Assembly: GCF_011758655.1 (NCBI RefSeq)
Contig: NZ_JAAMPA010000001.1
Location: 1,922,001 to 1,986,000, forward strand
Source: Modestobacter marinus
GTDB lineage: Bacteria; Actinomycetota; Actinomycetes; Mycobacteriales; Geodermatophilaceae
Reading direction: 5' to 3'
Length of the DNA stretch: 64,000 nt
Below are positions 1 through 64,000 of the stretch, in pieces; position 1 is the first letter of the stretch, and every line of letters starts with the position of its first letter. Below the pieces are notes generated by a model. The model saw nothing but the letters and a program-made list of their open reading frames with translations. It was not told the origin of the DNA and searched no databases. The position numbers and the translations under genes are program-made.

Positions 1-341
1 GGGTGGTACCCCCTGGGCACTCAGGGGCCTCATCGCCTGTCTTAGCAGCCACCCCCTTGCCACTGTTCAAGGGTCGACGCAGCGGCTCAAGGTCAAACGC
101 CTTGTCCCGGCGTCGGCGAGGCAATTGAGATGACGATCTACCCGCTGGCCCGATGGCGCCAGGCGGCGAGCTGTGGGGCTAGGGCAACACCGAGGCTGCC
201 GCGCCGGAGTTCTCTCAGCGAATCTTGCGCACCGACCTTCCTGGGCGAGAGACTGCCTGGGCGGCTCCCAGGCTGTGCCGTACCAGGGGTCGTCGCTCTT
301 TCGGGTCATGCTGACGGCGGGCGAAACGGGGTCGTTTGTCG
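1..341. other. Left-edge stretch without a supported gene
   Basis: No open frame here has a convincing start or protein-like composition. A small inverted repeat (CAAGG/CCTTG arms, 88-104) is visible. The segment 90-108 recurs with two mismatches at 3280-3298. Its role is unknown; the hairpin could be a transcription stop. Confidence 0.4.
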
Positions 342-1451
342 ATGAGGTCGGCACCGCTGCGCTCCTGGATTTGGGCTCTTATCTCTTCGGCTGCCACGAC
401 AGTCGTTGGTGTGACAATAAATCTCGCCACTGACAGTGGGGGGCAGTGGTGGGCCTGGGTAGCTGTCGGATTGGCGACTCTAACAGTGGCATTTACTACT
501 GTTGCCGTTGATCTTCGTCGAACCAATCAGGCGAATGTGCCCCACTATGGCCGAGCTAGGCACAACAACCCGCGAACCAACGTCACCATGTCTGGCGTAT
601 CTGCACGCAGTGGGTCAACCGTTAGCCAGACGGTAAACATCAATCCGCCGGCCATCGCTATCGCATTAACCATGACCATTGTCTACGGCGCAGCCGTTGC
701 AACCTTGTACGCCCTTGGAGTACTAAATGTCAACAGTAGTCGAGATCAGGCCAGCGCGAACCCGGACCTGCCCATAAATGGTTCACCCAGTCCGGTCACT
801 GCCGAAGAGGTGGCCCCAATCCCACCATCAATCGAGGTGGATAAGCAAGGCCACTTCTGCAATGACTGGGTTACGCAGAACTCGGTCGAGGAGTTGAACG
901 CGGCGTTGCCGATCTCTGAAGAGTTGATCGCAGAGGGCGATTGGCCGGACTGGGCACCAGTATCTGACGGCGTCCGGGCGAAGGCGAGTACGGTCTTGCT
1001 TACCGTCCAAGGCGTCAACTCGACCCAAGTAGTGATCAACGACATTCGTGCCGTGGTTCAATCGAGGCGTCAACCAGTCGATGGGCTTGCGCTTACAAGG
1101 GAATGTGGTGGCGAGGGGGCCTATCGTCTGTTGGAGGTCGACCTGGATCAAAACCCTCCGACCGCAACGGCCGTTGAGACTGGGTATACCACGCCTCCAC
1201 CTGGCGAGCCTGAGTGGTCTATAACTCCGATCAGATTTCCATACGAGGTCTCCGTCGAGGATGCAGAAACATTCGCCATCACTGGCTATACGGAAGAGTT
1301 TGACGTCGATTGGGTCATCGAGGTGGACTGGACGTCGGCGGGGTCGTCAGGCACCATCACCGCAGATGACGACGGGCAACCATTCAGAACGACGAGCACT
1401 TCCCGGGCGAGGGACTGCGTCATATGGGATCAGATTGAGTGCTTCGACTGA
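342..1451 (+). CDS. Hypothetical two-pass membrane protein of the element
   Basis: A 369-residue protein with an N-terminal hydrophobic segment pair (about residues 8-55: WIWALISSAATTVVGVTI, then WAWVAVGLATLTVAF), an Asn/Thr/Ser-rich linker, a third hydrophobic stretch (about 105-130) and a roughly 230-residue acidic, mostly polar C-terminal part containing three cysteines. I do not recognise the family. The ATG at 342 was chosen over the TTG at 336; neither has a clear ribosome site. Codon use is much less GC-biased than in chromosomal genes, which fits acquired DNA. It is the only plus-strand gene in the visible part of the element. The polar C-terminal part might be extracytoplasmic, but the topology is inferred only from hydrophobicity. 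Confidence 0.6.
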   Translation: MRSAPLRSWIWALISSAATTVVGVTINLATDSGGQWWAWVAVGLATLTVAFTTVAVDLRRTNQANVPHYGRARHNNPRTNVTMSGVSARSGSTVSQTVNINPPAIAIALTMTIVYGAAVATLYALGVLNVNSSRDQASANPDLPINGSPSPVTAEEVAPIPPSIEVDKQGHFCNDWVTQNSVEELNAALPISEELIAEGDWPDWAPVSDGVRAKASTVLLTVQGVNSTQVVINDIRAVVQSRRQPVDGLALTRECGGEGAYRLLEVDLDQNPPTATAVETGYTTPPPGEPEWSITPIRFPYEVSVEDAETFAITGYTEEFDVDWVIEVDWTSAGSSGTITADDDGQPFRTTSTSRARDCVIWDQIECFD

Positions 1452-1579
1452 GCTCGTGGATGCCTTTGACTAAGGTCAGCCGCGCTGATGGTTGTCAGGA
1501 CTTGCTCCAGTCAAACCATGGCGCCGCGCGCCTCACCCGGCGAGGACACAATTGCATCCTCACCGGGCAAGGCGGCCGG

Positions 1580-2650
1580 TCAATTGAGCCGGTACGTCAC
1601 TGCGAAGTGCGCGGTGACGGCGAACGGCTTGGTGTCCGCGAAGTGCTCCCGGAAGTCGGGGACGTCCACCTTGCAGTGCTCGACAGAGACGGCCCGTCCC
1701 ACGCCCTCGGTCGTACGTCCCACCCTTTCCGGCCACAGCCTCACGGAGCAACATCCCCGGTGCACTGGCGATCTGCACGTCGGGCCACACGTTGGTCACG
1801 ACCTCGATCACCATGCGCCGGACACGCTTGTCTTGCGTCTTGCTGAGCACCTTGTGGCTGACCGACTTGGCCCAGGCCCGACCCTCCATCTCCTCGCCGG
1901 ACTCGTACAGTCGGGGGGTGCGTCCCTGACCCGTGACTGCGTTACGGAGGGTGTTCCGGGTTTCGCCCTCGAAAGCGCGGAAGTCCGCATCTTCCGGCTC
2001 TCGGGTCAACACCGGAACGGGCAGCCAGGCGCGCTGCACCGTGACGCTGGCCGGGTCCTGGCAGTAGTCGCCGTGGTCGATGCTGGACCACATGCCGACC
2101 TCCATGGCGTAACCCCACTCCCGGCAGGCACTCTCGATCATCTGTCCATCCAGCTCTGCGAACAGCGGCGGCGGCGGACGGAACAGGATGATCATGAGCT
2201 TCCCCGACAGGATCCCGCCGGTGTTCTTCCCGGCCTTCTCCTGCAAGATGAACAGCACCGGGTCGCCGTTGTCGTTGGGCTTGACGTCGGTGGCGAGGGT
2301 GACCACCTGCACCGGCAGACGCCCGGCGTACAGCTTCCTGAGGACGTCGGCCAGGACGTCGGCAACGGCGGTGTCGTCGTTGATCAACGCACGCTCGGCC
2401 CGCTGGACGCCGGCCTCACACCCCTGGACCAGTAGTGCGGCGACCTCAGCAGCGGCGGTCGTACTCAGCCACTCGGCAGTCAGGGCGTCCACGTCGGTCA
2501 TGCTGGCCCTGCCGCTGGTCAGGCAGGTGCGGAAGTCCTCAGCGGCGGTCTGACGCTGCTCTTGCTCAGCCTTGGCCTTGGTCACTGCGGCCTGGGCATC
2601 GGCCAGTGCCGCCGGGACAACTCGGCCGGGGTCGGGTCGGTCTTGGTCAT
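1580..2650 (-). pseudogene. Frameshifted hypothetical element gene
   Basis: The best start is the ATG at 2650, preceded by GGAGAG at good spacing, but that frame stops after 22 codons. The adjoining frame (from about 2620 down) carries an Ala/Glu/Lys-rich helical beginning and a long coherent protein until about 1725. There the coherent sequence jumps frame again and ends naturally at 1580 with HFAVTYRLN. Joined across both breaks it would be about 355 residues. No domain is recognised. The two breaks (near 2610-2620 and in the GGAAAGGG run near 1722-1729) could be real decay or assembly errors. A continuous but shorter reading (2585-1560) exists, but its C-terminus is Arg/Gly-rich shadow-like sequence. 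Confidence 0.55.
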
Positions 2651-3323
2651 GTTCTCTCCGGTGTCGGTGGTCGCGGTCGGCGTCGTGGTCTTGCGGGTTC
2701 TCGCGCTGGCCTTCCTTGGCGTGCTGGTCGTCGGTGGCGCGGTGGTCCCCGGGTGGAGGTCGTCGGCACTGATCAGCAGAATTCCGTTATGCGGCATTCG
2801 TTGACTCGCCTTCTGTCTGTTGTTCGCCGGCTCCGGAATTGGGGACGGATCCCGTTTCTGCGCAGGACTGATAGACCCTGGTTAGGGTTAGAGTGCTGGG
2901 ATTGGTTAGAGCTCTGTTGCTCTAGACGATGGGCCTATGGGCGGGCGGGGCCCCGCCCCATCCTCTAGTCGTCCTGCTCGACTAGGTCATGGTCGCTGTT
3001 GCTCAAGGGGAACTGGTCCATCCCCTAGTTGTCCTGTTCCACCAGGGATAGACCTGTTGGGAGCGATAGTGACCCCAACGCTTCTATTCACTTCGCCGCT
3101 GCCATAGAGACGAAGTGCCGCCGTTCCGTAGGTCACGAGGGACACTGCCTCTTTGCCTGCCTTGGATACTTGTCGTCCAGACCAAGAAGATAATCAAGAA
3201 GGGGGATACCTGAGAATCGGCCGATACCCTGATTTACCAGGGGTTTCGGCCTCAGCGGGCACTTAGCCCTTGGCCCTACAGGTCAAACGCTTTGGCCCTC
3301 AGGACCAGGGAACGGGGAAAACC
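2651..3323. other. Repeat-bearing non-coding region of the element, candidate origin or control region
   Basis: About 670 bases without a credible gene. Visible structure: three GGTTAG hexamers (2880, 2886, 2904); a perfect 16-base palindrome GGGCGGGGCCCCGCCC (2943-2958); a 7-bp inverted repeat CTAGTCG/CGACTAG with a 7-base loop (2965-2985); and a 29-base direct repeat (2958-2986 and 3018-3046, five mismatches, 60 bases apart). Such clusters are typical of replication or transfer origins and of complex operators, but nothing here identifies which. Confidence 0.4.
2943..3046. repeat. Palindrome plus 29-base direct repeats
   Basis: A loopless 16-base GC palindrome (2943-2958) adjoins the first of two 29-base direct repeats (2958-2986; 3018-3046). 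The first repeat copy contains a 7-bp dyad, CTAGTCG/CGACTAG; the second copy has lost most of that symmetry through its five differences. Confidence 0.55.
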
Positions 3324-3340
3324 TTGGCCTGTAAGGCCAA
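3324..3340 (-). terminator. Short hairpin terminator after the element operon
   Basis: TTGGCCT-GTA-AGGCCAA forms a 7-bp stem with a 3-base loop immediately past the stop of the minus-strand gene ending at 3343. On that strand it is followed by GGTTTTCCCC, resembling a weak intrinsic terminator. Confidence 0.5.
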
Positions 3341-3342
3341 AG

Positions 3343-3726
3343 TCAACCGTGCACGGGACAAAGCTTTGGAGCACCCTTGCCCTTCTGGAAGGCATGCCGC
3401 CCCAAGACCAAACAACGGACAGTCGACTCCTCGGTGATGAATCCCAGACGCTTGGCCGCTTTAATTGCGTCGGACACGCTGTCTTTCCGCGCCACCAATA
3501 CCTCCCCGGTAGCCGTGTCAACTCGCCCCGGCACCTCCGCCAGTTCGCCTGGTCCGAACACTGCGTGCCCAGCCGAATCGTGCCGCCCTATCGCGGCGAA
3601 TAAGATGCGGACAGCCAAGGGGGTCACCTCGGGCCTTTTTGCCCACATTCCCATTTCCCGCTGGCAGTAGGCACCCCAGGGCGCATCTCCTGCGAAAGCG
3701 ATGCCGGGGACGAATGAGGCGGTCAC
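3343..3726 (-). CDS. Hypothetical element protein, possibly winged-helix
   Basis: The protein has 127 residues. The GTG at 3726 overlaps the stop of the upstream gene (GTGA), indicating translational coupling, so this start is preferred over longer in-frame extensions. The middle (VTPLAVRILFAAIGRHDSAG, then AIKAAKRLGFITEESTVRCL) has the rhythm of a winged-helix domain, with a basic C-terminus (GRHAFQKGKGAPKLC). Small proteins of this type occur in actinobacterial mobile elements, but I cannot assign a family. It is the last gene of a minus-strand operon and is followed by a hairpin at 3324-3340. A DNA-binding role is inference only. Confidence 0.6.
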   Translation of the reverse strand: MTASFVPGIAFAGDAPWGAYCQREMGMWAKRPEVTPLAVRILFAAIGRHDSAGHAVFGPGELAEVPGRVDTATGEVLVARKDSVSDAIKAAKRLGFITEESTVRCLVLGRHAFQKGKGAPKLCPVHG

Positions 3727-4085
3727 TCGTCGTTCCGCTTGGTCATCCGTGCAGCCGCTTCCGCGAACGACACCCGCCGCTGTGTGGTCTCCGGAACGGG
3801 CGCGGGCTCCCTGGGGCTCCGGCGCTTGCGTGCTGTTGCTCGACCACCGATGAGCCTCTTGGAGTTGACCCAGGACCGGGCGTGTACATCCCACACGTCG
3901 TCGCCGCGCTTTGCGAATGCGATGGGTATGCGGTGACCGGTCCCACTGCTGGCGGTCATCAGCACGCTGATCACTGAGCCGATGGGGAGGCTTGTCAGGT
4001 ACTCCCCGGTCAACACGACGTCGTGTGTGTCATGTTCGTTCGTCCACGCTGGTCCCTTACCGATTCCACTTTGGGTGTCGCCCAC
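3723..4085 (-). CDS. Hypothetical element protein
   Basis: The protein has 120 residues and starts at GTG 4085 with GAGGGG seven bases upstream. The first two thirds look like a compact beta-rich domain (VVLTGEYLTSLPIGSVISVL, then HRIPIAFAKRGDDVWDVHA). The C-terminal third is basic and disordered (GGRATARKRRSPREP). Its stop overlaps the start of the next gene, so the two are co-translated. No family is recognised. The gene belongs to the minus-strand element operon running from the tRNA scar leftward. Confidence 0.55.
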   Translation of the reverse strand: MGDTQSGIGKGPAWTNEHDTHDVVLTGEYLTSLPIGSVISVLMTASSGTGHRIPIAFAKRGDDVWDVHARSWVNSKRLIGGRATARKRRSPREPAPVPETTQRRVSFAEAAARMTKRNDE

Positions 4086-4167
4086 GTTCTACCCCTCGCC
4101 GTTGTTTGATTCCTGATCGTTGTTGGGGGTGTTCATGAGCCCCCTGTATGGCCGCTCAGTGCCCGCG

Positions 4168-4449
4168 TCAGCTCGCCCGGGTGTGGAGGGATGGGCGGAG
4201 CTGAGACGGGCATTGGCGACGCGCCCTGTCCGGTGGGAGGCGCTTCCAACCGTTCCGCGTCTCACCCGCCCAGCTCTCCACCCTGGGACGACACCGGGGG
4301 CAGGGGGGACGGACTGCGTTACACCCCAGGGCGTGCGCCCACCCGGCCTGACCGCTGCACGGGTCACAGCTCAGGACGGTCCGGTACTTGGCCATCCATC
4401 CGTCGGTGCGCTGTGCCTGCCGGATGGTCTCGGGCTCCGTGGTCGCCAT
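4168..4449 (-). CDS. Small cysteine-rich hypothetical protein
   Basis: A 93-residue product with paired cysteines (SCDPCSG and RPPCPRC, plus a single Cys between), suggestive of a zinc-binding module, and an Arg-rich tail. The ATG at 4449 lacks a strong ribosome site and lies inside the 3' end of the HTH gene (79-base overlap in another frame). That overlap lowers confidence that both reading frames are fully used. Similar small Cys-rich proteins accompany excisionase-type HTH genes in actinobacterial elements, but here the function is unknown. Confidence 0.4.
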   Translation of the reverse strand: MATTEPETIRQAQRTDGWMAKYRTVLSCDPCSGQAGWAHALGCNAVRPPCPRCRPRVESWAGETRNGWKRLPPDRARRQCPSQLRPSLHTRAS

Positions 4450-4688
4450 GCGGTGCCCGAGCACTCGATGCGACCAGCGCTGACGAACGCCACCAAGTCG
4501 TGCAAGGCATACAACGGGGTGCGGGTGCCCGGAGGAACGTGGTAGCTCGGCCCCCGCCCGGCGCTGGCGAGGTTGGACAGCGTGCCTACGGCAAGGCCGA
4601 TGAACGCTGCCGCCTCCTTGCGACGCAGGTACACGGGTGGTGCGTCGTTGTCCCTGTGGTGGCTGGTCTTGGCCTTGTCTCGTGTCAC
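4371..4688 (-). CDS. Excisionase-like helix-turn-helix protein
   Basis: A 105-residue protein whose core (about residues 17-70; YLRRKEAAAFIGLAVGTLSN, then GPSYHVPPGTRTPLYALHDL) follows the MerR/excisionase-type HTH pattern: an N-terminal recognition helix pair, a short wing ending in the basic turn, then a helix. Small proteins of this kind act as excisionases or as control proteins in tRNA-integrated elements. GTG 4688 is chosen because AAGGGA lies about nine bases upstream; longer in-frame starts add low-complexity sequence. The last 25 residues overlap the neighbouring Cys-rich reading frame. The role in excision is inferred from fold and position. Confidence 0.65.
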   Translation of the reverse strand: MTRDKAKTSHHRDNDAPPVYLRRKEAAAFIGLAVGTLSNLASAGRGPSYHVPPGTRTPLYALHDLVAFVSAGRIECSGTAWRPRSPRPSGRHSAPTDGWPSTGPS

Positions 4689-5023
4689 TGGGTGATCCCT
4701 TCTGGTGTAGGTGGGGACCGGGCGACATGGGTCAACCCGGCGGGCTGCAAACTTCCTACCGGGAGCGACAAATTGGCATAGCTCCGCCTCGGTGGTGAAT
4801 CGGTGTAGTTGTGAGGGGGCACCCGGCGAGGGGCTTACTCCCTGAGGGAAACCTTGCTCGCTCGACGGCCTGACCAGCGGTGCGTCCGGCTCGCGACAAA
4901 CTTGCCACGCGTAGTGATGGGGTAGCAAGTGTGCAGCGGGGGCGATCCGACCGGATGTCGCATCTGCCCAGGTCGGCGGTTAGAAGGGTGATTTAGCGGC
5001 GAGTCGCAACAGTCACAGGAGCA

Positions 5024-5446
5024 TCAGGGACGGCGAACGAGGTCCACGTCTGTCGGCTGGCGCGGGACGTAAAAGAAGCCTTCCGGCGTCTCGGGTCGGT
5101 ATTCCACGACCTCATGGCGGTCGCTCAGGCGAGCCAAGAAGTTGGCGTGACGCACCGCGTCAGGCCCACGGACCGACTCGCCTGTGGCTCGGCGTCGACC
5201 CTCTAGGCGGAGCATCTGCAAGGGGTAGGCCCACCGGTGCCGCTCCTGCACCTGCCAGGGGATCAGGTCTAGGTCCCGGGTCGTGCGCGGGGCCATTCCC
5301 TTCCTGCGTCGGAAGTTCGCCCACAGGCCGATCGTGGTCTCAACGCTGTACTTCTCCCGATACAGCGCGATCATCTCTTCGTAGGTCTTGCCCTCCGCGA
5401 ACCACCGGAAGACCTCGCCCTCGTCCACGATCTTGCTCGCGGGCAT
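5024..5446 (-). CDS. Phage/element-type small protein, possible DNA-binding regulator
   Basis: The protein has 140 residues, with ATG 5446 preceded by GGGAGAAG. The N-terminal part (EVFRWFAEGKTYEEMIALYR, then TTIGLWANFRRRKGMAP) reads like a resolvase- or sigma-like HTH in which a helix pair precedes a basic stretch. The middle (LDLIPWQVQERHRWAYPLQM) resembles small proteins I associate with actinobacteriophages and integrated elements. It is the gene nearest the attachment scar, a common position for integrase, excisionase or repressor genes. Repressor or accessory function is inference. Confidence 0.6.
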   Translation of the reverse strand: MPASKIVDEGEVFRWFAEGKTYEEMIALYREKYSVETTIGLWANFRRRKGMAPRTTRDLDLIPWQVQERHRWAYPLQMLRLEGRRRATGESVRGPDAVRHANFLARLSDRHEVVEYRPETPEGFFYVPRQPTDVDLVRRP

Positions 5447-5682
5447 CTACTACTTCTCCCGGATCGTATGGACGGTGTGGATCTATGGCTACAACCTTCC
5501 CACCGTGGTGCACGGTGATCAAGCTAGACGGGTCCCGGGGACCGCCGTGTCCGATCCGACACTTACTCGACACTTTCGTCGTGTGGAGGTGGGGTCACGG
5601 GACGGCCCAGATCGTTGCTGTGCGGTGCTGACCTAGGCATGCGGGTCAAGTCGTGAACGTCCGTGACGGGTTGCCCTCTACT

Positions 5683-5718
5683 CCGCGGGTTGTGGGTTCG
5701 ATCCCCACGGGGCCCACC
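5683..5718 (+). repeat. Partial tRNA 3' end, attachment-site copy
   Basis: The sequence contains a full T-arm (GTGGG-TTCGATC-CCCAC, 5692-5708), the 3' strand of an acceptor stem (GGGGCCC, 5709-5715), discriminator A and CC. No matching GGGCCCC 5' acceptor strand, D-arm or anticodon arm lies upstream, so this is not a whole tRNA gene. The anticodon-arm remnant CCGCGGGTTG would suit a tRNA-Lys, but the identity is not certain. It is read as the distal attachment repeat left by integration. Confidence 0.75.
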
Positions 5719-5736
5719 GAGCAGGCGACTGACCGG

Positions 5737-6921
5737 TCAGGCGGACGCCTTTCCGGCGGCGGGCGCCAGGACCGTGTCCAGCCAGTCGAACGCAGCGTCC
5801 CAGAAGACGACCGGGGCCATCCCCTCGCAGTGCCCTCCGGCGCCCTCGGCCTCCGTGAAGAGCCGGAACTCCTTGGGGCAGCGGAGGTGGTCGAAGAGGA
5901 CCTTGCCCTGGCCGGTCGAGATCTCGTCGGTCTCGTTGTCGGTGACGAAGGTCGGGCAGACGACCCGGCTCACGGTGTCGGCGTTGGTGTAGCGGAGGAC
6001 GTCGGCGAAGTACGCCCGGACGCCGGTCACCCCGTGGGTCGCCATCCGGGGCCCCAGGACCGCCGTCATGCCGGGGACGTCGAGCAGGGCGTCGAACTGC
6101 GGATCGGCGGCCGGGTCGTGCACCCGGTCCACCAGTGGGCCCAGCCGGGCGGTGAGTGCCGCCCCCAGGTCGTACTGGCCGGGATCGACGACCATCGCCG
6201 CGAGCCGGTGCTCCCCGGCGGCGCCCCGCGGCGCGATCAGACCGCCGAAGGACCGCCCGACCAGGACGACGCGGTCGGGATCTACCTCGGGGCAGGCAGC
6301 GACGGCGTCGAACATGGCCGGCACGACGTCCTCCCAGTCCGGCCGCATCGGGACCCGCCGGTCGTACAGCATCGCTCCCTGGCCGGGGCCGTCCAGCACG
6401 GCGACGGCGTACCCCCGGTCCAGCGCAGCGGGCACCGCGGCGTAGAGCTCCTCCGCGGTGCCGTCGTAGCCGCCGATGTGCAGGATCGTGGGGCAGCGGT
6501 CGTCGGTGTGGCCAGGGGTGAACAGGTAGCCCGATGCTGCGCCGGACAACACCTGCGCCGGATGACCGACGTGGCTCAGCGCCGAGCGGAACGCCTGCAC
6601 GCTGGACGCGTACCCGCTGCGGAGCTCGCTCCCGTCCAGGTCCTCCCGGTGGAAGAAGAAGGCCTGGCGGAAGTACTCCGCCGCGCGCAGGTAGGCGCCG
6701 CGGGCGCTGACCCGGTGCCCGTCCTCGGCCGCCTGATCGGCCTGGCCGACCAGCCGGGTCGCAAACCCCGACCATGCTCGGTACCAGCTGTCCCGGTCGC
6801 CGGGGGTGATCCGTCCGGCGATGGCCAGGCACTCACCGACGTCGCCCATGCCCGAAGCGGCCTTCCCGACACTGCGCTGCAGCTGGCCGTCCAAGGGGAC
6901 GTCGTCGAAGTACAGCTCCAC
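5737..6921 (-). CDS. Alpha/beta hydrolase of the FrsA/DUF1100-like type
   Basis: A 394-residue hydrolase. An N-terminal helical cap region (about 1-130, with SARGAYLRAAEYFRQAFFFH) precedes the alpha/beta core. The nucleophile elbow VGRSFGG and a late EGAGGHCEG with the probable catalytic His are visible, and the segment LHIGGYDGTAEELYA fits the oxyanion region. The arrangement matches family members that hydrolyse C-C or ester bonds (for example 2,6-dihydroxypseudooxynicotine hydrolase-like proteins), but the substrate is unknown. GTG 6921 was chosen because GAGGAG lies six bases upstream; the in-frame extension to 7215 is Pro/Arg-rich and looks non-coding. It ends 19 bases from the attachment scar, so it is the first chromosomal gene. 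Confidence 0.8.
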   Translation of the reverse strand: MELYFDDVPLDGQLQRSVGKAASGMGDVGECLAIAGRITPGDRDSWYRAWSGFATRLVGQADQAAEDGHRVSARGAYLRAAEYFRQAFFFHREDLDGSELRSGYASSVQAFRSALSHVGHPAQVLSGAASGYLFTPGHTDDRCPTILHIGGYDGTAEELYAAVPAALDRGYAVAVLDGPGQGAMLYDRRVPMRPDWEDVVPAMFDAVAACPEVDPDRVVLVGRSFGGLIAPRGAAGEHRLAAMVVDPGQYDLGAALTARLGPLVDRVHDPAADPQFDALLDVPGMTAVLGPRMATHGVTGVRAYFADVLRYTNADTVSRVVCPTFVTDNETDEISTGQGKVLFDHLRCPKEFRLFTEAEGAGGHCEGMAPVVFWDAAFDWLDTVLAPAAGKASA

Positions 6922-7108
6922 CGGCACCTCCTCGGACGGCCACGGAGGTGCGGCCGGGCGTTCGGCGCTGCGCCGATCAGGCTGGCACTGCGGGACCTCC
7001 CCGACAAGGTGCTCGGACGCGACCGGACACCGTCTCTTCTCGCGCGGTTGGGGTGCTGGTCGCCTCGGCGGGTGGTAACCCCGGCCGGTCCGCCCCCATG
7101 CTGGCGCG

Positions 7109-8394
7109 GTGGGCACCCGGAGACGTCTCCCGCTCCTCGTCGGCGGGCTGGCCCTGCTGCCCGCGCTGGTCGTGGCCCTGCTGCCCGGCGACGGTCCGGC
7201 CACTGCCGACTCCAACGCGGCCGCCGGGATCCCGGACCGGATGGCCGGCTACTCCTACCTGACCGGGGACGTGTCCGACGCGCCGCCGGGGCGCGCGCTC
7301 GCGCTGTTCCAGCACGGGTGGGGCGTGGAGTTCCTCGACTTCCCGCAGGCGGTCGTCGTCGGCGCCGATGACGACGTCTACCGGCGGGTCGACCTCGCCG
7401 AGGACCGGGCCGGCCCGGAGACCCAGGGCGACCCGGCGCCGATGCTGCTGTCCCCCGACGGCACCCGGATCGCGGTGGGTGACCACGACAGCGACCGGGC
7501 CGACCTGGCGCTGTTGGACCTGGAGACCGGCGACGTCGTCCGGCAGCCGGTGCCCGGGGCCCACAGCGCCCTCCCGGTCGCCTGGTCCCTGGACGGGCGG
7601 CTCGTCGCCCACCTGGCCGGCACGGCGGCCACCAACCCCTACAGCGGGACGCCGATCGAGGGGGACGTCGGCCTGCTCGACGTGTCCAGCGGTGCGGTGC
7701 GCACGCTGACGGGGGCCACCCAGGTGTCGACGGCGGCGTTCTCGCCGGACGGCAGCGAGCTCGCCGTGCAGCGCTCCGCGACCGCCGGCGGGACCCTGGA
7801 GGTGTTCGACCTCGAGGGCGGCGGACGGCGGACTCTCGACCTGCCCGCGGGGCACCACCTCGCCGGCGCGGACGCCTGGTCCCCGGACGGCGCGCTGCTG
7901 GCCACCTCCCGCATGCCGTTCCCGTGCCTGGACACGGTCCACGAGGCGCAGTGGACGGCGTGCCAGGGGGAGTGGGAGTCGATCCCCGACGTCCTCACGT
8001 TCGTCGCCGCGACCGACCGGCCCACGGAGGTGCCCGAGTCCCTGGACGGGGCGGTCGCCGCGTCTAGCCGGCTGCTGGGCTGGGTGTCGGCGCGCGAGGT
8101 GCTCGTCCTCTCCCCGCACGCCGACGACAAGGGCGGCGACCCCGTGGACCTGGCGGTGACGCGGGTGTCGCTGGACGACGGCGCCACCGAGCGGCTCAGC
8201 GTCGTCCCCACCGGGGCGGCAACTACGGGGCCGGGCGTTTCCAGCTGGCGACGGCGCTCGTGCCCGACCTGCAGGTCCGGCCGGCCGGGGAGCCCGATCG
8301 CGGCCGGTGGCCGACGCCGCTGCGGGTGACCCTGGCCCTCGTCGCTGCGGCAGCCATCGGCCTCACCGTGGCGCGGGCTGCGCCCCGCCGCTGA
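7109..8394 (+). pseudogene. Frameshifted secreted beta-propeller (WD40-like) protein
   Basis: The first frame encodes an N-terminal hydrophobic signal or anchor (LPLLVGGLALLPALVVALL) and repeated propeller blades with SPDG motifs (LLSPDGTRIAVG, FSPDGSELAVQ, WSPDGALLATS). After codon 8216-8218 this frame degenerates into Arg/Ser/Gly-rich sequence ending at 8329. A frame one base away continues sensibly as NYGAGRFQLATALVPDL and ends at 8394 with a membrane segment (VTLALVAAAAIGLTVA) and a basic tail. One missing base in the GGGGCGGC run (8213-8220) would restore a protein of about 428 residues anchored at both ends. It may be a real lesion or a sequencing error. The start GTG has no strong ribosome site. 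Confidence 0.7.
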
Positions 8395-8771
8395 CTGGCA
8401 ACACCCCAAACGCTCGCCGACCGTCCTCATCCGGACAGCGCTCGTGGCGGCGGGTGAAAGGCCGTGGACCGCGATTCCGATACCTGCGGGGGCCGCATCA
8501 GGAATGGCGGGCGCAACATGCCGAAGTGCAATGCCCAGATCTGGATGACCGCACCGCGATCCAGGGAAATGCCAGTTCAGAGCCGTGTAGATGTCGACAA
8601 GGCGGCTGCTGAGAGGCCGGTCATCGACCGTTCGGGTGCCTTGCACAACGATTCGGTGACGGGACCGTGATGACGGTGTGAAAGCGCGTCGTCCGGCGCG
8701 TCGGGCGCCCTAGTTTTTGGCATGTCCGCGGCGCTTCCCCAGCCGCGACGGACCGCACCGAGGAGCCCCTT
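8395..8771. other. Intergenic region with no recognised gene
   Basis: About 375 bases. A 68-codon frame (8464-8670) has unconvincing composition and no ribosome site. The segment just before the next gene contains TAGTTTTTGG (8711-8720), which could hold a -10 element. Nothing else is seen. Confidence 0.4.
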
Positions 8772-9008
8772 GTGACCACCGCGCTCGACCAGGCGCCGCC
8801 CCCGTCGTCCCGTTCCGGAGCCCCGGCGGAGGAGGAGCTGGACCTGGCCACCCTGCTCCAGCTCTTCGAGGCCGGCGAGGACGCCGGGGACGAGCCGAGG
8901 TCGGTGCGCGCCTCCCTGCGTGCGTCCGGCTCCTCGTTCCTCCGCTGGACGCGCGGCTCCTCGCGTCGGGCCGCGAGCTGGGGCGCCGTCCCCGGTGGGT
9001 GGCAGTGA
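8772..9008 (+). CDS. Small acidic hypothetical protein
   Basis: The protein has 78 residues. GTG 8772 has GAGGAG six to seven bases upstream. The N-terminal half is acidic and helical (EEELDLATLLQLFEAGED); the C-terminal half is basic and Ser/Arg-rich. Its stop overlaps the ATG of the next gene (TGATG at 9006-9010), the main evidence that it is translated. No family is recognised. It opens a three-gene plus-strand group ending with flagellin, although a hairpin separates the flagellin gene. Confidence 0.5.
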   Translation: MTTALDQAPPPSSRSGAPAEEELDLATLLQLFEAGEDAGDEPRSVRASLRASGSSFLRWTRGSSRRAASWGAVPGGWQ

Positions 9009-9910
9009 TGTTCATCTGGCCGGTGGTCGCCGTCGTCGGTTTCGTGGTGCTGGCCGCGCTCGTCGTGGCCCTCGCGCAGAGCTCGACCGCGCAGTACGAG
9101 TTCGAGCGCAACCAGGTGCAGGGCCAGCGCCGGCAGGCGCCGGCCGAGGCCGAGGCCGAGGTCGAGGCCGAGGTCGAGCTCGAGGTCCCGGTCGCGGTCG
9201 GCGCGGCGGCGGCCGCCGGCGGGCCGGCCGGCCGGGTCCAGCCCGCCGAGCCGGCCAACGCGGTGGCCCGGCAGCCGGTCCCGGCGCACGCCACGGCGAC
9301 GCACCCGGCGGGCCGGCAGGGCGGTGGGCAGGGCACCCCGCCGGCCTGGTGGCTGGTCGAGGAGCAGGAGGACGGCGCCCGCGAACAGGTGCTGGCGGGC
9401 CCGTTCGCCGACCCGATCGAGGCCGACTGGCTGGCGCTGTCGGCGCCGTCGGGTGCGGGCCGGGCCGTCTACGGGGTGCTGCGCTCCGACGGCCGGCTGG
9501 TCCGCCGGCAGCTGCCGGCCGAGCGGGAGTGGCTCAGCGACCTCGGGGACCAGCTCGACCGGCTGCCCGAGGAGTGGGACGGGCCGCTGGCGGACGAGGA
9601 CGAGCTCGTCTCGCTGGGGGTCGAGCTGACCGCCGCGCTGGTCGAGGCGGGGCTCCAGCTGCACGACTGCGCGGGGGAGGGCCCGGCCGGCGGCGTGTGC
9701 CTCACGCCCGAGCCCGGGCACCCGGGTGTGCTGGTCAGCTGGCACCAGCACGACCGGATGAGCCGCGACCTGGTCCGCGGGGTCGCTGCGCAGGAGGCGG
9801 TGCAGCACACGATGAACGCCGCGATCGCCGAGTGCCTGCTGCAGCTGGGCTTCGACGTCCAGCCGTTCGGCAGCGCCGGCTGCTTCCTGGTGGCCGTCGA
9901 CCCGCACTGA
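9008..9910 (+). CDS. Hypothetical single-pass membrane protein with Glu/Ala-rich linker
   Basis: The protein has 300 residues. The start overlaps the previous stop (TGATG). Residues 1-25 are a membrane segment (FIWPVVAVVGFVVLAALVVA) followed by SSTAQYEFERN. A repetitive Ala/Glu/Val linker (AEAEAEVEAEVELEV) and a Pro/Ala/Gly-rich spacer lead to a soluble domain of about 190 residues (from WWLVEEQEDG to FLVAVDPH). The N-terminal 30 residues match the small protein at 16612-16791 closely, so this is a shared membrane module. The soluble domain is unfamiliar. A stable hairpin follows. Location just upstream of flagellin raises, but does not prove, a motility link. Confidence 0.65.
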   Translation: MFIWPVVAVVGFVVLAALVVALAQSSTAQYEFERNQVQGQRRQAPAEAEAEVEAEVELEVPVAVGAAAAAGGPAGRVQPAEPANAVARQPVPAHATATHPAGRQGGGQGTPPAWWLVEEQEDGAREQVLAGPFADPIEADWLALSAPSGAGRAVYGVLRSDGRLVRRQLPAEREWLSDLGDQLDRLPEEWDGPLADEDELVSLGVELTAALVEAGLQLHDCAGEGPAGGVCLTPEPGHPGVLVSWHQHDRMSRDLVRGVAAQEAVQHTMNAAIAECLLQLGFDVQPFGSAGCFLVAVDPH

Positions 9911-9917
9911 GCGACCG

Positions 9918-9953
9918 GACGGCGGCCCGGCACGACCAGGCCGGGCCGCCGTC
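9918..9953 (+). terminator. GC-rich hairpin terminator
   Basis: The arms GACGGCGGCCCGGC and GCCGGGCCGCCGTC are perfectly complementary around an 8-base loop. The hairpin starts seven bases after the stop at 9910 and separates that gene from flagellin. Confidence 0.7.
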
Positions 9954-10003
9954 CCCATCCCGCCGCACGGCTGCGGCGGTCCGTCCGGCCATGAGGGGAC
10001 AGC

Positions 10004-11560
10004 GTGGGTCTCACCGTCACCACCGGCAGCGCGGCCAGGAGCGCCGCCCGGGTGCTGGCGACGAACGACCAGGCGCTGCGCACGTCGCTCGAGCGGCTCT
10101 CCTTGGGCCTCCGGATCAACCGGGCGGCCGACGACGCCGCCGGGCTGGCCGTCTCCGAGGGACTGCGGTCCCGGATCGGCGGGACGGTCCAGGCGCTCCG
10201 CAACGCCCGCGACGGCATCAGCGTGCTGCAGACGGCGGAGGGCGCGCTGCAGGAGAGCGCCGCGATCCTGCAGCGCATGCGCGACCTCGCCGTCCGGGCG
10301 GCCAACGACGGGGCGGTGGACGCCGCGGGCAGGTCCGCCGTCCAGGCCGAGCTCGGCCGGCTGCGGGACGAGCTGGACCGGATCGCCGGCACCACCACCT
10401 CGCACGGCAACGCCCTGCTGGACGGCACCTGGGACCGGCTCTTCCAGGTGGGCGCCGGGGTGGGCGAGACGATCGGGCTGCGCCTGGGCACCGGCACGGA
10501 CGCCGTGGCGCTCGGGCTGGCCGACGTCGACGTGACCCGGGGCGAACCGGCGGTGCGGGCCACCCGGGCGATGGGGCCGGACGGCACGGACAGCCCGACC
10601 GCCGCCGCGCTGGTCTTCGAGGGCGTGACGCTCGTGGCCGGCGGCGTCGCCTCGCTCACCGGCACCATCTCCCTCGACGGCCTCAGCCTCGACCTCGGCG
10701 CGGTGGTCCACCCCGACCCGGAGGGCGACGGCGTTCCCAACGCGGAGGCCGTGACCCAGCTGAACGCCGCCGCGCGGGCCGCCGGCTTCGGCTGGCCGCA
10801 CGACCCGTTCCTGGACGACGGCGACGACCTCCTCTTCCGCGGCCCGCTGCCCGCTGCCGACGCAACGACGGCGGACCTGGCCGCGGCCACCCCGGCGTAC
10901 GCCCCGGCGACCGGCGCACCGCCGGTGACCGTGTCGACGGTGCCCGCGCTGCCCCCGGACAGCCCGGCGGCCGGTTCGCTCGTCCTGCTCGGCGCCGCCG
11001 CGGGCGGCCAGCTCGGCCGGCTCACCGGCACGGTGTCCGTCGGCGGCCGCGGCCTGGACCTGGGCCGGGTGCGCCTCGTCGACACCACCGGCGACCAGGT
11101 GGTCTCCACCGCGGAGGCGCTGGCGCAGCTGGGCGCCGCGGCGCAGGCGGCCGGCCTCACCAGCGGGGACTCCTTCACGGTGGTCGGCGAGGACGTCGTG
11201 TTCCGCGGTCCCGTGCCCGCCGACGACGCGACGGCGGAGGAGGTGGCCGCAGCCAGCCCGGTGTACCGCCCCGCCACCGGCGCCCCGGCCGCGATCCGCG
11301 CCGTGGACCGGGCGATCGGGCTGGTGTCGGCACAGCGGGCCGAGCTGGGGGCGGTGCAGAACCGGCTCGAGCACACGATCGGCAGGCTCGGGGTGGCCCT
11401 GGAGAACGCCACGGCCGCCGAGTCGCGGATCCGGGACACCGACATGGCCCAGGAGATGACCCGCTTCGCCCGCGGCCAGGTGCTCATCCAGGCCGGCACC
11501 GCGATGCTCGCCCAGGCGAACCAGTCGGCCCAGCGCGTCCTCAGCCTGCTGCAGCCCTGA
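10004..11560 (+). CDS. fliC: Flagellin with duplicated central domain
   Basis: A 518-residue flagellar filament subunit exported by the flagellar type III apparatus. The conserved N-terminal D0/D1 region (about 1-180) has the flagellin signatures NDQALRTSLERLSLGLRINR and ADDAAGLAVSEGLRSRI. The C-terminal D1/D0 region (about 430-518) contains RIRDTDMAQEMTRFARGQV and ends SAQRVLSLLQP. The central part holds two related modules (about 201-307 and 324-428) sharing the patterns LTGTxSxxGxxLDLG, AEAxxQLxAAAxAAG, FRGPxPAxDAT and YxPATGAP, so the surface-exposed region arose by duplication. GTG 10004 has GAGGGG upstream. No other flagellar gene is in the window. The 3' end is part of a 59-bp tandem duplication. 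Confidence 0.92.
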   Translation: MGLTVTTGSAARSAARVLATNDQALRTSLERLSLGLRINRAADDAAGLAVSEGLRSRIGGTVQALRNARDGISVLQTAEGALQESAAILQRMRDLAVRAANDGAVDAAGRSAVQAELGRLRDELDRIAGTTTSHGNALLDGTWDRLFQVGAGVGETIGLRLGTGTDAVALGLADVDVTRGEPAVRATRAMGPDGTDSPTAAALVFEGVTLVAGGVASLTGTISLDGLSLDLGAVVHPDPEGDGVPNAEAVTQLNAAARAAGFGWPHDPFLDDGDDLLFRGPLPAADATTADLAAATPAYAPATGAPPVTVSTVPALPPDSPAAGSLVLLGAAAGGQLGRLTGTVSVGGRGLDLGRVRLVDTTGDQVVSTAEALAQLGAAAQAAGLTSGDSFTVVGEDVVFRGPVPADDATAEEVAAASPVYRPATGAPAAIRAVDRAIGLVSAQRAELGAVQNRLEHTIGRLGVALENATAAESRIRDTDMAQEMTRFARGQVLIQAGTAMLAQANQSAQRVLSLLQP

Positions 11561-11651
11561 CCTGCGCCGACCCCTAGGAGGCGTCGGCCCAGCGCGTCCT
11601 CAGCCTGCTGCAGCCCTGACCTGCGCCGACCCCTAGGAGGCGTCGGCCCAG
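11524..11651. repeat. 59-bp tandem duplication across two convergent gene ends
   Basis: Two exact consecutive 59-base copies (11524-11582 and 11583-11641) are followed by the first ten bases of a third. The unit contains the last codons and stop of flagellin and, on the other strand, the last codons and stop of the polymerase gene, so both gene tails are present twice. The spare copy lies between the two functional stops. Confidence 0.9.
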
Positions 11652-13306
11652 GACTGGACGACCGAGACGTCGAGCGGGAAGTCGACCGGGAACGAGCCGA
11701 ACAGCAGCCGGCCGGCCTCCGCCGCCGCCCGGCGCACCGCCGCGGTCACCTCGTCGGCGAGGTCGGCGGGGGTGTGCACCACCACCTCGTCGTGCAGGAA
11801 GAACACCAGGTGCGGGCGGTCGGTGAGCTCCCCGGCGTCCCCGAGCTGCCAGAGCCGGTTGCGCAGGTCGGCCAGCCAGCACAGCGCCCACTCCGCCCCG
11901 GTGCCCTGGACGACGAAGTTGCGGGTGAACCGGCCCCAGGCGCGCCGGTCGCGGGCCCGGTCCTCCGGCGGCACGCCGTCGTCGGACGGTTCGAGGGAGC
12001 GCTCGGCCCACGCGCCGGTCGGCGGGGGCGAGCCGCGGCCGAGGAGGGTGTGCACGACCTCGCCCCGCTCGCCGGCCCGGGCGGCCTCCTCGACCAGGCC
12101 GATGGCCCGCGGGTAGCGGCGGGCCAGCCGGGGGAGCATCCGCCCGCTCTCGCCGCGGGTGCCGCCGTACATCGCGCCGAGCATGCCCAGCTTCGCGTCG
12201 CTGCGGCTGGGCACGGTGCCGCTGTCGACCATCGCCTGGTACAGGTCCCGGGCCCGCGCGGCCCCGGCCATCGCGGTGTCGCCGCTCATCGCGGCCAGCA
12301 CGCGCGGCTCCAGCTGCGAGACGTCGGCGACGACGAACCGCCACCCCGCGTCGGCGACGGCCGCCGGACGGACCTGGGCCGGGACCGACAGCGCTCCGCC
12401 GCCGGAGGACGCCCACCGGCCGGTGACGACCCCGCCGGGCAGGTAGGTGGGCCGGAACCGGCCGTCGCGCACCCAGCTGTCCAGCCACGCCCAGCCGTTC
12501 GCCGCCAGCAGCCGGGACAGCTTCTTGTACTCCAGCAGCGGCGGGATGCCCGGGTGGTCCAGCTGCTCCAGCGTCCAGGACCGGGTGTCGGCGACCGGCA
12601 GCCCCGCGGCCTGCAGCGCCCGGAGCAGCTCGCCGGGGGAGTCCGGGTTCAGCTGCGGCGCCCCCAGGGCGCCGCGGATCTCCGGCACGAGCCGCTCCAG
12701 CTGCGCCGGCCGCTGCCCGCGCGGCGGCCGTGGGCCCATCAGCTCGGTCAGCAGCCGGTCGTGGACGTCGGCGCGCCAGGGCAGCCCGGCGTGCGTCATC
12801 TCCGCGGCCACCAGGGCACCGGAAGACTCCGCGGCGAGCAGCAGGGCCAGCCGGCCGCGGTGCGGCGCCGCGGCCAGGGCCGCCTGCTGCCGGTCGTGCT
12901 CGGCGCCCGGGTCGAGCCGGTCGGCCAGGTCGTCCAGGGCGAAGAGGGCAGGGTCCTCGGCGGCGACCGGCGCCAGCGCGTCCCAGGCGGCGGCGTCGTC
13001 CCCGGCGAGGAAGGCCTGGTCGACGAAGGGGGAGTGGCGCAGCAGCGCCCGGCTCAACCGCAGGTCCGTGCATCGCTCCACCCGCACCCCGGCCGCCAGC
13101 AGCTGCGGGTACCAGCGGGTGGTGTCGTCCCAGACCCACCGGGTGTGGGGGTGCTGCCGGACGAACCCGGGCAGCTCCGCCTCCGGCAGCCGCACCGGAA
13201 CACCGGCGCCGGAGAGCGGCTGGGCGTGGACCTTGCCGGGCGCCGGGCGCACGAGCAGCACCCGCTCCGGGACGCCGCCGTCCCGCGCCGGCCCGCCCGA
13301 GCTCAC
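11633..13306 (-). CDS. PolA-like bifunctional 3'-5' exonuclease/DNA polymerase
   Basis: The protein has 557 residues and starts at GTG 13306; longer frames are shadow-like. It is a family A polymerase without the N-terminal 5'-nuclease domain of true PolA. An N-terminal region of about 190 residues occupies the exonuclease position. The polymerase half has motif A (DVSQLEPRVLAAMSGD), motif B-like RSDAKLGMLGAMYGG and motif C FFLHDEVVVH. This is the short actinobacterial paralogue of PolA, thought to act in DNA repair; its physiological role is not settled. It is convergent with flagellin, and its stop lies in the 59-bp duplication, where a second decoy copy of the C-terminal codons (RWADAS) exists at 11574. 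Confidence 0.85.
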   Translation of the reverse strand: MSSGGPARDGGVPERVLLVRPAPGKVHAQPLSGAGVPVRLPEAELPGFVRQHPHTRWVWDDTTRWYPQLLAAGVRVERCTDLRLSRALLRHSPFVDQAFLAGDDAAAWDALAPVAAEDPALFALDDLADRLDPGAEHDRQQAALAAAPHRGRLALLLAAESSGALVAAEMTHAGLPWRADVHDRLLTELMGPRPPRGQRPAQLERLVPEIRGALGAPQLNPDSPGELLRALQAAGLPVADTRSWTLEQLDHPGIPPLLEYKKLSRLLAANGWAWLDSWVRDGRFRPTYLPGGVVTGRWASSGGGALSVPAQVRPAAVADAGWRFVVADVSQLEPRVLAAMSGDTAMAGAARARDLYQAMVDSGTVPSRSDAKLGMLGAMYGGTRGESGRMLPRLARRYPRAIGLVEEAARAGERGEVVHTLLGRGSPPPTGAWAERSLEPSDDGVPPEDRARDRRAWGRFTRNFVVQGTGAEWALCWLADLRNRLWQLGDAGELTDRPHLVFFLHDEVVVHTPADLADEVTAAVRRAAAEAGRLLFGSFPVDFPLDVSVVQSWADAS

Positions 13307-13341
13307 CCCGTCAGTGTGCGGGACGGGTACGACGCGACCGC

Positions 13342-13560
13342 TCAGCTGCCGTACTGACAGGCCGGGCAGAGGCCGGTGTCGTCCGGCACGTCCTCCACCG
13401 GCACCACCTGGACGTACGTGCCGCACAGGGCCGGCACGTCCTCGTGCGACTCCATCGCCGGACGGCCGACGGCCGCGTCGACCGCGTGCAGCGGCCCGGC
13501 CAGCTTCTCGCCCACCGGGTCCTGCGCCGTCCGCCGGGCCCGCCCGATCACGTTCGCCAT
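13342..13560 (-). CDS. Small hypothetical protein with C-terminal cysteine pair
   Basis: The protein has 72 residues. The upstream in-frame extension is Arg/Gly/Pro-rich, so ATG 13560 (MANVIGRARRTAQDPVGEK) is taken as the start. The C-terminal half holds LCGTYVQVV and LCPACQYGS, suggesting a small metal-binding knuckle. It lies 35 bases upstream of the polymerase gene on the same strand and could share its transcript. The family is not recognised. Confidence 0.55.
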   Translation of the reverse strand: MANVIGRARRTAQDPVGEKLAGPLHAVDAAVGRPAMESHEDVPALCGTYVQVVPVEDVPDDTGLCPACQYGS

Positions 13561-13682
13561 GGCCGCCACTCTCCCACCCGCGCCCGCGGGGCCCGGCCGG
13601 CGCATGGGACGGACCGGTCCCGGGCAGGAGCCGGGTCCGTCCCAGCCACGGACGCCGCACCGCCGCACCGCAGGAGCCACCG

Positions 13683-14393
13683 ATGTCCCGATCGATCGCC
13701 GACCAGACCGTCGAGGAGCTCGGCGGGCCGGGCAGCGTCCTCACCCGCCAGCGCGCGGACCACGAGCAGCTGGACCGGCTGCTGCACGAGCTCGACGGCA
13801 CCACCGGCACCGCGCAGGAGCGGGTGCTGCGCCGGATCGACCGGCTGGTGTTCAGCCACGCCTTCGCCGAGGAGACCGTGCTCTGGCCGGTGGTCCGGCG
13901 GGTGCTGCCCGACGGCGATGCGCTGACCCGCCAGGTCGAGGAGGAGCACCAGGAGGTCAACGAGCTGGTCGGCGAGCTGGAGACGCTCCCGCACGAGGAC
14001 CCGCGCCGGGCCGCCGCGCTGTCCCGACTGGTCCAGGTGCTGCGGGAGGACGTGCGGGACGAGGAGGACGAGATGTTCCCCCGCCTGCAGGCGGCCGTGG
14101 ACGTCGAGGAGCTGCGCCGGCTGGGCCGCCGGTGGCAGCTCATGCGACTGGTCTCCCCGACCCGGCCGCACCCGACCGTGTCCCGCCGTCCCCCGGGCAA
14201 CGCCCTCTCCGGGCTCCCGCTGTCGGTGCTCGACCGCACCCGTGACCTGGTCGACGCGGGCGTGCAGCACGCCCCGGCCCGGGTCGCCCCGGCCGGGCAG
14301 GTGGTCAGCCGCGGGCTGGCCACCGTCGCCGGCTGGGTGGAGCGGGTGCCGGCGGCCCGCCGCGGCGACGGCGGCCAGTCGACCAGCCGGTGA
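13683..14393 (+). CDS. Hemerythrin HHE-domain protein
   Basis: The protein has 236 residues. The N-terminal 150 residues form a hemerythrin-like four-helix bundle with candidate metal ligands H27 (RADHEQL), H59/E63 (FSHAFAEE) and H89 (EEEHQEVNEL), followed by DEEDEMFPRL, where the family usually has the last ligand pair. Such proteins bind a di-iron centre and sense or detoxify oxygen or nitric oxide. Residues 150-236 are a basic, Pro-rich tail of unknown role. ATG 13683 follows GGAGCC. It is divergent from the small Cys-pair gene. Confidence 0.8.
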   Translation: MSRSIADQTVEELGGPGSVLTRQRADHEQLDRLLHELDGTTGTAQERVLRRIDRLVFSHAFAEETVLWPVVRRVLPDGDALTRQVEEEHQEVNELVGELETLPHEDPRRAAALSRLVQVLREDVRDEEDEMFPRLQAAVDVEELRRLGRRWQLMRLVSPTRPHPTVSRRPPGNALSGLPLSVLDRTRDLVDAGVQHAPARVAPAGQVVSRGLATVAGWVERVPAARRGDGGQSTSR

Positions 14394-14470
14394 GTGGCGT
14401 CGCCGGCCGCGTGGTCTGATCGCAGGGACACGGTCGGCACCGCCGCCGGCCGACGACGCGAGGGAGTCGC

Positions 14471-15220
14471 ATGTCCGGCAGCTCAGGCGAGGTCCAGCTC
14501 GAGGTCTCCGACGGCGTCGCCGTCGTCACGCTCAACGCCCCGCAGCGGCGCAACGCGCTCACCCCGGCGATGGCCGCCGAGCTGATCGCCACCTTCGACG
14601 AGGTCGACGGCCGGGACGACGTCGGCGCCCTCGTGGTCCAGGCGGTCGGGAGGTCCTTCTGCGCCGGCGGTGACGTGCAGACCCTGACCGACGCCGGCCG
14701 CGACCCGGCGGCGCCCGACGCCTACGCCGGGATGGGGGCCATCTACGACTCCTTCTTCCGGCTCGGCCAGGTCCGGGTGCCGACGATCGCCGCCGTGCGT
14801 GGCTCGGCGGTGGGCGCCGGGATGAACATGCTGCTCGCCGCCGACCTGCGCATCGTGGCCCGCGACGCCCGGCTGATCTGCGGCTTCCTCAAGCGCGGCA
14901 TCCACCCCGGGGGCGGGCACTTCGTCCTGCTGTCCCGGCTCGTCGGCCGGGAGGCGGCCGCGGCGATGGCGCTGTTCGGCGAGGAGCTCGACGGCGAGGC
15001 CGCGGTGCGGCTGGGGCTGGCCTGGGAGACCCACGACGACGACGCCGTCGAGGACCGGGCCCGGGAGCTCGCCGCCCGGGTGGCCCGGGACCCGGACCTG
15101 GCCCGGCTGGCGGTCGGCAACTTCCGCAAGGAGACCGGCCCGCCCGGGGTCAGCTGGGAGATCGCCACCCAGTTCGAGCGCCCCGCGCAGATGTGGTCGA
15201 TGCGCCGGCCGACCGACTGA
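14471..15220 (+). CDS. Enoyl-CoA hydratase/isomerase family protein
   Basis: A 249-residue crotonase-fold protein. It shows the substrate-binding loop SFCAGGDV, the second oxyanion glycine region GSAVGAGMNMLLAADLRI and the usual start EVSDGVAVVTLNAPQRRNAL. Members hydrate or isomerise acyl-CoA thioesters in fatty-acid or side-chain degradation. The loop where catalytic acids normally sit reads KRGIHPGGG, with no obvious Glu at the first site, so the exact reaction is uncertain. ATG 14471 is preceded by GAGGGAG. It is a single gene closed by a strong bidirectional hairpin. Confidence 0.85.
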   Translation: MSGSSGEVQLEVSDGVAVVTLNAPQRRNALTPAMAAELIATFDEVDGRDDVGALVVQAVGRSFCAGGDVQTLTDAGRDPAAPDAYAGMGAIYDSFFRLGQVRVPTIAAVRGSAVGAGMNMLLAADLRIVARDARLICGFLKRGIHPGGGHFVLLSRLVGREAAAAMALFGEELDGEAAVRLGLAWETHDDDAVEDRARELAARVARDPDLARLAVGNFRKETGPPGVSWEIATQFERPAQMWSMRRPTD

Positions 15221-15228
15221 GGACGCAC

Positions 15229-15262
15229 GACGGCCCCCGGTCCAGCTGGACCGGGGGCCGTC
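15229..15262. terminator. Bidirectional hairpin terminator
   Basis: Perfect 16-bp arms (GACGGCCCCCGGTCCA and its complement) are separated by GC. The hairpin lies between the convergent stops at 15220 and 15283. Confidence 0.85.
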
Positions 15263-15282
15263 GGACGACCTGCTGGGTGCGA

Positions 15283-16323
15283 TCAGGTGGTCTGCTGACG
15301 CTTCGGCTCGTCCCGGGCGTCGAGCTGGATCTCCTTCTCCGCGCGCGGGACGCCGGCCTTCAGCTCCGTCGTCCGCTCCATCTCGGCGTCGAGCTCGATG
15401 CCGAACAGCAGGGCGAGGTTGATCAGCCAGAACCAGATCAGGAAGATCACCACACCGGCCAGCGCCCCGTAGGTGGCGTTGTAGCTGCTGAAGTTCGCCA
15501 CGTAGAAGGCGAACAGCGCGGAGGCCACGACCGCCACCAGGATGGCGACGCCGGCGCCGGGGCTGACCCACTTGAAGCCACGCAGCTTGGCGTTGGGCGT
15601 CGCGTAGTAGAGGACCGCGATCATCAGGGCCAGCAGCACCAGGATGACCGGCCACTTGATCCAGGTCCAGATGGTCAGCACGGTGTCGCCCAGGCCGATC
15701 GCCTGGCCGACGGCGTCGACCACCGGGCCGCTGAGCACCAGCATCGCCAGGATCAGCGCGGCGAACAGGATGCCGATCAGCGTGACCAGCAGCTGCAGCG
15801 GCTTGAGCTTCCAGATCTTGCGGCCCTCGCGGGTCTCGTAGACCACGTTGGCCGCCCGGGTGAAGGCGCCGACGTAGCCCGAGGCCGACCAGATGGCACC
15901 GAACAGACCGAGGACCAGGCCGAACCCGGCCGCACCGGAACTGCCGGCGACCTGCTCGATCACCGGGTTCAGCGTGTCGGCCGCCTGCTCGGGCACGACC
16001 TCGGTGAGCGCGGTGGTCAGCTCTTCCGGATCAGTGAGCAGGCCGACGATCGAGGCCAGCGCGGCGAGGGCGGGGAAGAGCGCCAGCACGCCGTAGTAGG
16101 TCAGCGTGGCCGCCCAGTCGGTCAGCCCGTCCTCGCTGAACTCCTTCAGCGTGCGCTTGAGCGTGCCGCCGGTGGTGGTCTTCGTGTCCGCACCGGTCGG
16201 GGCGAAGTCGGCCCGCTCGTGCGTGATGTTGTCGTCGTCCGGCGCGATGTCTCGCTCCGGGTCGTGCTGCGCCGTGTCGCTGCGCGCCCCCTCGCGGGGG
16301 TCGCGCGCACTGGCTCCGGCCAT
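15283..16323 (-). CDS. YihY/BrkB family inner-membrane protein
   Basis: A 346-residue protein with a hydrophilic N-terminal region of about 55 residues and six predicted membrane helices (for example LTYYGVLALFPALAALASIV, LLVTLIGILFAALILAMLVL, GVVIFLIWFWLINLALLFGI). The signatures LTYYGVLALFPAL, SASGYVGAFTRAANVVY and the late WFWLINLALLFG are typical of YihY/BrkB proteins. The molecular function of the family is not established. ATG 16323 is chosen because GGAGG lies seven bases upstream. The charged C-terminus (RAEKEIQLDARDEPKRQQ) faces the cytoplasm by inference. Confidence 0.88.
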   Translation of the reverse strand: MAGASARDPREGARSDTAQHDPERDIAPDDDNITHERADFAPTGADTKTTTGGTLKRTLKEFSEDGLTDWAATLTYYGVLALFPALAALASIVGLLTDPEELTTALTEVVPEQAADTLNPVIEQVAGSSGAAGFGLVLGLFGAIWSASGYVGAFTRAANVVYETREGRKIWKLKPLQLLVTLIGILFAALILAMLVLSGPVVDAVGQAIGLGDTVLTIWTWIKWPVILVLLALMIAVLYYATPNAKLRGFKWVSPGAGVAILVAVVASALFAFYVANFSSYNATYGALAGVVIFLIWFWLINLALLFGIELDAEMERTTELKAGVPRAEKEIQLDARDEPKRQQTT

Positions 16324-16611
16324 TCGTGGCCTCCGGGGGTGTGGCGCCGTCATTGTCGAGCGCTGGATGCCCCGGCGAGGCCCCCGGCACTCCTCCAGCG
16401 GGAGAGAAACCGGCACCGGGCGGTCCCGGGTGCCGCGCGGGGTCGGCCGGTCGGCCCACCTGCCACGGCCCGTGCGAGCAGCGTCACACCTCGATCGGGT
16501 GAACATCGCGTGTGCCGGGGTTCGCGGCGGGCGGGACCGGGCAGTGGACCCCGGACGGAAGTCGCCGGGCGCGTCCCGGCGAGCCTCGACGAGAAGCATG
16601 GAGAGCGACAG

Positions 16612-16791
16612 ATGGTGTTCTGGCCGGCACTGAGCCTGATCGGGTTCCTGGTCCTCACGGCCCTGGTGATCGCGATGGGCACGCAGTCCACGGCGCGGTA
16701 CGAGGCGGAGAAGCGCGCAGCCTCCGGTGCGCGCACTCGGCACGCGGTCGGGGAGTCCCGGAGCCCGCTGCCTGCGAACGCGGTCTCCTGA
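16612..16791 (+). CDS. 59-residue single-pass membrane protein
   Basis: The sequence is a membrane helix (FWPALSLIGFLVLTALVIAM) followed by STARYEAEKRAASGARTRH and a short polar tail. The first 35 residues match the N-terminus of the protein starting at 9008 position by position (W-P, GF-VL-ALV-A, STA-YE-E), so the two share a module. ATG 16612 has only a weak purine-rich ribosome site (GAGAG). It stands alone between a YihY gene and an acyl-CoA dehydrogenase, with a strong hairpin downstream. Function unknown. Confidence 0.6.
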   Translation: MVFWPALSLIGFLVLTALVIAMGTQSTARYEAEKRAASGARTRHAVGESRSPLPANAVS

Positions 16792-16827
16792 CCCGCCGGC
16801 GCCCGACCCGGCGCCGCTGAACTGCCC

Positions 16828-16865
16828 GACGACGGCGGTCCTCCTCCCGGAGGGCCGCCGTCGTC
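16828..16865. terminator. Bidirectional hairpin terminator
   Basis: GACGACGGCGG and CCGCCGTCGTC arms enclose an inner TCCTCC/GGAGGG stem. The hairpin lies between the stop at 16791 and the convergent acyl-CoA dehydrogenase stop at 16870. Confidence 0.8.
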
Positions 16866-16869
16866 GCGT

Positions 16870-18663
16870 TCAGTACCAGTCGCTGCGCATCTCCAGCACC
16901 GTGGTGTCCAGCGAGGCCAGCAGGGCCAGCTGCGGGCCCACCTTGGGCAGCTCCCAGCGCTGGAAGTACCGCGCGGCCTGCCGCTTGCCGGTGTAGAAGT
17001 CGCCGTCCCGGCCCTCGGTGGCCAGGGCCTGCTCCAGCCACAGCCAGCCGACGACGACGTGGCCGGCCGCCTCCAGGTAGACGCTGGCGTTGGCCAGCGC
17101 CACCTGCGGGTCGCCCTGCCCCCACAGCGTCGCGGTGACCGCCCCGAGCTGTTGCACCAGGCCGTCGAGCTGCTCACCCAGGTCGGCCCACGGCGTGCCG
17201 GCGGCCCGTGCGGTGGTCGCCGCGATCGTCTCGCCCAGCAGGCTCAGCCCCGCCCCGCCGGACATGACGACCTTGCGCCCGAGCAGGTCCAGCGCCTGGA
17301 CGCCGTGGGTGCCCTCGTGGATCGGGTTCAGCCGGTTGTCCCGGTAGAACTGCTCGACCGGGTAGTCGCGGGTGTACCCGTAGCCGCCGTGCACCTGGAT
17401 GGCCAGGTCGTCGGCGGCCAGGCACCACTGCGAGGGCCAGCTCTTGGCGATCGGGGTCAGCATCTCCAGCAGCAGGTGCGCCCGCTGCCGGTCGGCCTCC
17501 TCCTCGGCGGTGCGCTCCTCGTCGACCAGCCGGGCGCAGTACAGGCCCAGCGCCAGCCCGCCCTCGACGTAGGACTTGCCGGCCAGCAGCATCCGCCGGA
17601 CGTCGGGGTGCTCGATGATCGGCACCGGCGGCGCCGACGGGTCCTTGCCGGTCAGCGGCCGGCCCTGGGTGCGGTCCCGGGCGTAGTCCAGGGCGTGCAG
17701 GTACCCGGTGTAGCCCAGCCCGGTGGCGCCCATCCCGACGCCGATCCGCGCCTCGTTCATCATGTGGAACATGTAGGTCAGCCCGCGGTGCTGCTCGCCG
17801 ACCAGGAAGCCGACGGCGCCGGGCTGCCCGCCGGGGGTGTGCACGCCCTCCCCGAAGTTCAGCAGCGTGTTCGTCGTCCCGCGGTAGCCCATCTTGTGGT
17901 TCAGGCCGGCCAGGACGACGTCGTTCCGCTCGCCGAGCGACCCGTCCTCGGCCACCAGGAACTTCGGCACGATGAACAGCGAGATGCCCTTCACCCCGGC
18001 CGGCCCGCCGGGCACCTTCGCCAGCACCAGGTGGACGATGTTCTCGGTCAGCTCGTGGTCACCGGCCGAGATCCACATCTTGTTGCCGGTCAGCCGGTAG
18101 CTGCCGTCGTCCTGCGGGACGGCGCGGGTGGTGATGTCGGCCAGCGACGACCCGGCCTGCGGCTCCGACAGCGCCATCGTGCCGAACCAGCGGCCCTCGG
18201 CCATCGGCGGCACGTAGGTCTGCACCTGCTCCGGCGTGCCGTGGGCGACGAGCAGGTTGGCGTTGGCCATCGTCAGGAACGGGTAGGCCGAGGTGCCGAT
18301 GTTGGCGGCCTGGAACCACACGTGCACCGCCTGGTTCACCACCGCCGGCAGCTGCAGCCCGCCGAGCTCCTCGGGCAGCGCGGCCGCGTTCATCCCCGCC
18401 TCGGCGAAGACCCGCAGTGCCGCCGCCACCTCCGGGATCAGCACGACCTTGCCGTCGACGACGTGCGGCTCGTTCTCGTCGGCCTTCCGGTTGTGCGGCG
18501 CGAACTGCTCGGTGGCGATCTGCTCGGCCAGCTCCAGGACGGCGTCGAACGTCTCCCGCGAGTGCTCGGCGTACCGCTCCCGCTTGGTCAGGCTCTCGAC
18601 CTGCAGCCACTCGTGCAGCAGGAACTCGAGGTCACGGGGGGACAGGACGAGCGACGAGCGCAC
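16870..18663 (-). CDS. Acyl-CoA dehydrogenase, long form
   Basis: A 597-residue flavoenzyme of the long acyl-CoA dehydrogenase subgroup (around 600 residues, with an extra C-terminal domain). The middle domain has GTMALSEPQAGSSLADITT and LTGNKMWISAGDHELTEN for FAD contact. The C-terminal region has QVHGGYGYTRDYPVEQFYRD and NPIHEGTHGVQALDLLGRKV; the Glu in IHEGTHG is the usual position of the catalytic base in this subgroup. It would remove two hydrogens from an acyl-CoA in beta-oxidation; chain-length preference cannot be read. ATG 18663 follows GGAGC. It is monocistronic, divergent from the 18838 gene. Confidence 0.9.
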   Translation of the reverse strand: MRSSLVLSPRDLEFLLHEWLQVESLTKRERYAEHSRETFDAVLELAEQIATEQFAPHNRKADENEPHVVDGKVVLIPEVAAALRVFAEAGMNAAALPEELGGLQLPAVVNQAVHVWFQAANIGTSAYPFLTMANANLLVAHGTPEQVQTYVPPMAEGRWFGTMALSEPQAGSSLADITTRAVPQDDGSYRLTGNKMWISAGDHELTENIVHLVLAKVPGGPAGVKGISLFIVPKFLVAEDGSLGERNDVVLAGLNHKMGYRGTTNTLLNFGEGVHTPGGQPGAVGFLVGEQHRGLTYMFHMMNEARIGVGMGATGLGYTGYLHALDYARDRTQGRPLTGKDPSAPPVPIIEHPDVRRMLLAGKSYVEGGLALGLYCARLVDEERTAEEEADRQRAHLLLEMLTPIAKSWPSQWCLAADDLAIQVHGGYGYTRDYPVEQFYRDNRLNPIHEGTHGVQALDLLGRKVVMSGGAGLSLLGETIAATTARAAGTPWADLGEQLDGLVQQLGAVTATLWGQGDPQVALANASVYLEAAGHVVVGWLWLEQALATEGRDGDFYTGKRQAARYFQRWELPKVGPQLALLASLDTTVLEMRSDWY

Positions 18664-18837
18664 GGGGGCTCCTAGGACGACGGCGGTGTCGGTGGGGCGG
18701 GCGGCCGGCCCCCTCCCAGGTTAGGCGCCCACCGCTGGACGTCGACGGTGCTCGGTGACCAGCCTTCGCGGACCCTCGTGCAGCGTGTCGCACTGTGCGG
18801 GGTTGGGCACCCGGCGGCTCCGGGTACGTGGGCGACC

Positions 18838-19308
18838 ATGCCCCTTTCAGACATCCTGGCCCGTGCGGCCGGGCTGGCCTCCGAGGCCGGCAGCGGCGCG
18901 CTCAAGCAGCTCCAGCACGTCCGGCTCCCCGGTGTCGGGCAGGCCTCGGCCACCGACGACCCGGAGACCGCCGCGCGGCGCTGGAGAGCGGTCACCGTGC
19001 TCACCGACCCCGAGCAGCTGCGGACCAGGACCCCGGAGCCGCTGGCCCGGTTCGGGGACCGGGTGGAGATCCGGGTGACCCCGGCCCCGGGCGAGCGCGG
19101 CGCCGAGCTGGCCGCCCGCTTCCGGCACCGGGCCGGGGAGGACGAGCTGGGCGAGCTGCGCTCGGCGCTGCGGGAGGCCAAGCAGCGGATCGAGACCGGT
19201 GAGGTGCTGCGGAACGAGCCCCAGCCGCACGGTCACCGCGCCAAGACCCCGCAGGGCAAGGTCCTGGACGGGATGGACGAGCGAGCAGCGAAGGAGGGCG
19301 TGCTGTGA
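18838..19308 (+). CDS. Uncharacterised protein coupled to a zinc alcohol dehydrogenase
   Basis: The protein has 156 residues; ATG 18838 (MPLSDILARAAGL). The middle (WRAVTVLTDPEQLR, then RFGDRVEIRVTPAPGERGAE) has the strand pattern of START/SRPBCC-type small-molecule-binding proteins, but this is a tentative reading. The C-terminal part is helical and charged (ELRSALREAKQRIETGEV, then GKVLDGMDERAAKEGVL). Its stop overlaps the GTG of the dehydrogenase gene (GTGA at 19305), so both are co-translated and probably act in one pathway. Confidence 0.65.
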   Translation: MPLSDILARAAGLASEAGSGALKQLQHVRLPGVGQASATDDPETAARRWRAVTVLTDPEQLRTRTPEPLARFGDRVEIRVTPAPGERGAELAARFRHRAGEDELGELRSALREAKQRIETGEVLRNEPQPHGHRAKTPQGKVLDGMDERAAKEGVL

Positions 19309-20480
19309 AGGCCGCGACCTGGACCGGCGTCAACGAGGTCTCCGTCGAGGAGGTGCCCGAGCCCACGCTGCTCAACGACCACGACGTGATCCTGAAGATC
19401 AAGCAGTCGGTCACCTGCGGGTCGGACCTGCACCTGCTGGGTGGCTACATCCCCTTCATGCGGGCCGGTGACGTGCTGGGCCACGAGTTCCTCGGCGAGG
19501 TCGTGGAGGTCGGGTCCGCGGTGCGCGACCGCAAGGTCGGCGACCGGGTCGTCGGCGCACCGTTCGCCGCCTGCGGCAACTGCTGGTACTGCAAGCAGGA
19601 GCAGTACTCGCTGTGCGACAACGGCAACGCCCACCCCGGGATCACCGAGGGGCTGTGGGGCCAGAGCCCCGGCGGCTGCCTCGGGTACTCCCACGCCATG
19701 GGCGGCTACGCCGGCAGCCACTCGGAGTACCTCCGGGTGCCCTACGGCGACGTCGGCACGTTCGTCGTCCCCGAGGGCGTCTCCGACACCCGGGCGCTGT
19801 TCGCCTCGGACGCGGCCTCGACCGGCTGGATGGGCGCCGACCTGGCCGGCACGAAGCCGGGCGACGTGGTGGCCGTCTGGGGCGGCGGCGGGGTCGGGCA
19901 GATGGCGGCGCGGGCCGCGATGCTGCTCGGTGCCGAGCAGGTGGTCGTCGTCGACCGCATCCCCGAGCGGCTCCAGCAGGTGCGGGAGCACGTGGGTGCC
20001 GAGGCCATCGACTACTCCAGCACCGACGTCCTCGCCGAGCTGCGGGAGCGCACCGGTGGTCGCGGCCCCGACGTCTGCATCGAGGCGGTCGGCATGGAGG
20101 CGCACAGCTCCGGTGCCGCGGGCGTCTACGACCAGGTCAAGCAGCAGCTGCGGCTGCAGACCGACCGGCCCACCGCGCTCCGTGAGGCGGTCATGGCCTG
20201 CCGCAAGGGCGGGAGCATCTTCACCCTCGGGGTCTTCGCCGCGATGGTGGACAAGTTCCCGCTGGGCGCGCTGATGAACAAGGGCATCACCATGCGCGGG
20301 GCCCAGGTGCACGCCCAGCGCTACATCCCCGAGCTGCTGGAGCGGATGGAGCGGGGAGAGCTGGTCACCGAGCACCTGGCCACCCACGTGCTGCCGCTGA
20401 GCGAGGCGCCCCGCGGCTACCAGATGTTCAAGGACAAGGAGGACGGCTGCGTGCGGGCCGTCTTCACCCCCGGCAGCTGA
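19305..20480 (+). CDS. Zinc-dependent alcohol dehydrogenase (MDR family)
   Basis: A 391-residue medium-chain dehydrogenase. It has the catalytic zinc region (VTCGSDLH and GHEFLGEVVEVG), the four-cysteine structural zinc loop (CGNCWYCKQEQYSLC) and a Rossmann motif (VWGGGGVGQMAARAAMLLGA) followed by VVVVDR, which suggests NAD preference. The long central insertion and overall length fit the formaldehyde-dehydrogenase-like branch. The N-terminal half reads smoothly from GTG 19305, which overlaps the preceding stop. The substrate is unknown. The operon consists of this gene and the uncharacterised protein before it. Confidence 0.88.
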   Translation: MKAATWTGVNEVSVEEVPEPTLLNDHDVILKIKQSVTCGSDLHLLGGYIPFMRAGDVLGHEFLGEVVEVGSAVRDRKVGDRVVGAPFAACGNCWYCKQEQYSLCDNGNAHPGITEGLWGQSPGGCLGYSHAMGGYAGSHSEYLRVPYGDVGTFVVPEGVSDTRALFASDAASTGWMGADLAGTKPGDVVAVWGGGGVGQMAARAAMLLGAEQVVVVDRIPERLQQVREHVGAEAIDYSSTDVLAELRERTGGRGPDVCIEAVGMEAHSSGAAGVYDQVKQQLRLQTDRPTALREAVMACRKGGSIFTLGVFAAMVDKFPLGALMNKGITMRGAQVHAQRYIPELLERMERGELVTEHLATHVLPLSEAPRGYQMFKDKEDGCVRAVFTPGS

Positions 20481-20555
20481 GCGGAACTCCCCCGGGGCAG
20501 CTGAGGGGCCCGTCCCCGGCCGTGTCAGGCTGGGGGCGGGCCCGGCACCGGGCTC

Positions 20556-20597
20556 CCGGACGAGCACGCCGTACCCGGACAGCGACAAGACGGTGTA
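20556..20597 (+). promoter_or_regulatory. Guanidine-III (ykkC-III) riboswitch
   Basis: The sequence fits the compact ykkC-III consensus: CCGGACGAG, then CGCCGTACCCGG, a short linker, then ACAAGACGG. CCGG at 20556 pairs with CCGG at 20575. ACGCCGT (20565-20571) pairs with ACGGTGT (20590-20596) as the 7-bp pseudoknot, with one G-U. The ribosome site GGAGGT follows at 20601, so guanidinium binding would plausibly control access to the SMR gene start at 20610. Confidence 0.88.
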
Positions 20598-20609
20598 CCA
20601 GGAGGTCCG

Positions 20610-20924
20610 GTGTACTGGCTCGTCCTCGTCCTCTCCGGCGTGCTCGAGGCCGTCTGGGCCACCGCCCTCGGCCGGTCCGAGGGCTTCTCCCGGCTCGTGC
20701 CGACCGTGGTGTTCGCCGTCGGCCTGGCCGGGAGCATGGCCGGACTCGCCTACGCGATGCGCGGCCTGCCCATCGGCACCGCCTACGCCGTCTGGGTGGG
20801 CATCGGTGCGGCGCTGACCGCCGGCTGGGCGATGTGGTCGGGGGAGGAGCCGGTCTCCGTCGTCCGGGTGCTGCTGCTGGCCGGCATCGTCGGCTGCGTC
20901 GTCGGGCTCAAGCTCACCCACTGA
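20610..20924 (+). CDS. gdx: SMR-family guanidinium exporter
   Basis: A 104-residue small multidrug resistance protein with four membrane helices and the essential Glu13 in the first (LSGVLEAVWATAL). GLPIGTAYAVWVGIGA is the typical third-helix region. The family divides into drug exporters and guanidinium exporters (Gdx, formerly SugE). The guanidine-III riboswitch directly upstream places this one in the guanidinium class, exporting guanidinium in exchange for protons as a dimer. GTG 20610 has GGAGGT at ideal spacing. It stands alone, with a terminator hairpin after the stop. Confidence 0.9.
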   Translation: MYWLVLVLSGVLEAVWATALGRSEGFSRLVPTVVFAVGLAGSMAGLAYAMRGLPIGTAYAVWVGIGAALTAGWAMWSGEEPVSVVRVLLLAGIVGCVVGLKLTH

Positions 20925-20961
20925 CCGCGCCGCACGCCCCCGACCCCACCGGACGCACGAC

Positions 20962-20999
20962 GGGCGCTGTGCCCGTGCCGGAGCACGTGCACAGCGCCC
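20962..20999. terminator. Long hairpin terminator
   Basis: GGGCGCTGTGC and GCACAGCGCCC form an 11-bp stem with an inner CGTGC/GCACG stem and a CGGA loop. The hairpin lies between the stop of the SMR gene and the convergent stop at 21019. Confidence 0.85.
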
Positions 21000-21018
21000 G
21001 GGGCGCGTGGGGGAGCGG

Positions 21019-22959
21019 TCAGTGCCGGCCGCGGACCCCGTCGGGCAGGTGGTCGGCGGGCACGCTCGCCAGCCCGCTGGGCTGACCGGCGGTCGCCTCG
21101 TGCCGGCCGCCCTCCGGCTGGTCCCCGTCCGGGTCCGCGGCCTCGTGCCGGCCGCCGGCCGACCCCGTTGCACCGGCAGCCGGTGCGGCGACCCGGTCGC
21201 CGTCCAGACGCCGGTCGGTGCGGTCGGCGTCGTCGACCGGCGGCTCCACCGACGTCGGTGCCGCGACACCCGCGGCGTGTGCCGTCGCGGTGGCCGGGTC
21301 GTCGGTGACCTCGCGGGCGCCGGCCTGCTGGGCCTGGATGCCGGACTGGGTGCGCAGCTCCAGCTGGGGCAGGAAGAGCAGCACGAAGAACCCGAGGGCG
21401 ACCACGCCGGCGGCGATCAGGAACACCAGGTCGATCGAGTCGGCGAACCCGGCCTTGAACGGCAGGGCCACGGCGCTGGGCAGCTCCTGGATGAAGGAGG
21501 TGTCCGACAGGTCGGCCGCGTTGCCGGCCGCCGCCTGCAGCTGCGGGGCCAGCGCCGGGTCGGCCGCCGCGGCGTCGGAGACCCGGCTGCCGATGTCGGT
21601 GGGCAGCCGGGTGAACAGCACGGACAGGAAGACCGCCGTCCCCAGCGTGCCGCCCATCTGGCGGAAGAACGTCACCGAGGAGGTGGCGACCCCGATCTCC
21701 CGCGGGCTCACCGCGTTCTGCACCGCCAGGATGACCGGCTGGAAGTTGAAGCCCAGGCCCAGCCCCAGCAGCAGCATGAAGGGGAACATCGCCCAGACCG
21801 AGGTGTCCGCGCCGACGATGAACGACAGGGACACCAGCGCGGTCACGATGAAGACCACGCCGACCAGGGGGAAGGGCTTGTAGACGCTGGTCCGAGCGAT
21901 GACCTGGCCGGCGATGATCGAGCCGGTCATGATCCCCATGACCAGCGGGATCATCTGCAGCCCGGCGACCGTGGGGCTGGAGCCGTGCACGATCTGCAGG
22001 TACTGGGGCAGCAGCAGGATGCCACCGAACATGCCGGCGCCGAGCACCACGCTGCTGAGGCTGCTCACCGCGAACGTGCGGTTGGCGAACATCCGCAGCG
22101 GCAGCAGGGCGTCGTCCCGGTAGGCCCGCTCGGCGAGCACGAAGAGCACGAACCCGACCGCGGAGAGGGCGTAGCAGACCAGCGCCCCGGTGCTGGCCCA
22201 GCCCCACGTGCGGCCCTGCTCGGCGACGATCAGCAGCGGCACCAGGAAGGTGATCAGCGCCAGCGCGCCGGGGAAGTCGATCCGGTGCTCGCGCTTGGTG
22301 TGCGGCAGGTGCAGCACCTTGAAGACGACGGCGAACGCCAGGAGGCCCAGCGGCACGTTGACGTAGAAGATCCAGCGCCAGCCGGTGATGCCCAGGATCG
22401 AGGACTGGCCGGCGAGGAACCCGCCGATGACCGGGCCCAGCACGCTGGAGGTGCCGAAGACGGCCATGAAGTAGCCCTGGTACTTCGAGCGCTCCCGCGG
22501 CGGCACGATGTCGGCGATGATCGCCAGCGCCAGCGACATCAGCCCACCGGCACCGATGCCCTGGATCGCCCGGTAGACGGCCAGCTGGTACATCGAGTCG
22601 GCCAGGCCGCAGAGCATCGAGCCGATCACGAACACGGCGATCGCGAAGAGGTAGAACGGCCGCCGGCCGTACATGTCGCTCAGCTTGCCGTAGAGCGGCG
22701 TGGTGATCGTCGAGGTGATCAGGAAGGCCGTGGTCGCCCACGCCTGCAGGTCGTAGCCGTTCAGGTCGTCGGCGATCGTGCGGATCGCCGTGGAGACCAC
22801 GGTCTGGTCCAGCGCGGCGAGGAACATGCCGAGCAGGAGGCCGCCCAGGATCGTCATGATCTGGCGGTGGGTGAACGCCCCGGAGTCGTCGGGCGCCGCC
22901 GCGGCGGCCCGGGCGCTCTGGCGTTCGGCGCCGGTGGCGCGGTCGCTGGTCTGGGTCAT
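21019..22959 (-). CDS. DHA2-family multidrug MFS exporter (EmrB/QacA type)
   Basis: A 646-residue, 14-helix proton-driven exporter. Signatures include LDQTVVSTAIRTIADDL in helix 1, the loop motif GKLSDMYGRRPFY, RAIQGIGAGGLMSLALAII and motif C-like GPVIGGFLAG. Beyond the last helix lies a cytoplasmic tail of about 110 residues rich in Asp, Ala and Pro with repeated GGRHEA blocks, longer than usual. The ATG at 22959 overlaps the stop of the upstream MarR gene (ATGA), so the pump and its likely repressor are co-translated. Substrates cannot be read from the sequence. Confidence 0.9.
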   Translation of the reverse strand: MTQTSDRATGAERQSARAAAAAPDDSGAFTHRQIMTILGGLLLGMFLAALDQTVVSTAIRTIADDLNGYDLQAWATTAFLITSTITTPLYGKLSDMYGRRPFYLFAIAVFVIGSMLCGLADSMYQLAVYRAIQGIGAGGLMSLALAIIADIVPPRERSKYQGYFMAVFGTSSVLGPVIGGFLAGQSSILGITGWRWIFYVNVPLGLLAFAVVFKVLHLPHTKREHRIDFPGALALITFLVPLLIVAEQGRTWGWASTGALVCYALSAVGFVLFVLAERAYRDDALLPLRMFANRTFAVSSLSSVVLGAGMFGGILLLPQYLQIVHGSSPTVAGLQMIPLVMGIMTGSIIAGQVIARTSVYKPFPLVGVVFIVTALVSLSFIVGADTSVWAMFPFMLLLGLGLGFNFQPVILAVQNAVSPREIGVATSSVTFFRQMGGTLGTAVFLSVLFTRLPTDIGSRVSDAAAADPALAPQLQAAAGNAADLSDTSFIQELPSAVALPFKAGFADSIDLVFLIAAGVVALGFFVLLFLPQLELRTQSGIQAQQAGAREVTDDPATATAHAAGVAAPTSVEPPVDDADRTDRRLDGDRVAAPAAGATGSAGGRHEAADPDGDQPEGGRHEATAGQPSGLASVPADHLPDGVRGRH

Positions 22960-23474
22960 CGGTCCTTCTTCTTCTCGCTGTCGTCCCTGGCGCTGCCAGC
23001 GGGGGCGCCCAGGGTGGGGAGGTGGTCGGTGAGGTCCTGGACGAACCGCTGCAGGGCGGCGGTGAAGGAGTCCAGCTCGGCGGGGGTCCAGCCGGAGGTG
23101 GCCTGCGCCAGGTGGGTGTTGCGCTCCTCGCGCAGCCGCTCCAGGGCGGCCTCGCCGGCGGGGGTCACGATGAGCCGGCTGGCCCGGCCGTCGCGCTCGT
23201 CGGCCACCCGGCGGACCAGCCCCTGGTCGACGAGCAGCGTGACGTGCCGGCTGACCGTGGAGGGGTCGGCGTGGACCACCTCGGCGAGCGCGCCCTGGCG
23301 GAGCGGGCCCAGCCGGGTCAGCGGGAACAGCAGCACGTGGGCGGCCCGCTCCCGGGCGTCCGGGCCGGAACCGTCGGTGGCCTGGGCCTTGAGCGCGTGC
23401 ATCACCCGCATCAGCCGGGCGAGCTCGTCGCCCAGGGCGGCCCCCTGGTCCAGGTCTGGGGCGAGGTCGGTCAT
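22956..23474 (-). CDS. MarR-family transcriptional regulator
   Basis: A 172-residue winged-helix protein with a dimerisation helix at the N-terminus, recognition region LAEVVHADPSTVSRHVTLLV and wing DERDGRASRLIVTPAG. The C-terminal helices carry QRFVQDLTDHLP, and the protein ends in a lysine-rich tail. MarR proteins usually repress their own operon and release DNA when a ligand binds. Here the regulator is first in an operon with a drug exporter and sits beside a repeated palindromic site (23530-23567), so autorepression relieved by a pump substrate is the likely arrangement. ATG 23474 has GGAGCACCG upstream. Confidence 0.88.
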   Translation of the reverse strand: MTDLAPDLDQGAALGDELARLMRVMHALKAQATDGSGPDARERAAHVLLFPLTRLGPLRQGALAEVVHADPSTVSRHVTLLVDQGLVRRVADERDGRASRLIVTPAGEAALERLREERNTHLAQATSGWTPAELDSFTAALQRFVQDLTDHLPTLGAPAGSARDDSEKKKDR

Positions 23475-23529
23475 CGGTGCTCCGGGGGTCGCGGCGGGGC
23501 TGGGCAGCGCGACGGTGCGCCGGGAGAAC

Positions 23530-23567
23530 GGTTGCACCATACAATCCGTTGCGCCATACACGCAACC
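23530..23567. promoter_or_regulatory. Putative MarR operator between the exporter operon and hrpA
   Basis: Two direct copies of GTTGCRCCATACA (23531-23543; 23548-23560) are present. The second belongs to the palindrome GTTGCG-CCATACA-CGCAAC (23548-23566), and the outer arms GGTTGC/GCAACC bracket the whole segment. On the minus strand TATGGT could be a -10 element, so bound protein would block the marR promoter. This is inference from position and symmetry. Confidence 0.6.
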
Positions 23568-23663
23568 AGTTGCAGCTTGCACACAGTGTGACGCCTGCGA
23601 CGGTGACCCGGGAGGTGAGACCCTGGGAGGTCGCCCCCGTCCTCGAGGAACTGCGAGCACCCC

Positions 23664-26600
23664 GTGACCACCCCGCACGACGACCTCCGGTCCCGGCTGT
23701 CCGCACTCACCCTCGCCGACGAGCACCGGCTCCGCCGGCGGCTCGACGGCACCCGGCGCACCAAGGACCCGGCCGCCCGCGCCCGCCAGCAGGAGCAGAT
23801 CGCGGCGGACGTCGCCACCGCCGAGGAGCGCATCGCCCGCCGCCGCGCCGCCGTCCCGGTGGTCAGCTACCCGGAGGAGCTGCCGGTCAGCCAGCGCCGC
23901 GAGGACATCGCCGCCGCGCTGCGCGACTCCCAGGTGGTCGTGGTGGCCGGTGAGACCGGCTCGGGGAAGACCACCCAGCTGCCGAAGATCCTGCTCGAGC
24001 TGGGCCGCGGGGTGCGCGGCCGGATCGGCCACACCCAGCCGCGGCGGCTGGCCGCCCGCACGGTGGCCGAGCGGATCGCCGAGGAGATCGGCTCCCCGCT
24101 GGGCGAGACCGTCGGCTGGAAGGTCCGGTTCACCGACGAGGTCGGCGACCGCACGCTGGTCAAGCTGATGACCGACGGCGTCCTGCTGGCCGAGGTGCAG
24201 CGCGACCGGATGCTGCGCCAGTACGACACGATCATCATCGACGAGGCCCACGAGCGGAGCCTCAACATCGACTTCCTGCTGGGCTACCTCGCCCGGCTGC
24301 TGCCCCGCCGTCCGGACCTGAAGCTGGTCATCACCTCGGCGACCATCGACGTCGACCGGATCGCCAAGCACTTCACCGGCCGCGCCGCCCCCCTCGACCA
24401 CCAAGATGGCCATTCTGGTGGTCAGGGCGGCGCGGAGGTGCCGGTCGTCGAGGTGAGCGGGCGGACCTATCCGGTCGAGGTCCGCTACCGGCCGGTCATC
24501 GACCCCGACGACCCGGAGGCCGACCCGGACCGCGACCAGGTCTCCGCGATCGTCGACGCCTGCGCCGAGCTGGTCGCCGAGGGGCCGGGCGACGTCCTGG
24601 TGTTCCTCGCCGGCGAGCGCGAGATCCGGGACACCGCCGAGGCGCTCGCCGGGACGACGGAGCGCAACGGCACGCCCATCGACGTCCTGCCGCTGTACTC
24701 CCGGCTGTCGGCCGCCGACCAGCACAAGGTCTTCCAGGCGCACACCGGACGGCGGATCGTGCTGGCCACCAACGTCGCCGAGACGTCGCTGACGGTGCCC
24801 GGCATCAAGTACGTCGTCGACCCGGGCACCGCGCGGATCTCCCGGTACAGCCATCGCACCAAGGTGCAGCGGCTGCCGATCGAGCCGGTCAGCCAGGCCT
24901 CGGCCCGGCAGCGCTCGGGCCGGTGCGGGCGCACCAGCGAGGGCATCGCGATCCGGCTGTACACCGAGGAGGACTTCGACGCCCGGCCGGAGTACACCGA
25001 CCCGGAGATCCTGCGCACCAACCTCGCCTCGGTGCTGCTGCAGATGGCCTCGCTCGACCTCGGCGACGTCGCCGACTTCCCGTTCATCGACCCGCCGGAC
25101 CGGCGCGCCGTCGCCGACGGCCTCGCGTTGCTGGAGGAGCTCGCCGCCCTGGACGGCGCGGGGAAGCTCACCGAGACCGGCCGGGCGCTGGCCGCGCTGC
25201 CGCTGGACCCGCGGATCGCCCGGATGGTCGTGGAGGCCGACCGGCGCGGGGTGCTGGAGGAGGTGCTGGTCATCGCCGCGGGCCTCACGGTGCAGGACGT
25301 CCGGGAGCGCCCGGCCGAGCACCAGCAGGCCGCCGACGAGCTGCACCGGCGCTTCGCCGACGAGAACTCCGACTTCCTCGCCCTGCTCAACCTCTGGCAG
25401 TACCTGGCGGAGCGGGCCGAGGAGCTGTCGGGCAACCAGTTCCGGCGCACGGTGAAGAAGGAGTTCCTGCACTACCTGCGGATCCGCGAGTGGCAGGACC
25501 TGCACGGCCAGCTGCGCAGCACCGCGCGCCGGCTGGGCATGACCACCGGCACGCTGGCCCCGGCCCCCGACGAGCGCGGGGTGACGGCGTCCCTGCTGGC
25601 CGGCCTGCTCTCCCAGGTCGGCATGCAGGCCGAGCCGGTGAAGGACCGCAGCGGCAAGCCGGGCCGGCCCGGCCGCGAGTACCTGGGCACCCGCAACACC
25701 CGGTTCGTGATCGCCCCGGGCACCCCGCTGGCGAAGAAGCCGCCGCGCTGGGTGGTCGCCGCCGAGCTGGTCGAGACCAGCCGGCTCTTCGCCCGCACGG
25801 TCGCCCGGATCGACCCCGAGGTGGTCGAGCGGCTGGCCGACCACCTGGTGCACCGGCAGTACAGCGAACCGCGGTGGGACGCCAAGCGCGGCTCGGTCGT
25901 CGCCACCGAGCGGGTCACGCTCTACGGCCTGCCGCTGGTGGTGGGCCGGCGGGTGCAGTACGGCTCGATCGACCCGGTCGTCTCCCGGGAGCTGTTCATC
26001 CGGCACGCCCTCGTGCAGGGCGAGTGGACGACGCACCACCGGTTCTGGGCGGAGAACCAGGCCGCGATCGAGCGGGTCGCCGAGCTCGAGGAGCGGGCCC
26101 GCCGGCGCGACATCCGGGTCGACGACGAGACGGTGTTCGAGCTCTACGACGCCCGGGTGCCCGCCGACGTCGTCTCCACCCGGCACTTCGACCGCTGGTG
26201 GAAGGAGGCCCGGCGGAGTCGTGCGGACCTGCTGACCTTCACCCCGGAAATGCTCACCAACGCCGCGGCCGCCGGCCAGGTGCAGGCCGAGGACTACCCG
26301 GACGAGGTGCACCTGACCCAGGGGCTGACCCTGCCGCTGTCCTACGCGTTCGCCCCCGGCGCGGCCGAGGACGGCGTCACCGTCGACGTCCCGCTGGGCG
26401 TGCTGGACACCCTGGCCGCGACGTCGGGGGAGTCACTGGCGTTCACCGTGCCCGGGCAGCGGGCCGAGCTGGTCACCGAGCTGCTGCGCTCGCTGCCCAA
26501 GCAGCTGCGCCGCGGCCTCGTGCCGATCCCCGACCGGGTGCGCGAGGTGCTGCCGCACATCGAGCCCACCGAGCCGTTGCTGCCGGCGCTGGAACGTGAG

Positions 26601-27665
26601 CTGCGCCGGGCGACCTCGGTCGTCATCCCGCCGGACGCCTGGCAGCCGGCCGAGGTGCCCGCCCACCTGCGGGCGACCTTCCGGGTGCTCGACGACCAGC
26701 AGCGCCCGCTGGCCCAGGGCAAGGACCTGACCGCGCTGCGGGCCGAGGTGGCACCGCAGGCCCGGGCGAGCCTGGCGCGGGCGGCCTCCACCTACGAGCG
26801 CACCGGCCAGACCGGCTGGACCTTCGGTGACCTGCCCGCGACGGTGGAGGTGCAGCGCGGCGGGCACGTCGTCACGGCCTTCCCGGCGCTGGTCGACGAG
26901 GGCGAGACGGTCGGCGTCCGGGTGGTGGCCACCCAGGCCGAAGCGACCCGGCTGGGCTGGCGCGGCGCGCGGCGGCTGCTGGTGCTGGTCGCCGGGGCGC
27001 CGGTCAAGCAGGTGGTCAAGGGGCTGGGCCCGCGCAGCCGGCTGGCGCTGCAGTTCAACCCGGACGGCGAGATCCCCGACCTGGTGGCCGACTGCGTGGA
27101 CGCCGCCGCCGACGAGCTCATCGCCGCAGCCGGGGGACCGCCGCGCACCGAGGCCGCGTTCACCGCGCTGGTCGCCTCGGCGCGGGAGCAGTTGCTGCCG
27201 CTGACCTCCGACGCCGTCCGCCGGGTGGAGGCGGTGCTGACCCAGGCCCGCGAGGTCGCGATCGCCATCGGTGCCGCGCCGGGACGCCGGGTGCCGGAGG
27301 CGGCGATCGCCGACCTGCGCGCCCAGATGGGCGGGCTGCTGCACCGCGGGTTCGTCGCGACCGCCGGCCGTCGCCGGCTGCCGGACCTGGTGCGGTACCT
27401 GACCGCCATGGCCCACCGGCTGGAGAAGCTGCCGGCCAACGCCGCCCGCGACGAGCTGTGGACCGCGCAGGTGGCCGCGGTGGCGGCGGAGTACGCGCAG
27501 CTGCGTGCGGCGTCCCCGCCGTCCGGGGCGCCGGACGACCCGGTCACCCGGGTGCGCTGGATGATCGAGGAGCTGCGGGTGGGGCTGTTCGCGCAGACCG
27601 TCGGCACGCCCCGGCCGATCTCCGAGCAGCGGGTCTACAAGGCGATCGACGCGATCAGCGCCTGA
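23664..27665 (+). CDS. hrpA: ATP-dependent RNA helicase HrpA
   Basis: A 1333-residue DEAH-box helicase. Walker A is GETGSGKTTQ (about 96-105), followed by the DEAH motif IIIDEAHERS, SAT-type motif ITSATID, then ATNVAETSLTVPG and QRSGRCGRTSEG in the second RecA domain. The helicase-associated domains and the long C-terminal DUF3418 region, normal for HrpA, complete the protein. It unwinds RNA and in enterobacteria rescues stalled ribosomes. GTG 23664 follows a purine-rich stretch. Residues 245-254 (HQDGHSGG) are encoded by a palindromic repeat that also occurs at 58521, an in-frame insertion between the end of the first RecA domain and VPVVEVSGRTYPVEV. Confidence 0.93.
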   Translation: MTTPHDDLRSRLSALTLADEHRLRRRLDGTRRTKDPAARARQQEQIAADVATAEERIARRRAAVPVVSYPEELPVSQRREDIAAALRDSQVVVVAGETGSGKTTQLPKILLELGRGVRGRIGHTQPRRLAARTVAERIAEEIGSPLGETVGWKVRFTDEVGDRTLVKLMTDGVLLAEVQRDRMLRQYDTIIIDEAHERSLNIDFLLGYLARLLPRRPDLKLVITSATIDVDRIAKHFTGRAAPLDHQDGHSGGQGGAEVPVVEVSGRTYPVEVRYRPVIDPDDPEADPDRDQVSAIVDACAELVAEGPGDVLVFLAGEREIRDTAEALAGTTERNGTPIDVLPLYSRLSAADQHKVFQAHTGRRIVLATNVAETSLTVPGIKYVVDPGTARISRYSHRTKVQRLPIEPVSQASARQRSGRCGRTSEGIAIRLYTEEDFDARPEYTDPEILRTNLASVLLQMASLDLGDVADFPFIDPPDRRAVADGLALLEELAALDGAGKLTETGRALAALPLDPRIARMVVEADRRGVLEEVLVIAAGLTVQDVRERPAEHQQAADELHRRFADENSDFLALLNLWQYLAERAEELSGNQFRRTVKKEFLHYLRIREWQDLHGQLRSTARRLGMTTGTLAPAPDERGVTASLLAGLLSQVGMQAEPVKDRSGKPGRPGREYLGTRNTRFVIAPGTPLAKKPPRWVVAAELVETSRLFARTVARIDPEVVERLADHLVHRQYSEPRWDAKRGSVVATERVTLYGLPLVVGRRVQYGSIDPVVSRELFIRHALVQGEWTTHHRFWAENQAAIERVAELEERARRRDIRVDDETVFELYDARVPADVVSTRHFDRWWKEARRSRADLLTFTPEMLTNAAAAGQVQAEDYPDEVHLTQGLTLPLSYAFAPGAAEDGVTVDVPLGVLDTLAATSGESLAFTVPGQRAELVTELLRSLPKQLRRGLVPIPDRVREVLPHIEPTEPLLPALERELRRATSVVIPPDAWQPAEVPAHLRATFRVLDDQQRPLAQGKDLTALRAEVAPQARASLARAASTYERTGQTGWTFGDLPATVEVQRGGHVVTAFPALVDEGETVGVRVVATQAEATRLGWRGARRLLVLVAGAPVKQVVKGLGPRSRLALQFNPDGEIPDLVADCVDAAADELIAAAGGPPRTEAAFTALVASAREQLLPLTSDAVRRVEAVLTQAREVAIAIGAAPGRRVPEAAIADLRAQMGGLLHRGFVATAGRRRLPDLVRYLTAMAHRLEKLPANAARDELWTAQVAAVAAEYAQLRAASPPSGAPDDPVTRVRWMIEELRVGLFAQTVGTPRPISEQRVYKAIDAISA
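24396..24423. repeat. REP-like palindrome inside hrpA
   Basis: A 28-base element starting GACCACCAAGATGG and ending TGGTGGTC. Its arms pair except for one A-C mismatch and one G-T. It differs from the perfect copy at 58526-58553 at two positions only. It lies in frame in hrpA, between conserved helicase blocks. Confidence 0.8.
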
Positions 27666-27703
27666 GGACGCCACCGCCTGCGCGCCCTGCCGTGCGGCCC
27701 GGG

Positions 27704-28066
27704 TCAGGCGGGGTCGTTGGCCTCCCGGAGCAGGGCGGAGATCCGCTGGCGGGTCACGCCGAACATCGCCGCGATCCGGTTGATGCTCACGTCCTCGGCC
27801 TGCAGGGCGGCCGCCTGCTCCCGCCGCCAGGCGTGCCCGGCGGTGGAGAGGGTGGCCAGCACGGAGCTGATCCGCTCCACGACCAACGGTCGCGGCTCCG
27901 AGCCGACGACGTCCTGCCAGGTCCGGCCGGACGCGCGGGCCGCGAGCAGCGTCTCGGCCCGCGCCTTCGCCTGCTCGAGCTGGGCGGTGCAGGAGTCCAG
28001 CTCGGTGAGCAGTGTGCGCAGGGCGGTCGTGGCGGCGTCGTCGGACGGTCCGCCGGTCTCGGTCAC
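27704..28066 (-). CDS. Small helix-turn-helix protein
   Basis: The protein has 120 residues. The C-terminal 45 residues form a resolvase- or sigma-like HTH (VSINRIAAMFGVTRQRISAL). The first 75 residues are helical and probably a coiled coil (LLTELDSCTAQLEQAKARAE). GTG 28066 gives a compact product; an in-frame start farther up is possible but would run toward the iterons. It is divergent from the anti-sigma-type ATPase gene, with three 16-bp repeats in the shared upstream region, so it is a reasonable candidate to bind them. That link is inference. Confidence 0.7.
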   Translation of the reverse strand: MTETGGPSDDAATTALRTLLTELDSCTAQLEQAKARAETLLAARASGRTWQDVVGSEPRPLVVERISSVLATLSTAGHAWRREQAAALQAEDVSINRIAAMFGVTRQRISALLREANDPA

Positions 28067-28152
28067 GCCGTCGGCCCCCTCGGGCGTCGGTGCAGGGAGC
28101 CGGTCGGCTCGCGAGGTCGGTTGCAGACTACCGGACTGAACGGTCCTTGCGT

Positions 28153-28200
28153 GCAATGACCATGACATGCAATGGGCATTACAGGCAATGGGCATTGCGC
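28153..28200. promoter_or_regulatory. Three 16-bp iterons in a divergent promoter region
   Basis: GCAATG recurs at 28153, 28169 and 28185, exactly 16 bases apart. Each unit has the form GCAATG-NN-CAT plus a matching tail; the third unit, GCAATG-GG-CATTGC, is a full dyad. The array lies between the HTH gene (start 28066, minus) and the ATPase gene (start 28266, plus) and is much less GC-rich than its surroundings. Confidence 0.75.
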
Positions 28201-28265
28201 TTCGCGACCTCCGGTGGGAGGGTGGCGCTCGCCGGTTGCGCACAACCGGAGTCCGGCCTGTCGAG

Positions 28266-28754
28266 ATGAGCCCCGTGTCCTCCTTCACCGCGAGCGTCGA
28301 CCTGCCGCCGCAGCCGAGCAGTGTCCCGCTGGCCCGGCGTCTGGTGCGGGAGGTGCTGGCGACCTGGCAGGCGCCGCAGGACCGGGAGGACGCCGAGCTG
28401 CTGGTCACCGAGCTGGTGGCCAACGTCGTCGACCACGCCGGTGGTGACGTTCTCTCGCTGGAGCTGAGCCTGGCCGGCCCCGTGCTGCGGGTCGGCGTGC
28501 GGGACGGCTCCGCGGTGATGCCGGTGATCCGGGAGCTGTCGCTCACCGAGGAGCGGGGCCGGGGGATGCGGCTGGTCGCGGCCATCGCGGAACGGTGGGG
28601 GTGCGAGGCGCAGGGCACCGGGAAGCGGGTGTGGTTCGAGCTCCCGCCCGCCGGGGACCGGGGTGCCCGGGCTGCCGCGGGTTTGCCGCCCGGGCAGGGC
28701 GGGGACGGTCCGGGGGACCGCGACCGTCAGACGAAGGAGTCGTCGCATGAGTGA
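28266..28754 (+). CDS. Anti-sigma-type ATPase (RsbW/HATPase_c_2)
   Basis: A 162-residue GHKL-fold protein. The N box is ELLVTELVANVVDHAG, the G1 box VGVRDGSA and the G2 region LTEERGRGMRLVAAIAERWG. Stand-alone proteins like this act as serine kinases and anti-sigma factors, or partner other regulators in actinobacteria. ATG 28266 is used because the upstream in-frame extension is encoded by the iterons. The last 30 residues are Gly/Pro/Arg-rich. Its stop overlaps the next gene, a small acidic protein. No sigma factor or STAS antagonist is adjacent, so the partner is unknown. Confidence 0.82.
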   Translation: MSPVSSFTASVDLPPQPSSVPLARRLVREVLATWQAPQDREDAELLVTELVANVVDHAGGDVLSLELSLAGPVLRVGVRDGSAVMPVIRELSLTEERGRGMRLVAAIAERWGCEAQGTGKRVWFELPPAGDRGARAAAGLPPGQGGDGPGDRDRQTKESSHE

Positions 28755-28929
28755 GCCGACCAGCCACACCGAGCCCGCCGGGCAGGGCCTGTCCGACGAG
28801 GAGATGGTGGAGACCGTCGCCGGGCAGACCGACAGCGCCTCGGAGAACGCCGACGAGGCCGGCAAGGACTGGAACGGCGAGGCCGCGGACGCCCCGCAGC
28901 CGGACGCCGCGACCGACCCGACGGCCTAG
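28747..28929 (+). CDS. Small acidic protein coupled to the anti-sigma ATPase
   Basis: A 60-residue, highly acidic, probably disordered protein (SDEEMVETVAGQTDSASEN, then ADAPQPDAATDPTA). Its ATG lies inside the 3' end of the ATPase gene (ATGAGTGA), indicating co-translation. GAAGGAG precedes it. The stop overlaps the convergent transporter stop (CTAG). It may be a small partner or decoy protein for the ATPase, but this is speculation; no family is recognised. Confidence 0.6.
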   Translation: MSEPTSHTEPAGQGLSDEEMVETVAGQTDSASENADEAGKDWNGEAADAPQPDAATDPTA

Positions 28930-30149
28930 TCCTCCCGCGACGCCGTCCTCGTTCCTGCCGGGTCCAGGACGGCGTCGCGCGCGGCACCCCAGCCGGCCCA
29001 CACCATCGGGGCCAGCAGCGCGATCAGCAGCACCAGGGGCCAGGTCCACCCGCTCGTCGCATCGTGCAGGGCCCCCAGCACCACCGGGCCGGTCGAGGCG
29101 ACCAGGTATCCCAGGCACTGGGCCACCCCGCCCAGCCGGGCGGCCACCAGCGGGCTCGGGCTGCGCAGCACGATGAGCGTCAGCGCCAGGGCGAACCCGC
29201 CGCCCTGGGCGACGCCGAACACCGCGACCCAGAGCAGCGTCCCGCTGGCCGGGGCGAGCAGCAGCCCGCCCAGCCCGACGGCGTACGCGGCCAGGACGCC
29301 GACCACCAGGGGCCGCTGGGCCGCCATCCGGCCGGCGGCGGCCGGGATCAGCAGTGCCCCGAGCGCGCCGGTGACGTTGGAGGCCGCCAGCAGCAGCCCG
29401 CCCTCCCGCACCGGCACCCCGGCGTCGGCCAGCAGGGTGGGCAACCACGCGGCGAACGAGTAGAACTGCACGCTCTGCAGGCCGAGGTAGGCCGTCACCT
29501 GCCGGGCCAGCGGCTGCCGCAGCAGCGACCACGAGCTGGCCTCCGGCGGCGTCGTCCGGGTGCCGCGGACCCCGGCCACCGGCAGCCAGAGCGCCAGCGC
29601 CGCCACGGCCAGCACCAGCCAGGAGGCGAGGGCCACCCGCCACTCCGCCCCCAGCGCCGCGCCGATCGGCACGGTGAGCCCCGCGGCGGCGGCCGCGCCG
29701 ACGTTCAGCGACGCGGAGTAGGCGCCCATCACCGCGCCGGGCCGGGTGAACTCCCGTTTGACGTAGGCCGGCATCAGCACGTTCGCGATGGCGATCGCCG
29801 CGCCGGCCACCAGGCTGCCGGCGTAGAGGAGCGCGACCGGGGGCAGCAGCCGCAGGGCGATGCCCGCGGCCAGCAGCACGAGCGAGGCGGCCACCGCCGT
29901 CTCCAGGCCGATCCGGCGGGCCAGCCGGGGGGCGAGCGGGGCGAACGCGCCGAAACAGAGCACCGGCAGCGCGGTCAGCAGACCGGCCAGCGCACTGCTC
30001 AGGCCGGTGTCCGCCCGCAGCTCGCCCAGCAGTGGGGCCACCGCGACCACGGCCGGTCGCTGGTTGAGCGCGACCACGACGATCGCCGTGACCAGCAGCA
30101 GCACCGCGCCCCGCGAGCGGACCCGCGGTGCGGCGACGTCGGTCACCAC
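28926..30149 (-). CDS. CynX/NimT-family MFS transporter
   Basis: A 407-residue, 12-helix transporter. The first helix ends VVALNQRPAVVAVAPLLGEL, the usual signature of the cyanate/2-nitroimidazole group, and GLLTALPVLCFGAFAPLAPR follows. Substrates in this group are varied and mostly unknown. GTG 30149 is the likely start, with weak ribosome-site sequence. The gene lies 40 bases downstream of cysN on the same strand and may be read through from it. The 3' end overlaps the small acidic gene by four bases. Confidence 0.82.
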   Translation of the reverse strand: MVTDVAAPRVRSRGAVLLLVTAIVVVALNQRPAVVAVAPLLGELRADTGLSSALAGLLTALPVLCFGAFAPLAPRLARRIGLETAVAASLVLLAAGIALRLLPPVALLYAGSLVAGAAIAIANVLMPAYVKREFTRPGAVMGAYSASLNVGAAAAAGLTVPIGAALGAEWRVALASWLVLAVAALALWLPVAGVRGTRTTPPEASSWSLLRQPLARQVTAYLGLQSVQFYSFAAWLPTLLADAGVPVREGGLLLAASNVTGALGALLIPAAAGRMAAQRPLVVGVLAAYAVGLGGLLLAPASGTLLWVAVFGVAQGGGFALALTLIVLRSPSPLVAARLGGVAQCLGYLVASTGPVVLGALHDATSGWTWPLVLLIALLAPMVWAGWGAARDAVLDPAGTRTASRED

Positions 30150-30189
30150 CCCACGGCCCCGCCCCGGTGCGGACGCGGCCGGTCGACCG

Positions 30190-31503
30190 TCACCCTGCGG
30201 GGGTGAGCATCCCGGCGCCGACGGTCGCGTTGGTCGCCTCGTCGATCAGGATGAAGCGGCCGGTCACCCGGTTGCGGTGGTAGTCGTCGACGAACAGCGG
30301 CTGGGTGGTGCGCAGCCGCACCCGGCCGATGTCGTTGAGGCCCAGGCCGGTCGCATCGGTCTCCCGGTGCAGGGTGTTGACGTCCAGCCGGTACTGCAGC
30401 TCCTTGACCATCGCGCGCACCGTGCGGGTGGTGTGCTTGACGGCCAGCCGCATCCGCGGGGTCAGCGGCGCGTCGGCCATCCAGCAGACCAGCGCGTCGA
30501 GGTCCTGGGTGACGTGCGGGGCGTTGTGCGGGCGGCAGATCATGTCGCCGCGGGAGACGTCCAGGTCGTCGGCCAGCCGCACGGTCACCGACATCGGCGG
30601 GAAGGCCGCCTCCACCGGGCCGTCCGGACCGTCGATCGCGGTGATCGTGGTGGTCAGCCCGCTGGGCAGCACCTGCACCTCGTCGCCGGGGCGCAGCACG
30701 CCGGCGCCGACCCGGCCGGCGTAGCCGCGGTAGTCGTGGAAGGCGTCGGACTGCGGCCGGATCACGTACTGGACCGGGAACCGGGTGTCGACGAGGTTCC
30801 GGTCGCTGGCCACGTGCACGTGCTCCAGGTGGTGCAACAGCGAGGTGCCCTCGTACCAGGGCATGTGCGTCGACCGGGTCACCACGTTGTCGCCCTGCAG
30901 CGCGGAGATCGGGACGACCGTGAGGTCGGGCACCTCGAGCTTGGTGGCGAAGGCGGTGAACTCGTCGCGGATGCCCTCGAAGACGTCCTCGGACCAGTCG
31001 ACCAGGTCCATCTTGTTCACCGCGACCACCAGGTGCGGCACCCGCAGCAGGGAGGCGAGGAAGGCGTGCCGGCGGCTCTGCTCGACCATCCCCTTGCGGG
31101 CGTCGACCAGCACGATCGCCAGGTCGGCGGTCGAGGCGCCGGTGACCATGTTGCGGGTGTACTGCACGTGCCCGGGGGTGTCGGCGAGGATGAACGTGCG
31201 CCGCGGGGTGCTGAAGTACCGGTAGGCGACGTCGATCGTGATGCCCTGCTCGCGCTCGGCGCGCAGCCCGTCGGTGAGCAGCGCGAGGTCGACGTAGTCG
31301 CCGCGGCTGGCCCGCTCGATCGCCGCGTACTGGTCCTCGAACACGGCCTTGCTGTCGTACAGCAGCCGGCCGATCAGCGTGCTCTTGCCGTCGTCGACCG
31401 AGCCGGCGGTGGCGATCCGCAGGATGTCCCGGCGGGTGTTCACCAGCTCGGCGACCGCGGCCTGGTGGTCGACGTGCGGGGTGGGGGCCTCGGCGGAGGT
31501 CAT
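30190..31503 (-). CDS. cysN: Sulfate adenylyltransferase subunit 1 (GTPase)
   Basis: A 437-residue EF-Tu-like GTPase that, with CysD, makes adenosine 5'-phosphosulfate from sulfate and ATP. It has G1 GSVDDGKST, a G2-region EREQGITIDVAYRYF, G3 DTPGH and G4 NKMD, followed by two beta-barrel domains. It ends without the fused APS-kinase domain found in longer CysNC proteins, and no cysC is in the window. It is separated from cysD by a gene on the opposite strand, an unusual break in what is normally a tight operon. Confidence 0.92.
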   Translation of the reverse strand: MTSAEAPTPHVDHQAAVAELVNTRRDILRIATAGSVDDGKSTLIGRLLYDSKAVFEDQYAAIERASRGDYVDLALLTDGLRAEREQGITIDVAYRYFSTPRRTFILADTPGHVQYTRNMVTGASTADLAIVLVDARKGMVEQSRRHAFLASLLRVPHLVVAVNKMDLVDWSEDVFEGIRDEFTAFATKLEVPDLTVVPISALQGDNVVTRSTHMPWYEGTSLLHHLEHVHVASDRNLVDTRFPVQYVIRPQSDAFHDYRGYAGRVGAGVLRPGDEVQVLPSGLTTTITAIDGPDGPVEAAFPPMSVTVRLADDLDVSRGDMICRPHNAPHVTQDLDALVCWMADAPLTPRMRLAVKHTTRTVRAMVKELQYRLDVNTLHRETDATGLGLNDIGRVRLRTTQPLFVDDYHRNRVTGRFILIDEATNATVGAGMLTPAG

Positions 31504-31595
31504 CAGGCGGCCTCTTCCCTGTCTCGTGGGAGGTCGTGCTGGCGGGCGGCTCCGTGAGGGCGGAGGCTGGGCCCCACGTCCACGGAGAGGGAACG

Positions 31596-31907
31596 GTGTT
31601 CGTCTTCGCTGCCGCAGTGCCCGCGCTGATGGTCGTGGTGCTGGGCTACGTCGTCGGCTACGTCGTCACCGAGTGGGCCAGCGGTCTGCTCGGCTCGGCG
31701 TTCGGCGCGCCGCTGGGCCCGGGCGTGCCCGAGGTCGTCGGCTGGCTGACCGGGCTGCTGCTGCTGGGCGTCGTCGTCCGGGTGCTGGTCGACCGCCGCC
31801 GGCGCCTGCGACGCGCGCTGCGCCGGGCCCGCCTCCGGGGACGGCAGGCGGAGGTCGAGCGGCTGGAGGCCGCGCTGGCCGCGCGTGCTCGCCGCCATCA
31901 GAAGTAG
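31596..31907 (+). CDS. Small membrane protein lying between cysD and cysN on the opposite strand
   Basis: The protein has 103 residues. GTG 31596 has GGAGAGGGA upstream. Two membrane helices (VPALMVVVLGYVVGYVV and VVGWLTGLLLLGVVVRVLV) are followed by an Arg-rich tail that could form a short coiled coil (RRALRRARLRGRQAEVERLE). Its 3' end overlaps the cysD stop by ten bases. The composition, ribosome site and clear helices argue for a real gene, but the only other reading of this gap is empty antisense, so translation is not certain. Family unknown. Confidence 0.55.
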   Translation: MFVFAAAVPALMVVVLGYVVGYVVTEWASGLLGSAFGAPLGPGVPEVVGWLTGLLLLGVVVRVLVDRRRRLRRALRRARLRGRQAEVERLEAALAARARRHQK

Positions 31908-32806
31908 CCCTCCTTCTTGCGGTCCTCCATGGCGGCGTCGCTGACCTTGTCGTCGCCGCGGGTGGCGCCGCGCTCGGTCAGCCGGGTCACCGCGATCTCG
32001 GCGATGACCTCCTCGACGCTGCTGGCCGTCGAGCGGACGGCCGCGGTCAGGTTGGCGTCGCCCACGGTGCGGTACCGGACGCTCTCCCGGAGCACCTGCT
32101 CGCCGTCCCGGGGCGTGATGAACTCGTTGACCGCGTAGAGCATCCCCTGGCGGTCCACGACGTCCCGGTCGCGGGCCAGGTACAGCTGCGGGATCGCGAT
32201 CTCCTCCTGGGCGATGTAGCCCCAGATGTCCAGCTCGGTCCAGTTCGACAGCGGGAAGACCCGGATCGACTCGCCGAGGTGGGTCCGGCCGTTGTAGAGG
32301 TCCCAGAGCTCGGGGCGCTGGTTCTTCGGGTCCCACTGGCCGAACTCGTCACGGAAGGAGAACATCCGCTCCTTGGCCCGCGCCTTGTCCTCGTCGCGCC
32401 GCGCGCCGCCGAAGAGGGCGGTGAAGCCGTGCTGCTCGACGGCGTCCAGCAGCACCGGGGTCTGGATCCGGTTGCGCGAGCCGTTCGGCTCCTGGCGCAC
32501 CGTGCCGGCGGCGATGGCGTCGGGGACCGAGGCGACGACCAGCTCCACGCCGAGCTCGGCGACCCGCTTGTCCCGGAACTCCAGGACCTCGGGGAAGTTC
32601 AGCCCGGTGTCGACGTGCATCACCGGGAAGGGGATGCGGGCGGGCGCGAACGCCTTGCGGGCGAGCTCGAGCATGACGATCGAGTCCTTGCCGCCGGAGA
32701 ACAGCAGCACCGGCCGCTCGGACTCGGCGGCCACCTCGCGGATCACGTGGACGGACTCGGCCTCCAGCGTCTGCAGCTGGGTGAGCCGGTGGTCGGCGGT
32801 GGACAC
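31898..32806 (-). CDS. cysD: Sulfate adenylyltransferase subunit 2
   Basis: A 302-residue PP-loop ATP pyrophosphatase, the catalytic partner of CysN in sulfate activation. The PP-loop reads LLFSGGKDSIVMLELA; other family blocks are PFPVMHVDTGLNFPEV, GGARRDEDKARAKER and FPLSNWTELDIWGYI. GTG 32806 is chosen over the longer frame (to 32911) because AGGAG lies nine bases upstream and the resulting length equals that usual for CysD. No cysteine leader or riboswitch was seen upstream. Confidence 0.93.
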   Translation of the reverse strand: MSTADHRLTQLQTLEAESVHVIREVAAESERPVLLFSGGKDSIVMLELARKAFAPARIPFPVMHVDTGLNFPEVLEFRDKRVAELGVELVVASVPDAIAAGTVRQEPNGSRNRIQTPVLLDAVEQHGFTALFGGARRDEDKARAKERMFSFRDEFGQWDPKNQRPELWDLYNGRTHLGESIRVFPLSNWTELDIWGYIAQEEIAIPQLYLARDRDVVDRQGMLYAVNEFITPRDGEQVLRESVRYRTVGDANLTAAVRSTASSVEEVIAEIAVTRLTERGATRGDDKVSDAAMEDRKKEGYF

Positions 32807-32940
32807 GCTGTCGAGCTCCTGGGGACGACGGTAGACGTCGCCGGACGGCGACGCGATCAGTGGGGCAACCTCATCGACGTGATGGGGATTCCCGGCACCA
32901 GTGTCCGGCATGGCGTACCCGGGCCCGGCGGCCGGGCGGC

Positions 32941-33660
32941 TCAGCCGGTGGCGCCGGGCCGGTCGACGACCGCGGTGGCGTCCCCGGGCCGGCCGGGCGG
33001 GGTCGGCCGGCCGGCGGCATCGGTGATCGCGGCGAAGTAGGCAGCGGCCTGCTCCGGCCGGGGCGTCACGAACATCCCGTGCGCCTGCACCAGCGGCTGG
33101 TCGGGGTCCGCGGCGAGCGCGATCGTCCCGGTGACCGTGGTCCGGCGGCCGGCGCTCTCGCCGACCGCCGCGCGCAGCACCAGTGCCGTCTCCAGCGGCA
33201 CCGGACGGCGGTAGTCCAGCTCGAGCCGTGCCGTCATGCCCCAGCGCCCGGCAGCGATGGCCGCGGCGCCGAGCAGCTGGTCCATCATCAGCGCGCTGAT
33301 CCCGCCGTGCACGTAGCTCGGCGGGCCCTCGTAGGCCAGCCCCAGCGCCACCTCGGTGGTGACGCCGTCGCCCTCGCGCCGGATGACCAGGGGCGGGGCC
33401 AGCGGGTTCCCGACGCCGCTGACCGGGTTGAAGACCCGGCGGGACTGCCCCGGGTCGTCGAGCGCCGGCAGCTGGTCGCGGCTGCGGCGGGCGGCCGACA
33501 GCCGGGCGGTGACCTGCCGGACGGCGACGGCGGCCGACCGCAGTTCGGCGGCCGGGACCGTCGTCGTCACCGTGCTGCCGACCAGCTCGCGCAGGGCGCT
33601 GCCCAGGTCGGTGACGGCAGCCAGCAGCTCGGCCTCGGACGCGGTTCCCTCGATCGTCAC
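32941..33660 (-). CDS. Hotdog-fold thioesterase family protein (PaaI/4HBT-like)
   Basis: The protein has 239 residues. The C-terminal 140 residues contain the hotdog helix region YEGPPSYVHGGISALMMDQL, in which HGG is the typical PaaI-type motif, followed by the long strands TARLELDYRRPVPLETALVL. The N-terminal 95 residues are helical and specific to this subgroup. It probably hydrolyses an acyl-CoA thioester; the substrate is not known. Neighbours are cysD upstream and a two-component system downstream, neither informative. Confidence 0.75.
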   Translation of the reverse strand: MTIEGTASEAELLAAVTDLGSALRELVGSTVTTTVPAAELRSAAVAVRQVTARLSAARRSRDQLPALDDPGQSRRVFNPVSGVGNPLAPPLVIRREGDGVTTEVALGLAYEGPPSYVHGGISALMMDQLLGAAAIAAGRWGMTARLELDYRRPVPLETALVLRAAVGESAGRRTTVTGTIALAADPDQPLVQAHGMFVTPRPEQAAAYFAAITDAAGRPTPPGRPGDATAVVDRPGATG

Positions 33661-33693
33661 CCGTGGATTGGACCAGTCGGTCCCACGGCCGGG

Positions 33694-35265
33694 TCAGGAG
33701 GGGCCCGGCTCCTGGTCCGGGGTCTGGGCCGGAGGGCCGGAGCGGGGCAGGTGGACGGCGAAGGTGGCGCCCTCGCCGGGGGCGGTGCGCAGCTCGACCC
33801 GGCCACCGTGCGCCGCGACCAGCGCGGCGACGATCGACAGCCCGAGGCCGGTGCCCCCGGCAGCCCGGGTCCGGGAGGAGTCGGCCCGGTAGAACCGCTC
33901 GAACACCCGGTCCGCGTCGGCCGGGGCCAGCCCGGGCCCGTCGTCGCCGACCTCGAGGACGAGCCAGTCGGGCGCGGCGGGGTCCTCGGCCACCCGGACG
34001 GTCACCCGGGTGCCGGCGGGGGTGTGGGTCAGCGCGTTGGTGACCAGGTTCCCGATCACCTGGCGCAACCGGGCCTCGTCGCCGCGCACCACGGGGACGT
34101 CGGTGAGCGAGGGGTCCAGCTGCAGGACGACCGGCCGGTCGGGGGCGACGGCGCGGGCGTCGTGCACGGCGTCCCCGGCCAGCTCGGCCAGGTCGACGGG
34201 CGCCAGGGCCAGCGGCCGCTGCTGGTCCAGCCGGGCCAGCTGCAGCAGGTCCTCGACGAGCAGGCCCATCCGGGTCGCCTCGGACTCGATCCGCTGCATG
34301 AGCCGGCCGGTGTCCTCCGGGCCGTGGACCGCGCCCTGGCGGTGCAGCTCGGCGAAACCGCGGATGGAGGTCAGCGGGGTGCGCAGCTCGTGGCTGGCGT
34401 CGGCGACGAACCGGCGCATCCGCGCCTCGGAGGCGACGGCGTGCTCCTCGGAGGCCTGCTGCGCGCGGAAGGAGCTCTCGATCCGGCCGAGCATGCCGTT
34501 GAGCGCCAGCGACAGCCGGCCGACCTCGGTCCGGTCGTCGCCGTCGGGCACCCGCCGGGACAGGTCGCCGGCGGCGATCGCCTGGGCGGTGTGCTCGACC
34601 TCGACCAGCGGCCGCAGGCTGTTGCGCACCATCAGGTGGCCGGCGACGCCCAGCACCGTGAGGACCAGCAGCCCGACGACCAGCTCGATCCGCACCAGCC
34701 AGCCCAGGGCGTCCTCGTCGGCGGAGAGGTCGACCCCCACGAGGAGGACGAAGTCCTCGCTGAAGGGGGTGGCGGGCACCCGGGTCGCCCCCACCCGCCA
34801 GTTGGTCCGCCCGTCCTGGGCGGTGGCGGTGAAGATCCGCGGCCCGTCGACCGACGCCGGGTCCAGGTCGCCGACGTCGGGCAGGTCGCCGTCGTCCGGG
34901 GGGCCCGTCGCGACCGTCAGGGTGCCGTCACCGGCGCCGAGGTCGGCGCAGGCGATGTACTGGTCGCTGCGGGGGAACCGCATCTCGCCCTGGGTGCAGT
35001 ACTGGATGACCTGGAACGGCTCCCCCGCCACCCCTTCCAGCGTCCTGGCCAGCTGGGCGTCCTGCTGGTCGATCAGGTAGTCGCGCATCAGCGAGGTGGC
35101 GGCGAAGCCGGTGGCGGTGAGGGCCGCGGCGACCAGGGTGACCATCAGCGCCACGAGGGTGATCCGCAAGGGCACCCGGGGAGGAGGACGGCGGTCGGTC
35201 GTGCGGGCCGGGACGTCCGGGGACGGCGCGGGCTCCACCGGTGCGCGCCGGACGGTGGCGGTCAC
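33694..35265 (-). CDS. Sensor histidine kinase
   Basis: The protein has 523 residues. GTG 35265 overlaps the response-regulator stop (GTGA). It has an N-terminal basic stretch, a first membrane helix (ITLVALMVTLVAAALTATGF), a periplasmic domain of about 130 residues with a Cys pair, a second helix (ELVVGLLVLTVLGVAGHL) and a HAMP domain. The H box is FVADASHELRTPLTSIRGFA, the N box NLVTNALTHTP and the G boxes DDGPGLA and GGTGLGLSIV. The layout resembles mycobacterial TrcS/TcrY-type kinases; the stimulus is unknown. Confidence 0.9.
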   Translation of the reverse strand: MTATVRRAPVEPAPSPDVPARTTDRRPPPRVPLRITLVALMVTLVAAALTATGFAATSLMRDYLIDQQDAQLARTLEGVAGEPFQVIQYCTQGEMRFPRSDQYIACADLGAGDGTLTVATGPPDDGDLPDVGDLDPASVDGPRIFTATAQDGRTNWRVGATRVPATPFSEDFVLLVGVDLSADEDALGWLVRIELVVGLLVLTVLGVAGHLMVRNSLRPLVEVEHTAQAIAAGDLSRRVPDGDDRTEVGRLSLALNGMLGRIESSFRAQQASEEHAVASEARMRRFVADASHELRTPLTSIRGFAELHRQGAVHGPEDTGRLMQRIESEATRMGLLVEDLLQLARLDQQRPLALAPVDLAELAGDAVHDARAVAPDRPVVLQLDPSLTDVPVVRGDEARLRQVIGNLVTNALTHTPAGTRVTVRVAEDPAAPDWLVLEVGDDGPGLAPADADRVFERFYRADSSRTRAAGGTGLGLSIVAALVAAHGGRVELRTAPGEGATFAVHLPRSGPPAQTPDQEPGPS

Positions 35266-36002
35266 GAGCCGCGGGGCAGCCGCAGGGAGTAGCCGACGCC
35301 GCGCAGCGTGTGCAGCAGCCGCGGCTCGGTCGTGTCGATCTTGCGCCGCAGGTAGGAGATGTAGGACTCGACGACGTTGGCCTCGCCGTTGAAGTCGTAG
35401 TTCCACACGTGGTCGAGGATCTGCGCCTTCGACAGCACCCGGCCGGAGTTGGTCATCAGGTAGCGGAGCAGCTTGAACTCCGTCGGCGACAGGCTGACCA
35501 GCTTGCCGGCCTTGAGGACCTCGTGGGACTCCTCGTCGAGCTCGATGTCGGCGAACGTCAGCCGCGGCGCCTCGGTGGCCTGCGGCACGCTCTGCGTCCG
35601 GCGCAGCACCGCCCGGATCCGGGCGAGCACCTCGTCGAGGCTGAACGGCTTGGTGACGTAGTCGTCCCCACCCAGGGTCAACCCGGCCACCTTGTCCTCG
35701 GCGGCGTCCCGGGCGGTCAGGAAGAGGACCGGGGTGTTCGTCCCGTTCTGACGCAGCCGCCGGACGACGCCGAAGCCGTCCATCCCGGGCATCATCACGT
35801 CCAGCACCAGCAGATCCGGGTGGAACTCGTCGGCGATCGACAGGGCCTGCTGCCCGTCGGGTGCGGTGGCGACCTCGAAGCCGGCGTAGCGGAGGCTGGC
35901 CGAGAGCAGCTCGCGGATGTTCGGCTCGTCGTCGACGACGAGGAGCCGGGCCTCGGGCCGTCGGGCGCCGGGCGCCGGTGAGCCGGAGCTGATGGTGGAC
36001 AC
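35262..36002 (-). CDS. OmpR-family response regulator
   Basis: The protein has 246 residues. The receiver domain has the acidic pair VVDDEPNIR, the phospho-acceptor Asp in LLVLDVMMPGMDG and the Lys in YVTKPFS. The winged-helix DNA-binding domain contains SPTEFKLLRYLMTNSGRVLS and VVESYISYLRRKID. GTG 36002 has GGAGGGG six bases upstream and is preferred to an upstream ATG at 36038 with a poorly spaced site. It is first in an operon with the sensor kinase. Targets are unknown. Confidence 0.92.
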   Translation of the reverse strand: MSTISSGSPAPGARRPEARLLVVDDEPNIRELLSASLRYAGFEVATAPDGQQALSIADEFHPDLLVLDVMMPGMDGFGVVRRLRQNGTNTPVLFLTARDAAEDKVAGLTLGGDDYVTKPFSLDEVLARIRAVLRRTQSVPQATEAPRLTFADIELDEESHEVLKAGKLVSLSPTEFKLLRYLMTNSGRVLSKAQILDHVWNYDFNGEANVVESYISYLRRKIDTTEPRLLHTLRGVGYSLRLPRGS

Positions 36003-36125
36003 GTCCCCTCCCGATGGACCCTGCGGCGACGTCGTCATCGCTCCAGGGTTCCGCTGGCGGCTGCGGCTGTCCTGGACGCTACCTGTGAGGAGCCTGGGTG
36101 TCCGGCCGTGGGGACCGGCGAGGCG

Positions 36126-37034
36126 TCAACCGGCCGGGGACATCGCGCGGCCGGCGCGCCAGTAGCCGATGGCGTGGTGCTGACCCCGGCGCAGGCCCCA
36201 CCGGCCTCGCAGGTCCGCGCGCACGGCGCGGACGACGGCCGATTCGGCACCCACCCAGGCGAAGAGGTCCTCACCCGGTGGACGGGACAGCGCCGCGACG
36301 GCGTCGACCAGGAGGGTGCTCGCCTCCGGCGCCGTCCCGGCCCGGTGCAGCCAGCGCAGCTCGACGCCGGCCGGTGCGGCCAGCGGCTGCTCCTCCTGCG
36401 GGCCGGCCACCTCCAGCAGGGCCACGCCGCGGGTGTCCGGCGCGGCCGCCGCCAGGATCCGGCTGATCGCGGGCAGCGCGGTCTCGTCGCCGGCCAGCAG
36501 CAGCCAGCCGGCGGGGGAGGCGCCCAGGGGTGCGGCGCTGGCCAGGCCGAGCACGGCACCGGGCTGGGCGGACGCCGCCCACGAGGCGGCCGGGCCGTCG
36601 CCGTGCAGCACGAAGTCGACGTCGATCTCACCGGCGCTCGGGTCCTGCCGTCGCGCGGTGTAGCTGCGGAGGGCGACGCCGTGGCTGCCCTGCGGCCAGA
36701 CGATGCGGCCGTCGCGGGCCACCTGCGGCCAGCGCGGGGACCGGTCGTCGGGGCGGGGGACCAGCAGCGACATCGTCGGGCCGCAGGCGGCGACCACGGC
36801 GGCCGACGCGGTCAGGGTGACCCGGCGGACGGCGCGCGTCACGTCCTGCACCGAGGTCACGCGGAGCACGTCGACCGGGCGGACGGCGGGGTCGGCTGCC
36901 CCGGCGCCGGGCTCGGCTGCCGTGGGGGCGGGTTCCTCGATCGGTGCCACGGGGACCGACCCTAACGGGGCCGGCCCGGCCGGCCCCGGGGGAATGGGGC
37001 CAGCCGAGCCGGCGATCGTGGACGAGGACCTCAC
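36126..37034 (-). CDS. Siderophore-interacting protein (FAD-dependent ferric reductase)
   Basis: About 302 residues. The FAD-binding region has the RSYTARR motif. The NAD(P)-side has LLAGDETALPAISRILA, the diagnostic SIP-family block, and the C-terminus ends WGLRRGQHHAIGYWRAG. Such enzymes release iron from imported ferric siderophores. The first 45 residues are Pro/Ala-rich, and the start is uncertain: GTG 37034 is the longest option, without a good ribosome site, and GTG 36950 is an alternative. I saw no convincing IdeR/DtxR box upstream. Confidence 0.82.
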   Translation of the reverse strand: MRSSSTIAGSAGPIPPGPAGPAPLGSVPVAPIEEPAPTAAEPGAGAADPAVRPVDVLRVTSVQDVTRAVRRVTLTASAAVVAACGPTMSLLVPRPDDRSPRWPQVARDGRIVWPQGSHGVALRSYTARRQDPSAGEIDVDFVLHGDGPAASWAASAQPGAVLGLASAAPLGASPAGWLLLAGDETALPAISRILAAAAPDTRGVALLEVAGPQEEQPLAAPAGVELRWLHRAGTAPEASTLLVDAVAALSRPPGEDLFAWVGAESAVVRAVRADLRGRWGLRRGQHHAIGYWRAGRAMSPAG

Positions 37035-37267
37035 CCAACGTGACCAGTTGATCGCACTGATCAGGGAAGACGTCGTGTGCGTCCCGTCGAGTCAGCACGC
37101 TACGTGACGATCGCGCCGTCGGCACCACCGCCTGGTCGGAGATGCCCCGAACGAGTGACCGCCGTCGGGTGGCAGGGGGCGGGTCGTCGCGCGCCGGCCC
37201 CCGATGTGTGCGGTCGCGCCGCCACGGGCAGGCACACCGGACCGACGGTGCGAGAGGGAGGCCTGAC

Positions 37268-37477
37268 ATGGCGGAGGAGTTCTCGAAGGGCGACCACGTG
37301 AGCTGGAAGAGCCACGGCGGGACGGCCGAGGGCACGGTGAAGCGGAAGATCACCGAGGACACCGAGGCTGCCGGGCGCACGGTGCGCGCCAGCTCCGACG
37401 ACCCGCAGTACGAGGTCGAGAGCGAGAAGAGCGGGGGCACCGCCGTGCACAAGCCCAGCGCACTGGAGAAGGACTGA
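37268..37477 (+). CDS. DUF2945 small protein
   Basis: A 69-residue protein of the DUF2945 (tudor-like, hypervirulence-associated) type: FSKGDHVSWKSHGGTAEGTV is the conserved beginning and the end reads SGGTAVHKPSALEKD. ATG 37268 has GAGGGAGG upstream. Function is not established for the family; members are small basic/acidic beta proteins often found near stress or DNA-binding genes. The next gene, a DUF2795 protein, starts 34 bases later and is probably co-transcribed. Confidence 0.82.
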   Translation: MAEEFSKGDHVSWKSHGGTAEGTVKRKITEDTEAAGRTVRASSDDPQYEVESEKSGGTAVHKPSALEKD

Positions 37478-37511
37478 GCGGCGCGGCGACGCCCGCACGG
37501 AGGAGGAGAAC

Positions 37512-37937
37512 GTGAGCGAGTCCGACGCCGGCTTCACCGGGAGCCGCAGCAACAAGCACAGCCCGCGCCTCGACGAGGAGCTCGAGCACGAGGTGCAGGG
37601 GATGATGAAGGCCGAGCGGGCCACCCGCTCGGAGGAGTGGCGCGAGGTGGAGCCGGTCGGGGAGGACCAGCCCGACATCGACGCCGACCCGGCCGGCACG
37701 CTGGTCGGCGGGGTCCCGCAGGGGATGGACGCGGATGCGGTCGTGGCCCGGGCCGAGCTGTCCCGCTGGCTGGACCGGGCGGACTTCCCGAGCACCGGCC
37801 CGGAGCTGGTCGAGGCCGCCCGTGACCACCGGGCCCCCGACGTCGTGGCCGACGAGCTGTCCCGGCTGCCCGAGGGGCAGGTCTACGAGCGCATCGGGGA
37901 CGTCGTCCGGGCACTGGGCTACCCGACGGAGACCTGA
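37512..37937 (+). CDS. DUF2795 protein
   Basis: The protein has 141 residues. The C-terminal domain (ELSRWLDRADFPSTGPELVE, then RLPEGQVYERIGDVVRALGY) matches the DUF2795 pattern of a small helical domain. The first 70 residues are charged and probably disordered. GTG 37512 follows GGAGGAGAA. It pairs with the DUF2945 gene upstream and is closed by a hairpin. Function unknown. Confidence 0.75.
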   Translation: MSESDAGFTGSRSNKHSPRLDEELEHEVQGMMKAERATRSEEWREVEPVGEDQPDIDADPAGTLVGGVPQGMDADAVVARAELSRWLDRADFPSTGPELVEAARDHRAPDVVADELSRLPEGQVYERIGDVVRALGYPTET

Positions 37938-37955
37938 TCCCCGATCTGATCGACC

Positions 37956-37994
37956 AGCGACCGGCGTCGCCCCCGCGGGGCGGCGCCGGTCGCT
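37956..37994. terminator. Hairpin terminator
   Basis: AGCGACCGGCG and CGCCGGTCGCT arms flank an inner GC-rich loop. The hairpin lies between the DUF2795 stop and the convergent stop at 37999. Confidence 0.8.
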
Positions 37995-37998
37995 GCGT

Positions 37999-39303
37999 TC
38001 AGGAGGAGGAGGACTCCGCCTCGGCCTCCTCCTCGGCGATCTCCTCGGCGCCGCGGCGACGGAACAGCCGTGAACCGGGGAAGCCCTTCACCACCTGGCG
38101 CATGTCCTGCACCGTCTCCACCAGGGTGTGCACGTCCGGTGCGACGTCGCTCATCGTCAGCAACACCGGCAGCACGTCCTCGTCGAGGTGCACCACCAGG
38201 TCGGGGAGCCGGTCGACCAGCGTGATGATCGCGGTGACCTCGTCGGTGTGCAGCTCCTCGGCGAACCGGGTCAGCGACGGCGCCAGCGCGGTCAACGCCG
38301 GGCGGTAGGCGTCCAGCAGCGGGGAGATCGCGGCGAGCATCGCCTCCGCGCGGGCCAGCGTCCCGTCCGCGGCGCCGGCCGTGCCCGAGACGGCGGTCAG
38401 GAGCGCCTCGGCCGCATCGGTGGACCGGCCGATCCGGGCGACGGACTCGTCCGCGGCGTCGTTGGTCACCCCGATCCGGGCGACGGACTGGTCGGCGGCG
38501 TCGTTGGTGACCCCGATCCGGGCGACGGCGGCGTCCGCGGCGTCGTTCGTGACGCCGATCCGTGCGACAGCTGCGTCGGCCGCGTCATTCGTCACCCCGA
38601 TCCGGGCGACGGACTCGTCCGCGGCGTCGTTGGTCACCCCGATGCGCGCAACAGCGGCGTCGGCAGCGTCGTTGGTGACGCCGATCCGGGCGACGGCGGC
38701 GTCCGCGGCGTCATTGGTGACGCCGATCCGGGCGACGGCGGCGTCGGCGGCGTCGTTCGTGACGCCGATCCGGGCGACGGCTGCGTCGGCGGCGTCGTTC
38801 GTGACCCCGATGCGCGCAACAGCGGCGTCGGCAGCGTCGTTGGTGACGCCGATCCGGGCGACAGCGGCGTCGGCGGCGTCGTTGGTGACCCCGATCCGGG
38901 CGACGGCGGCGTCTGCGGCGTCGTTCGTGACGCCGATCCGAGCCACGGCCGCGTCCGCGGCGTCATTCGTCACCCCGATACGTGCCACCGCGGCGTCTGC
39001 CGCTTCGTTGGTGACGCCGATGCGTGCGACGGCGGCGTCCGCGGCGTCGTTCGTGACGCCGATCCGGGCGACGGCCTCGTCGGCGTGGGCGCGGGTGACG
39101 TCGATGCCCGCGACCGCCACCTCGGCCCGGTCGGCGATGCGCTCCATCCGGTCGACCAGCACCCCGACCCGCTTCAGCAGCTGTTCACCCTCACTGAGCG
39201 CCCCCACCACCCGGGGCAGCAGGGCGAGGGCCTCGGCGACGCCGTCACGGAGGCCCTCGGCGGCGTGCAGCACGTCCGACGGGCCGGGAAGAGGCAACTT
39301 CAC
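37999..39303 (-). CDS. Coiled-coil protein with sixteen 14-residue tandem repeats
   Basis: The protein has 434 residues; GTG 39303. The N-terminal 65 residues (DVLHAAEGLRDGVAEALALL, then GEQLLKRVGVLVDRMERIA) and the C-terminal 150 residues (DEVTAIITLVDRLPDLVVHL, then MSDVAPDVHTLVETVQDM and GFPGSRLFRRRG) resemble a short actinobacterial family I have seen misannotated as Rubisco-like. Between them lie 16 units of the form VTNDAADAAVARIG, each two heptads, predicting one long helix or coiled coil. A Glu/Ser-rich tail ends the protein. No signal or membrane segment is seen. A structural or scaffolding role is inference. Confidence 0.75.
   Translation of the reverse strand: MKLPLPGPSDVLHAAEGLRDGVAEALALLPRVVGALSEGEQLLKRVGVLVDRMERIADRAEVAVAGIDVTRAHADEAVARIGVTNDAADAAVARIGVTNEAADAAVARIGVTNDAADAAVARIGVTNDAADAAVARIGVTNDAADAAVARIGVTNDAADAAVARIGVTNDAADAAVARIGVTNDAADAAVARIGVTNDAADAAVARIGVTNDAADAAVARIGVTNDAADESVARIGVTNDAADAAVARIGVTNDAADAAVARIGVTNDAADQSVARIGVTNDAADESVARIGRSTDAAEALLTAVSGTAGAADGTLARAEAMLAAISPLLDAYRPALTALAPSLTRFAEELHTDEVTAIITLVDRLPDLVVHLDEDVLPVLLTMSDVAPDVHTLVETVQDMRQVVKGFPGSRLFRRRGAEEIAEEEAEAESSSS
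38428..39099 (-). repeat. Sixteen 42-bp in-frame tandem repeats
   Basis: The Arg-Ile codons recur every 42 bases from 39060 down to 38430. The first unit (VTRAHADEAVARIG) is degenerate; fifteen follow the VTN[D/E]AAD pattern. Units are nearly identical in protein but vary at synonymous sites. A stretch beginning GATGCGCGCAACAGCGGCGT recurs about four units apart (38641 and 38808), showing higher-order duplication. Confidence 0.9.
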
Positions 39304-39503
39304 GGGCCAGACGCTACGTTCCGGTGGGTCAGCCTGCCGGTCGAGAGCGCTGTTCCGGGCGACCCGATCCGCCACCGTCCGCGCGTCCGCCCGGCCTGGT
39401 GGCCCACCGCCCGTATCGTGGAACGGTCGCGCTGGCGGCGGTCTCGGCCGTCCCGGGGCGCAGGACGACCGCGCAGCGAGCGACTGCGGACAACGACGAT
39501 GGG

Positions 39504-41846
39504 ATGTCGACGCCGGTGGCGGACCAGCCGACGCGGGACGGGGACGACCGCGGTCCCCGCCGCGGCGACCGACCGGCCGGCGCGGTCCCCCCGGTGCGCG
39601 GGGGCGATGCGGGCGCTCCCGGCGCAGACGGCCCGGCCGCGCCGCTGACCGTCGCCGAGCTGCTGGCCCGCTCCGGTACGGGGGTCCGCCGGCGACGGGC
39701 CGAGCGACGGGAGGCCGGTGAGGTCACCGGCCGTCAGCCGCCGGTCGACGATGCGGGGACCCCGCTGTGGCAGCCGGCACCTGCCCGGGGTGACGGGCCC
39801 GCCCGGTCGGCCCCCTCGGACGAGTTCGGGGCCCGGGGTGCACGGCGGGACCGTCCGGAGCCGTCCGTCGTGCCCTCGCCGCCGGTGCTGCCGACCGGCT
39901 GGCAGCCGGCGATGCCCGGACCGGCCGCCGAGCCGGAGCCCGCCACCCCGGCCGAGGAGCCGGAGGTGCGGGCCGCCCGCCCGCCGGCCGCGCCCCCCGG
40001 CTCGCCCGCGCCGGCACCGCCCGCCGCGCCGCGGGCCACGCCGATGGCGGGCCGTCGTCCCCCGGTCCCTGCCTCGGCGCCGGCCGAGCCGGCCCCTGGT
40101 CTCCCGCGGAGCTCGGCGCCACCCGCCGATCGCGGCCAGGCCGCGCCGCCTCCGGCCGCGACACCGCTCGCGCCGGTGCCCCCACGGCCGGTCCCCCGTG
40201 CGACGCCCGGAGCCGTGCCGACCCCGCCTGCGGCAACGGCTCCGCCCACGCCTCCGGTACCGCCCGCGGCGCCTCCGCACCGGGCGGCCGCGGCACCTCC
40301 GCCGCCGCGGACCGCGAGCCCGCCCTCCGCGCCACCGCAGTACTCGGTGCCGGTGCCCGGGGTGCGCCGCAGCCTGCCCGTCCCGCCGATCCCCGGCCGC
40401 GACGTGCCCCTGGTCCCCGGGGGTGCCACGGTCGCCGACCTGCCGGCGTCGCGTCCACCGGCCGGCCCGGTCCGCCGTCGGCTGACCCGGGTCGCCCTCG
40501 CGCTGGTCGCGCTGCTCGGCCTGGTGACCGTCTACTACGTCGGCCTCTACTTCTACGTCGACCGCGGGATCGACCGGGTCGACGCGCTGGTCACCGACGG
40601 CCCCGAGGTGCTGGCCCCGCAGCTGCAGGAGACCTCGTCGACCTACCTGGTGGTCGGCACCGGCTCGCCCGGGGACACAGAGCTGGCGGCGATCAGCCCC
40701 GTGCTCGCGCACGTCTCCGGCGACGGCGAGCAGGCGGTCCTGGTCAGCCTGCCCCCCACGGCGCTGACCGACACCCCGGTCTGCCGGACGGCGGACGGCG
40801 ACCTGCGCCAGGCCATGACGGAGCCGTTCGCCGCCGCCCTGCTCGACGGGGGACCGTCCTGCCTGGTCCGGTCGGTGCAGCAGCTGACCGGGCTGCGGGT
40901 CGACCACTACGTCGCCGTCGACCTCGCCCGGCTGCCCGGCATGGTCGAGGCGCTCGGCGGGGTGCCGGCCTGCCCCGGCGCGGGCGGCGAGCGGCTGGCC
41001 GGTGCGGACGTGGCCGGCTACCTGCAGCCGACCGGTCCCGACGTCACGGGCGCGGCGGCGGCGGAGCGTGAGCAGCGCGTGCTGGTCTCGGCGCTCGACT
41101 CCGCCCTGACGGGCAGCACGCTGGCGGACCCGCTCACCCTGACCCGTTTCCTGTCCCGCGCCGGCGATGCCCTCACCGTGGACGGCGCGACGACGCTGGG
41201 CGACCTCCGGGCCTTCGGGGCCGCCCTGGGCGACCTGCCGGTGGACGCCGTCCAGCGCACCGGGCTGCCGGTCGCCGAGGTCGGCCACGTGCCCAGCGGC
41301 AGCGACCAAGCGGTGGTCGTCATCGACGCCACCGCGACCCGGCAGCTGTTCGACGCGGTCATCGACACAGGGGAGCTGCCCGACCCGGCCGGCGAGGCCG
41401 TGGCCGGTGCGGCGCCGACCGACCCCGCGCTCACCGAGCCGGCGGCCGCAGCCGACCCGGTCCCCGCAGGGACGACGGTCTCGGTGGCCCCGGCCGGGGT
41501 CACGGTGGACGTGCTGGACGGCTCCGGTGCCGGGCGCACGGGTGAGGTGGCCGACGGCCTGGCCGCGGCGGGCTTCCGGGTCGGTGCCCGGGGGGTCGAG
41601 CCGGCCACCGTGCAGCGCACCGTCGTCCGGTACGGCCCGGCCGCGCTGGAGCCGGCGCGCACGGTGGCCGCGGCCGTGCCCGGGGCCGTCCTGGTCGAGA
41701 CCGACCTCGTCGGCACGGCGGTGCAGCTGGTCGTCGGGCCGGACTTCACCGGCCTGGCCCCCGTCGACCTCGGCACACCGGTGCCCACGACAGCGGCCCC
41801 GGACCCCGCTGTCGCGGAGGCCGGGGCCGCATCGTCCTGCAGCTGA
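39504..41846 (+). CDS. LytR-CpsA-Psr-like protein with Pro-rich N-terminus and LytR_C domain
   Basis: The protein has 780 residues. Residues 1-325 are a cytoplasmic, Pro/Ala-rich disordered region, far longer than usual. A membrane helix (VALALVALLGLVTVYYVGLY, about 330-350) follows, then an LCP-like domain (DTELAAISPVLAHVSGDGEQ, then LTGLRVDHYVAVDLARLPGM) and a C-terminal LytR_C domain (VTVDVLDGSGAGRTGEVADG). LCP proteins attach polymers such as teichoic acid or arabinogalactan to peptidoglycan. The usual Arg before SDT is not seen here (SPGDTEL), so catalytic competence is uncertain. ATG 39504 was chosen because the upstream extension looks non-coding. Confidence 0.75.
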   Translation: MSTPVADQPTRDGDDRGPRRGDRPAGAVPPVRGGDAGAPGADGPAAPLTVAELLARSGTGVRRRRAERREAGEVTGRQPPVDDAGTPLWQPAPARGDGPARSAPSDEFGARGARRDRPEPSVVPSPPVLPTGWQPAMPGPAAEPEPATPAEEPEVRAARPPAAPPGSPAPAPPAAPRATPMAGRRPPVPASAPAEPAPGLPRSSAPPADRGQAAPPPAATPLAPVPPRPVPRATPGAVPTPPAATAPPTPPVPPAAPPHRAAAAPPPPRTASPPSAPPQYSVPVPGVRRSLPVPPIPGRDVPLVPGGATVADLPASRPPAGPVRRRLTRVALALVALLGLVTVYYVGLYFYVDRGIDRVDALVTDGPEVLAPQLQETSSTYLVVGTGSPGDTELAAISPVLAHVSGDGEQAVLVSLPPTALTDTPVCRTADGDLRQAMTEPFAAALLDGGPSCLVRSVQQLTGLRVDHYVAVDLARLPGMVEALGGVPACPGAGGERLAGADVAGYLQPTGPDVTGAAAAEREQRVLVSALDSALTGSTLADPLTLTRFLSRAGDALTVDGATTLGDLRAFGAALGDLPVDAVQRTGLPVAEVGHVPSGSDQAVVVIDATATRQLFDAVIDTGELPDPAGEAVAGAAPTDPALTEPAAAADPVPAGTTVSVAPAGVTVDVLDGSGAGRTGEVADGLAAAGFRVGARGVEPATVQRTVVRYGPAALEPARTVAAAVPGAVLVETDLVGTAVQLVVGPDFTGLAPVDLGTPVPTTAAPDPAVAEAGAASSCS

Positions 41847-41870
41847 GCGGGACCGCCGCTCAGCGGGGCA

Positions 41871-42650
41871 TCACCCGAACCGGCCGGAGATGTAGTCCTC
41901 CGTCGCCTTCTCGTCGGGGTTGCTGAAGATCTTCTCGGTGGGGTTGTACTCGATCATCCGGCCGGGCTGCCCCACGCCGTTGAGGTTGAAGAAGCCGGTG
42001 AACTCGCTCACCCGCGCCGCCTGCTGCATGTTGTGCGTGACGATGACGATGGTGAACCGCTCGCGCAGCTCGTTCATCAGGTCCTCGATGGCGAGCGTGG
42101 AGATCGGGTCCAGCGCGGAACAGGGCTCGTCCATGAGCAGGACGTCGGGCTCGACGGCGATCGCCCGGGCGATGCACAGCCGCTGCTGCTGACCGCCGGA
42201 GAGCCCGGAACCGGGGCGGTCGAGGCGGTCCTTGACCTCTTCCCACAGGTTGGCGCCGCGCAGGGACCGCTCGACGAGGTCGTCCATGTCGGACTTGCTC
42301 ATCTTGCGGCTGTTGAGGCGCAGCCCGGCCGCGACGTTGTCGTAGATCGACATGGTCGGGAACGGGTTGGGCCGCTGGAACACCATGCCGACCTGCCGGC
42401 GGACGCTCACCGGGTCGGAGTCGGCGCCGTAGAGGTCCTGGCCGTCCATGACGACCTTGCCCTCGACACGCGCGCCCGGGATGACCTCGTGCATGCGGTT
42501 GAGTGCGCGCAGGAACGTCGACTTGCCACACCCCGAGGGCCCGATCAGCGCCGTGATCGTGCGTGGCTCGACGGAGACGTTGACACCCTGGACGGCGAGG
42601 AAGTTGCCGTAGTAGATGTCGAGGTCGGAGACCTCGATGCGCTTGGCCAC
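41871..42650 (-). CDS. pstB: Phosphate ABC transporter ATP-binding protein
   Basis: A 259-residue ABC ATPase with Walker [10 protein letters not shown], signature [14 protein letters not shown], Walker [14 protein letters not shown] and switch VTHN. PstB powers high-affinity phosphate uptake through PstC and PstA. It ends [13 protein letters not shown], the usual PstB C-terminus. GTG 42650 ([10 protein letters not shown]) has GGAAGGGA upstream; the longer open frame to 43019 is a shadow of pstA. It is last in the pstSCAB operon; no phoU follows. Confidence 0.94.
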
Positions 42651-42688
42651 GGGTGTGGTCCCTTCCTTGTTCGGGCTCGCGACGGTCG

Positions 42689-43771
42689 TCAGCGGCTCGT
42701 CTTGGGGGCGAACATACGGCTGATCAGGCGGGCGACCACGTTGAGGCCCATGACCAGGATGATGAGCAACAGGGCTGCCGTCCAGGCCCGGTCGATGGCG
42801 TACTCGGGCGGGACACCCGGCTGGGTCAGCTGGTAGTACGCGTACACCGGCAGGGTGGCCATCCGGCCGTCGAACGGGTTGAAGTTGGTGGCGTTGGTGA
42901 TGCCGACGGTGACCAGCAGGGGCGCGGTCTCGCCGACGACCCGGGCGATGGCCAGCGTGACGCCGGTGCCCAGACCGGCGATGGCGGTGGGGATGACCAC
43001 CTTGAGGATCGTCCGCCACTTCGGCACGCCGAGCGCGTAGGCGGCCTCACGCAGCTCGTTGGGGACCAGCTTGAGGACCTCCTCGGCCGACCGGACGACG
43101 ACCGGGATCATCAGCACCGACAGCGCGATGGCGCCCATGATGCCCAGCCGGATGCCCGGGCCGAAGATCAGCACGAACAGCGCGTAGGCGAACAGACCCG
43201 CGACGATGGACGGGATGCCGGTCATGACGTCGACGAAGAAGGTGATGAGGCGCTTGAGCCGGCCCTGCGCGTACTCCACCAGGTAGATGGCGGTCATCAG
43301 ACCGATCGGCACCGAGATGAGCGCGGTCAGCACGGTGATGATCAGCGTGCCGAAGATGGCGTGGTAGGCACCGCCGCCCTCGCCGATGAGGCCCTGCAGG
43401 GAGGCCTGGAAGAACTCCGGGTCCAGCCGCTCGATGCCGCGCCCGACGACCTCCCAGACCAGCGCGACCAGCGGCACCATCGCGATGCCGAAGGCCGTCG
43501 TGACGACGGCGGTGACGAGGCGGTCGGTCGAGCTGCGCCGGCCCTCCTTGACGCGGGAGAGCAGGTAGACCGCGAGGGTGCCGAGGACGACCGCGTAGAT
43601 GACGAACAGCACGATGTTGAAGCCGGTGAGCACGCTCAGCACGGCGGCGAGCGCGGCGCCGGCGGCGAAGGCGGCGACGAGGGCCCAGGTGGGCAGGGTG
43701 CCCTCGGAGCGCTGCGTCTCGCGGGTGGCGGGGGAGGCGCCGGTCGCCCGGGGAGGCGTCTGGGTGGTCAT
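42689..43771 (-). CDS. pstA: Phosphate ABC transporter permease PstA
   Basis: A 360-residue permease. An N-terminal extension of about 65 residues with extra hydrophobic segments precedes the six-helix core. The EAA-type coupling loop is [20 protein letters not shown], and [20 protein letters not shown] is typical of PstA. ATG 43771 overlaps the pstC stop (ATGA), indicating co-translation. The N-terminal extension ([20 protein letters not shown], then [20 protein letters not shown]) makes it longer than the enterobacterial protein, as in other actinobacteria. Confidence 0.92.
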
Positions 43772-44721
43772 CAGTTCGCTCCGGAGAAGTCGGCCCGACG
43801 GTTGACGATCCAGCGCGCCAGCATGTTGACCGCCAGGGTGATGACGAACAGCACGAGGCCGCTGGCGATCAGGGTGTTCACGGCGATGCCGGTGGACTCC
43901 GGGAACTGCAGGGCGATGTTCGCCGCGATCGTCCCGGGGTTGGAGCTGCTGATCAGGTCGAAGGTGATGCCACCGCCGACGGAGAGCACGAGGGTCACCG
44001 CGAGGGTCTCGCCCAGCGCCCGGCCCAGGCCGAGCATCGAGCCGCCGATGACCCCGCTCTTGCCGTAGGGGATGACGGCCATCTTGATCATCTCCCAGCG
44101 GGTCGCGCCCAAGGCCAGCGCGGCCTCCTTGTGCAGCGTGGGCACCTGGGTGAAGACCTCGCGGGAGATGGCGCTGACGATCGGCAGGATCATGATCGCC
44201 AGCACGATGCCGGCGGTGAGCATGGTCCGGCCGGTCGCCGACGCCGGCCCGCTGAACAGCGGGATGAAGCCGAGGTTGGCCTCGAGCCACTGGTAGAAGG
44301 GCACCAGCTTCGGCGCCAGCCAGGTGATGCCCCAGAAGCCGTAGACGATGCTCGGGATCGCGGCGAGCAGGTCGACGAGGTACCCCAGGCCCATGGCCAG
44401 CCGCCGGGGGGCGAAGTGGGTGATGAACAGCGCGATCGCCACTGCCAGCGGGGCCCCGAGGACCAGCGCGATGACGGAGGCGAGGAGCGTGCCGAAGACG
44501 AGGGAGTCGACGTAGGCGAAGAGGCCCTCGCCGCCGGGGACGTCCTCGGCGGGGGCGAGCAGCGCCGGGATCGCCTCGGCGACCAGGAAGGCGGCGACCC
44601 CCGCGAGGATGACGAGGATCAGGATGCCGGAGCCCCGGGCGGCGCCGGCGAAGAGCCGGTCGCCGAACCTGCGGACGGGCTTGTCGGCGGTGGGCTCGGA
44701 CGCCGTCTGGGTGGCTGTCAC
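43771..44721 (-). CDS. pstC: Phosphate ABC transporter permease PstC
   Basis: A 316-residue inner-membrane permease with six helices. The coupling loop is LHKEAALALGATRWEMIKMA, followed by GLGRALGETLAVTLVLSVGG. It forms the transmembrane channel with PstA. GTG 44721 is the start. It lies downstream of pstS, from which it is separated by a long hairpin at 44778-44815 that may limit read-through, giving more binding protein than permease. Confidence 0.92.
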   Translation of the reverse strand: MTATQTASEPTADKPVRRFGDRLFAGAARGSGILILVILAGVAAFLVAEAIPALLAPAEDVPGGEGLFAYVDSLVFGTLLASVIALVLGAPLAVAIALFITHFAPRRLAMGLGYLVDLLAAIPSIVYGFWGITWLAPKLVPFYQWLEANLGFIPLFSGPASATGRTMLTAGIVLAIMILPIVSAISREVFTQVPTLHKEAALALGATRWEMIKMAVIPYGKSGVIGGSMLGLGRALGETLAVTLVLSVGGGITFDLISSSNPGTIAANIALQFPESTGIAVNTLIASGLVLFVITLAVNMLARWIVNRRADFSGAN

Positions 44722-44777
44722 CGTTGCTCCGTGGGTCGTGGTCGTGGTGCGCGCGGGCCGGGGGTGGGGAGGCGGTG

Positions 44778-44815
44778 CTGCGGCCCGGGGCGTCGGAGGA
44801 CGCCCCGGGCCGCAG
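44778..44815. terminator. Intra-operon hairpin between pstS and pstC
   Basis: A perfect 17-bp stem (CTGCGGCCCGGGGCGTC and its complement) with a GGAG loop lies between the pstS stop (44831) and the pstC start (44721). It probably attenuates transcription or stabilises the pstS transcript end. Confidence 0.8.
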
Positions 44816-44830
44816 CGGGATGGTGCCTGG

Positions 44831-45946
44831 TCAGCCGGCGGTGATCGCGTCGATCGCGGTCTGTGCCTGCTCGCGCAGACCGTCGGAGATCGGGGCGGAG
44901 CCGGCGGCCTCGGCGGCAGCCTGCTGGCCCTCCTCGCTGATCACGTAGGACATGAAGTCCGAGACCAGGTCGGCGGTCTCCTGGTCCTCGTAGGTGATGC
45001 AGCCGATGTGGTAGCTGATCAGCACGATCGGGTAGTTGCCCGACTCGGTCGTGTCGCGGGCCAGCTCGATGGCGTAGTCGTACTCGCCACGACCCTCCAG
45101 CGTCTCGGAGTTCTCCACGACCGCGGCGGCCGACTCGGCCGTCGGCTCGACGAACTCCTCGCCGACGCCGACGTTGGCCACGCCCAGGTCACCGGCCTGC
45201 GAGAGGTCGGCGTAGCCGATGGTGCCCTGGCCGGCCTGGACGGCGCTGACGACACCGGAGGTGCCCTGCGCCTGCTCGCCACCCTGCACCGGCCAGTCAC
45301 CGCTGGGCTCGTAGGTCCAGACGTCCGGGGCCACCGCGGAGAGGTACTCGGTGAAGTTCTCGGTCGTGCCGGACTCGTCGGAGCGGTTGACCACGGTGAT
45401 CGCCTGGTCCGGCAGCGTGGCGTCCGGGTTCGCCTCGGCGATCGCCGGGTCGTTCCAGTTGGTGATCTGCTGGGCGAAGATCCCGGCGATGACCTCCGGC
45501 GGGAGGTTCAGACCCTCGACGCCCTCGAGGTTGTAGACCACGGCGATCGGGGCGATGTAGTTCGGCAGCTCGAAGATCTCCCCGCCGGCGCAGCGCTCCT
45601 GCGCGGCGGCGAGCTCCTCGTCGTCCAGGGCGGCGTCGGAGCCGGCGAAGTTGGTGCCGCCGGCGATGAACTGCTCACGGCCACCGCCGGAGCCCACCGG
45701 GTCGTAGTTCACCGTGACGTCGGGCTGGACGCTGGAGTAGCCCGCGGTCCAGCCCTGCATGGCGGCCTGCTGGCTGCTCGCGCCGGCGCCGACGAGCGTG
45801 CCGCTGAGCTCTTCCCCGCTGTCGCCACCGGCGGCGGCGGTGCCGGCGTCGGTCTCCTCGTTGGAGGCGCCGCACGCGCTGAGGGCGAAGGTGGCGGCGA
45901 GCGCTGCGGACAGAGCCGCCGTGCGCGTCGTGGTGCTGAGCTTCAA
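44831..45946 (-). CDS. pstS: Phosphate-binding lipoprotein PstS
   Basis: The protein has 371 residues. The lipoprotein signal ends LSAC at Cys25. The phosphate-binding segments include VGAGASSQQAAMQGWTAGYS, VNYDPVGSGGGREQFIAG, FAGSDAALDDEE, and later TVVNRSDESGTTENFTEYL. After export and lipidation it captures phosphate for PstCA/PstB. It is first in the pst operon and preceded by a PHO box at 46044-46065, so induction by phosphate starvation through a PhoP-type regulator is expected. Confidence 0.94.
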   Translation of the reverse strand: MKLSTTTRTAALSAALAATFALSACGASNEETDAGTAAAGGDSGEELSGTLVGAGASSQQAAMQGWTAGYSSVQPDVTVNYDPVGSGGGREQFIAGGTNFAGSDAALDDEELAAAQERCAGGEIFELPNYIAPIAVVYNLEGVEGLNLPPEVIAGIFAQQITNWNDPAIAEANPDATLPDQAITVVNRSDESGTTENFTEYLSAVAPDVWTYEPSGDWPVQGGEQAQGTSGVVSAVQAGQGTIGYADLSQAGDLGVANVGVGEEFVEPTAESAAAVVENSETLEGRGEYDYAIELARDTTESGNYPIVLISYHIGCITYEDQETADLVSDFMSYVISEEGQQAAAEAAGSAPISDGLREQAQTAIDAITAG

Positions 45947-46043
45947 CTCAGTGGCCTTTCACTGGTGTGCCCGGACGTCGGAGCCGGGCAGCGGGAACCG
46001 AACGTCGAGGACGCTAAGCACCCCAGGTGGACGGCTCCGGGTG

Positions 46044-46065
46044 GAACGGTGAACGCGCAATGAAC
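46044..46065 (-). promoter_or_regulatory. PHO box upstream of pstS
   Basis: On the minus strand GTTCATTGCGC is followed directly by GTTCACCGTTC, two 11-base direct repeats matching the actinobacterial PhoP/RegX3 pattern (GTTCAYY). It lies about 100 bases before the pstS start, with TTAGCG nearer the gene as a possible -10. Confidence 0.78.
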
Positions 46066-46204
46066 GGCATCGGATGGCTGGGTGCCCAGTGTGGGGACGT
46101 TGGCCGTCCACTGGGTGAACCCGGCCGTGGCGGGCTGGCCGTTATGGCTTCGTTACGGTATTGCGTGTCGTGGATCACGGGTGCGCAGGGTCGTCGGACG
46201 ACGA

Positions 46205-47140
46205 TCAGCCGCGGTCGGCGGGCCGCCGCCAGGAGACGTCGACGGCGTGCCGGGTGAACCCGCTCCGCTCGTACAGCGCGACGGCGGCGGTGTTGTCCTC
46301 CTCGACGTAGAGGAGGACGGCGGACAGGCCGGCGGCGCGCAGGTGGGCCAGTCCCAGGTCGGTCAGCGCCCGGCCCAGCCGCATCCCCTGCGCGTCCGGG
46401 TCGATGCCGAGGACGTAGACCTCGCCGATCGGCTCGTCGCCGACCTCGCCGGCCGGGTGCACCTTGGTCCAGTGCGAGCCCAGCAGCCGGGGCCCCTCGG
46501 GCTCCTCGCGCCAGGCGAGGAAGAACCCGGCCGGGTCGAACCACGCCTCGGCCTCGCGCAGTGCGAGGTCGCCGCGGGTCCACCGGCCCTGCTCCGGGTG
46601 CGCGGCGAACGCGCGGACGTTCACCCGCAGCCAGGCGTCCTCGTCGGTGCCCGGCCGGAACGTCGCGACCGACACGCCCGCGGGCAGCGCGACCTCGGGG
46701 GCCGGGTCGACGTCGTCCAGCGGGCGGCGCATCTGCAGCAGCACCCGCGCCCGGTCGTAGCCGCGGCGACGGGCGAGCTCGGCGGAACCGGGAAGCTCGC
46801 CGTGGGCCCACACCCGGAGCGGGCGGTCGGCGGCGAGCTCCTCGAGCCGGGCGGCCAGGGCGGTGCCCACGCCGCGGCGGCGACTGCCCGGGGCCACGAC
46901 GAGCTCGGCCTCGGCCTCCGGGTCCCCGGGCGGGAGCTCCAGCCGGGCGTAGCCGAGCAGCGTGCCGGCGTCGTCCCGCGCGGTGACGTCCACGCCGCCC
47001 ACCGGGCCGCCGTGCTGCAGCCGCAGCTCGGACTCCTCGGAGACCGGCCGGACCCCGTCGGCGGCCAGCGCGGCGGCGAGCAGCCCCCGCACCTCCTGCA
47101 CGACCTCGGCGGGGAGCCGTTCGGCGACCTCGACCTGCAC
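46205..47140 (-). CDS. mshD: Mycothiol synthase
   Basis: A 311-residue protein of two tandem GNAT domains. The first contains LVVAPGSRRRGVGTALAARL; the active second one contains VYVLGIDPDAQGMRLGRALT. The C-terminus runs LLYVEEDNTAAVALYERSGF, typical of MshD. It acetylates Cys-GlcN-inositol with acetyl-CoA in the last step of mycothiol synthesis. It follows the GlnR-type regulator gene by about 20 bases on the same strand, an order also known from mycobacteria. Confidence 0.92.
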   Translation of the reverse strand: MQVEVAERLPAEVVQEVRGLLAAALAADGVRPVSEESELRLQHGGPVGGVDVTARDDAGTLLGYARLELPPGDPEAEAELVVAPGSRRRGVGTALAARLEELAADRPLRVWAHGELPGSAELARRRGYDRARVLLQMRRPLDDVDPAPEVALPAGVSVATFRPGTDEDAWLRVNVRAFAAHPEQGRWTRGDLALREAEAWFDPAGFFLAWREEPEGPRLLGSHWTKVHPAGEVGDEPIGEVYVLGIDPDAQGMRLGRALTDLGLAHLRAAGLSAVLLYVEEDNTAAVALYERSGFTRHAVDVSWRRPADRG

Positions 47141-47159
47141 CTGGCTCAGCGGACCGTGC

Positions 47160-47897
47160 TCAGGACAGCGGGACGCCGCTGTCGAGCGACGCCACGTTGG
47201 CCGCGGCGGTGGCGTCGGCGACCTGCTGGTCGAGCTTGTAGCCGACGTTGCGGACGGTGCCGATCAGCGCCTCGTGCTCGGTGCCGAGCTTGGCGCGCAG
47301 CCGGCGGACGTGCACGTCGACGGTGCGGGTGCCGCCGAAGTAGTCGTAGCCCCAGATCTCCTGCAGCAGCTGGGCGCGGGAGAAGACCCGGCCCGGGTGC
47401 TGGGCGAGGTACTTGAGGAGCTCGAACTCCTTGTACGTGAGGTCGAGGGGGCGGCCGCGGAGCTTCGCCGAGTAGCTGTGCTCGTCGATCACCAGCTCGC
47501 CGGCCTTCGTCACGCCGCCCTCGGCGCCGTCGGCAGGGGTGGCGGCGGCCAGCCGGCGGGCGGAGGCCCACTTCAGCCGGGCGTCGACCTCGGCCGGGCC
47601 GGCGGTGTCGAGCACGACGTCGTCGACCCCCCAGTCGGCCGACAGTGCGACGAGGCCGCCCTCGGAGAGCACCGCGACCAGGGAGGCGGCGACGCCCGTC
47701 GAGGCCAGCAGCGAGCACAGCGTGCGGGCGGAGACGAGGTCGTGACGCGCGTCGACCAGGACGACGTCCCCGGCGTCACCGTCGAGCAGGCTGGACAGCT
47801 CGGGGGGCACGACGCGCACCTGGTGGGCCAACAGCCCCAGGGCCGGGAGGACCTCGGTGGTGGCCTGACGGGCCGAGGTCATGAGCACGAGTCGCAT
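47160..47897 (-). CDS. glnR: GlnR-type orphan winged-helix response regulator
   Basis: The protein has 245 residues. The receiver-like N-terminal domain keeps an Asp (VVLVDARHD) but lacks the usual N-terminal acidic pair ([10 protein letters not shown]), as known for actinobacterial GlnR, which works without a kinase. The DNA-binding domain has [20 protein letters not shown] and [17 protein letters not shown]. GlnR controls nitrogen assimilation genes. Placement beside mshD and the lmeA-like gene matches Rv0818 in M. tuberculosis. No sensor kinase is adjacent. Confidence 0.85.
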
Positions 47898-48079
47898 GTC
47901 GTCTCCTCACTGGGCGGACCCAGGCCGTCGACGGCGCTGTCGAGGTGAAGCTGCAGGATAGCGGACGTGCGTCGCCGTCATGACGATGTCGTGACGTACT
48001 GCACGGTCCGGTCGCGTGCCGGCGACACGAGGACGCCGGCGCACCCGGCGGGCCGGGTCGCCTCTGCGAGGATCACGGG

Positions 48080-48901
48080 GTGACGCAGGCCGCTCCGGAC
48101 ACCCAGCTGTCCCCGCGCGCCCATCACCTCCCGGCGGCCGGGATGGTCGTCGTGGTCACCGCGGTGGCCGTCTGGCTGCCCGCCGAGCTCGGCGACACGG
48201 GGCGGGTCGTCTCGGTGGCGCTGCTGCAGGCGGGGCTGGTCGCCGGCTGGGTGGTCGCCACCGGCATCCGCGGGTTCCTGGGCTCCCTCACCCTGGGCGG
48301 CGCCGCGGCGGTCGCGGCGGACGCGGCCATGCTCCTCCCGGCCCGCCCGCAGCTGGACTGGCTGCTGGCGGTGCTCGGCCTCGGGTTCCTGGCCGCCGTC
48401 GTCCACCAGATGACCCGCCCGGCGCCGCGCCGCTACCTGGTCGCGTCCCTGGCCGGCGTCGTCCTGCTGGTGTGCTCGGTGTCCGCGCTGGCCGTGCTGC
48501 TGGGCGTCGCCCGGCTCGAGGGCGGGCCGCGGGCACTGGAGACGGCGGTGCTGGTGGTCGGTGCCGCCCTGCTGGTCGGGCACCTGGTCGACGTCGTGCT
48601 GCCCCGCCCGGAGATCACGCCGGACGTGCCCCGTGGCCTGCTCGGCGTCGTCCTCGCCGTGCTGGCCGCCACGGGGGTGGCCCTGCTGGACCGAGCGGGC
48701 GACGCGCTGGTCGACGTCCTGTCGGCGGCCATCTACGGCGCAGCACTGGGTGGGGCGGCCGCGCTGACCGCGCTGGGCGCCTCGTACGTCGTGGCCGAGC
48801 GCGGTACGTGGAGCTGGGCGCTGCCGGTGGTGCAGGCGGTGCTCCCGCTGGCCGCCGTCGCACCCGTCGCCTACGCCCTCGCCGCGTACGGCGCCGGCTG
48901 A
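48080..48901 (+). CDS. Hypothetical multi-pass membrane protein
   Basis: A 273-residue protein with about eight hydrophobic segments (for example AGMVVVVTAVAVWLPAEL, LAVLGLGFLAAVVHQMTRP, LVASLAGVVLLVCSVSALAV, LLGVVLAVLAATGVALLDR). It has no known signature. GTG 48080 is the start. The next gene, a DUF2993 protein, begins 21 bases after the stop, so the pair is probably an operon; a role at the cell envelope is suggested by this partner alone. It is divergent from glnR. Confidence 0.75.
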   Translation: MTQAAPDTQLSPRAHHLPAAGMVVVVTAVAVWLPAELGDTGRVVSVALLQAGLVAGWVVATGIRGFLGSLTLGGAAAVAADAAMLLPARPQLDWLLAVLGLGFLAAVVHQMTRPAPRRYLVASLAGVVLLVCSVSALAVLLGVARLEGGPRALETAVLVVGAALLVGHLVDVVLPRPEITPDVPRGLLGVVLAVLAATGVALLDRAGDALVDVLSAAIYGAALGGAAALTALGASYVVAERGTWSWALPVVQAVLPLAAVAPVAYALAAYGAG

Positions 48902-48922
48902 GCGGCAGGGGAGACTCGGGGC

Positions 48923-49612
48923 GTGAAGGCACTCCTGATCGCCCTGCTGCTCGCCCTCGGCCTGCTGGTCCTGGTCGACCGGGTCGGCGTCTCCGTCGCC
49001 GAGGGGCAGGTCGCTGACCAGCTGGCCGCGCGGGGTGAGCTGGCCGGGACGCCGGAGGTCGACATCACCGGGTTCCCGTTCCTCACCCAGGCGGTGTCGG
49101 GCCGGTACGACGAGGTGCGGATCAGCCTGACCGCCGAGCAGCTGGGTGAACCGGCCGGCACCCGGGCCGACGTGTCGCTGTTCGGCGTGCAGGTGCCGCT
49201 GTCCGACGTGGTCTCCGGTTCGGTCGTGGCGATCCCGGTCGAGCAGGTCGACGGGACGGCGACGCTGGCCTACGCACTGCTCGCCCGGGAACTCGGCGGC
49301 GACACGCAGCTGGCCCCCGACGGCGACCGGCTGCGGATCGAGCGCACGCTCGACCTCGCCGGCCTCATGGTCCCGGTCACCGCCCTGGGCACCGTCACCC
49401 TCGACGGGCGGGACCTGGTGGTCGACGTGGACGACGCGTCGGCGGCGGGCGTCGATGTCCCCGGCTTCGTCCTGGACCGCGCCGTCGACGTGCTCGACTT
49501 CCGCTACCCGGTGCCGGAGCTGCCCTTCGGGCTGGAGCTGACCGGCGTCGACCCCCAGGACGACGGGGTCCACGTGCGGGTGAGGGCGACCGACACGGTG
49601 CTGCAGGGCTGA
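48923..49612 (+). CDS. DUF2993 (LmeA-like) exported protein
   Basis: The protein has 229 residues. A signal peptide or anchor (ALLIALLLALGLLVLVDRVG) is followed by the DUF2993 core: VDITGFPFLTQAVSGRYDEV, then ADVSLFGVQVPLSDVVSG. In mycobacteria the family member LmeA (Rv0817c) acts at the envelope in mannan/lipomannan biosynthesis; whether this organism has that polymer cannot be told. Position between the membrane protein and the thioredoxin-like gene matches the mycobacterial order. GTG 48923 is used. Confidence 0.83.
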   Translation: MKALLIALLLALGLLVLVDRVGVSVAEGQVADQLAARGELAGTPEVDITGFPFLTQAVSGRYDEVRISLTAEQLGEPAGTRADVSLFGVQVPLSDVVSGSVVAIPVEQVDGTATLAYALLARELGGDTQLAPDGDRLRIERTLDLAGLMVPVTALGTVTLDGRDLVVDVDDASAAGVDVPGFVLDRAVDVLDFRYPVPELPFGLELTGVDPQDDGVHVRVRATDTVLQG

Positions 49613-49661
49613 GACCCGGTGCGGCGCCGCCGGTCGGTGGCGCGAGGGCGACCGCCGGAAT

Positions 49662-50039
49662 GTGACCGGCCGGGCGCCCGTTGCCCCTGAGGTGACCACG
49701 ACCACCGGCAGCGCCGACGCCACGGGCGCCCTGGCCCGGCTCGGGGTGCGTCCGGCGGAGGCGGAGCTGACCGTCGTCCAGTTCTCCACGGCCTTCTGCG
49801 GGCCGTGCCGGGCCACCCGGGCCCGGTTGCAGCGCCTGCAGGCCACCCGGCCGGGGCTGTCGTACGTGCACGTGGACGCCGAGAGCCACCTGGACGAGGT
49901 GCGGGCGCTCGACGTGCGGGCCACGCCGACGCTGATCTGGCTGGACGGTGCCGGCACGGTGGTGGCCCGCCACACCGGCGCGCCGCAGCCGGCCGAGCTG
50001 GCCGCCCTGGTGGCCGCTCACGTGAGGTCGGCACCGTGA
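49662..50039 (+). CDS. Thioredoxin-like protein
   Basis: A 125-residue thioredoxin fold. The active-site motif is CGPC (QFSTAFCGPCRATRARL), and the cis-Pro region is VRATPTLIWLDGAG. It corresponds by position and type to mycobacterial ThiX (Rv0816c). It is likely a cytoplasmic dithiol reductase, perhaps serving the adjacent sulfur-transfer enzyme. GTG 49662 is tentative; GTG 49692 is possible. It ends 17 bases before the cysteine leader peptide. Confidence 0.85.
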   Translation: MTGRAPVAPEVTTTTGSADATGALARLGVRPAEAELTVVQFSTAFCGPCRATRARLQRLQATRPGLSYVHVDAESHLDEVRALDVRATPTLIWLDGAGTVVARHTGAPQPAELAALVAAHVRSAP

Positions 50040-50056
50040 TCCGCTACCCTCGCGCC

Positions 50057-50131
50057 GTGGGCCCCCTGCTGACCTCGCGCCGCACAGTCGACCTGTGCCG
50101 CGTCGGCAGCTCCCGCTGTCCGGCCTGCTGA
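50057..50131 (+). CDS. Cysteine-containing regulatory leader peptide
   Basis: A 24-residue peptide starting at GTG 50057 and ending CRVGSSRCPAC then stop. It carries the LTSRR-VDLCRV pattern of short actinobacterial leader peptides found before sulfur genes. A TACCCT hexamer at 50045-50050 is spaced so that transcription would begin at or near the GTG, consistent with a leaderless message. Three Cys codons, two in the last six, suggest that scarcity of Cys-tRNA stalls a ribosome and changes expression of the sulfurtransferase gene 185 bases downstream. Confidence 0.75.
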   Translation: MGPLLTSRRTVDLCRVGSSRCPAC

Positions 50132-50315
50132 GGCCGCACCCCCGCGCCGGGGACGCCGTCCCGCGCCGCTCTCCGCACCCCCTGGCCGGCCGCCGCCGGA
50201 TGTGCGCTCCGGTGGACACCGGCTCCCGGGTCCCGCACGGGATCTGCACCCGTTCCAGATCCGCCCCCGCACGACGTCCGCACCATCCGCCCCACCTGAT
50301 GGAGGAACCACACCC

Positions 50316-51143
50316 ATGAGCCGTAGCGACGTGCTCGTCACCGCCGACTGGGCCCAGGAGCACCTGGGCGACCCCGGGATCGTCTTCGTCGAGGTCGACG
50401 AGGACACCAGCGCCTACGACGGCGGCCACCTCGAGGGTGCCGTCAAGCTGGACTGGAAGACCGACCTGCAGGACCCGCTGCGCCGCGACTTCGTCGGCCG
50501 CGAGGCGTTCGAGGCGCTGCTCTCCTCGCGCGGCATCGGCAACGACGACACCGTGGTGCTCTACGGCGGCAACAACAACTGGTTCGCCGCCTACGCCTAC
50601 TGGTACTTCACGCTCTACGGGCACGGTGACGTGAAGCTGATCGACGGTGGCCGCAAGAAGTGGGAGCTCGACGGTCGCCCGCTGTCCAAGGACGTCGTGG
50701 AGCGCCCGGCCACCACCTACCGCGCCAGCGAGCCGGACCTGTCGATCCGCGCCTTCCGGGACGAGGTCGTGGCCTCCATCGGCAGCAAGAACATCATCGA
50801 CGTGCGCTCGCCCGACGAGTTCTCCGGCAAGATCCTCGCCCCCGCGCACCTGCCGCAGGAGCAGGCGCAGAAGGCCGGGCACGTGCCCACGGCGATGAAC
50901 ATCCCGTGGAGCAAGGCGGCCAACGAGGACGGCACCTTCAAGAGCGACGAGGACCTGGCCAAGCTCTACGCCGAGCAGGGCTACGACGAGAGCAAGCCGA
51001 CCATCGCCTACTGCCGCATCGGCGAGCGCTCCAGCCACACCTGGTTCGTGCTGCGCGAGCTGCTCGGCAAGTCCGACGTCAAGAACTACGACGGCTCCTG
51101 GGTCGAGTACGGCTCGCTGGTCGGCGTCCCGATCGAGAAGTGA
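50316..51143 (+). CDS. cysA: Thiosulfate sulfurtransferase (CysA2/SseA type)
   Basis: The protein has 275 residues with two rhodanese domains. The first is inactive-like (VFVEVDEDTSAYDGGHLEGA). The second has the active loop YCRIGERSSHTWFVL with the catalytic Cys, and IDVRSPDEFSGKILAP. It transfers sulfane sulfur from thiosulfate to an acceptor. ATG 50316 has GGAGGA nine bases upstream. It is followed six bases later by the DUF1416 gene. The upstream leader peptide suggests control by cysteine supply. Confidence 0.92.
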   Translation: MSRSDVLVTADWAQEHLGDPGIVFVEVDEDTSAYDGGHLEGAVKLDWKTDLQDPLRRDFVGREAFEALLSSRGIGNDDTVVLYGGNNNWFAAYAYWYFTLYGHGDVKLIDGGRKKWELDGRPLSKDVVERPATTYRASEPDLSIRAFRDEVVASIGSKNIIDVRSPDEFSGKILAPAHLPQEQAQKAGHVPTAMNIPWSKAANEDGTFKSDEDLAKLYAEQGYDESKPTIAYCRIGERSSHTWFVLRELLGKSDVKNYDGSWVEYGSLVGVPIEK

Positions 51144-51149
51144 GCTGAC

Positions 51150-51443
51150 ATGTGCGGAGCCCCGAAGCAGGGCGGCAGCCTGGCCGGTGTCGACCTGAGC
51201 ACCCAGACCGTCATCCAGGGATCGGTGTGGCACGACGGCGCACCGGTCGCCGGCGCGTACGTGCGGCTGCTGGACGCCACCGACGAGTTCACCGCCGAGG
51301 TGGTGACCAGCCCGGAGGGTGAGTTCCGGTTCTTCGCCGCACCGGGGCGCTGGACGCTGCGCACCCTGGCGCCGGTCGGCCGGGCCGAGCGCCCGGTCGA
51401 CGCCGAGGTCGGGCTGAACGAGACGACCCTCGCGATCGACTGA
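51150..51443 (+). CDS. sseC: DUF1416 (SseC-like) protein
   Basis: A 97-residue small beta-sandwich protein. It begins MCGAPKQGGSL, conserved in SseC, with a carboxypeptidase-regulatory-like body: TVIQGSVWHDGAPVAGAYVR, then PEGEFRFFAAPGRWTLRTLA. Genes of this family almost always follow a CysA2-type sulfurtransferase, as here, six bases downstream. Biochemical role unknown; the N-terminal Cys is suggestive of sulfur handling. A terminator follows. Confidence 0.9.
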   Translation: MCGAPKQGGSLAGVDLSTQTVIQGSVWHDGAPVAGAYVRLLDATDEFTAEVVTSPEGEFRFFAAPGRWTLRTLAPVGRAERPVDAEVGLNETTLAID

Positions 51444-51468
51444 CGACGGCCCGCGTCACGGGTCCACC

Positions 51469-51502
51469 AGCGCCCGCTCCGGCTCCGGCCGGGGCGGGCG
51501 CT
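51469..51502. terminator. Hairpin terminator
   Basis: AGCGCCCGC and GCGGGCGCT arms flank an inner CCGG/CCGG pairing. The hairpin lies between the sseC stop and the convergent tetR stop at 51591. Confidence 0.75.
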
Positions 51503-51590
51503 GTCGTCTGCCAGCCGGTCCGGCCGGTGTGGGCGGCGGTGCGCAGGAACGGCAGGACGGCGGCGGGGTAGCTGCCGGTGAAGGGCATGC

Positions 51591-52280
51591 TCAGCTGTCC
51601 GGCAGGCCGACGAGCCCGGCGAGGTCGCGCATGGCGTCGTCGAAGAAGGCGTCGGCGTCGGCGACCGAGCCGACGAGGTGACCGAACAGCTCGAAGCTCA
51701 CCGCGCCGAACAGCGAGCTCCAGGCCAGCAGCGCCCGGGCGCGCACGGCGTCGTCCAGCGCCGGGTGGTCCCCGCCCAGCACCGGTGCGACGTCCGGGTG
51801 GACCGTGCCGGTCGACCGGCCCGTCGCGGGCGGCAACAGACCGGCCCGGGCGGCGTCCCCGAGCACCCGGCCCAGCACCGCGCCGACCCGGACGGCCGCC
51901 GGGACGGTGTCCTGGGGAGCCCGGTAGCCGGGCACCGGCGAGCCGTAGAGCAGCGCGTACTCGTGCGGGTGGGCCAGGGCCCAGCGGCGCACCGCCCGGC
52001 AGACCGCGAGCCACCGCGTCATCGGCGCAGCGGTGGGGTCGTCAGCCCGTTCGGCCGCCTCACCCAGGGAGTCGTACCCGTCGATGATCAGCCGGGTGAG
52101 CAGCTCGTCGCGGCTGGGGAAGTAGCGGTACACGGCGGAGGAGGCCATGCCCAGCTCCCGGGCGACGGCCCGGAGCGAGAGCCCGGCGGCGCCCACGGTG
52201 GCCAGCTGCTCCCGGGCGAGGTCGGTGATCTCCGCGGTGAGCTCGGCGCGGGCGCGCTCGCGGGCGGTGGTGGGCGGCAC
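51591..52280 (-). CDS. TetR-family regulator
   Basis: A 229-residue regulator. The N-terminal HTH is GLSLRAVARELGMASSAVYR followed by YFPSRDELL; the C-terminal ligand and dimer domain (TetR_C type) contains RAVRRWALAHPHEYALLYGS, typical of a common actinobacterial subgroup. It is divergent from an NAD(P)-binding epimerase-like gene, and two palindromes lie between them, so it most likely represses both. GTG 52280 has no obvious ribosome site; the transcript may be leaderless. Confidence 0.88.
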   Translation of the reverse strand: MPPTTARERARAELTAEITDLAREQLATVGAAGLSLRAVARELGMASSAVYRYFPSRDELLTRLIIDGYDSLGEAAERADDPTAAPMTRWLAVCRAVRRWALAHPHEYALLYGSPVPGYRAPQDTVPAAVRVGAVLGRVLGDAARAGLLPPATGRSTGTVHPDVAPVLGGDHPALDDAVRARALLAWSSLFGAVSFELFGHLVGSVADADAFFDDAMRDLAGLVGLPDS

Positions 52281-52318
52281 CGGAGCAGCGTGCCAGTCGA
52301 GAGCGGTGCACGCAACAG

Positions 52319-52384
52319 AGAGCACTGCTCTTGACAGATGTGTCGCCCGCGAGCACGCTGACCGCGTCCGAGAGCAGTGCTCTC
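52319..52384. promoter_or_regulatory. Twin palindromic operators and promoter between tetR and the epimerase gene
   Basis: AGAGCA-C-TGCTCT (52319-52331) and GAGAGCA-G-TGCTCTC (52370-52384) are near-identical palindromes with centres 52 bases apart, about five helical turns. A consensus -35 TTGACA (52331-52336) abuts the first palindrome, and a weak -10 (CACGCT) follows after 17 bases, so occupancy would block plus-strand transcription. Confidence 0.8.
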
Positions 52385-52406
52385 CCTGTGTGTCGAGGAG
52401 TACGAG

Positions 52407-53390
52407 ATGGCGCGTCACGTGGTGGTCGGCAAGGGCCCGGTGGGGTCGACGACGGCGCGGCTGCTGGCCGAGCAGGGGCACGAGGTGCTCGTGCTCTCCC
52501 GTAGCGGCGGCACGAGCACCGACCGGGTGGAGCACCGGGCCGTCGACGCGGCCGACGCCGAGGCGCTGACCCGCGCCGTCGGCCGGGCCGACCTGCTCTA
52601 CAACGCGGTCAACCCCCCGGACTACACCACCTGGAGCCGCGACTGGCCGCCGCTGGCGGCGGCTCTGCTCACCGCGGCCGAGCGTTCCGGCGCCGGGCTC
52701 GTGGTCATGGGCAACCTCTACGGCTACGGCCGCCCGTCGGGCCCCCTGACGCCGCAGAGCCCCCTGGCCGCCACGGACGAGAAGGGGCGGCTGCGCGCGC
52801 AGCTGTGGACCGACGCGCTCGCCGCGCACCAGGCCGGTCGGCTCCGGGTCACCGAGGCCCGCGCCTCGGACTTCGTCGGCCCGGGCATCCCGCCCGCCCA
52901 GTCGCACCTGGTCCGCCAGCTGGAGACCCTGCGGCGCGGCCGGCGGGCCTGGGTGGTCGGTGACCCCGACGTCCGGCACAGCTGGACCCACGTGCCCGAC
53001 GCCGCGGCCACGCTGATCGCGCTGGGCGCCGACGACCGGTCCTGGGGCCGGGCCTGGCACGTGCCCAGCCCGGCGCCCCGCTCGCAGCGGCAGGCGCTGA
53101 CCGACCTGGCCCGGGCGATGGGCGCACCGCCGGCCAGGGTCAGCGGCATCCCCTGGCCGGTGCTGCGGGCTGCCGGGCTCGCCGTCCCGCTGATGCGCGA
53201 GGTCGGGGCGATCCGGCACCAGTGGGACCAGGAGTTCGTCCTGGACGCGTCCGAGACCACCGCGGTGTTCGGGCTGGCCGCGACGCCGTGGGACGACGTC
53301 GTCCGCAGCACCGTCGCGGCGGTTCAGCCGGGGACGTCGGCCGGCTCGGGGAGCAGCGCGGAGGCCGGGACCGGCCGGCTGAAGAAGTAG
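52407..53390 (+). CDS. NAD(P)-dependent epimerase/dehydratase-like protein
   Basis: The protein has 327 residues. The N-terminal Rossmann start is VVVGKGPVGSTTARLLAEQG. An atypical SDR core lacks the normal YxxxK triad (the nearest is MGNLYGYGRPSGPL), so it may bind rather than turn over substrates. ATG 52407 has GAGGAG upstream. It is controlled by the divergent TetR-type regulator. The last 22 codons overlap the convergent GGDEF-EAL gene by 67 bases, an unusually long tail-to-tail overlap. Confidence 0.8.
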   Translation: MARHVVVGKGPVGSTTARLLAEQGHEVLVLSRSGGTSTDRVEHRAVDAADAEALTRAVGRADLLYNAVNPPDYTTWSRDWPPLAAALLTAAERSGAGLVVMGNLYGYGRPSGPLTPQSPLAATDEKGRLRAQLWTDALAAHQAGRLRVTEARASDFVGPGIPPAQSHLVRQLETLRRGRRAWVVGDPDVRHSWTHVPDAAATLIALGADDRSWGRAWHVPSPAPRSQRQALTDLARAMGAPPARVSGIPWPVLRAAGLAVPLMREVGAIRHQWDQEFVLDASETTAVFGLAATPWDDVVRSTVAAVQPGTSAGSGSSAEAGTGRLKK

Positions 53391-55072
53391 CCCTGGGCCT
53401 GGTCGGCGCCCAGTGCGCGGAGGGCGTCGCGCTCGGCGGCGGTCTCCACACCCTCCGCGACGGCGACCAGGCCCATCGCGTGGGCGAGGTGCACGCAGCT
53501 GGCGACGATCGCGTGGTCGCCGGCGTCGGTGGTCATCCCGGTGACGAAGGACCGGTCGATCTTCAGCTCGTCGACCGGGAACCGCTTGAGGTAGGTGAAG
53601 CTGGAGAAGCCGGTGCCGAAGTCGTCCACGGCCAGCAGGACACCCAGCGCCTTGAGCGCCTGGAGCGAGGCGAGGGCGGCGTCCGGGTCGGTCATCAGCG
53701 CCGTCTCGGTGATCTCCAGGACCAGTCGGGACGCCGGCAGCCCGGCGCGGGCCAGGGTGCGGGCCACCAGGGGCACGAGGTCGGGGTCGGCGAGCTGACG
53801 GGCGGAGAGGTTGACCGCCGTCTGCAGGCCCGCCGGTCCGCCGGCCGCGTCCCAGCGGACGGCCTGCTCGACGGCCTCGGTCAGCACCCAGGCACCCAGC
53901 TCCCGGATGATCCCGGACTGCTCCGCGGCGTCGATGAACGCGGCGGGCTGGAGCAGTCCCCGGGTCGGGTGCTGCCAGCGGACCAGCGCCTCGACGCCGC
54001 TCAGCTGCCCGGTCGGCAGGTGCTGCCGGGGCTGGTAGTGCACCCGCAGCTCGCCCTCGCGGATGCCGCTGCGCAGCTGCTCCAGCAGCAGGAGCCGGTC
54101 GGCGCCGGGGTCGCTGTCCCCGGGGCGGTGGGCGGTCCAGTGCCCGCTGCCCTGGGCCTTCGCCCGGTACATGGCGTGGTCGGCCCGGCGCAGCAGCAGC
54201 TCGGGGAGCCCGGCCGCATCCGCCTCGGCCACCGGCACCTCGGCGGAGCAGACCCCGACGCTCGCGGTGACGACGACCTCCACGCCCTGCAGCACCACCG
54301 GCTCGGCGAGCAGGTCGATCAACCGCTCGGCGACCCGGGCCGCGCCGGAGGGGGCGACGTCGTCGAGGACGACGAACTCGTCGCCGGCGAAGCGCGCGAC
54401 GTCCGCGCCGGCGCGGGAGGCGCAGCGGATGCGGCGCGCGACCACCTGCAGCAGCTCGTCACCGCTTGCGTGCCCGAGGGCGTCGTTGACCGTCTTGAAG
54501 CCGTCGAGGTCGACGAACAGCACGGTCGGCACCGCGCCGTCCCCCCGGTCGGTGCGGGCCTCACCGAGCCGGCCGCGCAGGGCCCGGAGCAGCCCGGGGC
54601 GGTTGAGCAGCCCGGTGAGCGCGTCGTGGTGGACCAGTTCGGTGAGCTCGGCCTCGGCCTCGGTGATCCGGGCCTCGGACTCCTCGGCCCGCCGGCGCGC
54701 GGCCAGCAGCTCCTCCTCGTACCGGCGGCGCTGCTGGGCGTCGACCAGCACGATCTGCGTCTCCGGCCCCTCCGGCCCGTCGGCGCGGGTGGCGCTGAGC
54801 AGGGCCGGGTGCCGCGCCCCGTCGGGTCCCAGGACCTGGACGGAGGCCTCGGCGATCCGGCCGCTGACCATCAGCTGGGGGAGGGAGTGCGTCGTGTAGA
54901 GCACCCGGTCGCCGATGGGCAGCAGTCTCGCGAACGGGGTGCCCAGCAGGTCCGCGGCGATGTGCCCGGTCCAGTCGGTGAAGGTCGCGTTGACCGCGGT
55001 GACCAGGCCGTCGTCGTCGAGCAGCAGGTGCCCGCCGGGGGCGTGCTGCCAGAGCTCGGCGTAGTCGCGCAT
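53324..55072 (-). CDS. PAS-GGDEF-EAL cyclic-di-GMP protein
   Basis: A 582-residue cytoplasmic protein. A PAS domain (about 5-112; LWQHAPGGHLLLDDDGLVTA) and a coiled linker (112-145) precede a GGDEF domain (145-305) with signature RFAGDEFVVLDD; Ala replaces the first Gly, a change often still active. The EAL domain (325-575) has VEALVRWQHP, NLSARQL, LEITETALM, VDDFGTGFSSFTYLKRF and AEGVET, so phosphodiesterase residues look intact. No membrane segment is present. The ATG overlaps the stop of the RsbQ-like gene (ATGA), strongly suggesting that the hydrolase and this PAS protein work together. Confidence 0.9.
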   Translation of the reverse strand: MRDYAELWQHAPGGHLLLDDDGLVTAVNATFTDWTGHIAADLLGTPFARLLPIGDRVLYTTHSLPQLMVSGRIAEASVQVLGPDGARHPALLSATRADGPEGPETQIVLVDAQQRRRYEEELLAARRRAEESEARITEAEAELTELVHHDALTGLLNRPGLLRALRGRLGEARTDRGDGAVPTVLFVDLDGFKTVNDALGHASGDELLQVVARRIRCASRAGADVARFAGDEFVVLDDVAPSGAARVAERLIDLLAEPVVLQGVEVVVTASVGVCSAEVPVAEADAAGLPELLLRRADHAMYRAKAQGSGHWTAHRPGDSDPGADRLLLLEQLRSGIREGELRVHYQPRQHLPTGQLSGVEALVRWQHPTRGLLQPAAFIDAAEQSGIIRELGAWVLTEAVEQAVRWDAAGGPAGLQTAVNLSARQLADPDLVPLVARTLARAGLPASRLVLEITETALMTDPDAALASLQALKALGVLLAVDDFGTGFSSFTYLKRFPVDELKIDRSFVTGMTTDAGDHAIVASCVHLAHAMGLVAVAEGVETAAERDALRALGADQAQGYFFSRPVPASALLPEPADVPG

Positions 55073-55920
55073 CACCGGGGGAGGAGGTGGGCGCGGATGG
55101 CCGCGGCCGTCTCCTCGGGTGCGCTGATGTGCGGGCAGTGCCCGATGGCCTCCAGCTGCACCAGCGTGGAGCCGGCGAGGTGGGTGTGCAGGTGGTCGCC
55201 CACCGACGGCGGCACCATCGCGTCGGCCCGGCTCTGCAGGATGACCGTGGGTGTGGCGACCTGGGGCAGCAGGGGGCGGAAGTCGGTGGCGAACATGGTC
55301 CCGAGCAGTTGTCGGGCGATGTCGGGGTCGACCCGGCAGAAGCTCGCGGTGAGCCGGTCGCCGTGCTCCGGGTCGTCCGGGGTGCCCATGATCACCGGGG
55401 CCATCGCCTCGGCCCAGGTGAAGTAGTTGCTGTCCAGCGCGCCGGCCACCTCGGCCATGTCGGCGGTGGAGAAGCCGCCGTCGTAACCGGCAGCCGGGTC
55501 CTGCAGGAAGTAGGGGGACGCCGCCACCAGCACGAGCTGCCGGAAGCGCCCGGGCTCTCGCACCGCGGCCAGCAGCGCCATCATCGTGCTGACGCTGTGC
55601 GCGACGAGCGTGACGTCGTGCAGGTCCAGCTCGGCGCAGATGGCGAGCATGTCGTCGGCGTGCCCGTCCAGCGTGGCGTAGCGGACCGGGTCGTAGGCCG
55701 CGACGTCGGACCGGCCGTACCCCATCAGGTCGTGGCGGACGACCCGGTGGTCCGCGCGCAGGTGCGGCAGGACGCCGTCCCACATCCCCTGGTCGCAGCC
55801 GAAACCGTGCGCCAGCAGCAGGACCGGCCCGTCCGGGTCGCCCGTGCTGGTCACGTGCAGCCGCTGCGCCACCGGTCCGGTCAGGACATCGGTCGGCCCC
55901 ATGGCCACCTCCATCGACAT
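55072..55920 (-). CDS. RsbQ-like alpha/beta hydrolase
   Basis: A 282-residue protein close to Bacillus RsbQ in motif order: LAHGFGCDQGMWDGVLPHL, then DLMGYGRSDVAAYDPVRYAT, the nucleophile S109 (VAHSVS), ASPYFLQDPAAGYDGGF, D233 (SRADAMVPPSVG) and H261 (IGHCPHISAPEET). RsbQ activates the PAS-domain phosphatase RsbP, probably by binding or hydrolysing a small hydrophobic ligand; plant D14/KAI2 receptors are relatives. Here the coupled PAS protein makes or degrades c-di-GMP instead. ATG 55920 has GAGGTGA; an alternative ATG at 55902 also has GGAGG. Confidence 0.9.
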   Translation of the reverse strand: MSMEVAMGPTDVLTGPVAQRLHVTSTGDPDGPVLLLAHGFGCDQGMWDGVLPHLRADHRVVRHDLMGYGRSDVAAYDPVRYATLDGHADDMLAICAELDLHDVTLVAHSVSTMMALLAAVREPGRFRQLVLVAASPYFLQDPAAGYDGGFSTADMAEVAGALDSNYFTWAEAMAPVIMGTPDDPEHGDRLTASFCRVDPDIARQLLGTMFATDFRPLLPQVATPTVILQSRADAMVPPSVGDHLHTHLAGSTLVQLEAIGHCPHISAPEETAAAIRAHLLPR

Positions 55921-55929
55921 GCCGTCACC

Positions 55930-55959
55930 TCGAACTGATCGCGGATCCGCGGTGTTCGA
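55930..55959. promoter_or_regulatory. Nested dyad upstream of the RsbQ-like gene
   Basis: TCGAAC (55930-55935) and GTTCGA (55954-55959) flank a perfect 12-base palindrome CGCGGATCCGCG (55940-55951). It lies ten bases before the likely start of the hydrolase gene. It could be an operator; no bound protein can be named. Confidence 0.45.
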
Positions 55960-56097
55960 GATCCGTCGTGCACTCCCTACTTCGACGGGACGGCGCGCCT
56001 GCTTGAGCGGAACGGGCGGACGCCGCCGGTCTTCCTCCCGTCGGGTGAGGGCGCCCCGCTCCCGGTGCGCACCGGCCCCCCGGATTACCGTGACGGC

Positions 56098-56211
56098 ATG
56101 GGTCTGTTCTCCGCCTGGGTGCTCATCACCCTCGTCGCGCTGGTCGCGCTGGGCTTCGCCGCCTCGGCGTGGCGGGTCGCCCGTGCCGAGCGACCGGGGC
56201 GCGCCCGATGA
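56098..56211 (+). CDS. 37-residue single-pass membrane protein
   Basis: MGLFSAWVLITLVALVALGF, then AASAWRVARAERPGRAR: one membrane helix and a basic tail. Its stop overlaps the ATG of the nitrobindin-like gene (ATGA at 56208-56211), the main evidence for translation. GATTACCGT lies just before the ATG and could serve as a -10 for a nearly leaderless transcript. Family unknown. It may position or assist the next protein, but that is speculation. Confidence 0.65.
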   Translation: MGLFSAWVLITLVALVALGFAASAWRVARAERPGRAR

Positions 56212-56780
56212 GCGCCCCCGTCCCGCCCGGCCTCCCGAACGGGCCGGTCGCCGGCCCGACCGAGCTGCCGGTGCCCGACACCGTCGACGTCCGCGAGGGG
56301 CCCGAGGTGGCCCACGAGCTGCTGTCGGTGCTGCCGCTGCTCGGCGAGTGGCACGGGGAGGGGCAGGCCGCCGGCACCGAGGGCGACCACCGCTTCGGGC
56401 AGTGGGTCCGCTTCGCCCACGACGGGCGCGGCTTCCTCAGCTACGAGTCGCGCACGTGGCGGCTCACCGACGACGGCCAGGTCGCCGGCCCGGACCAGCG
56501 GGAGTCCGGCTTCTGGCGGCCCCGCGGCGAGGAGGAGGTGGAGCTGCTGGTCAGCTCGCCGGCCGGCCTCGTCGAGATCTACGTCGGCACGGCCCGGACG
56601 ACGACCAGCTGGGAGCTGGACAGCGACGTCCTGGCCCGCACCCCCGACCACCCCGACACCAGCCGGGCCAAGCGGCTGTACGGCATCGTCGACGGCGCCC
56701 TGCTCTACGCCGTCGACCGGGCGGCGGGCGACGAGCCCCTGCGCCCCACCATGTCCGCCCGCCTGGAGAGGATCCGCTGA
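56208..56780 (+). CDS. Nitrobindin/FABP-like protein
   Basis: A 190-residue beta-barrel of the DUF1794 type. Signatures: LLGEWHGEGQA, VRFAHDGRGFLSYESRTWRL, ESGFWRPRG, SSPAGLVEIYVGTA and KRLYGIVDGALLYAVDRAA. Relatives bind haem through a C-terminal His and act on peroxynitrite; M. tuberculosis has two, Rv2717c and Rv0813c. Genome position near sseC and pabC fits the Rv0813c type. At the place where I expect the axial His (pattern HLxAxL) this protein reads RPTMSARLERIR, so haem binding is doubtful. It is translated together with a 37-residue membrane protein. Confidence 0.85.
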   Translation: MSAPVPPGLPNGPVAGPTELPVPDTVDVREGPEVAHELLSVLPLLGEWHGEGQAAGTEGDHRFGQWVRFAHDGRGFLSYESRTWRLTDDGQVAGPDQRESGFWRPRGEEEVELLVSSPAGLVEIYVGTARTTTSWELDSDVLARTPDHPDTSRAKRLYGIVDGALLYAVDRAAGDEPLRPTMSARLERIR

Positions 56781-56785
56781 GCACC

Positions 56786-58486
56786 GTGACGCAGCCCGCC
56801 ACCACCCCCCGTCAGGTCGCCGACCGCTACGTCGACGCGGTCTGTGACCTGGACCCGATCGTCGCCACCCAGCTGGGCACCCGCCCCGGGGACGACCGGC
56901 TGCCCGACACCAGCCCGACCGGGCTGGCCGCCGAGGCCGAGCTGATCCGGACCACGCTCGCCGAGCTGGACGCGGTGCTGGCCGCGGACCCGTCGCTGGA
57001 CGACGACCCGGTGGAGCGCCGCTGCGCGCGGCTGCTGCGGGAGCGGCTCACGGCTGCGCTGGACCTGCACGAGGCCGGCGAGGACCTGCGGGCGGTGTCC
57101 AACCTGTTCTCCCCGGTCCACTCCATCCGGCAGGTCTTCTCGATGATGCCGACCCGGACGCCGGAGGACTGGGCGGTGCTGGCCCGCCGGCTCGCCCGGG
57201 TCCCGGCGGCCTACCGCGGCTACCGCGAGTCGCTGAGCGCCGGGGCCGCGCGGGGCCTGTTCGCCGCGCCCCGCCAGGTGCACACCGTCGTCGGGCAGCT
57301 CGACGAGTGGCTGTCCGGCCCCTACTTCGCCGGCCTGGTCGCCGCCGGCCCCGACGAGCTGCGCGCCGAGCTGGACGCCGCCGCCGCGGCTGCCGACGGC
57401 GCCGTCGCCGCCGTCCGTGACTTCCTCCGGGACACCTACGCCCCGCAGGCCGAGGGCACCCCGGACGCGGTGGGCCGCGAGCGGTACGCCCGGTTCGCCC
57501 GGTCGTGGAACGGCTCGGACCTCGGCGCGGGCCGCGGCCTGGAGGAGGCCTACGCCTGGGGCTGGGCCGAGCACCAGCGGATCCTGGCCGAGCAACGCAC
57601 CGAGGCGGAGAGGGCGCTCCCCGGGGCGACGCCCATGGAGGCGATGCGCTGGCTGAGCGAGCACGGCGAGGCCGTCGAGGGCGTGGAGCCGGTCCGGCTG
57701 CGGCTGCAGGCGATGATGGACACCGCGATCGAGGCCCTCGACGGGGTGCACTTCGACATCGCCGGCCCGGTGCGCCAGGTCGAGGCGATGATCGCCCCGC
57801 CGGGCAGCGCAGCGGCGCCGTACTACACCCGGCCCACCCAGGACTTCTCCCGGCCCGGGCGCACCTGGCTGCCGACGCTGGGCCGGGAGCGCTTCCCGCT
57901 GTGGGACCTGGTCTCGACCTGGTACCACGAGGGCGTCCCCGGTCACCACCTGCAGCTGGCGCAGTGGGCGTACGTCTCCGGCGACCTGTCCTCCTACCAG
58001 ACCTCGCTGGGGTCGGTCGGTGCCAACGTCGAGGGCTGGGCGCTCTACGCCGAGCGGCTGATGGACGAGCTGGGTTTCCTGACCGACCCGGGTGCGCGGC
58101 TGGGCTACCTGGACGCGCAGCAGATGCGCGCCGTGCGGGTGGTCGTCGACATCGGAATGCACCTGGAGCTGCCGATCCCCGACGACGCCGAGGGCGCGGT
58201 CGCCGCGCACCGCGGCGAGCCGTGGACGCCGGAGCTGGCGCGCGCCTTCTTCGGGGAGAACTGCGGCCGGGACGCCGACTTCCTGGACAGCGAGCTGGTC
58301 CGCTACCTGGGCATGCCCGGGCAGGCGATCAGCTACAAGCTGGGGGAGCGGGCCTGGCTGGCCGGCCGGGCGGCCGCCCAGCAGGCGCGGGGCGCCGACT
58401 TCGACCTGAAGGCATGGCACATGGCCGCCCTCTCCCAGGGCAGCCTCGGCCTCGACGACCTGGCCGCCGAACTCGCCCAGCTCTAG
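56786..58486 (+). CDS. DUF885 metallopeptidase-like protein
   Basis: A 566-residue helical protein of the DUF885 family. The zinc-site region reads STWYHEGVPGHHLQLAQWAY, with EGWALYAERLMDELGFLTD downstream, and MPGQAISYKLGERAWL near the end is a family hallmark. These proteins look like gluzincin-type peptidases, but few have been tested. GTG 56786 starts six bases after the nitrobindin stop and probably belongs to the same transcript. A 38-base palindrome follows the stop. Confidence 0.85.
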   Translation: MTQPATTPRQVADRYVDAVCDLDPIVATQLGTRPGDDRLPDTSPTGLAAEAELIRTTLAELDAVLAADPSLDDDPVERRCARLLRERLTAALDLHEAGEDLRAVSNLFSPVHSIRQVFSMMPTRTPEDWAVLARRLARVPAAYRGYRESLSAGAARGLFAAPRQVHTVVGQLDEWLSGPYFAGLVAAGPDELRAELDAAAAAADGAVAAVRDFLRDTYAPQAEGTPDAVGRERYARFARSWNGSDLGAGRGLEEAYAWGWAEHQRILAEQRTEAERALPGATPMEAMRWLSEHGEAVEGVEPVRLRLQAMMDTAIEALDGVHFDIAGPVRQVEAMIAPPGSAAAPYYTRPTQDFSRPGRTWLPTLGRERFPLWDLVSTWYHEGVPGHHLQLAQWAYVSGDLSSYQTSLGSVGANVEGWALYAERLMDELGFLTDPGARLGYLDAQQMRAVRVVVDIGMHLELPIPDDAEGAVAAHRGEPWTPELARAFFGENCGRDADFLDSELVRYLGMPGQAISYKLGERAWLAGRAAAQQARGADFDLKAWHMAALSQGSLGLDDLAAELAQL

Positions 58487-58520
58487 GAAGCGACGCCTCT
58501 CGCGCACGCCTGCGGTGACG

Positions 58521-58558
58521 CTCAGGACCACCAAAATGGCCATTTTGGTGGTCCTGAG
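58521..58558. repeat. Perfect 38-base palindrome, REP-like, possible bidirectional terminator
   Basis: The arms CTCAGGACCACCAAAATGG and its exact complement meet without a loop. The inner 28 bases match the element inside hrpA (24396-24423) with two differences. Its place between convergent stops (58486 and 58567) would suit a terminator, but the second copy in a coding sequence argues for a dispersed repeat. Confidence 0.85.
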
Positions 58559-58566
58559 GGGCGCGG

Positions 58567-59295
58567 TCAGAGGTCGGGGGCGTCGGGTGGGGTCGGGTTG
58601 ACCTGGTCGGCGTCCCAGGTGGTGCGCTGGCCGGGCGCCGCGGGGAGGACCTCCAGGCCCTCGGCGTCGAACAGCTCGGCGAGGCAGGCGGCGCTGCCCC
58701 CGACGTAGGTGCTGACCAGGTCGATGTCGGTCACCACGCACCAGGCGCGGTCGGCCGGCCACCACAGGTTGGCGCTCTGCTCGAACGGCTCGGCGGCCAT
58801 GTTCTGCGCGGCCAGCTCGATCGGCCCGTTGATCAGCCAGTACTCGCGGTCGGGCAGGCTCAGCGTCGGGTGGTCGGTGAGGACGGCGCCGCCCTGGGCC
58901 ACCGCGTACCAGCAGACGTCGGGGGTCGTCGTCCAGCGGGACAGCACCGCGACCAGGCGTTCGGCGACCGGTGCGGGCAGGTGGCCGCGGGCGGGGGCGC
59001 CGTGCCACAGCGGCGACTGGTCGTCGTTCTCGAAGTACTCCATCGCGCCGGTCACCGAACCCCACTGCATCAGCGGGTGCACGGTGGTGCCGTTGGCGGC
59101 TGCGACGGAGGCCCAGGGCACCTCGACGTCGTCGTCCCCCACGTACCGGACGGCCGGGTGGAGGACCCGGGCCACGGCCTCGAAGGAGGAGGGGACCAGC
59201 GCGGCCACGGTGCAGGGCGGGGCGGCCGCGGCGGACTCGGCCAGCCAGATGCCGGCGGAGGTGTCCAGGGCGACGGAGCGGCCGGTGAACTGCAC
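58567..59295 (-). CDS. Hypothetical protein
   Basis: The protein has 242 residues. GTG 59295 is used because the upstream extension is Arg/Gly/Pro-rich. The sequence is Trp-rich and acidic (MQWGSVTGAMEYFENDDQSP, then SLPDREYWLINGPIELAAQN and FEQSANLWWPADRAWCVVTD). It has no membrane segment or signal. The ending AACLAELFDAEGLEVLPAAP is reminiscent of small actinobacterial proteins of unknown function. It is monocistronic and convergent with the DUF885 gene, with the REP palindrome between. Confidence 0.7.
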   Translation of the reverse strand: MQFTGRSVALDTSAGIWLAESAAAAPPCTVAALVPSSFEAVARVLHPAVRYVGDDDVEVPWASVAAANGTTVHPLMQWGSVTGAMEYFENDDQSPLWHGAPARGHLPAPVAERLVAVLSRWTTTPDVCWYAVAQGGAVLTDHPTLSLPDREYWLINGPIELAAQNMAAEPFEQSANLWWPADRAWCVVTDIDLVSTYVGGSAACLAELFDAEGLEVLPAAPGQRTTWDADQVNPTPPDAPDL

Positions 59296-59657
59296 GCGGC
59301 GACAACTCCCCCCGACAAACGGACAACCCCCGGGCTGCTCCGCGGCGCTGGACCCACCGTGGTGGGGAGCGGCTCGCGGGCCGACTGGACAACGTCGGCA
59401 GCCCGAGGGTCGGGTGACTGTCCGGTTCTCGCCTGCCGCCATCGACGGACGGGCGGGAGTGCCGTCGCTCAGCTCCCGTGGGTCTTCCACGAGCGCTGGG
59501 CGGGCGGCCCATCTGGAGTGCGGCTAGCGGACAGCCACCTCACGTGTCCTGTAAGTCATCAACTTCGGGACCACCTCCTCTCTCGTGTGCCACGACGGTA
59601 CGACGCGGAGGAGGGCTCGGCAACGACCTTTTCCGAGGTGTCGGCGGCCGGGTCCGC
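59296..59657. other. Intergenic region with no recognised gene
   Basis: About 360 bases between the hypothetical gene start and the nhaA stop. The part from 59530 to 59640 is less GC-rich than its surroundings. No protein-like frame, hairpin terminator or known RNA motif was recognised. Confidence 0.4.
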
Positions 59658-61055
59658 TCAGGTGTCGGACGACGGGCCGGTCGTGCGCCCGGGCGGCGGT
59701 GCGCCCTTCCAGTCGGGGTCGTGGGTGGCCGCGTCGTCGACCGTGCGGACTTCCCGCCCGTCCTTGGTCTGGTAGACGTCGGGCACGCCGTCCTGGTCGC
59801 GGTCCTCAGTCTCGATCTCGGCGATCCGGCGGTACCGGCGGTCGCGCGTCTTGAGCAGGATCGAGGCCAGCAGGGCCGCGGTCAGGGTGCCGACGAGGAC
59901 GCCGACCTTCACGTGCTCGTCGCGCAGCGAGCCCTCGCCGTAGGCGAGCGCGCCGATGAGCAGGGAGACGGTGAACCCGATGCCGGCGAGCATCGCCAGG
60001 CCGATGACGTCGGGCCAGCCCAGCGACTCGTCCAGCTGGGCACGGGTGAAGCGGGAGACCAGCCAGGTGGCGCCGGCGATGCCGATCGTCTTGCCGGCCA
60101 CCAGGCCCACGACGATGCCGATGGCGACCGGGTCCGACAGCGACTCGACCAGGCCGGACAGGCCGCCGATGGTGACGCCGGCGGCGAAGAAGGCGAACAC
60201 CGGGACGGCGAACCCGGCGGAGATCGGGCGGATGCGGTGCTCGAAGTGCTCGGCCAGGCCCGGTCCGGCGTCCGGACCGCCGGCGGCCTGGCTGCGGATG
60301 ACCGGCACGGTGAAGGCGAGCAGCACCCCGGCGACGGTGGCGTGCACCCCGGACTCGTGCACCAGCACCCAGGTGATCACGGCGAGCGGGATGAGCAGCC
60401 ACCAGTGGCGGATCCGCTTCTGCACCAGGAACCCGAAGACGGCGAGCGGGACCAGCGAGAGCAGCAGCGGCGTGACCGCCAGCTCGGAGGTGTAGAAGAT
60501 CGCGATGACCGTGATCGCCAGCAGGTCGTCGACCACGGCCAGGGTCAGCAGGAAGGTGCGCAGCGCGGTGGGCAGGTGGGTGCTGATCACCGCGAGGACG
60601 GCGAGCGCGAAGGCGATGTCGGTGGCCGTGGGGATCGCCCAGCCGCGCAGCGCGCCGTCGCCGGTGCCCAGGTTCAGAAGCACGAACAGCACGGCCGGGA
60701 CCACCATGCCGCCCACCGCGGCGGCGACCGGGAGGGCCGCCCGCCGGGGGTCGCGCAGGTCGCCGGCGACGAACTCGCGCTTGAGCTCGAGGCCGACCAC
60801 GAAGAAGAAGATCGCCAGCAGCCCGTCGGCCGCCCAGGTGCCGAGGGTGAGGTCCAGGTGCAGCGACTCGGGGCCGACCCGGGTGTCCCGGAGCGACTCG
60901 TAGGACTCCGCCCAGGGTGAGTTCGCCCAGATCAGAGCGATCACCGTGCCCACCAGCAGCAGGGCCCCGCCGATGGTCTCCTTGCGGAGGATCGCGGCGA
61001 TGCGCGTGGCCTCTGGGTAGGACCCCCGGCTGAACAGGCGGGTGGGTGTGGTCAC
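59658..61055 (-). CDS. nhaA: Na+/H+ antiporter NhaA
   Basis: A 465-residue membrane antiporter exchanging sodium for protons to control pH and salt. It shows the NhaA signatures [38 protein letters not shown] and the ion-binding Asp pair in [19 protein letters not shown], and later [20 protein letters not shown] hydrophilic C-terminal extension of about 65 residues ([20 protein letters not shown]) is longer than in enterobacteria. GTG 61055 is chosen; the upstream extension is not membrane-protein-like. Confidence 0.93.
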
Positions 61056-61125
61056 GTGGCGGCTCCGATGTGCAGGGTCGGGAAGAGAGTTGCCGACCAG
61101 ACTTCCCGGCGCACCTCGATCGAGG

Positions 61126-61971
61126 CTACCGGGCCAGCAGCTCGCGCACCTGCCGGGACAACCCGGCGTCCCCGCGGGAGACGCCGTCCAGCCGGGTGAC
61201 CGTCGCCGCACCTCGGATGCCGGACAGCAGCCACACCGCGTCGGCGGCCTGCAGGTCCTCGACCGATCCCGGCGTGACCGCGGTCGGCCACCCGGCCGCC
61301 TCGGCCCGGTCGAAGAGCCGGGCCTGCGTGGTGCCGGCCAGGATGCCGGTCTCCACCGGCGGGGTGTGCAGCCGGCCGCCGGCGGCCCAGACGACCGTCG
61401 ACGTCGGCCCCTCCAGCAGCCGGCCCTCCACGGAGGTGAGGACGACGTCGTCGGCGCCGACCGCGTGCGCCTGCCGCAGGGCGGCCATGTTCACCGCGTA
61501 GGAGAGCGTCTTGGCCCCACCCAGCAGCCACGGGGCGCCGGCGCGGACGTCGGCGGGCACGCCGAGGGAGAGGCTGACCACGGCGATCCCCTCCTCCCGC
61601 TGCCGCAGCGTCTCCCCCGGCACCGGGGCCAGCAGGGCCAGCAGCGTCGGCGCGGTGCCGTCGCCGAGGCCGCGGGTGAGCAGGACCCGGCAGGCCCCCT
61701 CGACGTCGGCCGGCCAGTCGGCGACCCCGGCGGCCACCACGGCCCGGACGGCGTCGTCCCCGGGGTGGGTCAGCGCCATGATCGCCGTGGAGCGGCGCAG
61801 CCGGTGCAGGTGCGCGTCCAGGTGCGGCGTCGCCCCGCCGGTGACCAGCACCGACTCGAACACGCCGTCGCCCCGGCCCAGCCCGAGGTCGAACCCGGTC
61901 ACCACCGGCTCGTCAGGGGCGACCACCGTCGCCGCGCCGTCCCGCCAGACCACGACCCGCGCGTTCGTCAC
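61126..61971 (-). CDS. pabC: Aminodeoxychorismate lyase/class IV aminotransferase
   Basis: A 281-residue class IV PLP enzyme. N-terminal [15 protein letters not shown]; the catalytic Lys is in [18 protein letters not shown]; cofactor-binding segments are [19 protein letters not shown] and [14 protein letters not shown]. Members cleave aminodeoxychorismate to p-aminobenzoate for folate, or transaminate amino acids, and the two cannot be separated by sequence alone. It is divergent from the Fur-family gene, near ygfZ, an order also present around Rv0812 in M. tuberculosis. GTG 61971 lies in a short direct repeat (61964-61981; 61987-62004). Confidence 0.83.
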
Positions 61972-62034
61972 GACACCCACCCTGCCTTCGTCACGACGTC
62001 CACCATGCCGTACCGGCGAACTAGGCTCGGCACC

Positions 62035-62484
62035 GTGTCCGGACCGGAGAGCGCGCCGCCGTTGGCCGCCGAGCTGCGGGCCCGCGGCCTGCGGCTGACC
62101 AGCCAGCGGCAGCGGGTGCTGGCCGCCGTCGCGGCGCTGGAGCACGGCACCCCCGAGGAGATCGGCGCCCGGCTGCGGGCCGACGCCGGCCCGGGCGGCG
62201 CCGCCCCGGACACCTCGACGGTCTACCGGACGCTGGAGCTGCTCGAGCGGCTCGGCCTCGTCTGGCACACCCACCTGGGCAAGGGCGCACCGATCTACCA
62301 CGCCGCCCAGCACCCGCACCTGCACGTCGTCTGCCAGTCCTGCGGTGAGGTCCAGTCGGTCGACCCCGCGCTGCTGGACGGTGCCGCGGAACGTCTGGGC
62401 GCCCAGCTGGGTTTCACCCTGGACGTGGGCCACGTGGCGCTGTCCGGCACCTGTCGAGCCTGCGCGGAGAAGGAGGACGCATGA
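62035..62484 (+). CDS. Fur-family metalloregulator, possibly Nur-like
   Basis: A 149-residue Fur-fold repressor. The winged helix includes RLTSQRQRVLAAVAALEHGT and DTSTVYRTLELLERLGLVWH. The His-rich metal region is YHAAQHPHLHVVCQSCGEVQ, and a second CxxC (CRAC) near the end makes a structural zinc site. In Streptomyces the Fur paralogue next to ygfZ is, to my recollection, the nickel regulator Nur, so nickel sensing is plausible but not proven. TAGGCT seven bases before GTG 62035 suggests a leaderless transcript. Its stop overlaps the ygfZ start (ATGA). Confidence 0.85.
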   Translation: MSGPESAPPLAAELRARGLRLTSQRQRVLAAVAALEHGTPEEIGARLRADAGPGGAAPDTSTVYRTLELLERLGLVWHTHLGKGAPIYHAAQHPHLHVVCQSCGEVQSVDPALLDGAAERLGAQLGFTLDVGHVALSGTCRACAEKEDA

Positions 62485-63608
62485 GCTCGCCCCTGCTGCA
62501 GCGCCCCGGCGCGGTCGCCCTGGACGTCGACGGTGGTGGCTCGGTCGCCGCGCACTACGGGGAGCCGCTGCCCGAGCAGCGCCGGCTCGCCGAGGGCGCC
62601 GGGCTGGTCGACCGCAGCGACCGGGACGTCGTCGCCGTCCCCGGTCCCGACCGGCTGAGCTGGCTGCACGACCTGTCCTCCCAGCACCTGCGCGACCTGC
62701 CCGACGCGACCGGCACCGAGGCGCTGTTCCTCGACCCGAACGGACGGGTCGAGCACCACGCGGTGCTGACCGAGCTCGCCGGCACCACCTGGGCCGACCT
62801 CGAGCCGGGCACCGGTGCGGCGCTGGCCGGGTGGCTGCAGAAGATGCGGTTCATGCTCCGGGTGGAGCCCGAGCTGCGCACCGCGGACTGGGCCCTGCTG
62901 AGCCTGGTCGGGCCGCAGGGCGACGCGGTGCTCGCGGCGGCCGGCTGGCCGGTGCCGGGAGCGGAGCACGCCGTCGCGCCGCTGGACGGCGGGGGCTGGG
63001 TGCGCCGGATGCCCGCGATCGGCGACGGGACGGCCGCGGTCGTCGACCTGCTCCTGCCGCGGGCCGAGTTGGCCGCCCGGGCCGACGCCCTGCTGGCCGC
63101 CGGTGCGGTGCTCGCCGGGCTGGACGCCTACGAGGCGCTGCGGGTGGAGGCCCGTCGCCCGCGCGCCGGCATCGACTCCGACCACCGCACCATCCCCAAC
63201 GAGCTGGTCTGGCTGAGCACCGCCGTCCACCTGGACAAGGGCTGCTACCGCGGGCAGGAGACGGTCGCCCGGGTGCACAACCTCGGCCGCCCGCCGCGCC
63301 GCCAGGTGCTGCTGCACCTGGACGGGATGAGCGAGGTGCTCCCCGCGCCCGGCACCCCGGTCACCGCCGGCACGCGCGAGGTCGGCCGGGTGGGCAGCGT
63401 GGTGCGCCACCACGAGCTGGGCGTGATCGCGCTGGCGCTGGTCAAGCAGTCCGTGGCACCGGACGCCGACCTGCGGGTCGGGGAGGCGGTCGCCGTGATC
63501 GACCCCGAGGACGCCCCGGCGGAGCTGGACGACACCCGGGCGGCGGCCCGCGACCGCGTGCGCGCCGTCCGGTCTGCGACGATGCGGCCCGAGTCGACGC
63601 GTTCGTGA
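62481..63608 (+). CDS. ygfZ: YgfZ/GcvT-like folate-binding protein
   Basis: A 375-residue T-protein fold. The diagnostic YgfZ motif KGCYRGQE with its Cys is present (LDKGCYRGQETVARVHNLG). It is a tetrahydrofolate-dependent factor that helps assemble or repair Fe-S clusters of certain enzymes. The N-terminal region GAGLVDRSDRDVVAVPGPDR and later ALRVEARRPRAGIDSD fit the family. ATG 62481 overlaps the fur-type gene stop, so both are co-translated. Confidence 0.9.
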   Translation: MSSPLLQRPGAVALDVDGGGSVAAHYGEPLPEQRRLAEGAGLVDRSDRDVVAVPGPDRLSWLHDLSSQHLRDLPDATGTEALFLDPNGRVEHHAVLTELAGTTWADLEPGTGAALAGWLQKMRFMLRVEPELRTADWALLSLVGPQGDAVLAAAGWPVPGAEHAVAPLDGGGWVRRMPAIGDGTAAVVDLLLPRAELAARADALLAAGAVLAGLDAYEALRVEARRPRAGIDSDHRTIPNELVWLSTAVHLDKGCYRGQETVARVHNLGRPPRRQVLLHLDGMSEVLPAPGTPVTAGTREVGRVGSVVRHHELGVIALALVKQSVAPDADLRVGEAVAVIDPEDAPAELDDTRAAARDRVRAVRSATMRPESTRS

Positions 63609-63666
63609 GCATCGCAGCGCGCGCCAGCGAGTGAGGGGTGGAGCGGTTGCGCAGCCGGGACGCGGG

Positions 63667-64000
63667 ATGGTGAGCACCCCGGTCGGCGTCCAGGGCACCC
63701 TGCTGACCCTGGCGCCGACCGGCGCCGAGTCGGCCAAGGCCGACGTCCCGGCCCTGCCGGTCACCGTCGAGGAGGTGGTGGCCACCGCCCGCGACTGCCA
63801 GGCCCTCGGCGCAGCGGTGCTGCACCTGCACGTGCGGGGCACCGACACCCGGCCCACGCTGGACCTGCCCCGGGTCCGGGAGGTCGTGGCCGCCGTCCGG
63901 GAGGCCACCGACCTGGTCGTCCAGCTCTCCACCGGCGGCGCGGTCACCGACCCGGCCGAGGCCCGGCTGGCGGTGCTGGACGCCGCGCCGGACGCCGCCT
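63667..64000 (+). CDS. Beta-keto acid cleavage enzyme (BKACE/DUF849), 5' part
   Basis: The first 111 residues of a TIM-barrel zinc enzyme, cut by the window end. TLLTLAPTGAESAKADVPAL, then AAVLHLHVRGTDTRPTLDLP and LVVQLSTGGAVTDPAEARLA, fit the 3-keto-5-aminohexanoate cleavage family; HLHVR contains the metal-binding histidines. The family condenses beta-keto acids with acetyl-CoA; the substrate is unknown. ATG 63667 is taken as the start, with GTG 63670 adjacent. Confidence 0.85.
   Translation, partial: MVSTPVGVQGTLLTLAPTGAESAKADVPALPVTVEEVVATARDCQALGAAVLHLHVRGTDTRPTLDLPRVREVVAAVREATDLVVQLSTGGAVTDPAEARLAVLDAAPDAA

Follow-up and report, generated by a model that had tools for sequence, protein, structure and literature searches.

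In the soil actinobacterium Modestobacter marinus, the gene of an alpha/beta hydrolase and that of a putative sensor protein share one operon, and the question raised by this locus is what the hydrolase does for its partner. The window, i.e. the whole stretch of DNA that was analysed, comprises 64,000 nucleotides of contig NZ_JAAMPA010000001.1. We consider it likely, with a probability of roughly 70%, that the two genes encode a bipartite sensing module of the RsbQ-RsbP-PAS type with cyclic di-GMP (c-di-GMP) output, in which the sensor probably controls c-di-GMP. Directly seen are the family membership, the adjacency of the genes, the conservation of the pair, the intact catalytic triad and the catalytic motifs of the output domains.

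The hydrolase and its PAS-GGDEF-EAL partner

The features of the locus, in window coordinates, are as follows.

55072..55920, minus strand: RsbQ-family alpha/beta hydrolase, 282 aa, ATG start; triad S109-D233-H261; matches 1wom
55070..55075, minus strand: junction GTGATG, in which the hydrolase stop codon TGA shares nucleotides with the GTG or ATG from which the PAS protein starts
53324..55072, minus strand: PAS-GGDEF-EAL protein, 582 aa from the ATG at 55072, or 583 aa from the GTG at 55075
54725..55066, minus strand: RsbP-type PAS domain, residues about 3-116, above the Pfam cut-off
54146..54631, minus strand: GGDEF domain, residues 148-309, motif AGDEF and metal-site motif DLDGFKTVND, above the Pfam cut-off
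53372..54082, minus strand: EAL domain, residues 331-567, with EALVRW, NLS, EITE, DDFGTG, KID, EGVET and QGY, above the Pfam cut-off

The top structural match of the hydrolase was Bacillus RsbQ (1wom, E 1.2e-66), followed by receptors of the D14/KAI2 family (best E 2.2e-54), which agrees with the RsbQ-like identity given in a preliminary description of this DNA; Ser109, Asp233 and His261 were likewise found at the positions named there, and the triad is intact. The PAS, GGDEF and EAL architecture proposed for the partner was also recovered, whereas the reported ATGA overlap of the two genes has to be corrected. The genes do overlap, by 1 nt (TGATG) if translation of the PAS protein starts at the ATG, or by 4 nt (GTGA) if it starts at the GTG that directly precedes this codon in the same frame. 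Among the 22 pairs with GGDEF output found in our survey (see below), 19, including the window's, have a potential start codon at -4 relative to the hydrolase gene end.

The EAL domain contains the complete set of catalytic motifs listed above, which matter for catalysis, while the active-site motif of the GGDEF domain is AGDEF instead of GG(D/E)EF. Because of this combination, phosphodiesterase activity or two-way control appears more likely than pure synthesis, as judged from the motifs. An AGDEF cyclase has been reported to be active, according to the available part of the source (PMC3974145), and a reading of the GGDEF domain by eye revealed no canonical RxxD I-site.

The arrangement itself is not new to science, since such pairs were published in 2011. 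In that work (Nadezhdin, Brody and Price; PMC3183031), 45 pairs of neighbouring RsbQ and RsbP-PAS genes were listed. Their outputs were phosphatases, kinases and diguanylate cyclases, and three of the cyclases also carried an EAL domain; the authors further proposed a receptor model akin to that of the preliminary description. The latter was therefore right in recognizing an RsbQ-type pair that is conserved in relatives and has output domains of the c-di-GMP type, but neither the module with these outputs nor the idea of the hydrolase as a receptor is new, and the window provides a clear further example rather than a new system. As in the published module, the RsbQ homologue lies directly upstream, the RsbP-type PAS is the most N-terminal domain, and GGDEF and GGDEF-EAL are among the listed outputs (PMC3183031). 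The energy-stress pathway of Bacillus subtilis shares the hydrolase family, the gene order and the N-terminal PAS domain with the locus; however, the output of RsbP is a PPM phosphatase and that of the window's protein a GGDEF-EAL pair, so that a direct link to a sigma factor is missing. A stress-module partner is likewise wired to a diguanylate cyclase in MtG of Moorella, where the N-terminal module of RsbU is placed on a GGDEF domain, although the partner there is RsbT and not an alpha/beta hydrolase (PMC12143880, in the text available).

Conservation of the gene pair

We collected 244 loci. Eight of them lacked a hydrolase hit, and another 44 were repeats, with a hydrolase identical to one already in the set across residues 21-200 of the matched stretch; the remaining 192 are the unique RsbQ loci. 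Of the 580 loci confirmed in the contig scan, 80 were included, so that the set leans to Actinomycetota. Hydrolase matches at E 1e-40 were present in at least 24 of 396 genomes of a phylum-level sample (at most 6 candidates scored per genome), and matches at E 1e-60 in at least 20 of 197 genomes of a Micrococcaceae sample (at most 13 candidates scored per genome). The tree calculated from these data was a quick one with 82 of the 192 rows, for which 25 of the 110 phosphatase rows were sampled at random, leaving out the 25 PAS and GAF loci that ran past the locus end and whose phosphatase type is only presumed.

At 182 of the 192 unique RsbQ loci listed, a same-strand reading frame with an RsbP-type PAS domain starts no more than 700 nt downstream, and the pairing is therefore not due to chance. 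A GGDEF output was found in 22 of these 182 paired loci, 19 of which also encode an EAL domain. Among 23 Modestobacter genomes, both genes stand beside a nitrobindin-like gene in 8, while in 8 others a match to an epimerase adjoins the nitrobindin-like gene and neither partner is found there (in two of them as judged by short partial matches); the remaining genomes could not be judged (5) or do not have the flanking gene (2). In Modestobacter the two genes are thus present or absent together at a single site. Conservation in related genomes, which had been set beforehand as the first point on which the proposed interpretation could fail, is therefore evident both from the loci as a whole and from the 8 Modestobacter genomes.

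These data also bear on an alternative in which the hydrolase would be an ordinary metabolic esterase, co-transcribed by chance. Alpha/beta hydrolases are common, and NCBIfam returned matches to PcaD, BioH and others for the window's hydrolase, but only below the respective cut-offs. The closest solved relative of the protein is RsbQ, and with the regular pairing and the joint presence or absence of both genes in Modestobacter, which rule out a chance association, we consider such a role very improbable. Nevertheless, 10 of the 192 RsbQ loci have no PAS domain downstream, and no RsbP-type PAS at E 1e-6 was detected in 3 of 5 genomes checked among those with such loci; hence some RsbQ relatives work otherwise.

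The PAS interface and a second module in the same genome

In B. subtilis, RsbQ contacts the PAS domain of RsbP, and this contact is lost in the F55A mutant (PMC3183031). When positions are assigned from the intervals between the residues which that paper names, and not by alignment with RsbP itself, L16, L51, R56, L58, Y59, H62, P65, E75 and P89 of the window's PAS domain correspond to L13, L48, Q53, F55, C56, Y59, P62, E72 and P86 of RsbP. Of the nine class residues (C10, L13, L48, Q53, F55, C56, Y59, E72 and P86), L13, L48, E72 and P86 are identical by this numbering, while C10 is replaced by G, F55 by L and C56 by Y. The replacements of Q53 by R and of Y59 by H both fit some consensus class (basic; H or Y) in the 2011 legend, the available text of which gives the classes apart from their positions. 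With L at the F55 position and G at the C10 position, unlike the published class (PMC3183031), the RsbQ-PAS contact must differ in detail, and by its sequence the window's module is assigned to a second lineage of RsbQ-PAS modules, characterized by an aliphatic residue at the F55 position. The domain ends in VDAQQRRRYE without a DIT motif and is followed by a charged stretch; a coiled coil between PAS and output was predicted in 36 of the 45 published proteins, EAL-bearing ones being among the exceptions (PMC3183031). A PDB sequence search with the window's PAS domain yielded nothing better than E 0.26.

The same Modestobacter genome carries another module (locus L039), which is linked to a phosphatase and has F55, so that this copy, and not the window's, is the RsbP-like one of the two. 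By comparison, the three two-copy genomes of 2011 contained the same output type twice (PMC3183031). A PDB search with the phosphatase-linked PAS domain gave no match at E 0.01. The presence of two RsbQ-PAS modules in one genome, one with a phosphatase and one with a c-di-GMP enzyme, makes partner specificity and signal identity testable side by side.

Alternatively, the PAS domain might bind a ligand or cofactor of its own, with the hydrolase acting only as a structural activator. Of the 22 PAS domains linked to GGDEF outputs, 18 have Y or H at position 56, which the 2011 alignment places opposite the histidine that ligates haem in Dos and FixL (PMC3183031); in addition, the divergently oriented neighbour gene encodes the nitrobindin-like haem-binding protein. 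However, the PAS domain of RsbP was without cofactor and the C56A mutation had little effect according to the same authors (PMC3183031), and the link to haem is weak, because the nitrobindin-like gene also occurs in genomes without the module. This explanation therefore appears improbable.

Hydrolysis and signal perception

By analogy to B. subtilis, the RsbQ-like protein would bind the PAS domains and the linker of a dimeric PAS-GGDEF-EAL protein; an AF2 model of a complex of two RsbP and two RsbQ has been published, as stated in the accessible part of the source. A small molecule in the hydrolase pocket would alter the PAS contact, and the helical linker would relay this to the GGDEF and EAL domains, which on balance may act as a phosphodiesterase or a cyclase. 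Hydrolysis would probably reset the signal rather than make it (Model 2 of 2011). The window's hydrolase may report to a partner as the plant receptors D14/KAI2 do, with which it shares the family and the complete triad; the partner is a PAS protein here, whereas in plants it is formed by F-box and SMXL proteins. That RsbQ is related to the strigolactone and karrikin receptors has already been published, as far as the text available goes. A butenolide as the ligand has no support in our data.

According to Model 1 of 2011, in contrast, the hydrolase is an enzyme whose product is handed to the pocket of the PAS domain, which acts as the sensor, and hydrolysis is essential. The triad is intact in all 22 hydrolases of GGDEF-type pairs, including the window's, and it is required in B. 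subtilis (PMC3183031), a requirement that is compatible with Model 1 too. However, the catalytic histidine is missing in 16 of 17 RsbQ paralogs that lie beside PAS-kinases (PAS-HK) and form one clade from one Micrococcaceae genus. Purifying selection on this group is suggested by dN/dS values of 0.17-0.34 in eight of nine pairs, the ninth being free of nonsynonymous changes; since three pairs with an intact triad gave 0.09-0.21, constraint on the His-less group may be weaker. The loss of the histidine together with the low dN/dS speaks for a receptor rather than an enzyme as far as these sequences indicate, and we regard Model 1 as rather unlikely for the module, although the paralogs show the histidine to be dispensable in other class members only and, because the window's triad is intact, the argument comes from other organisms.

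We tentatively propose, as a possibility that falls short of even odds, that RsbQ-PAS modules are true receptor complexes in which hydrolysis is dispensable, with a hydrolase fold that binds a signal and reports its occupancy to the PAS domain, and that one bacterial lineage, like GID1, has lost the catalytic histidine. In Modestobacter, two modules with rewired, mutually insulated interfaces would couple one or two classes of signal to PP2C-type phosphatase and c-di-GMP pathways of the same cell. According to the 2011 paper, the RsbQ-RsbP signal was still unknown (PMC3183031), and no later identification was found in the literature searched, to the extent of the texts available. Natural RsbQ paralogs without the histidine make the old question of enzyme versus receptor directly testable. 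They parallel the plant receptor GID1, an alpha/beta hydrolase that is said, in the available part of the source, to have lost its active-site histidine and to descend from another branch, the hormone-sensitive lipases, whereas the window's hydrolase keeps this residue.

The hydrolase-PAS pair and its relatives

The pair in the window is a real and well-conserved feature of a module type that has already been described. It lies beside a divergent haem-protein gene:

53324-55072, minus strand: PAS-GGDEF-EAL protein, downstream of the hydrolase
55072-55920, minus strand: alpha/beta hydrolase, 282 residues
56169-56780, plus strand: THAP4-like/nitrobindin haem-binding protein (PF08768), divergent neighbour

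Among solved structures, the nearest to the window hydrolase is B. subtilis RsbQ (E 1.2e-66), followed by the plant D14/KAI2 receptors (best E 2.2e-54), which bears out the RsbQ-like identity proposed in the preliminary description, and the catalytic triad S109-D233-H261 is complete, as had been claimed. The ATGA overlap reported for the two genes has to be corrected, as the junction reads GTGATG instead, giving an overlap of GTGA with a GTG start or of TGATG with an ATG start. Tight coupling is nonetheless conserved, since a candidate start lies 4 nt ahead of the hydrolase gene end in 19 of the 22 GGDEF-type pairs. In the PAS-GGDEF-EAL protein the EAL motifs are complete and the GGDEF motif is AGDEF. 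The 5.1 Mb genome (G000) contains 42 GGDEF matches.

Hydrolase matches were found in all 23 genomes of the genus (E 1e-60), in 78 of 96 genomes of the family sample (E 1e-30) and in at least 24 of 396 genomes of the phylum sample (E 1e-40; a lower bound). Conservation of the pairing in related genomes, proposed earlier as a check, was borne out by an RsbP-type PAS frame starting within 700 nt downstream in 182 of 192 unique hydrolase loci; the other 10 lack such a PAS. The output was a PP2C-type phosphatase at 110 loci, a histidine kinase at 23 and GGDEF at 22 (19 with EAL), while 25 loci with PAS and GAF domains running into the locus end are presumably of the phosphatase type too, and two PAS partners had no recognised output. 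Partner domains were verified with Pfam in ten representatives, of which L078 had an incomplete EAL match, and in four more kinases. The RsbQ-PAS-GGDEF-EAL pair also occurs in Arthrobacter and kin. RsbQ-like genes with no PAS gene downstream were found in Pseudarthrobacter/Arthrobacter and kin (L081-L083, L086, L088, L233, L245, L250); of five genomes with a PAS-less RsbQ that were checked, an RsbP-type PAS was undetected at E 1e-6 in three and matched only weakly (2.2e-7) in a fourth, and in the fifth a PAS protein was encoded elsewhere, next to a hydrolase of its own. A record titled Vibrio cholerae (L079, WNZI01000003.1) carries an Arthrobacter-like RsbQ and PAS, and is probably mislabelled or mixed, because its hydrolase groups with Arthrobacter in our tree.

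An earlier survey found 45 RsbQ/PAS pairs whose outputs are PPM, kinase or diguanylate cyclase domains, three of the cyclases carrying EAL (Nadezhdin, Brody and Price 2011, PMC3183031), and coupling to GGDEF is cited in a recent study (eLife 2025, PMC12143880). Among the papers listed by a title and abstract search, mostly without subscription journals, none dealt with this pair in Modestobacter.

Two modules in one genome and the divergence of PAS position 55

The nitrobindin-like gene is present in 21 of 23 Modestobacter genomes, whether or not they contain the module. In eight genomes it adjoins the GGDEF-EAL pair, whose other side is flanked by an epimerase match in seven (one partial); none was detected beside the pair in the eighth, G047. 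In eight others the epimerase match (short and partial in two) adjoins the nitrobindin-like gene and both partners are absent; of the rest, five were not assignable and two lacked a flanking nitrobindin-like gene. Because the sites without the pair miss both partners, the hydrolase and PAS-GGDEF-EAL genes are gained or lost as a unit in Modestobacter. One genome of the genus (L040, G087:C1:3750000-3758000) encodes three RsbQ proteins, and the GGDEF-EAL proteins next to two of these belong to different lineages.

The window's own genome also carries an RsbP-like module, so that one cell has both this and the GGDEF-EAL module:

G000:C1:2796000-2803000, hydrolase at 2270-3055: L039, second RsbQ of G000, overlapping a PAS-GAF-SpoIIE phosphatase gene

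The phosphatase-linked module has F55 in its PAS domain and L167-G168 in its hydrolase, and the GGDEF-EAL module has L55 and F167-T168; from these sequences we predict no cross-talk between the two. PAS residues were numbered by the spacing of residues named in PMC3183031, where the F55A substitution, in the F-alpha helix of the PAS domain, is shown to disrupt binding of RsbQ. The window PAS matches RsbP-type residues at L13, L48, P62, E72 and P86. It carries R in place of Q53 and H in place of Y59, and diverges at C10 (G), F55 (L) and C56 (Y).

Position 55 is aliphatic in all 40 PAS domains that go with one hydrolase clade (a branch of 48 rows with SH-aLRT 99 in a quick tree). Of the 142 outside it, 140 have an aromatic residue there (Y, F, H or W); most of these 142 are phosphatase rows absent from the tree and put outside by label. 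Position 56 does not separate the lineages, as it is aromatic on both sides (40/40 and 137/142). In the hydrolase, L167, G168 and D217 occur in 134, 134 and 141 of 144 sequences outside the clade and in 6, 0 and 2 of 48 inside. Since the clade is mainly one lineage, this joint shift of hydrolase 167/168/217 and PAS 55 reflects co-inheritance, and its members cannot be tallied as separate events. Members of the clade seem to have switched output between GGDEF and histidine kinase.

Hydrolases without the catalytic histidine and the receptor model

The idea of the hydrolase as a receptor, put forward in the preliminary description, is already a published model: PMC3183031 sets out product delivery (Model 1) and the hydrolase as receptor (Model 2), and PMC12143880 predicts a 2RsbP/2RsbQ assembly in which RsbQ sits between the PAS domains and the linkers. 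Directly supported for the present module are its family, adjacency and conservation, the complete EAL motifs and AGDEF in place of GGDEF. The hydrolase would touch the PAS dimer, occupancy of its pocket would govern this contact, and the linker would in turn govern c-di-GMP turnover.

Between these roles, natural paralogs lacking the catalytic His are informative, and together with the two-module genome and its predicted insulation they are what our analysis adds. In the genus of G663 (Micrococcaceae; 29 genomes searched, duplicates removed by place), 17 paralogous hydrolases (at least 52% identity to L248) adjoin PAS-kinase genes, and 16 have lost the catalytic His (L246, L248, L249, L251-L260, L263-L265; nine fall in L251-L260, duplicates counted once, and L261, L262, L266, L280 and L281 are repeats). 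Their triads read S-D-N in ten, T-D-N in two, where Ser has also become Thr, S-D-S in three and S-D-T in one; only L247 retains S-D-H. Less similar hydrolases of the genus had S-D-H in 13 of 13 read, a number that leaves out 15 further places, one a partial match (G713). All 17 partner kinases retain E72 in the PAS as well as a SHELRTP H-box, and 15 of them retain P62 in the PAS. Within this paralog group dN/dS was 0.17-0.34 in eight of nine pairs compared and zero in the ninth, where nonsynonymous changes were absent; for three pairs with intact triads the values were 0.09-0.21. The paralogs are thus genes under purifying selection that have abandoned the usual chemistry, perhaps under somewhat weaker constraint. 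Among the papers listed by a search of titles and the starts of abstracts, mostly without subscription journals, none reported RsbQ proteins lacking the catalytic His.

Because of these paralogs we prefer a receptor role over an enzyme role for the hydrolase. The triad requirement in B. subtilis counts against a simple receptor reading, and a second His, retained three residues further on in the His-less paralogs, could in principle substitute for the catalytic one. The loss of the catalytic His in these paralogs recalls GID1. Kinase outputs are named for Gram-negative bacteria in PMC3183031; here they are found in Actinomycetota as well.
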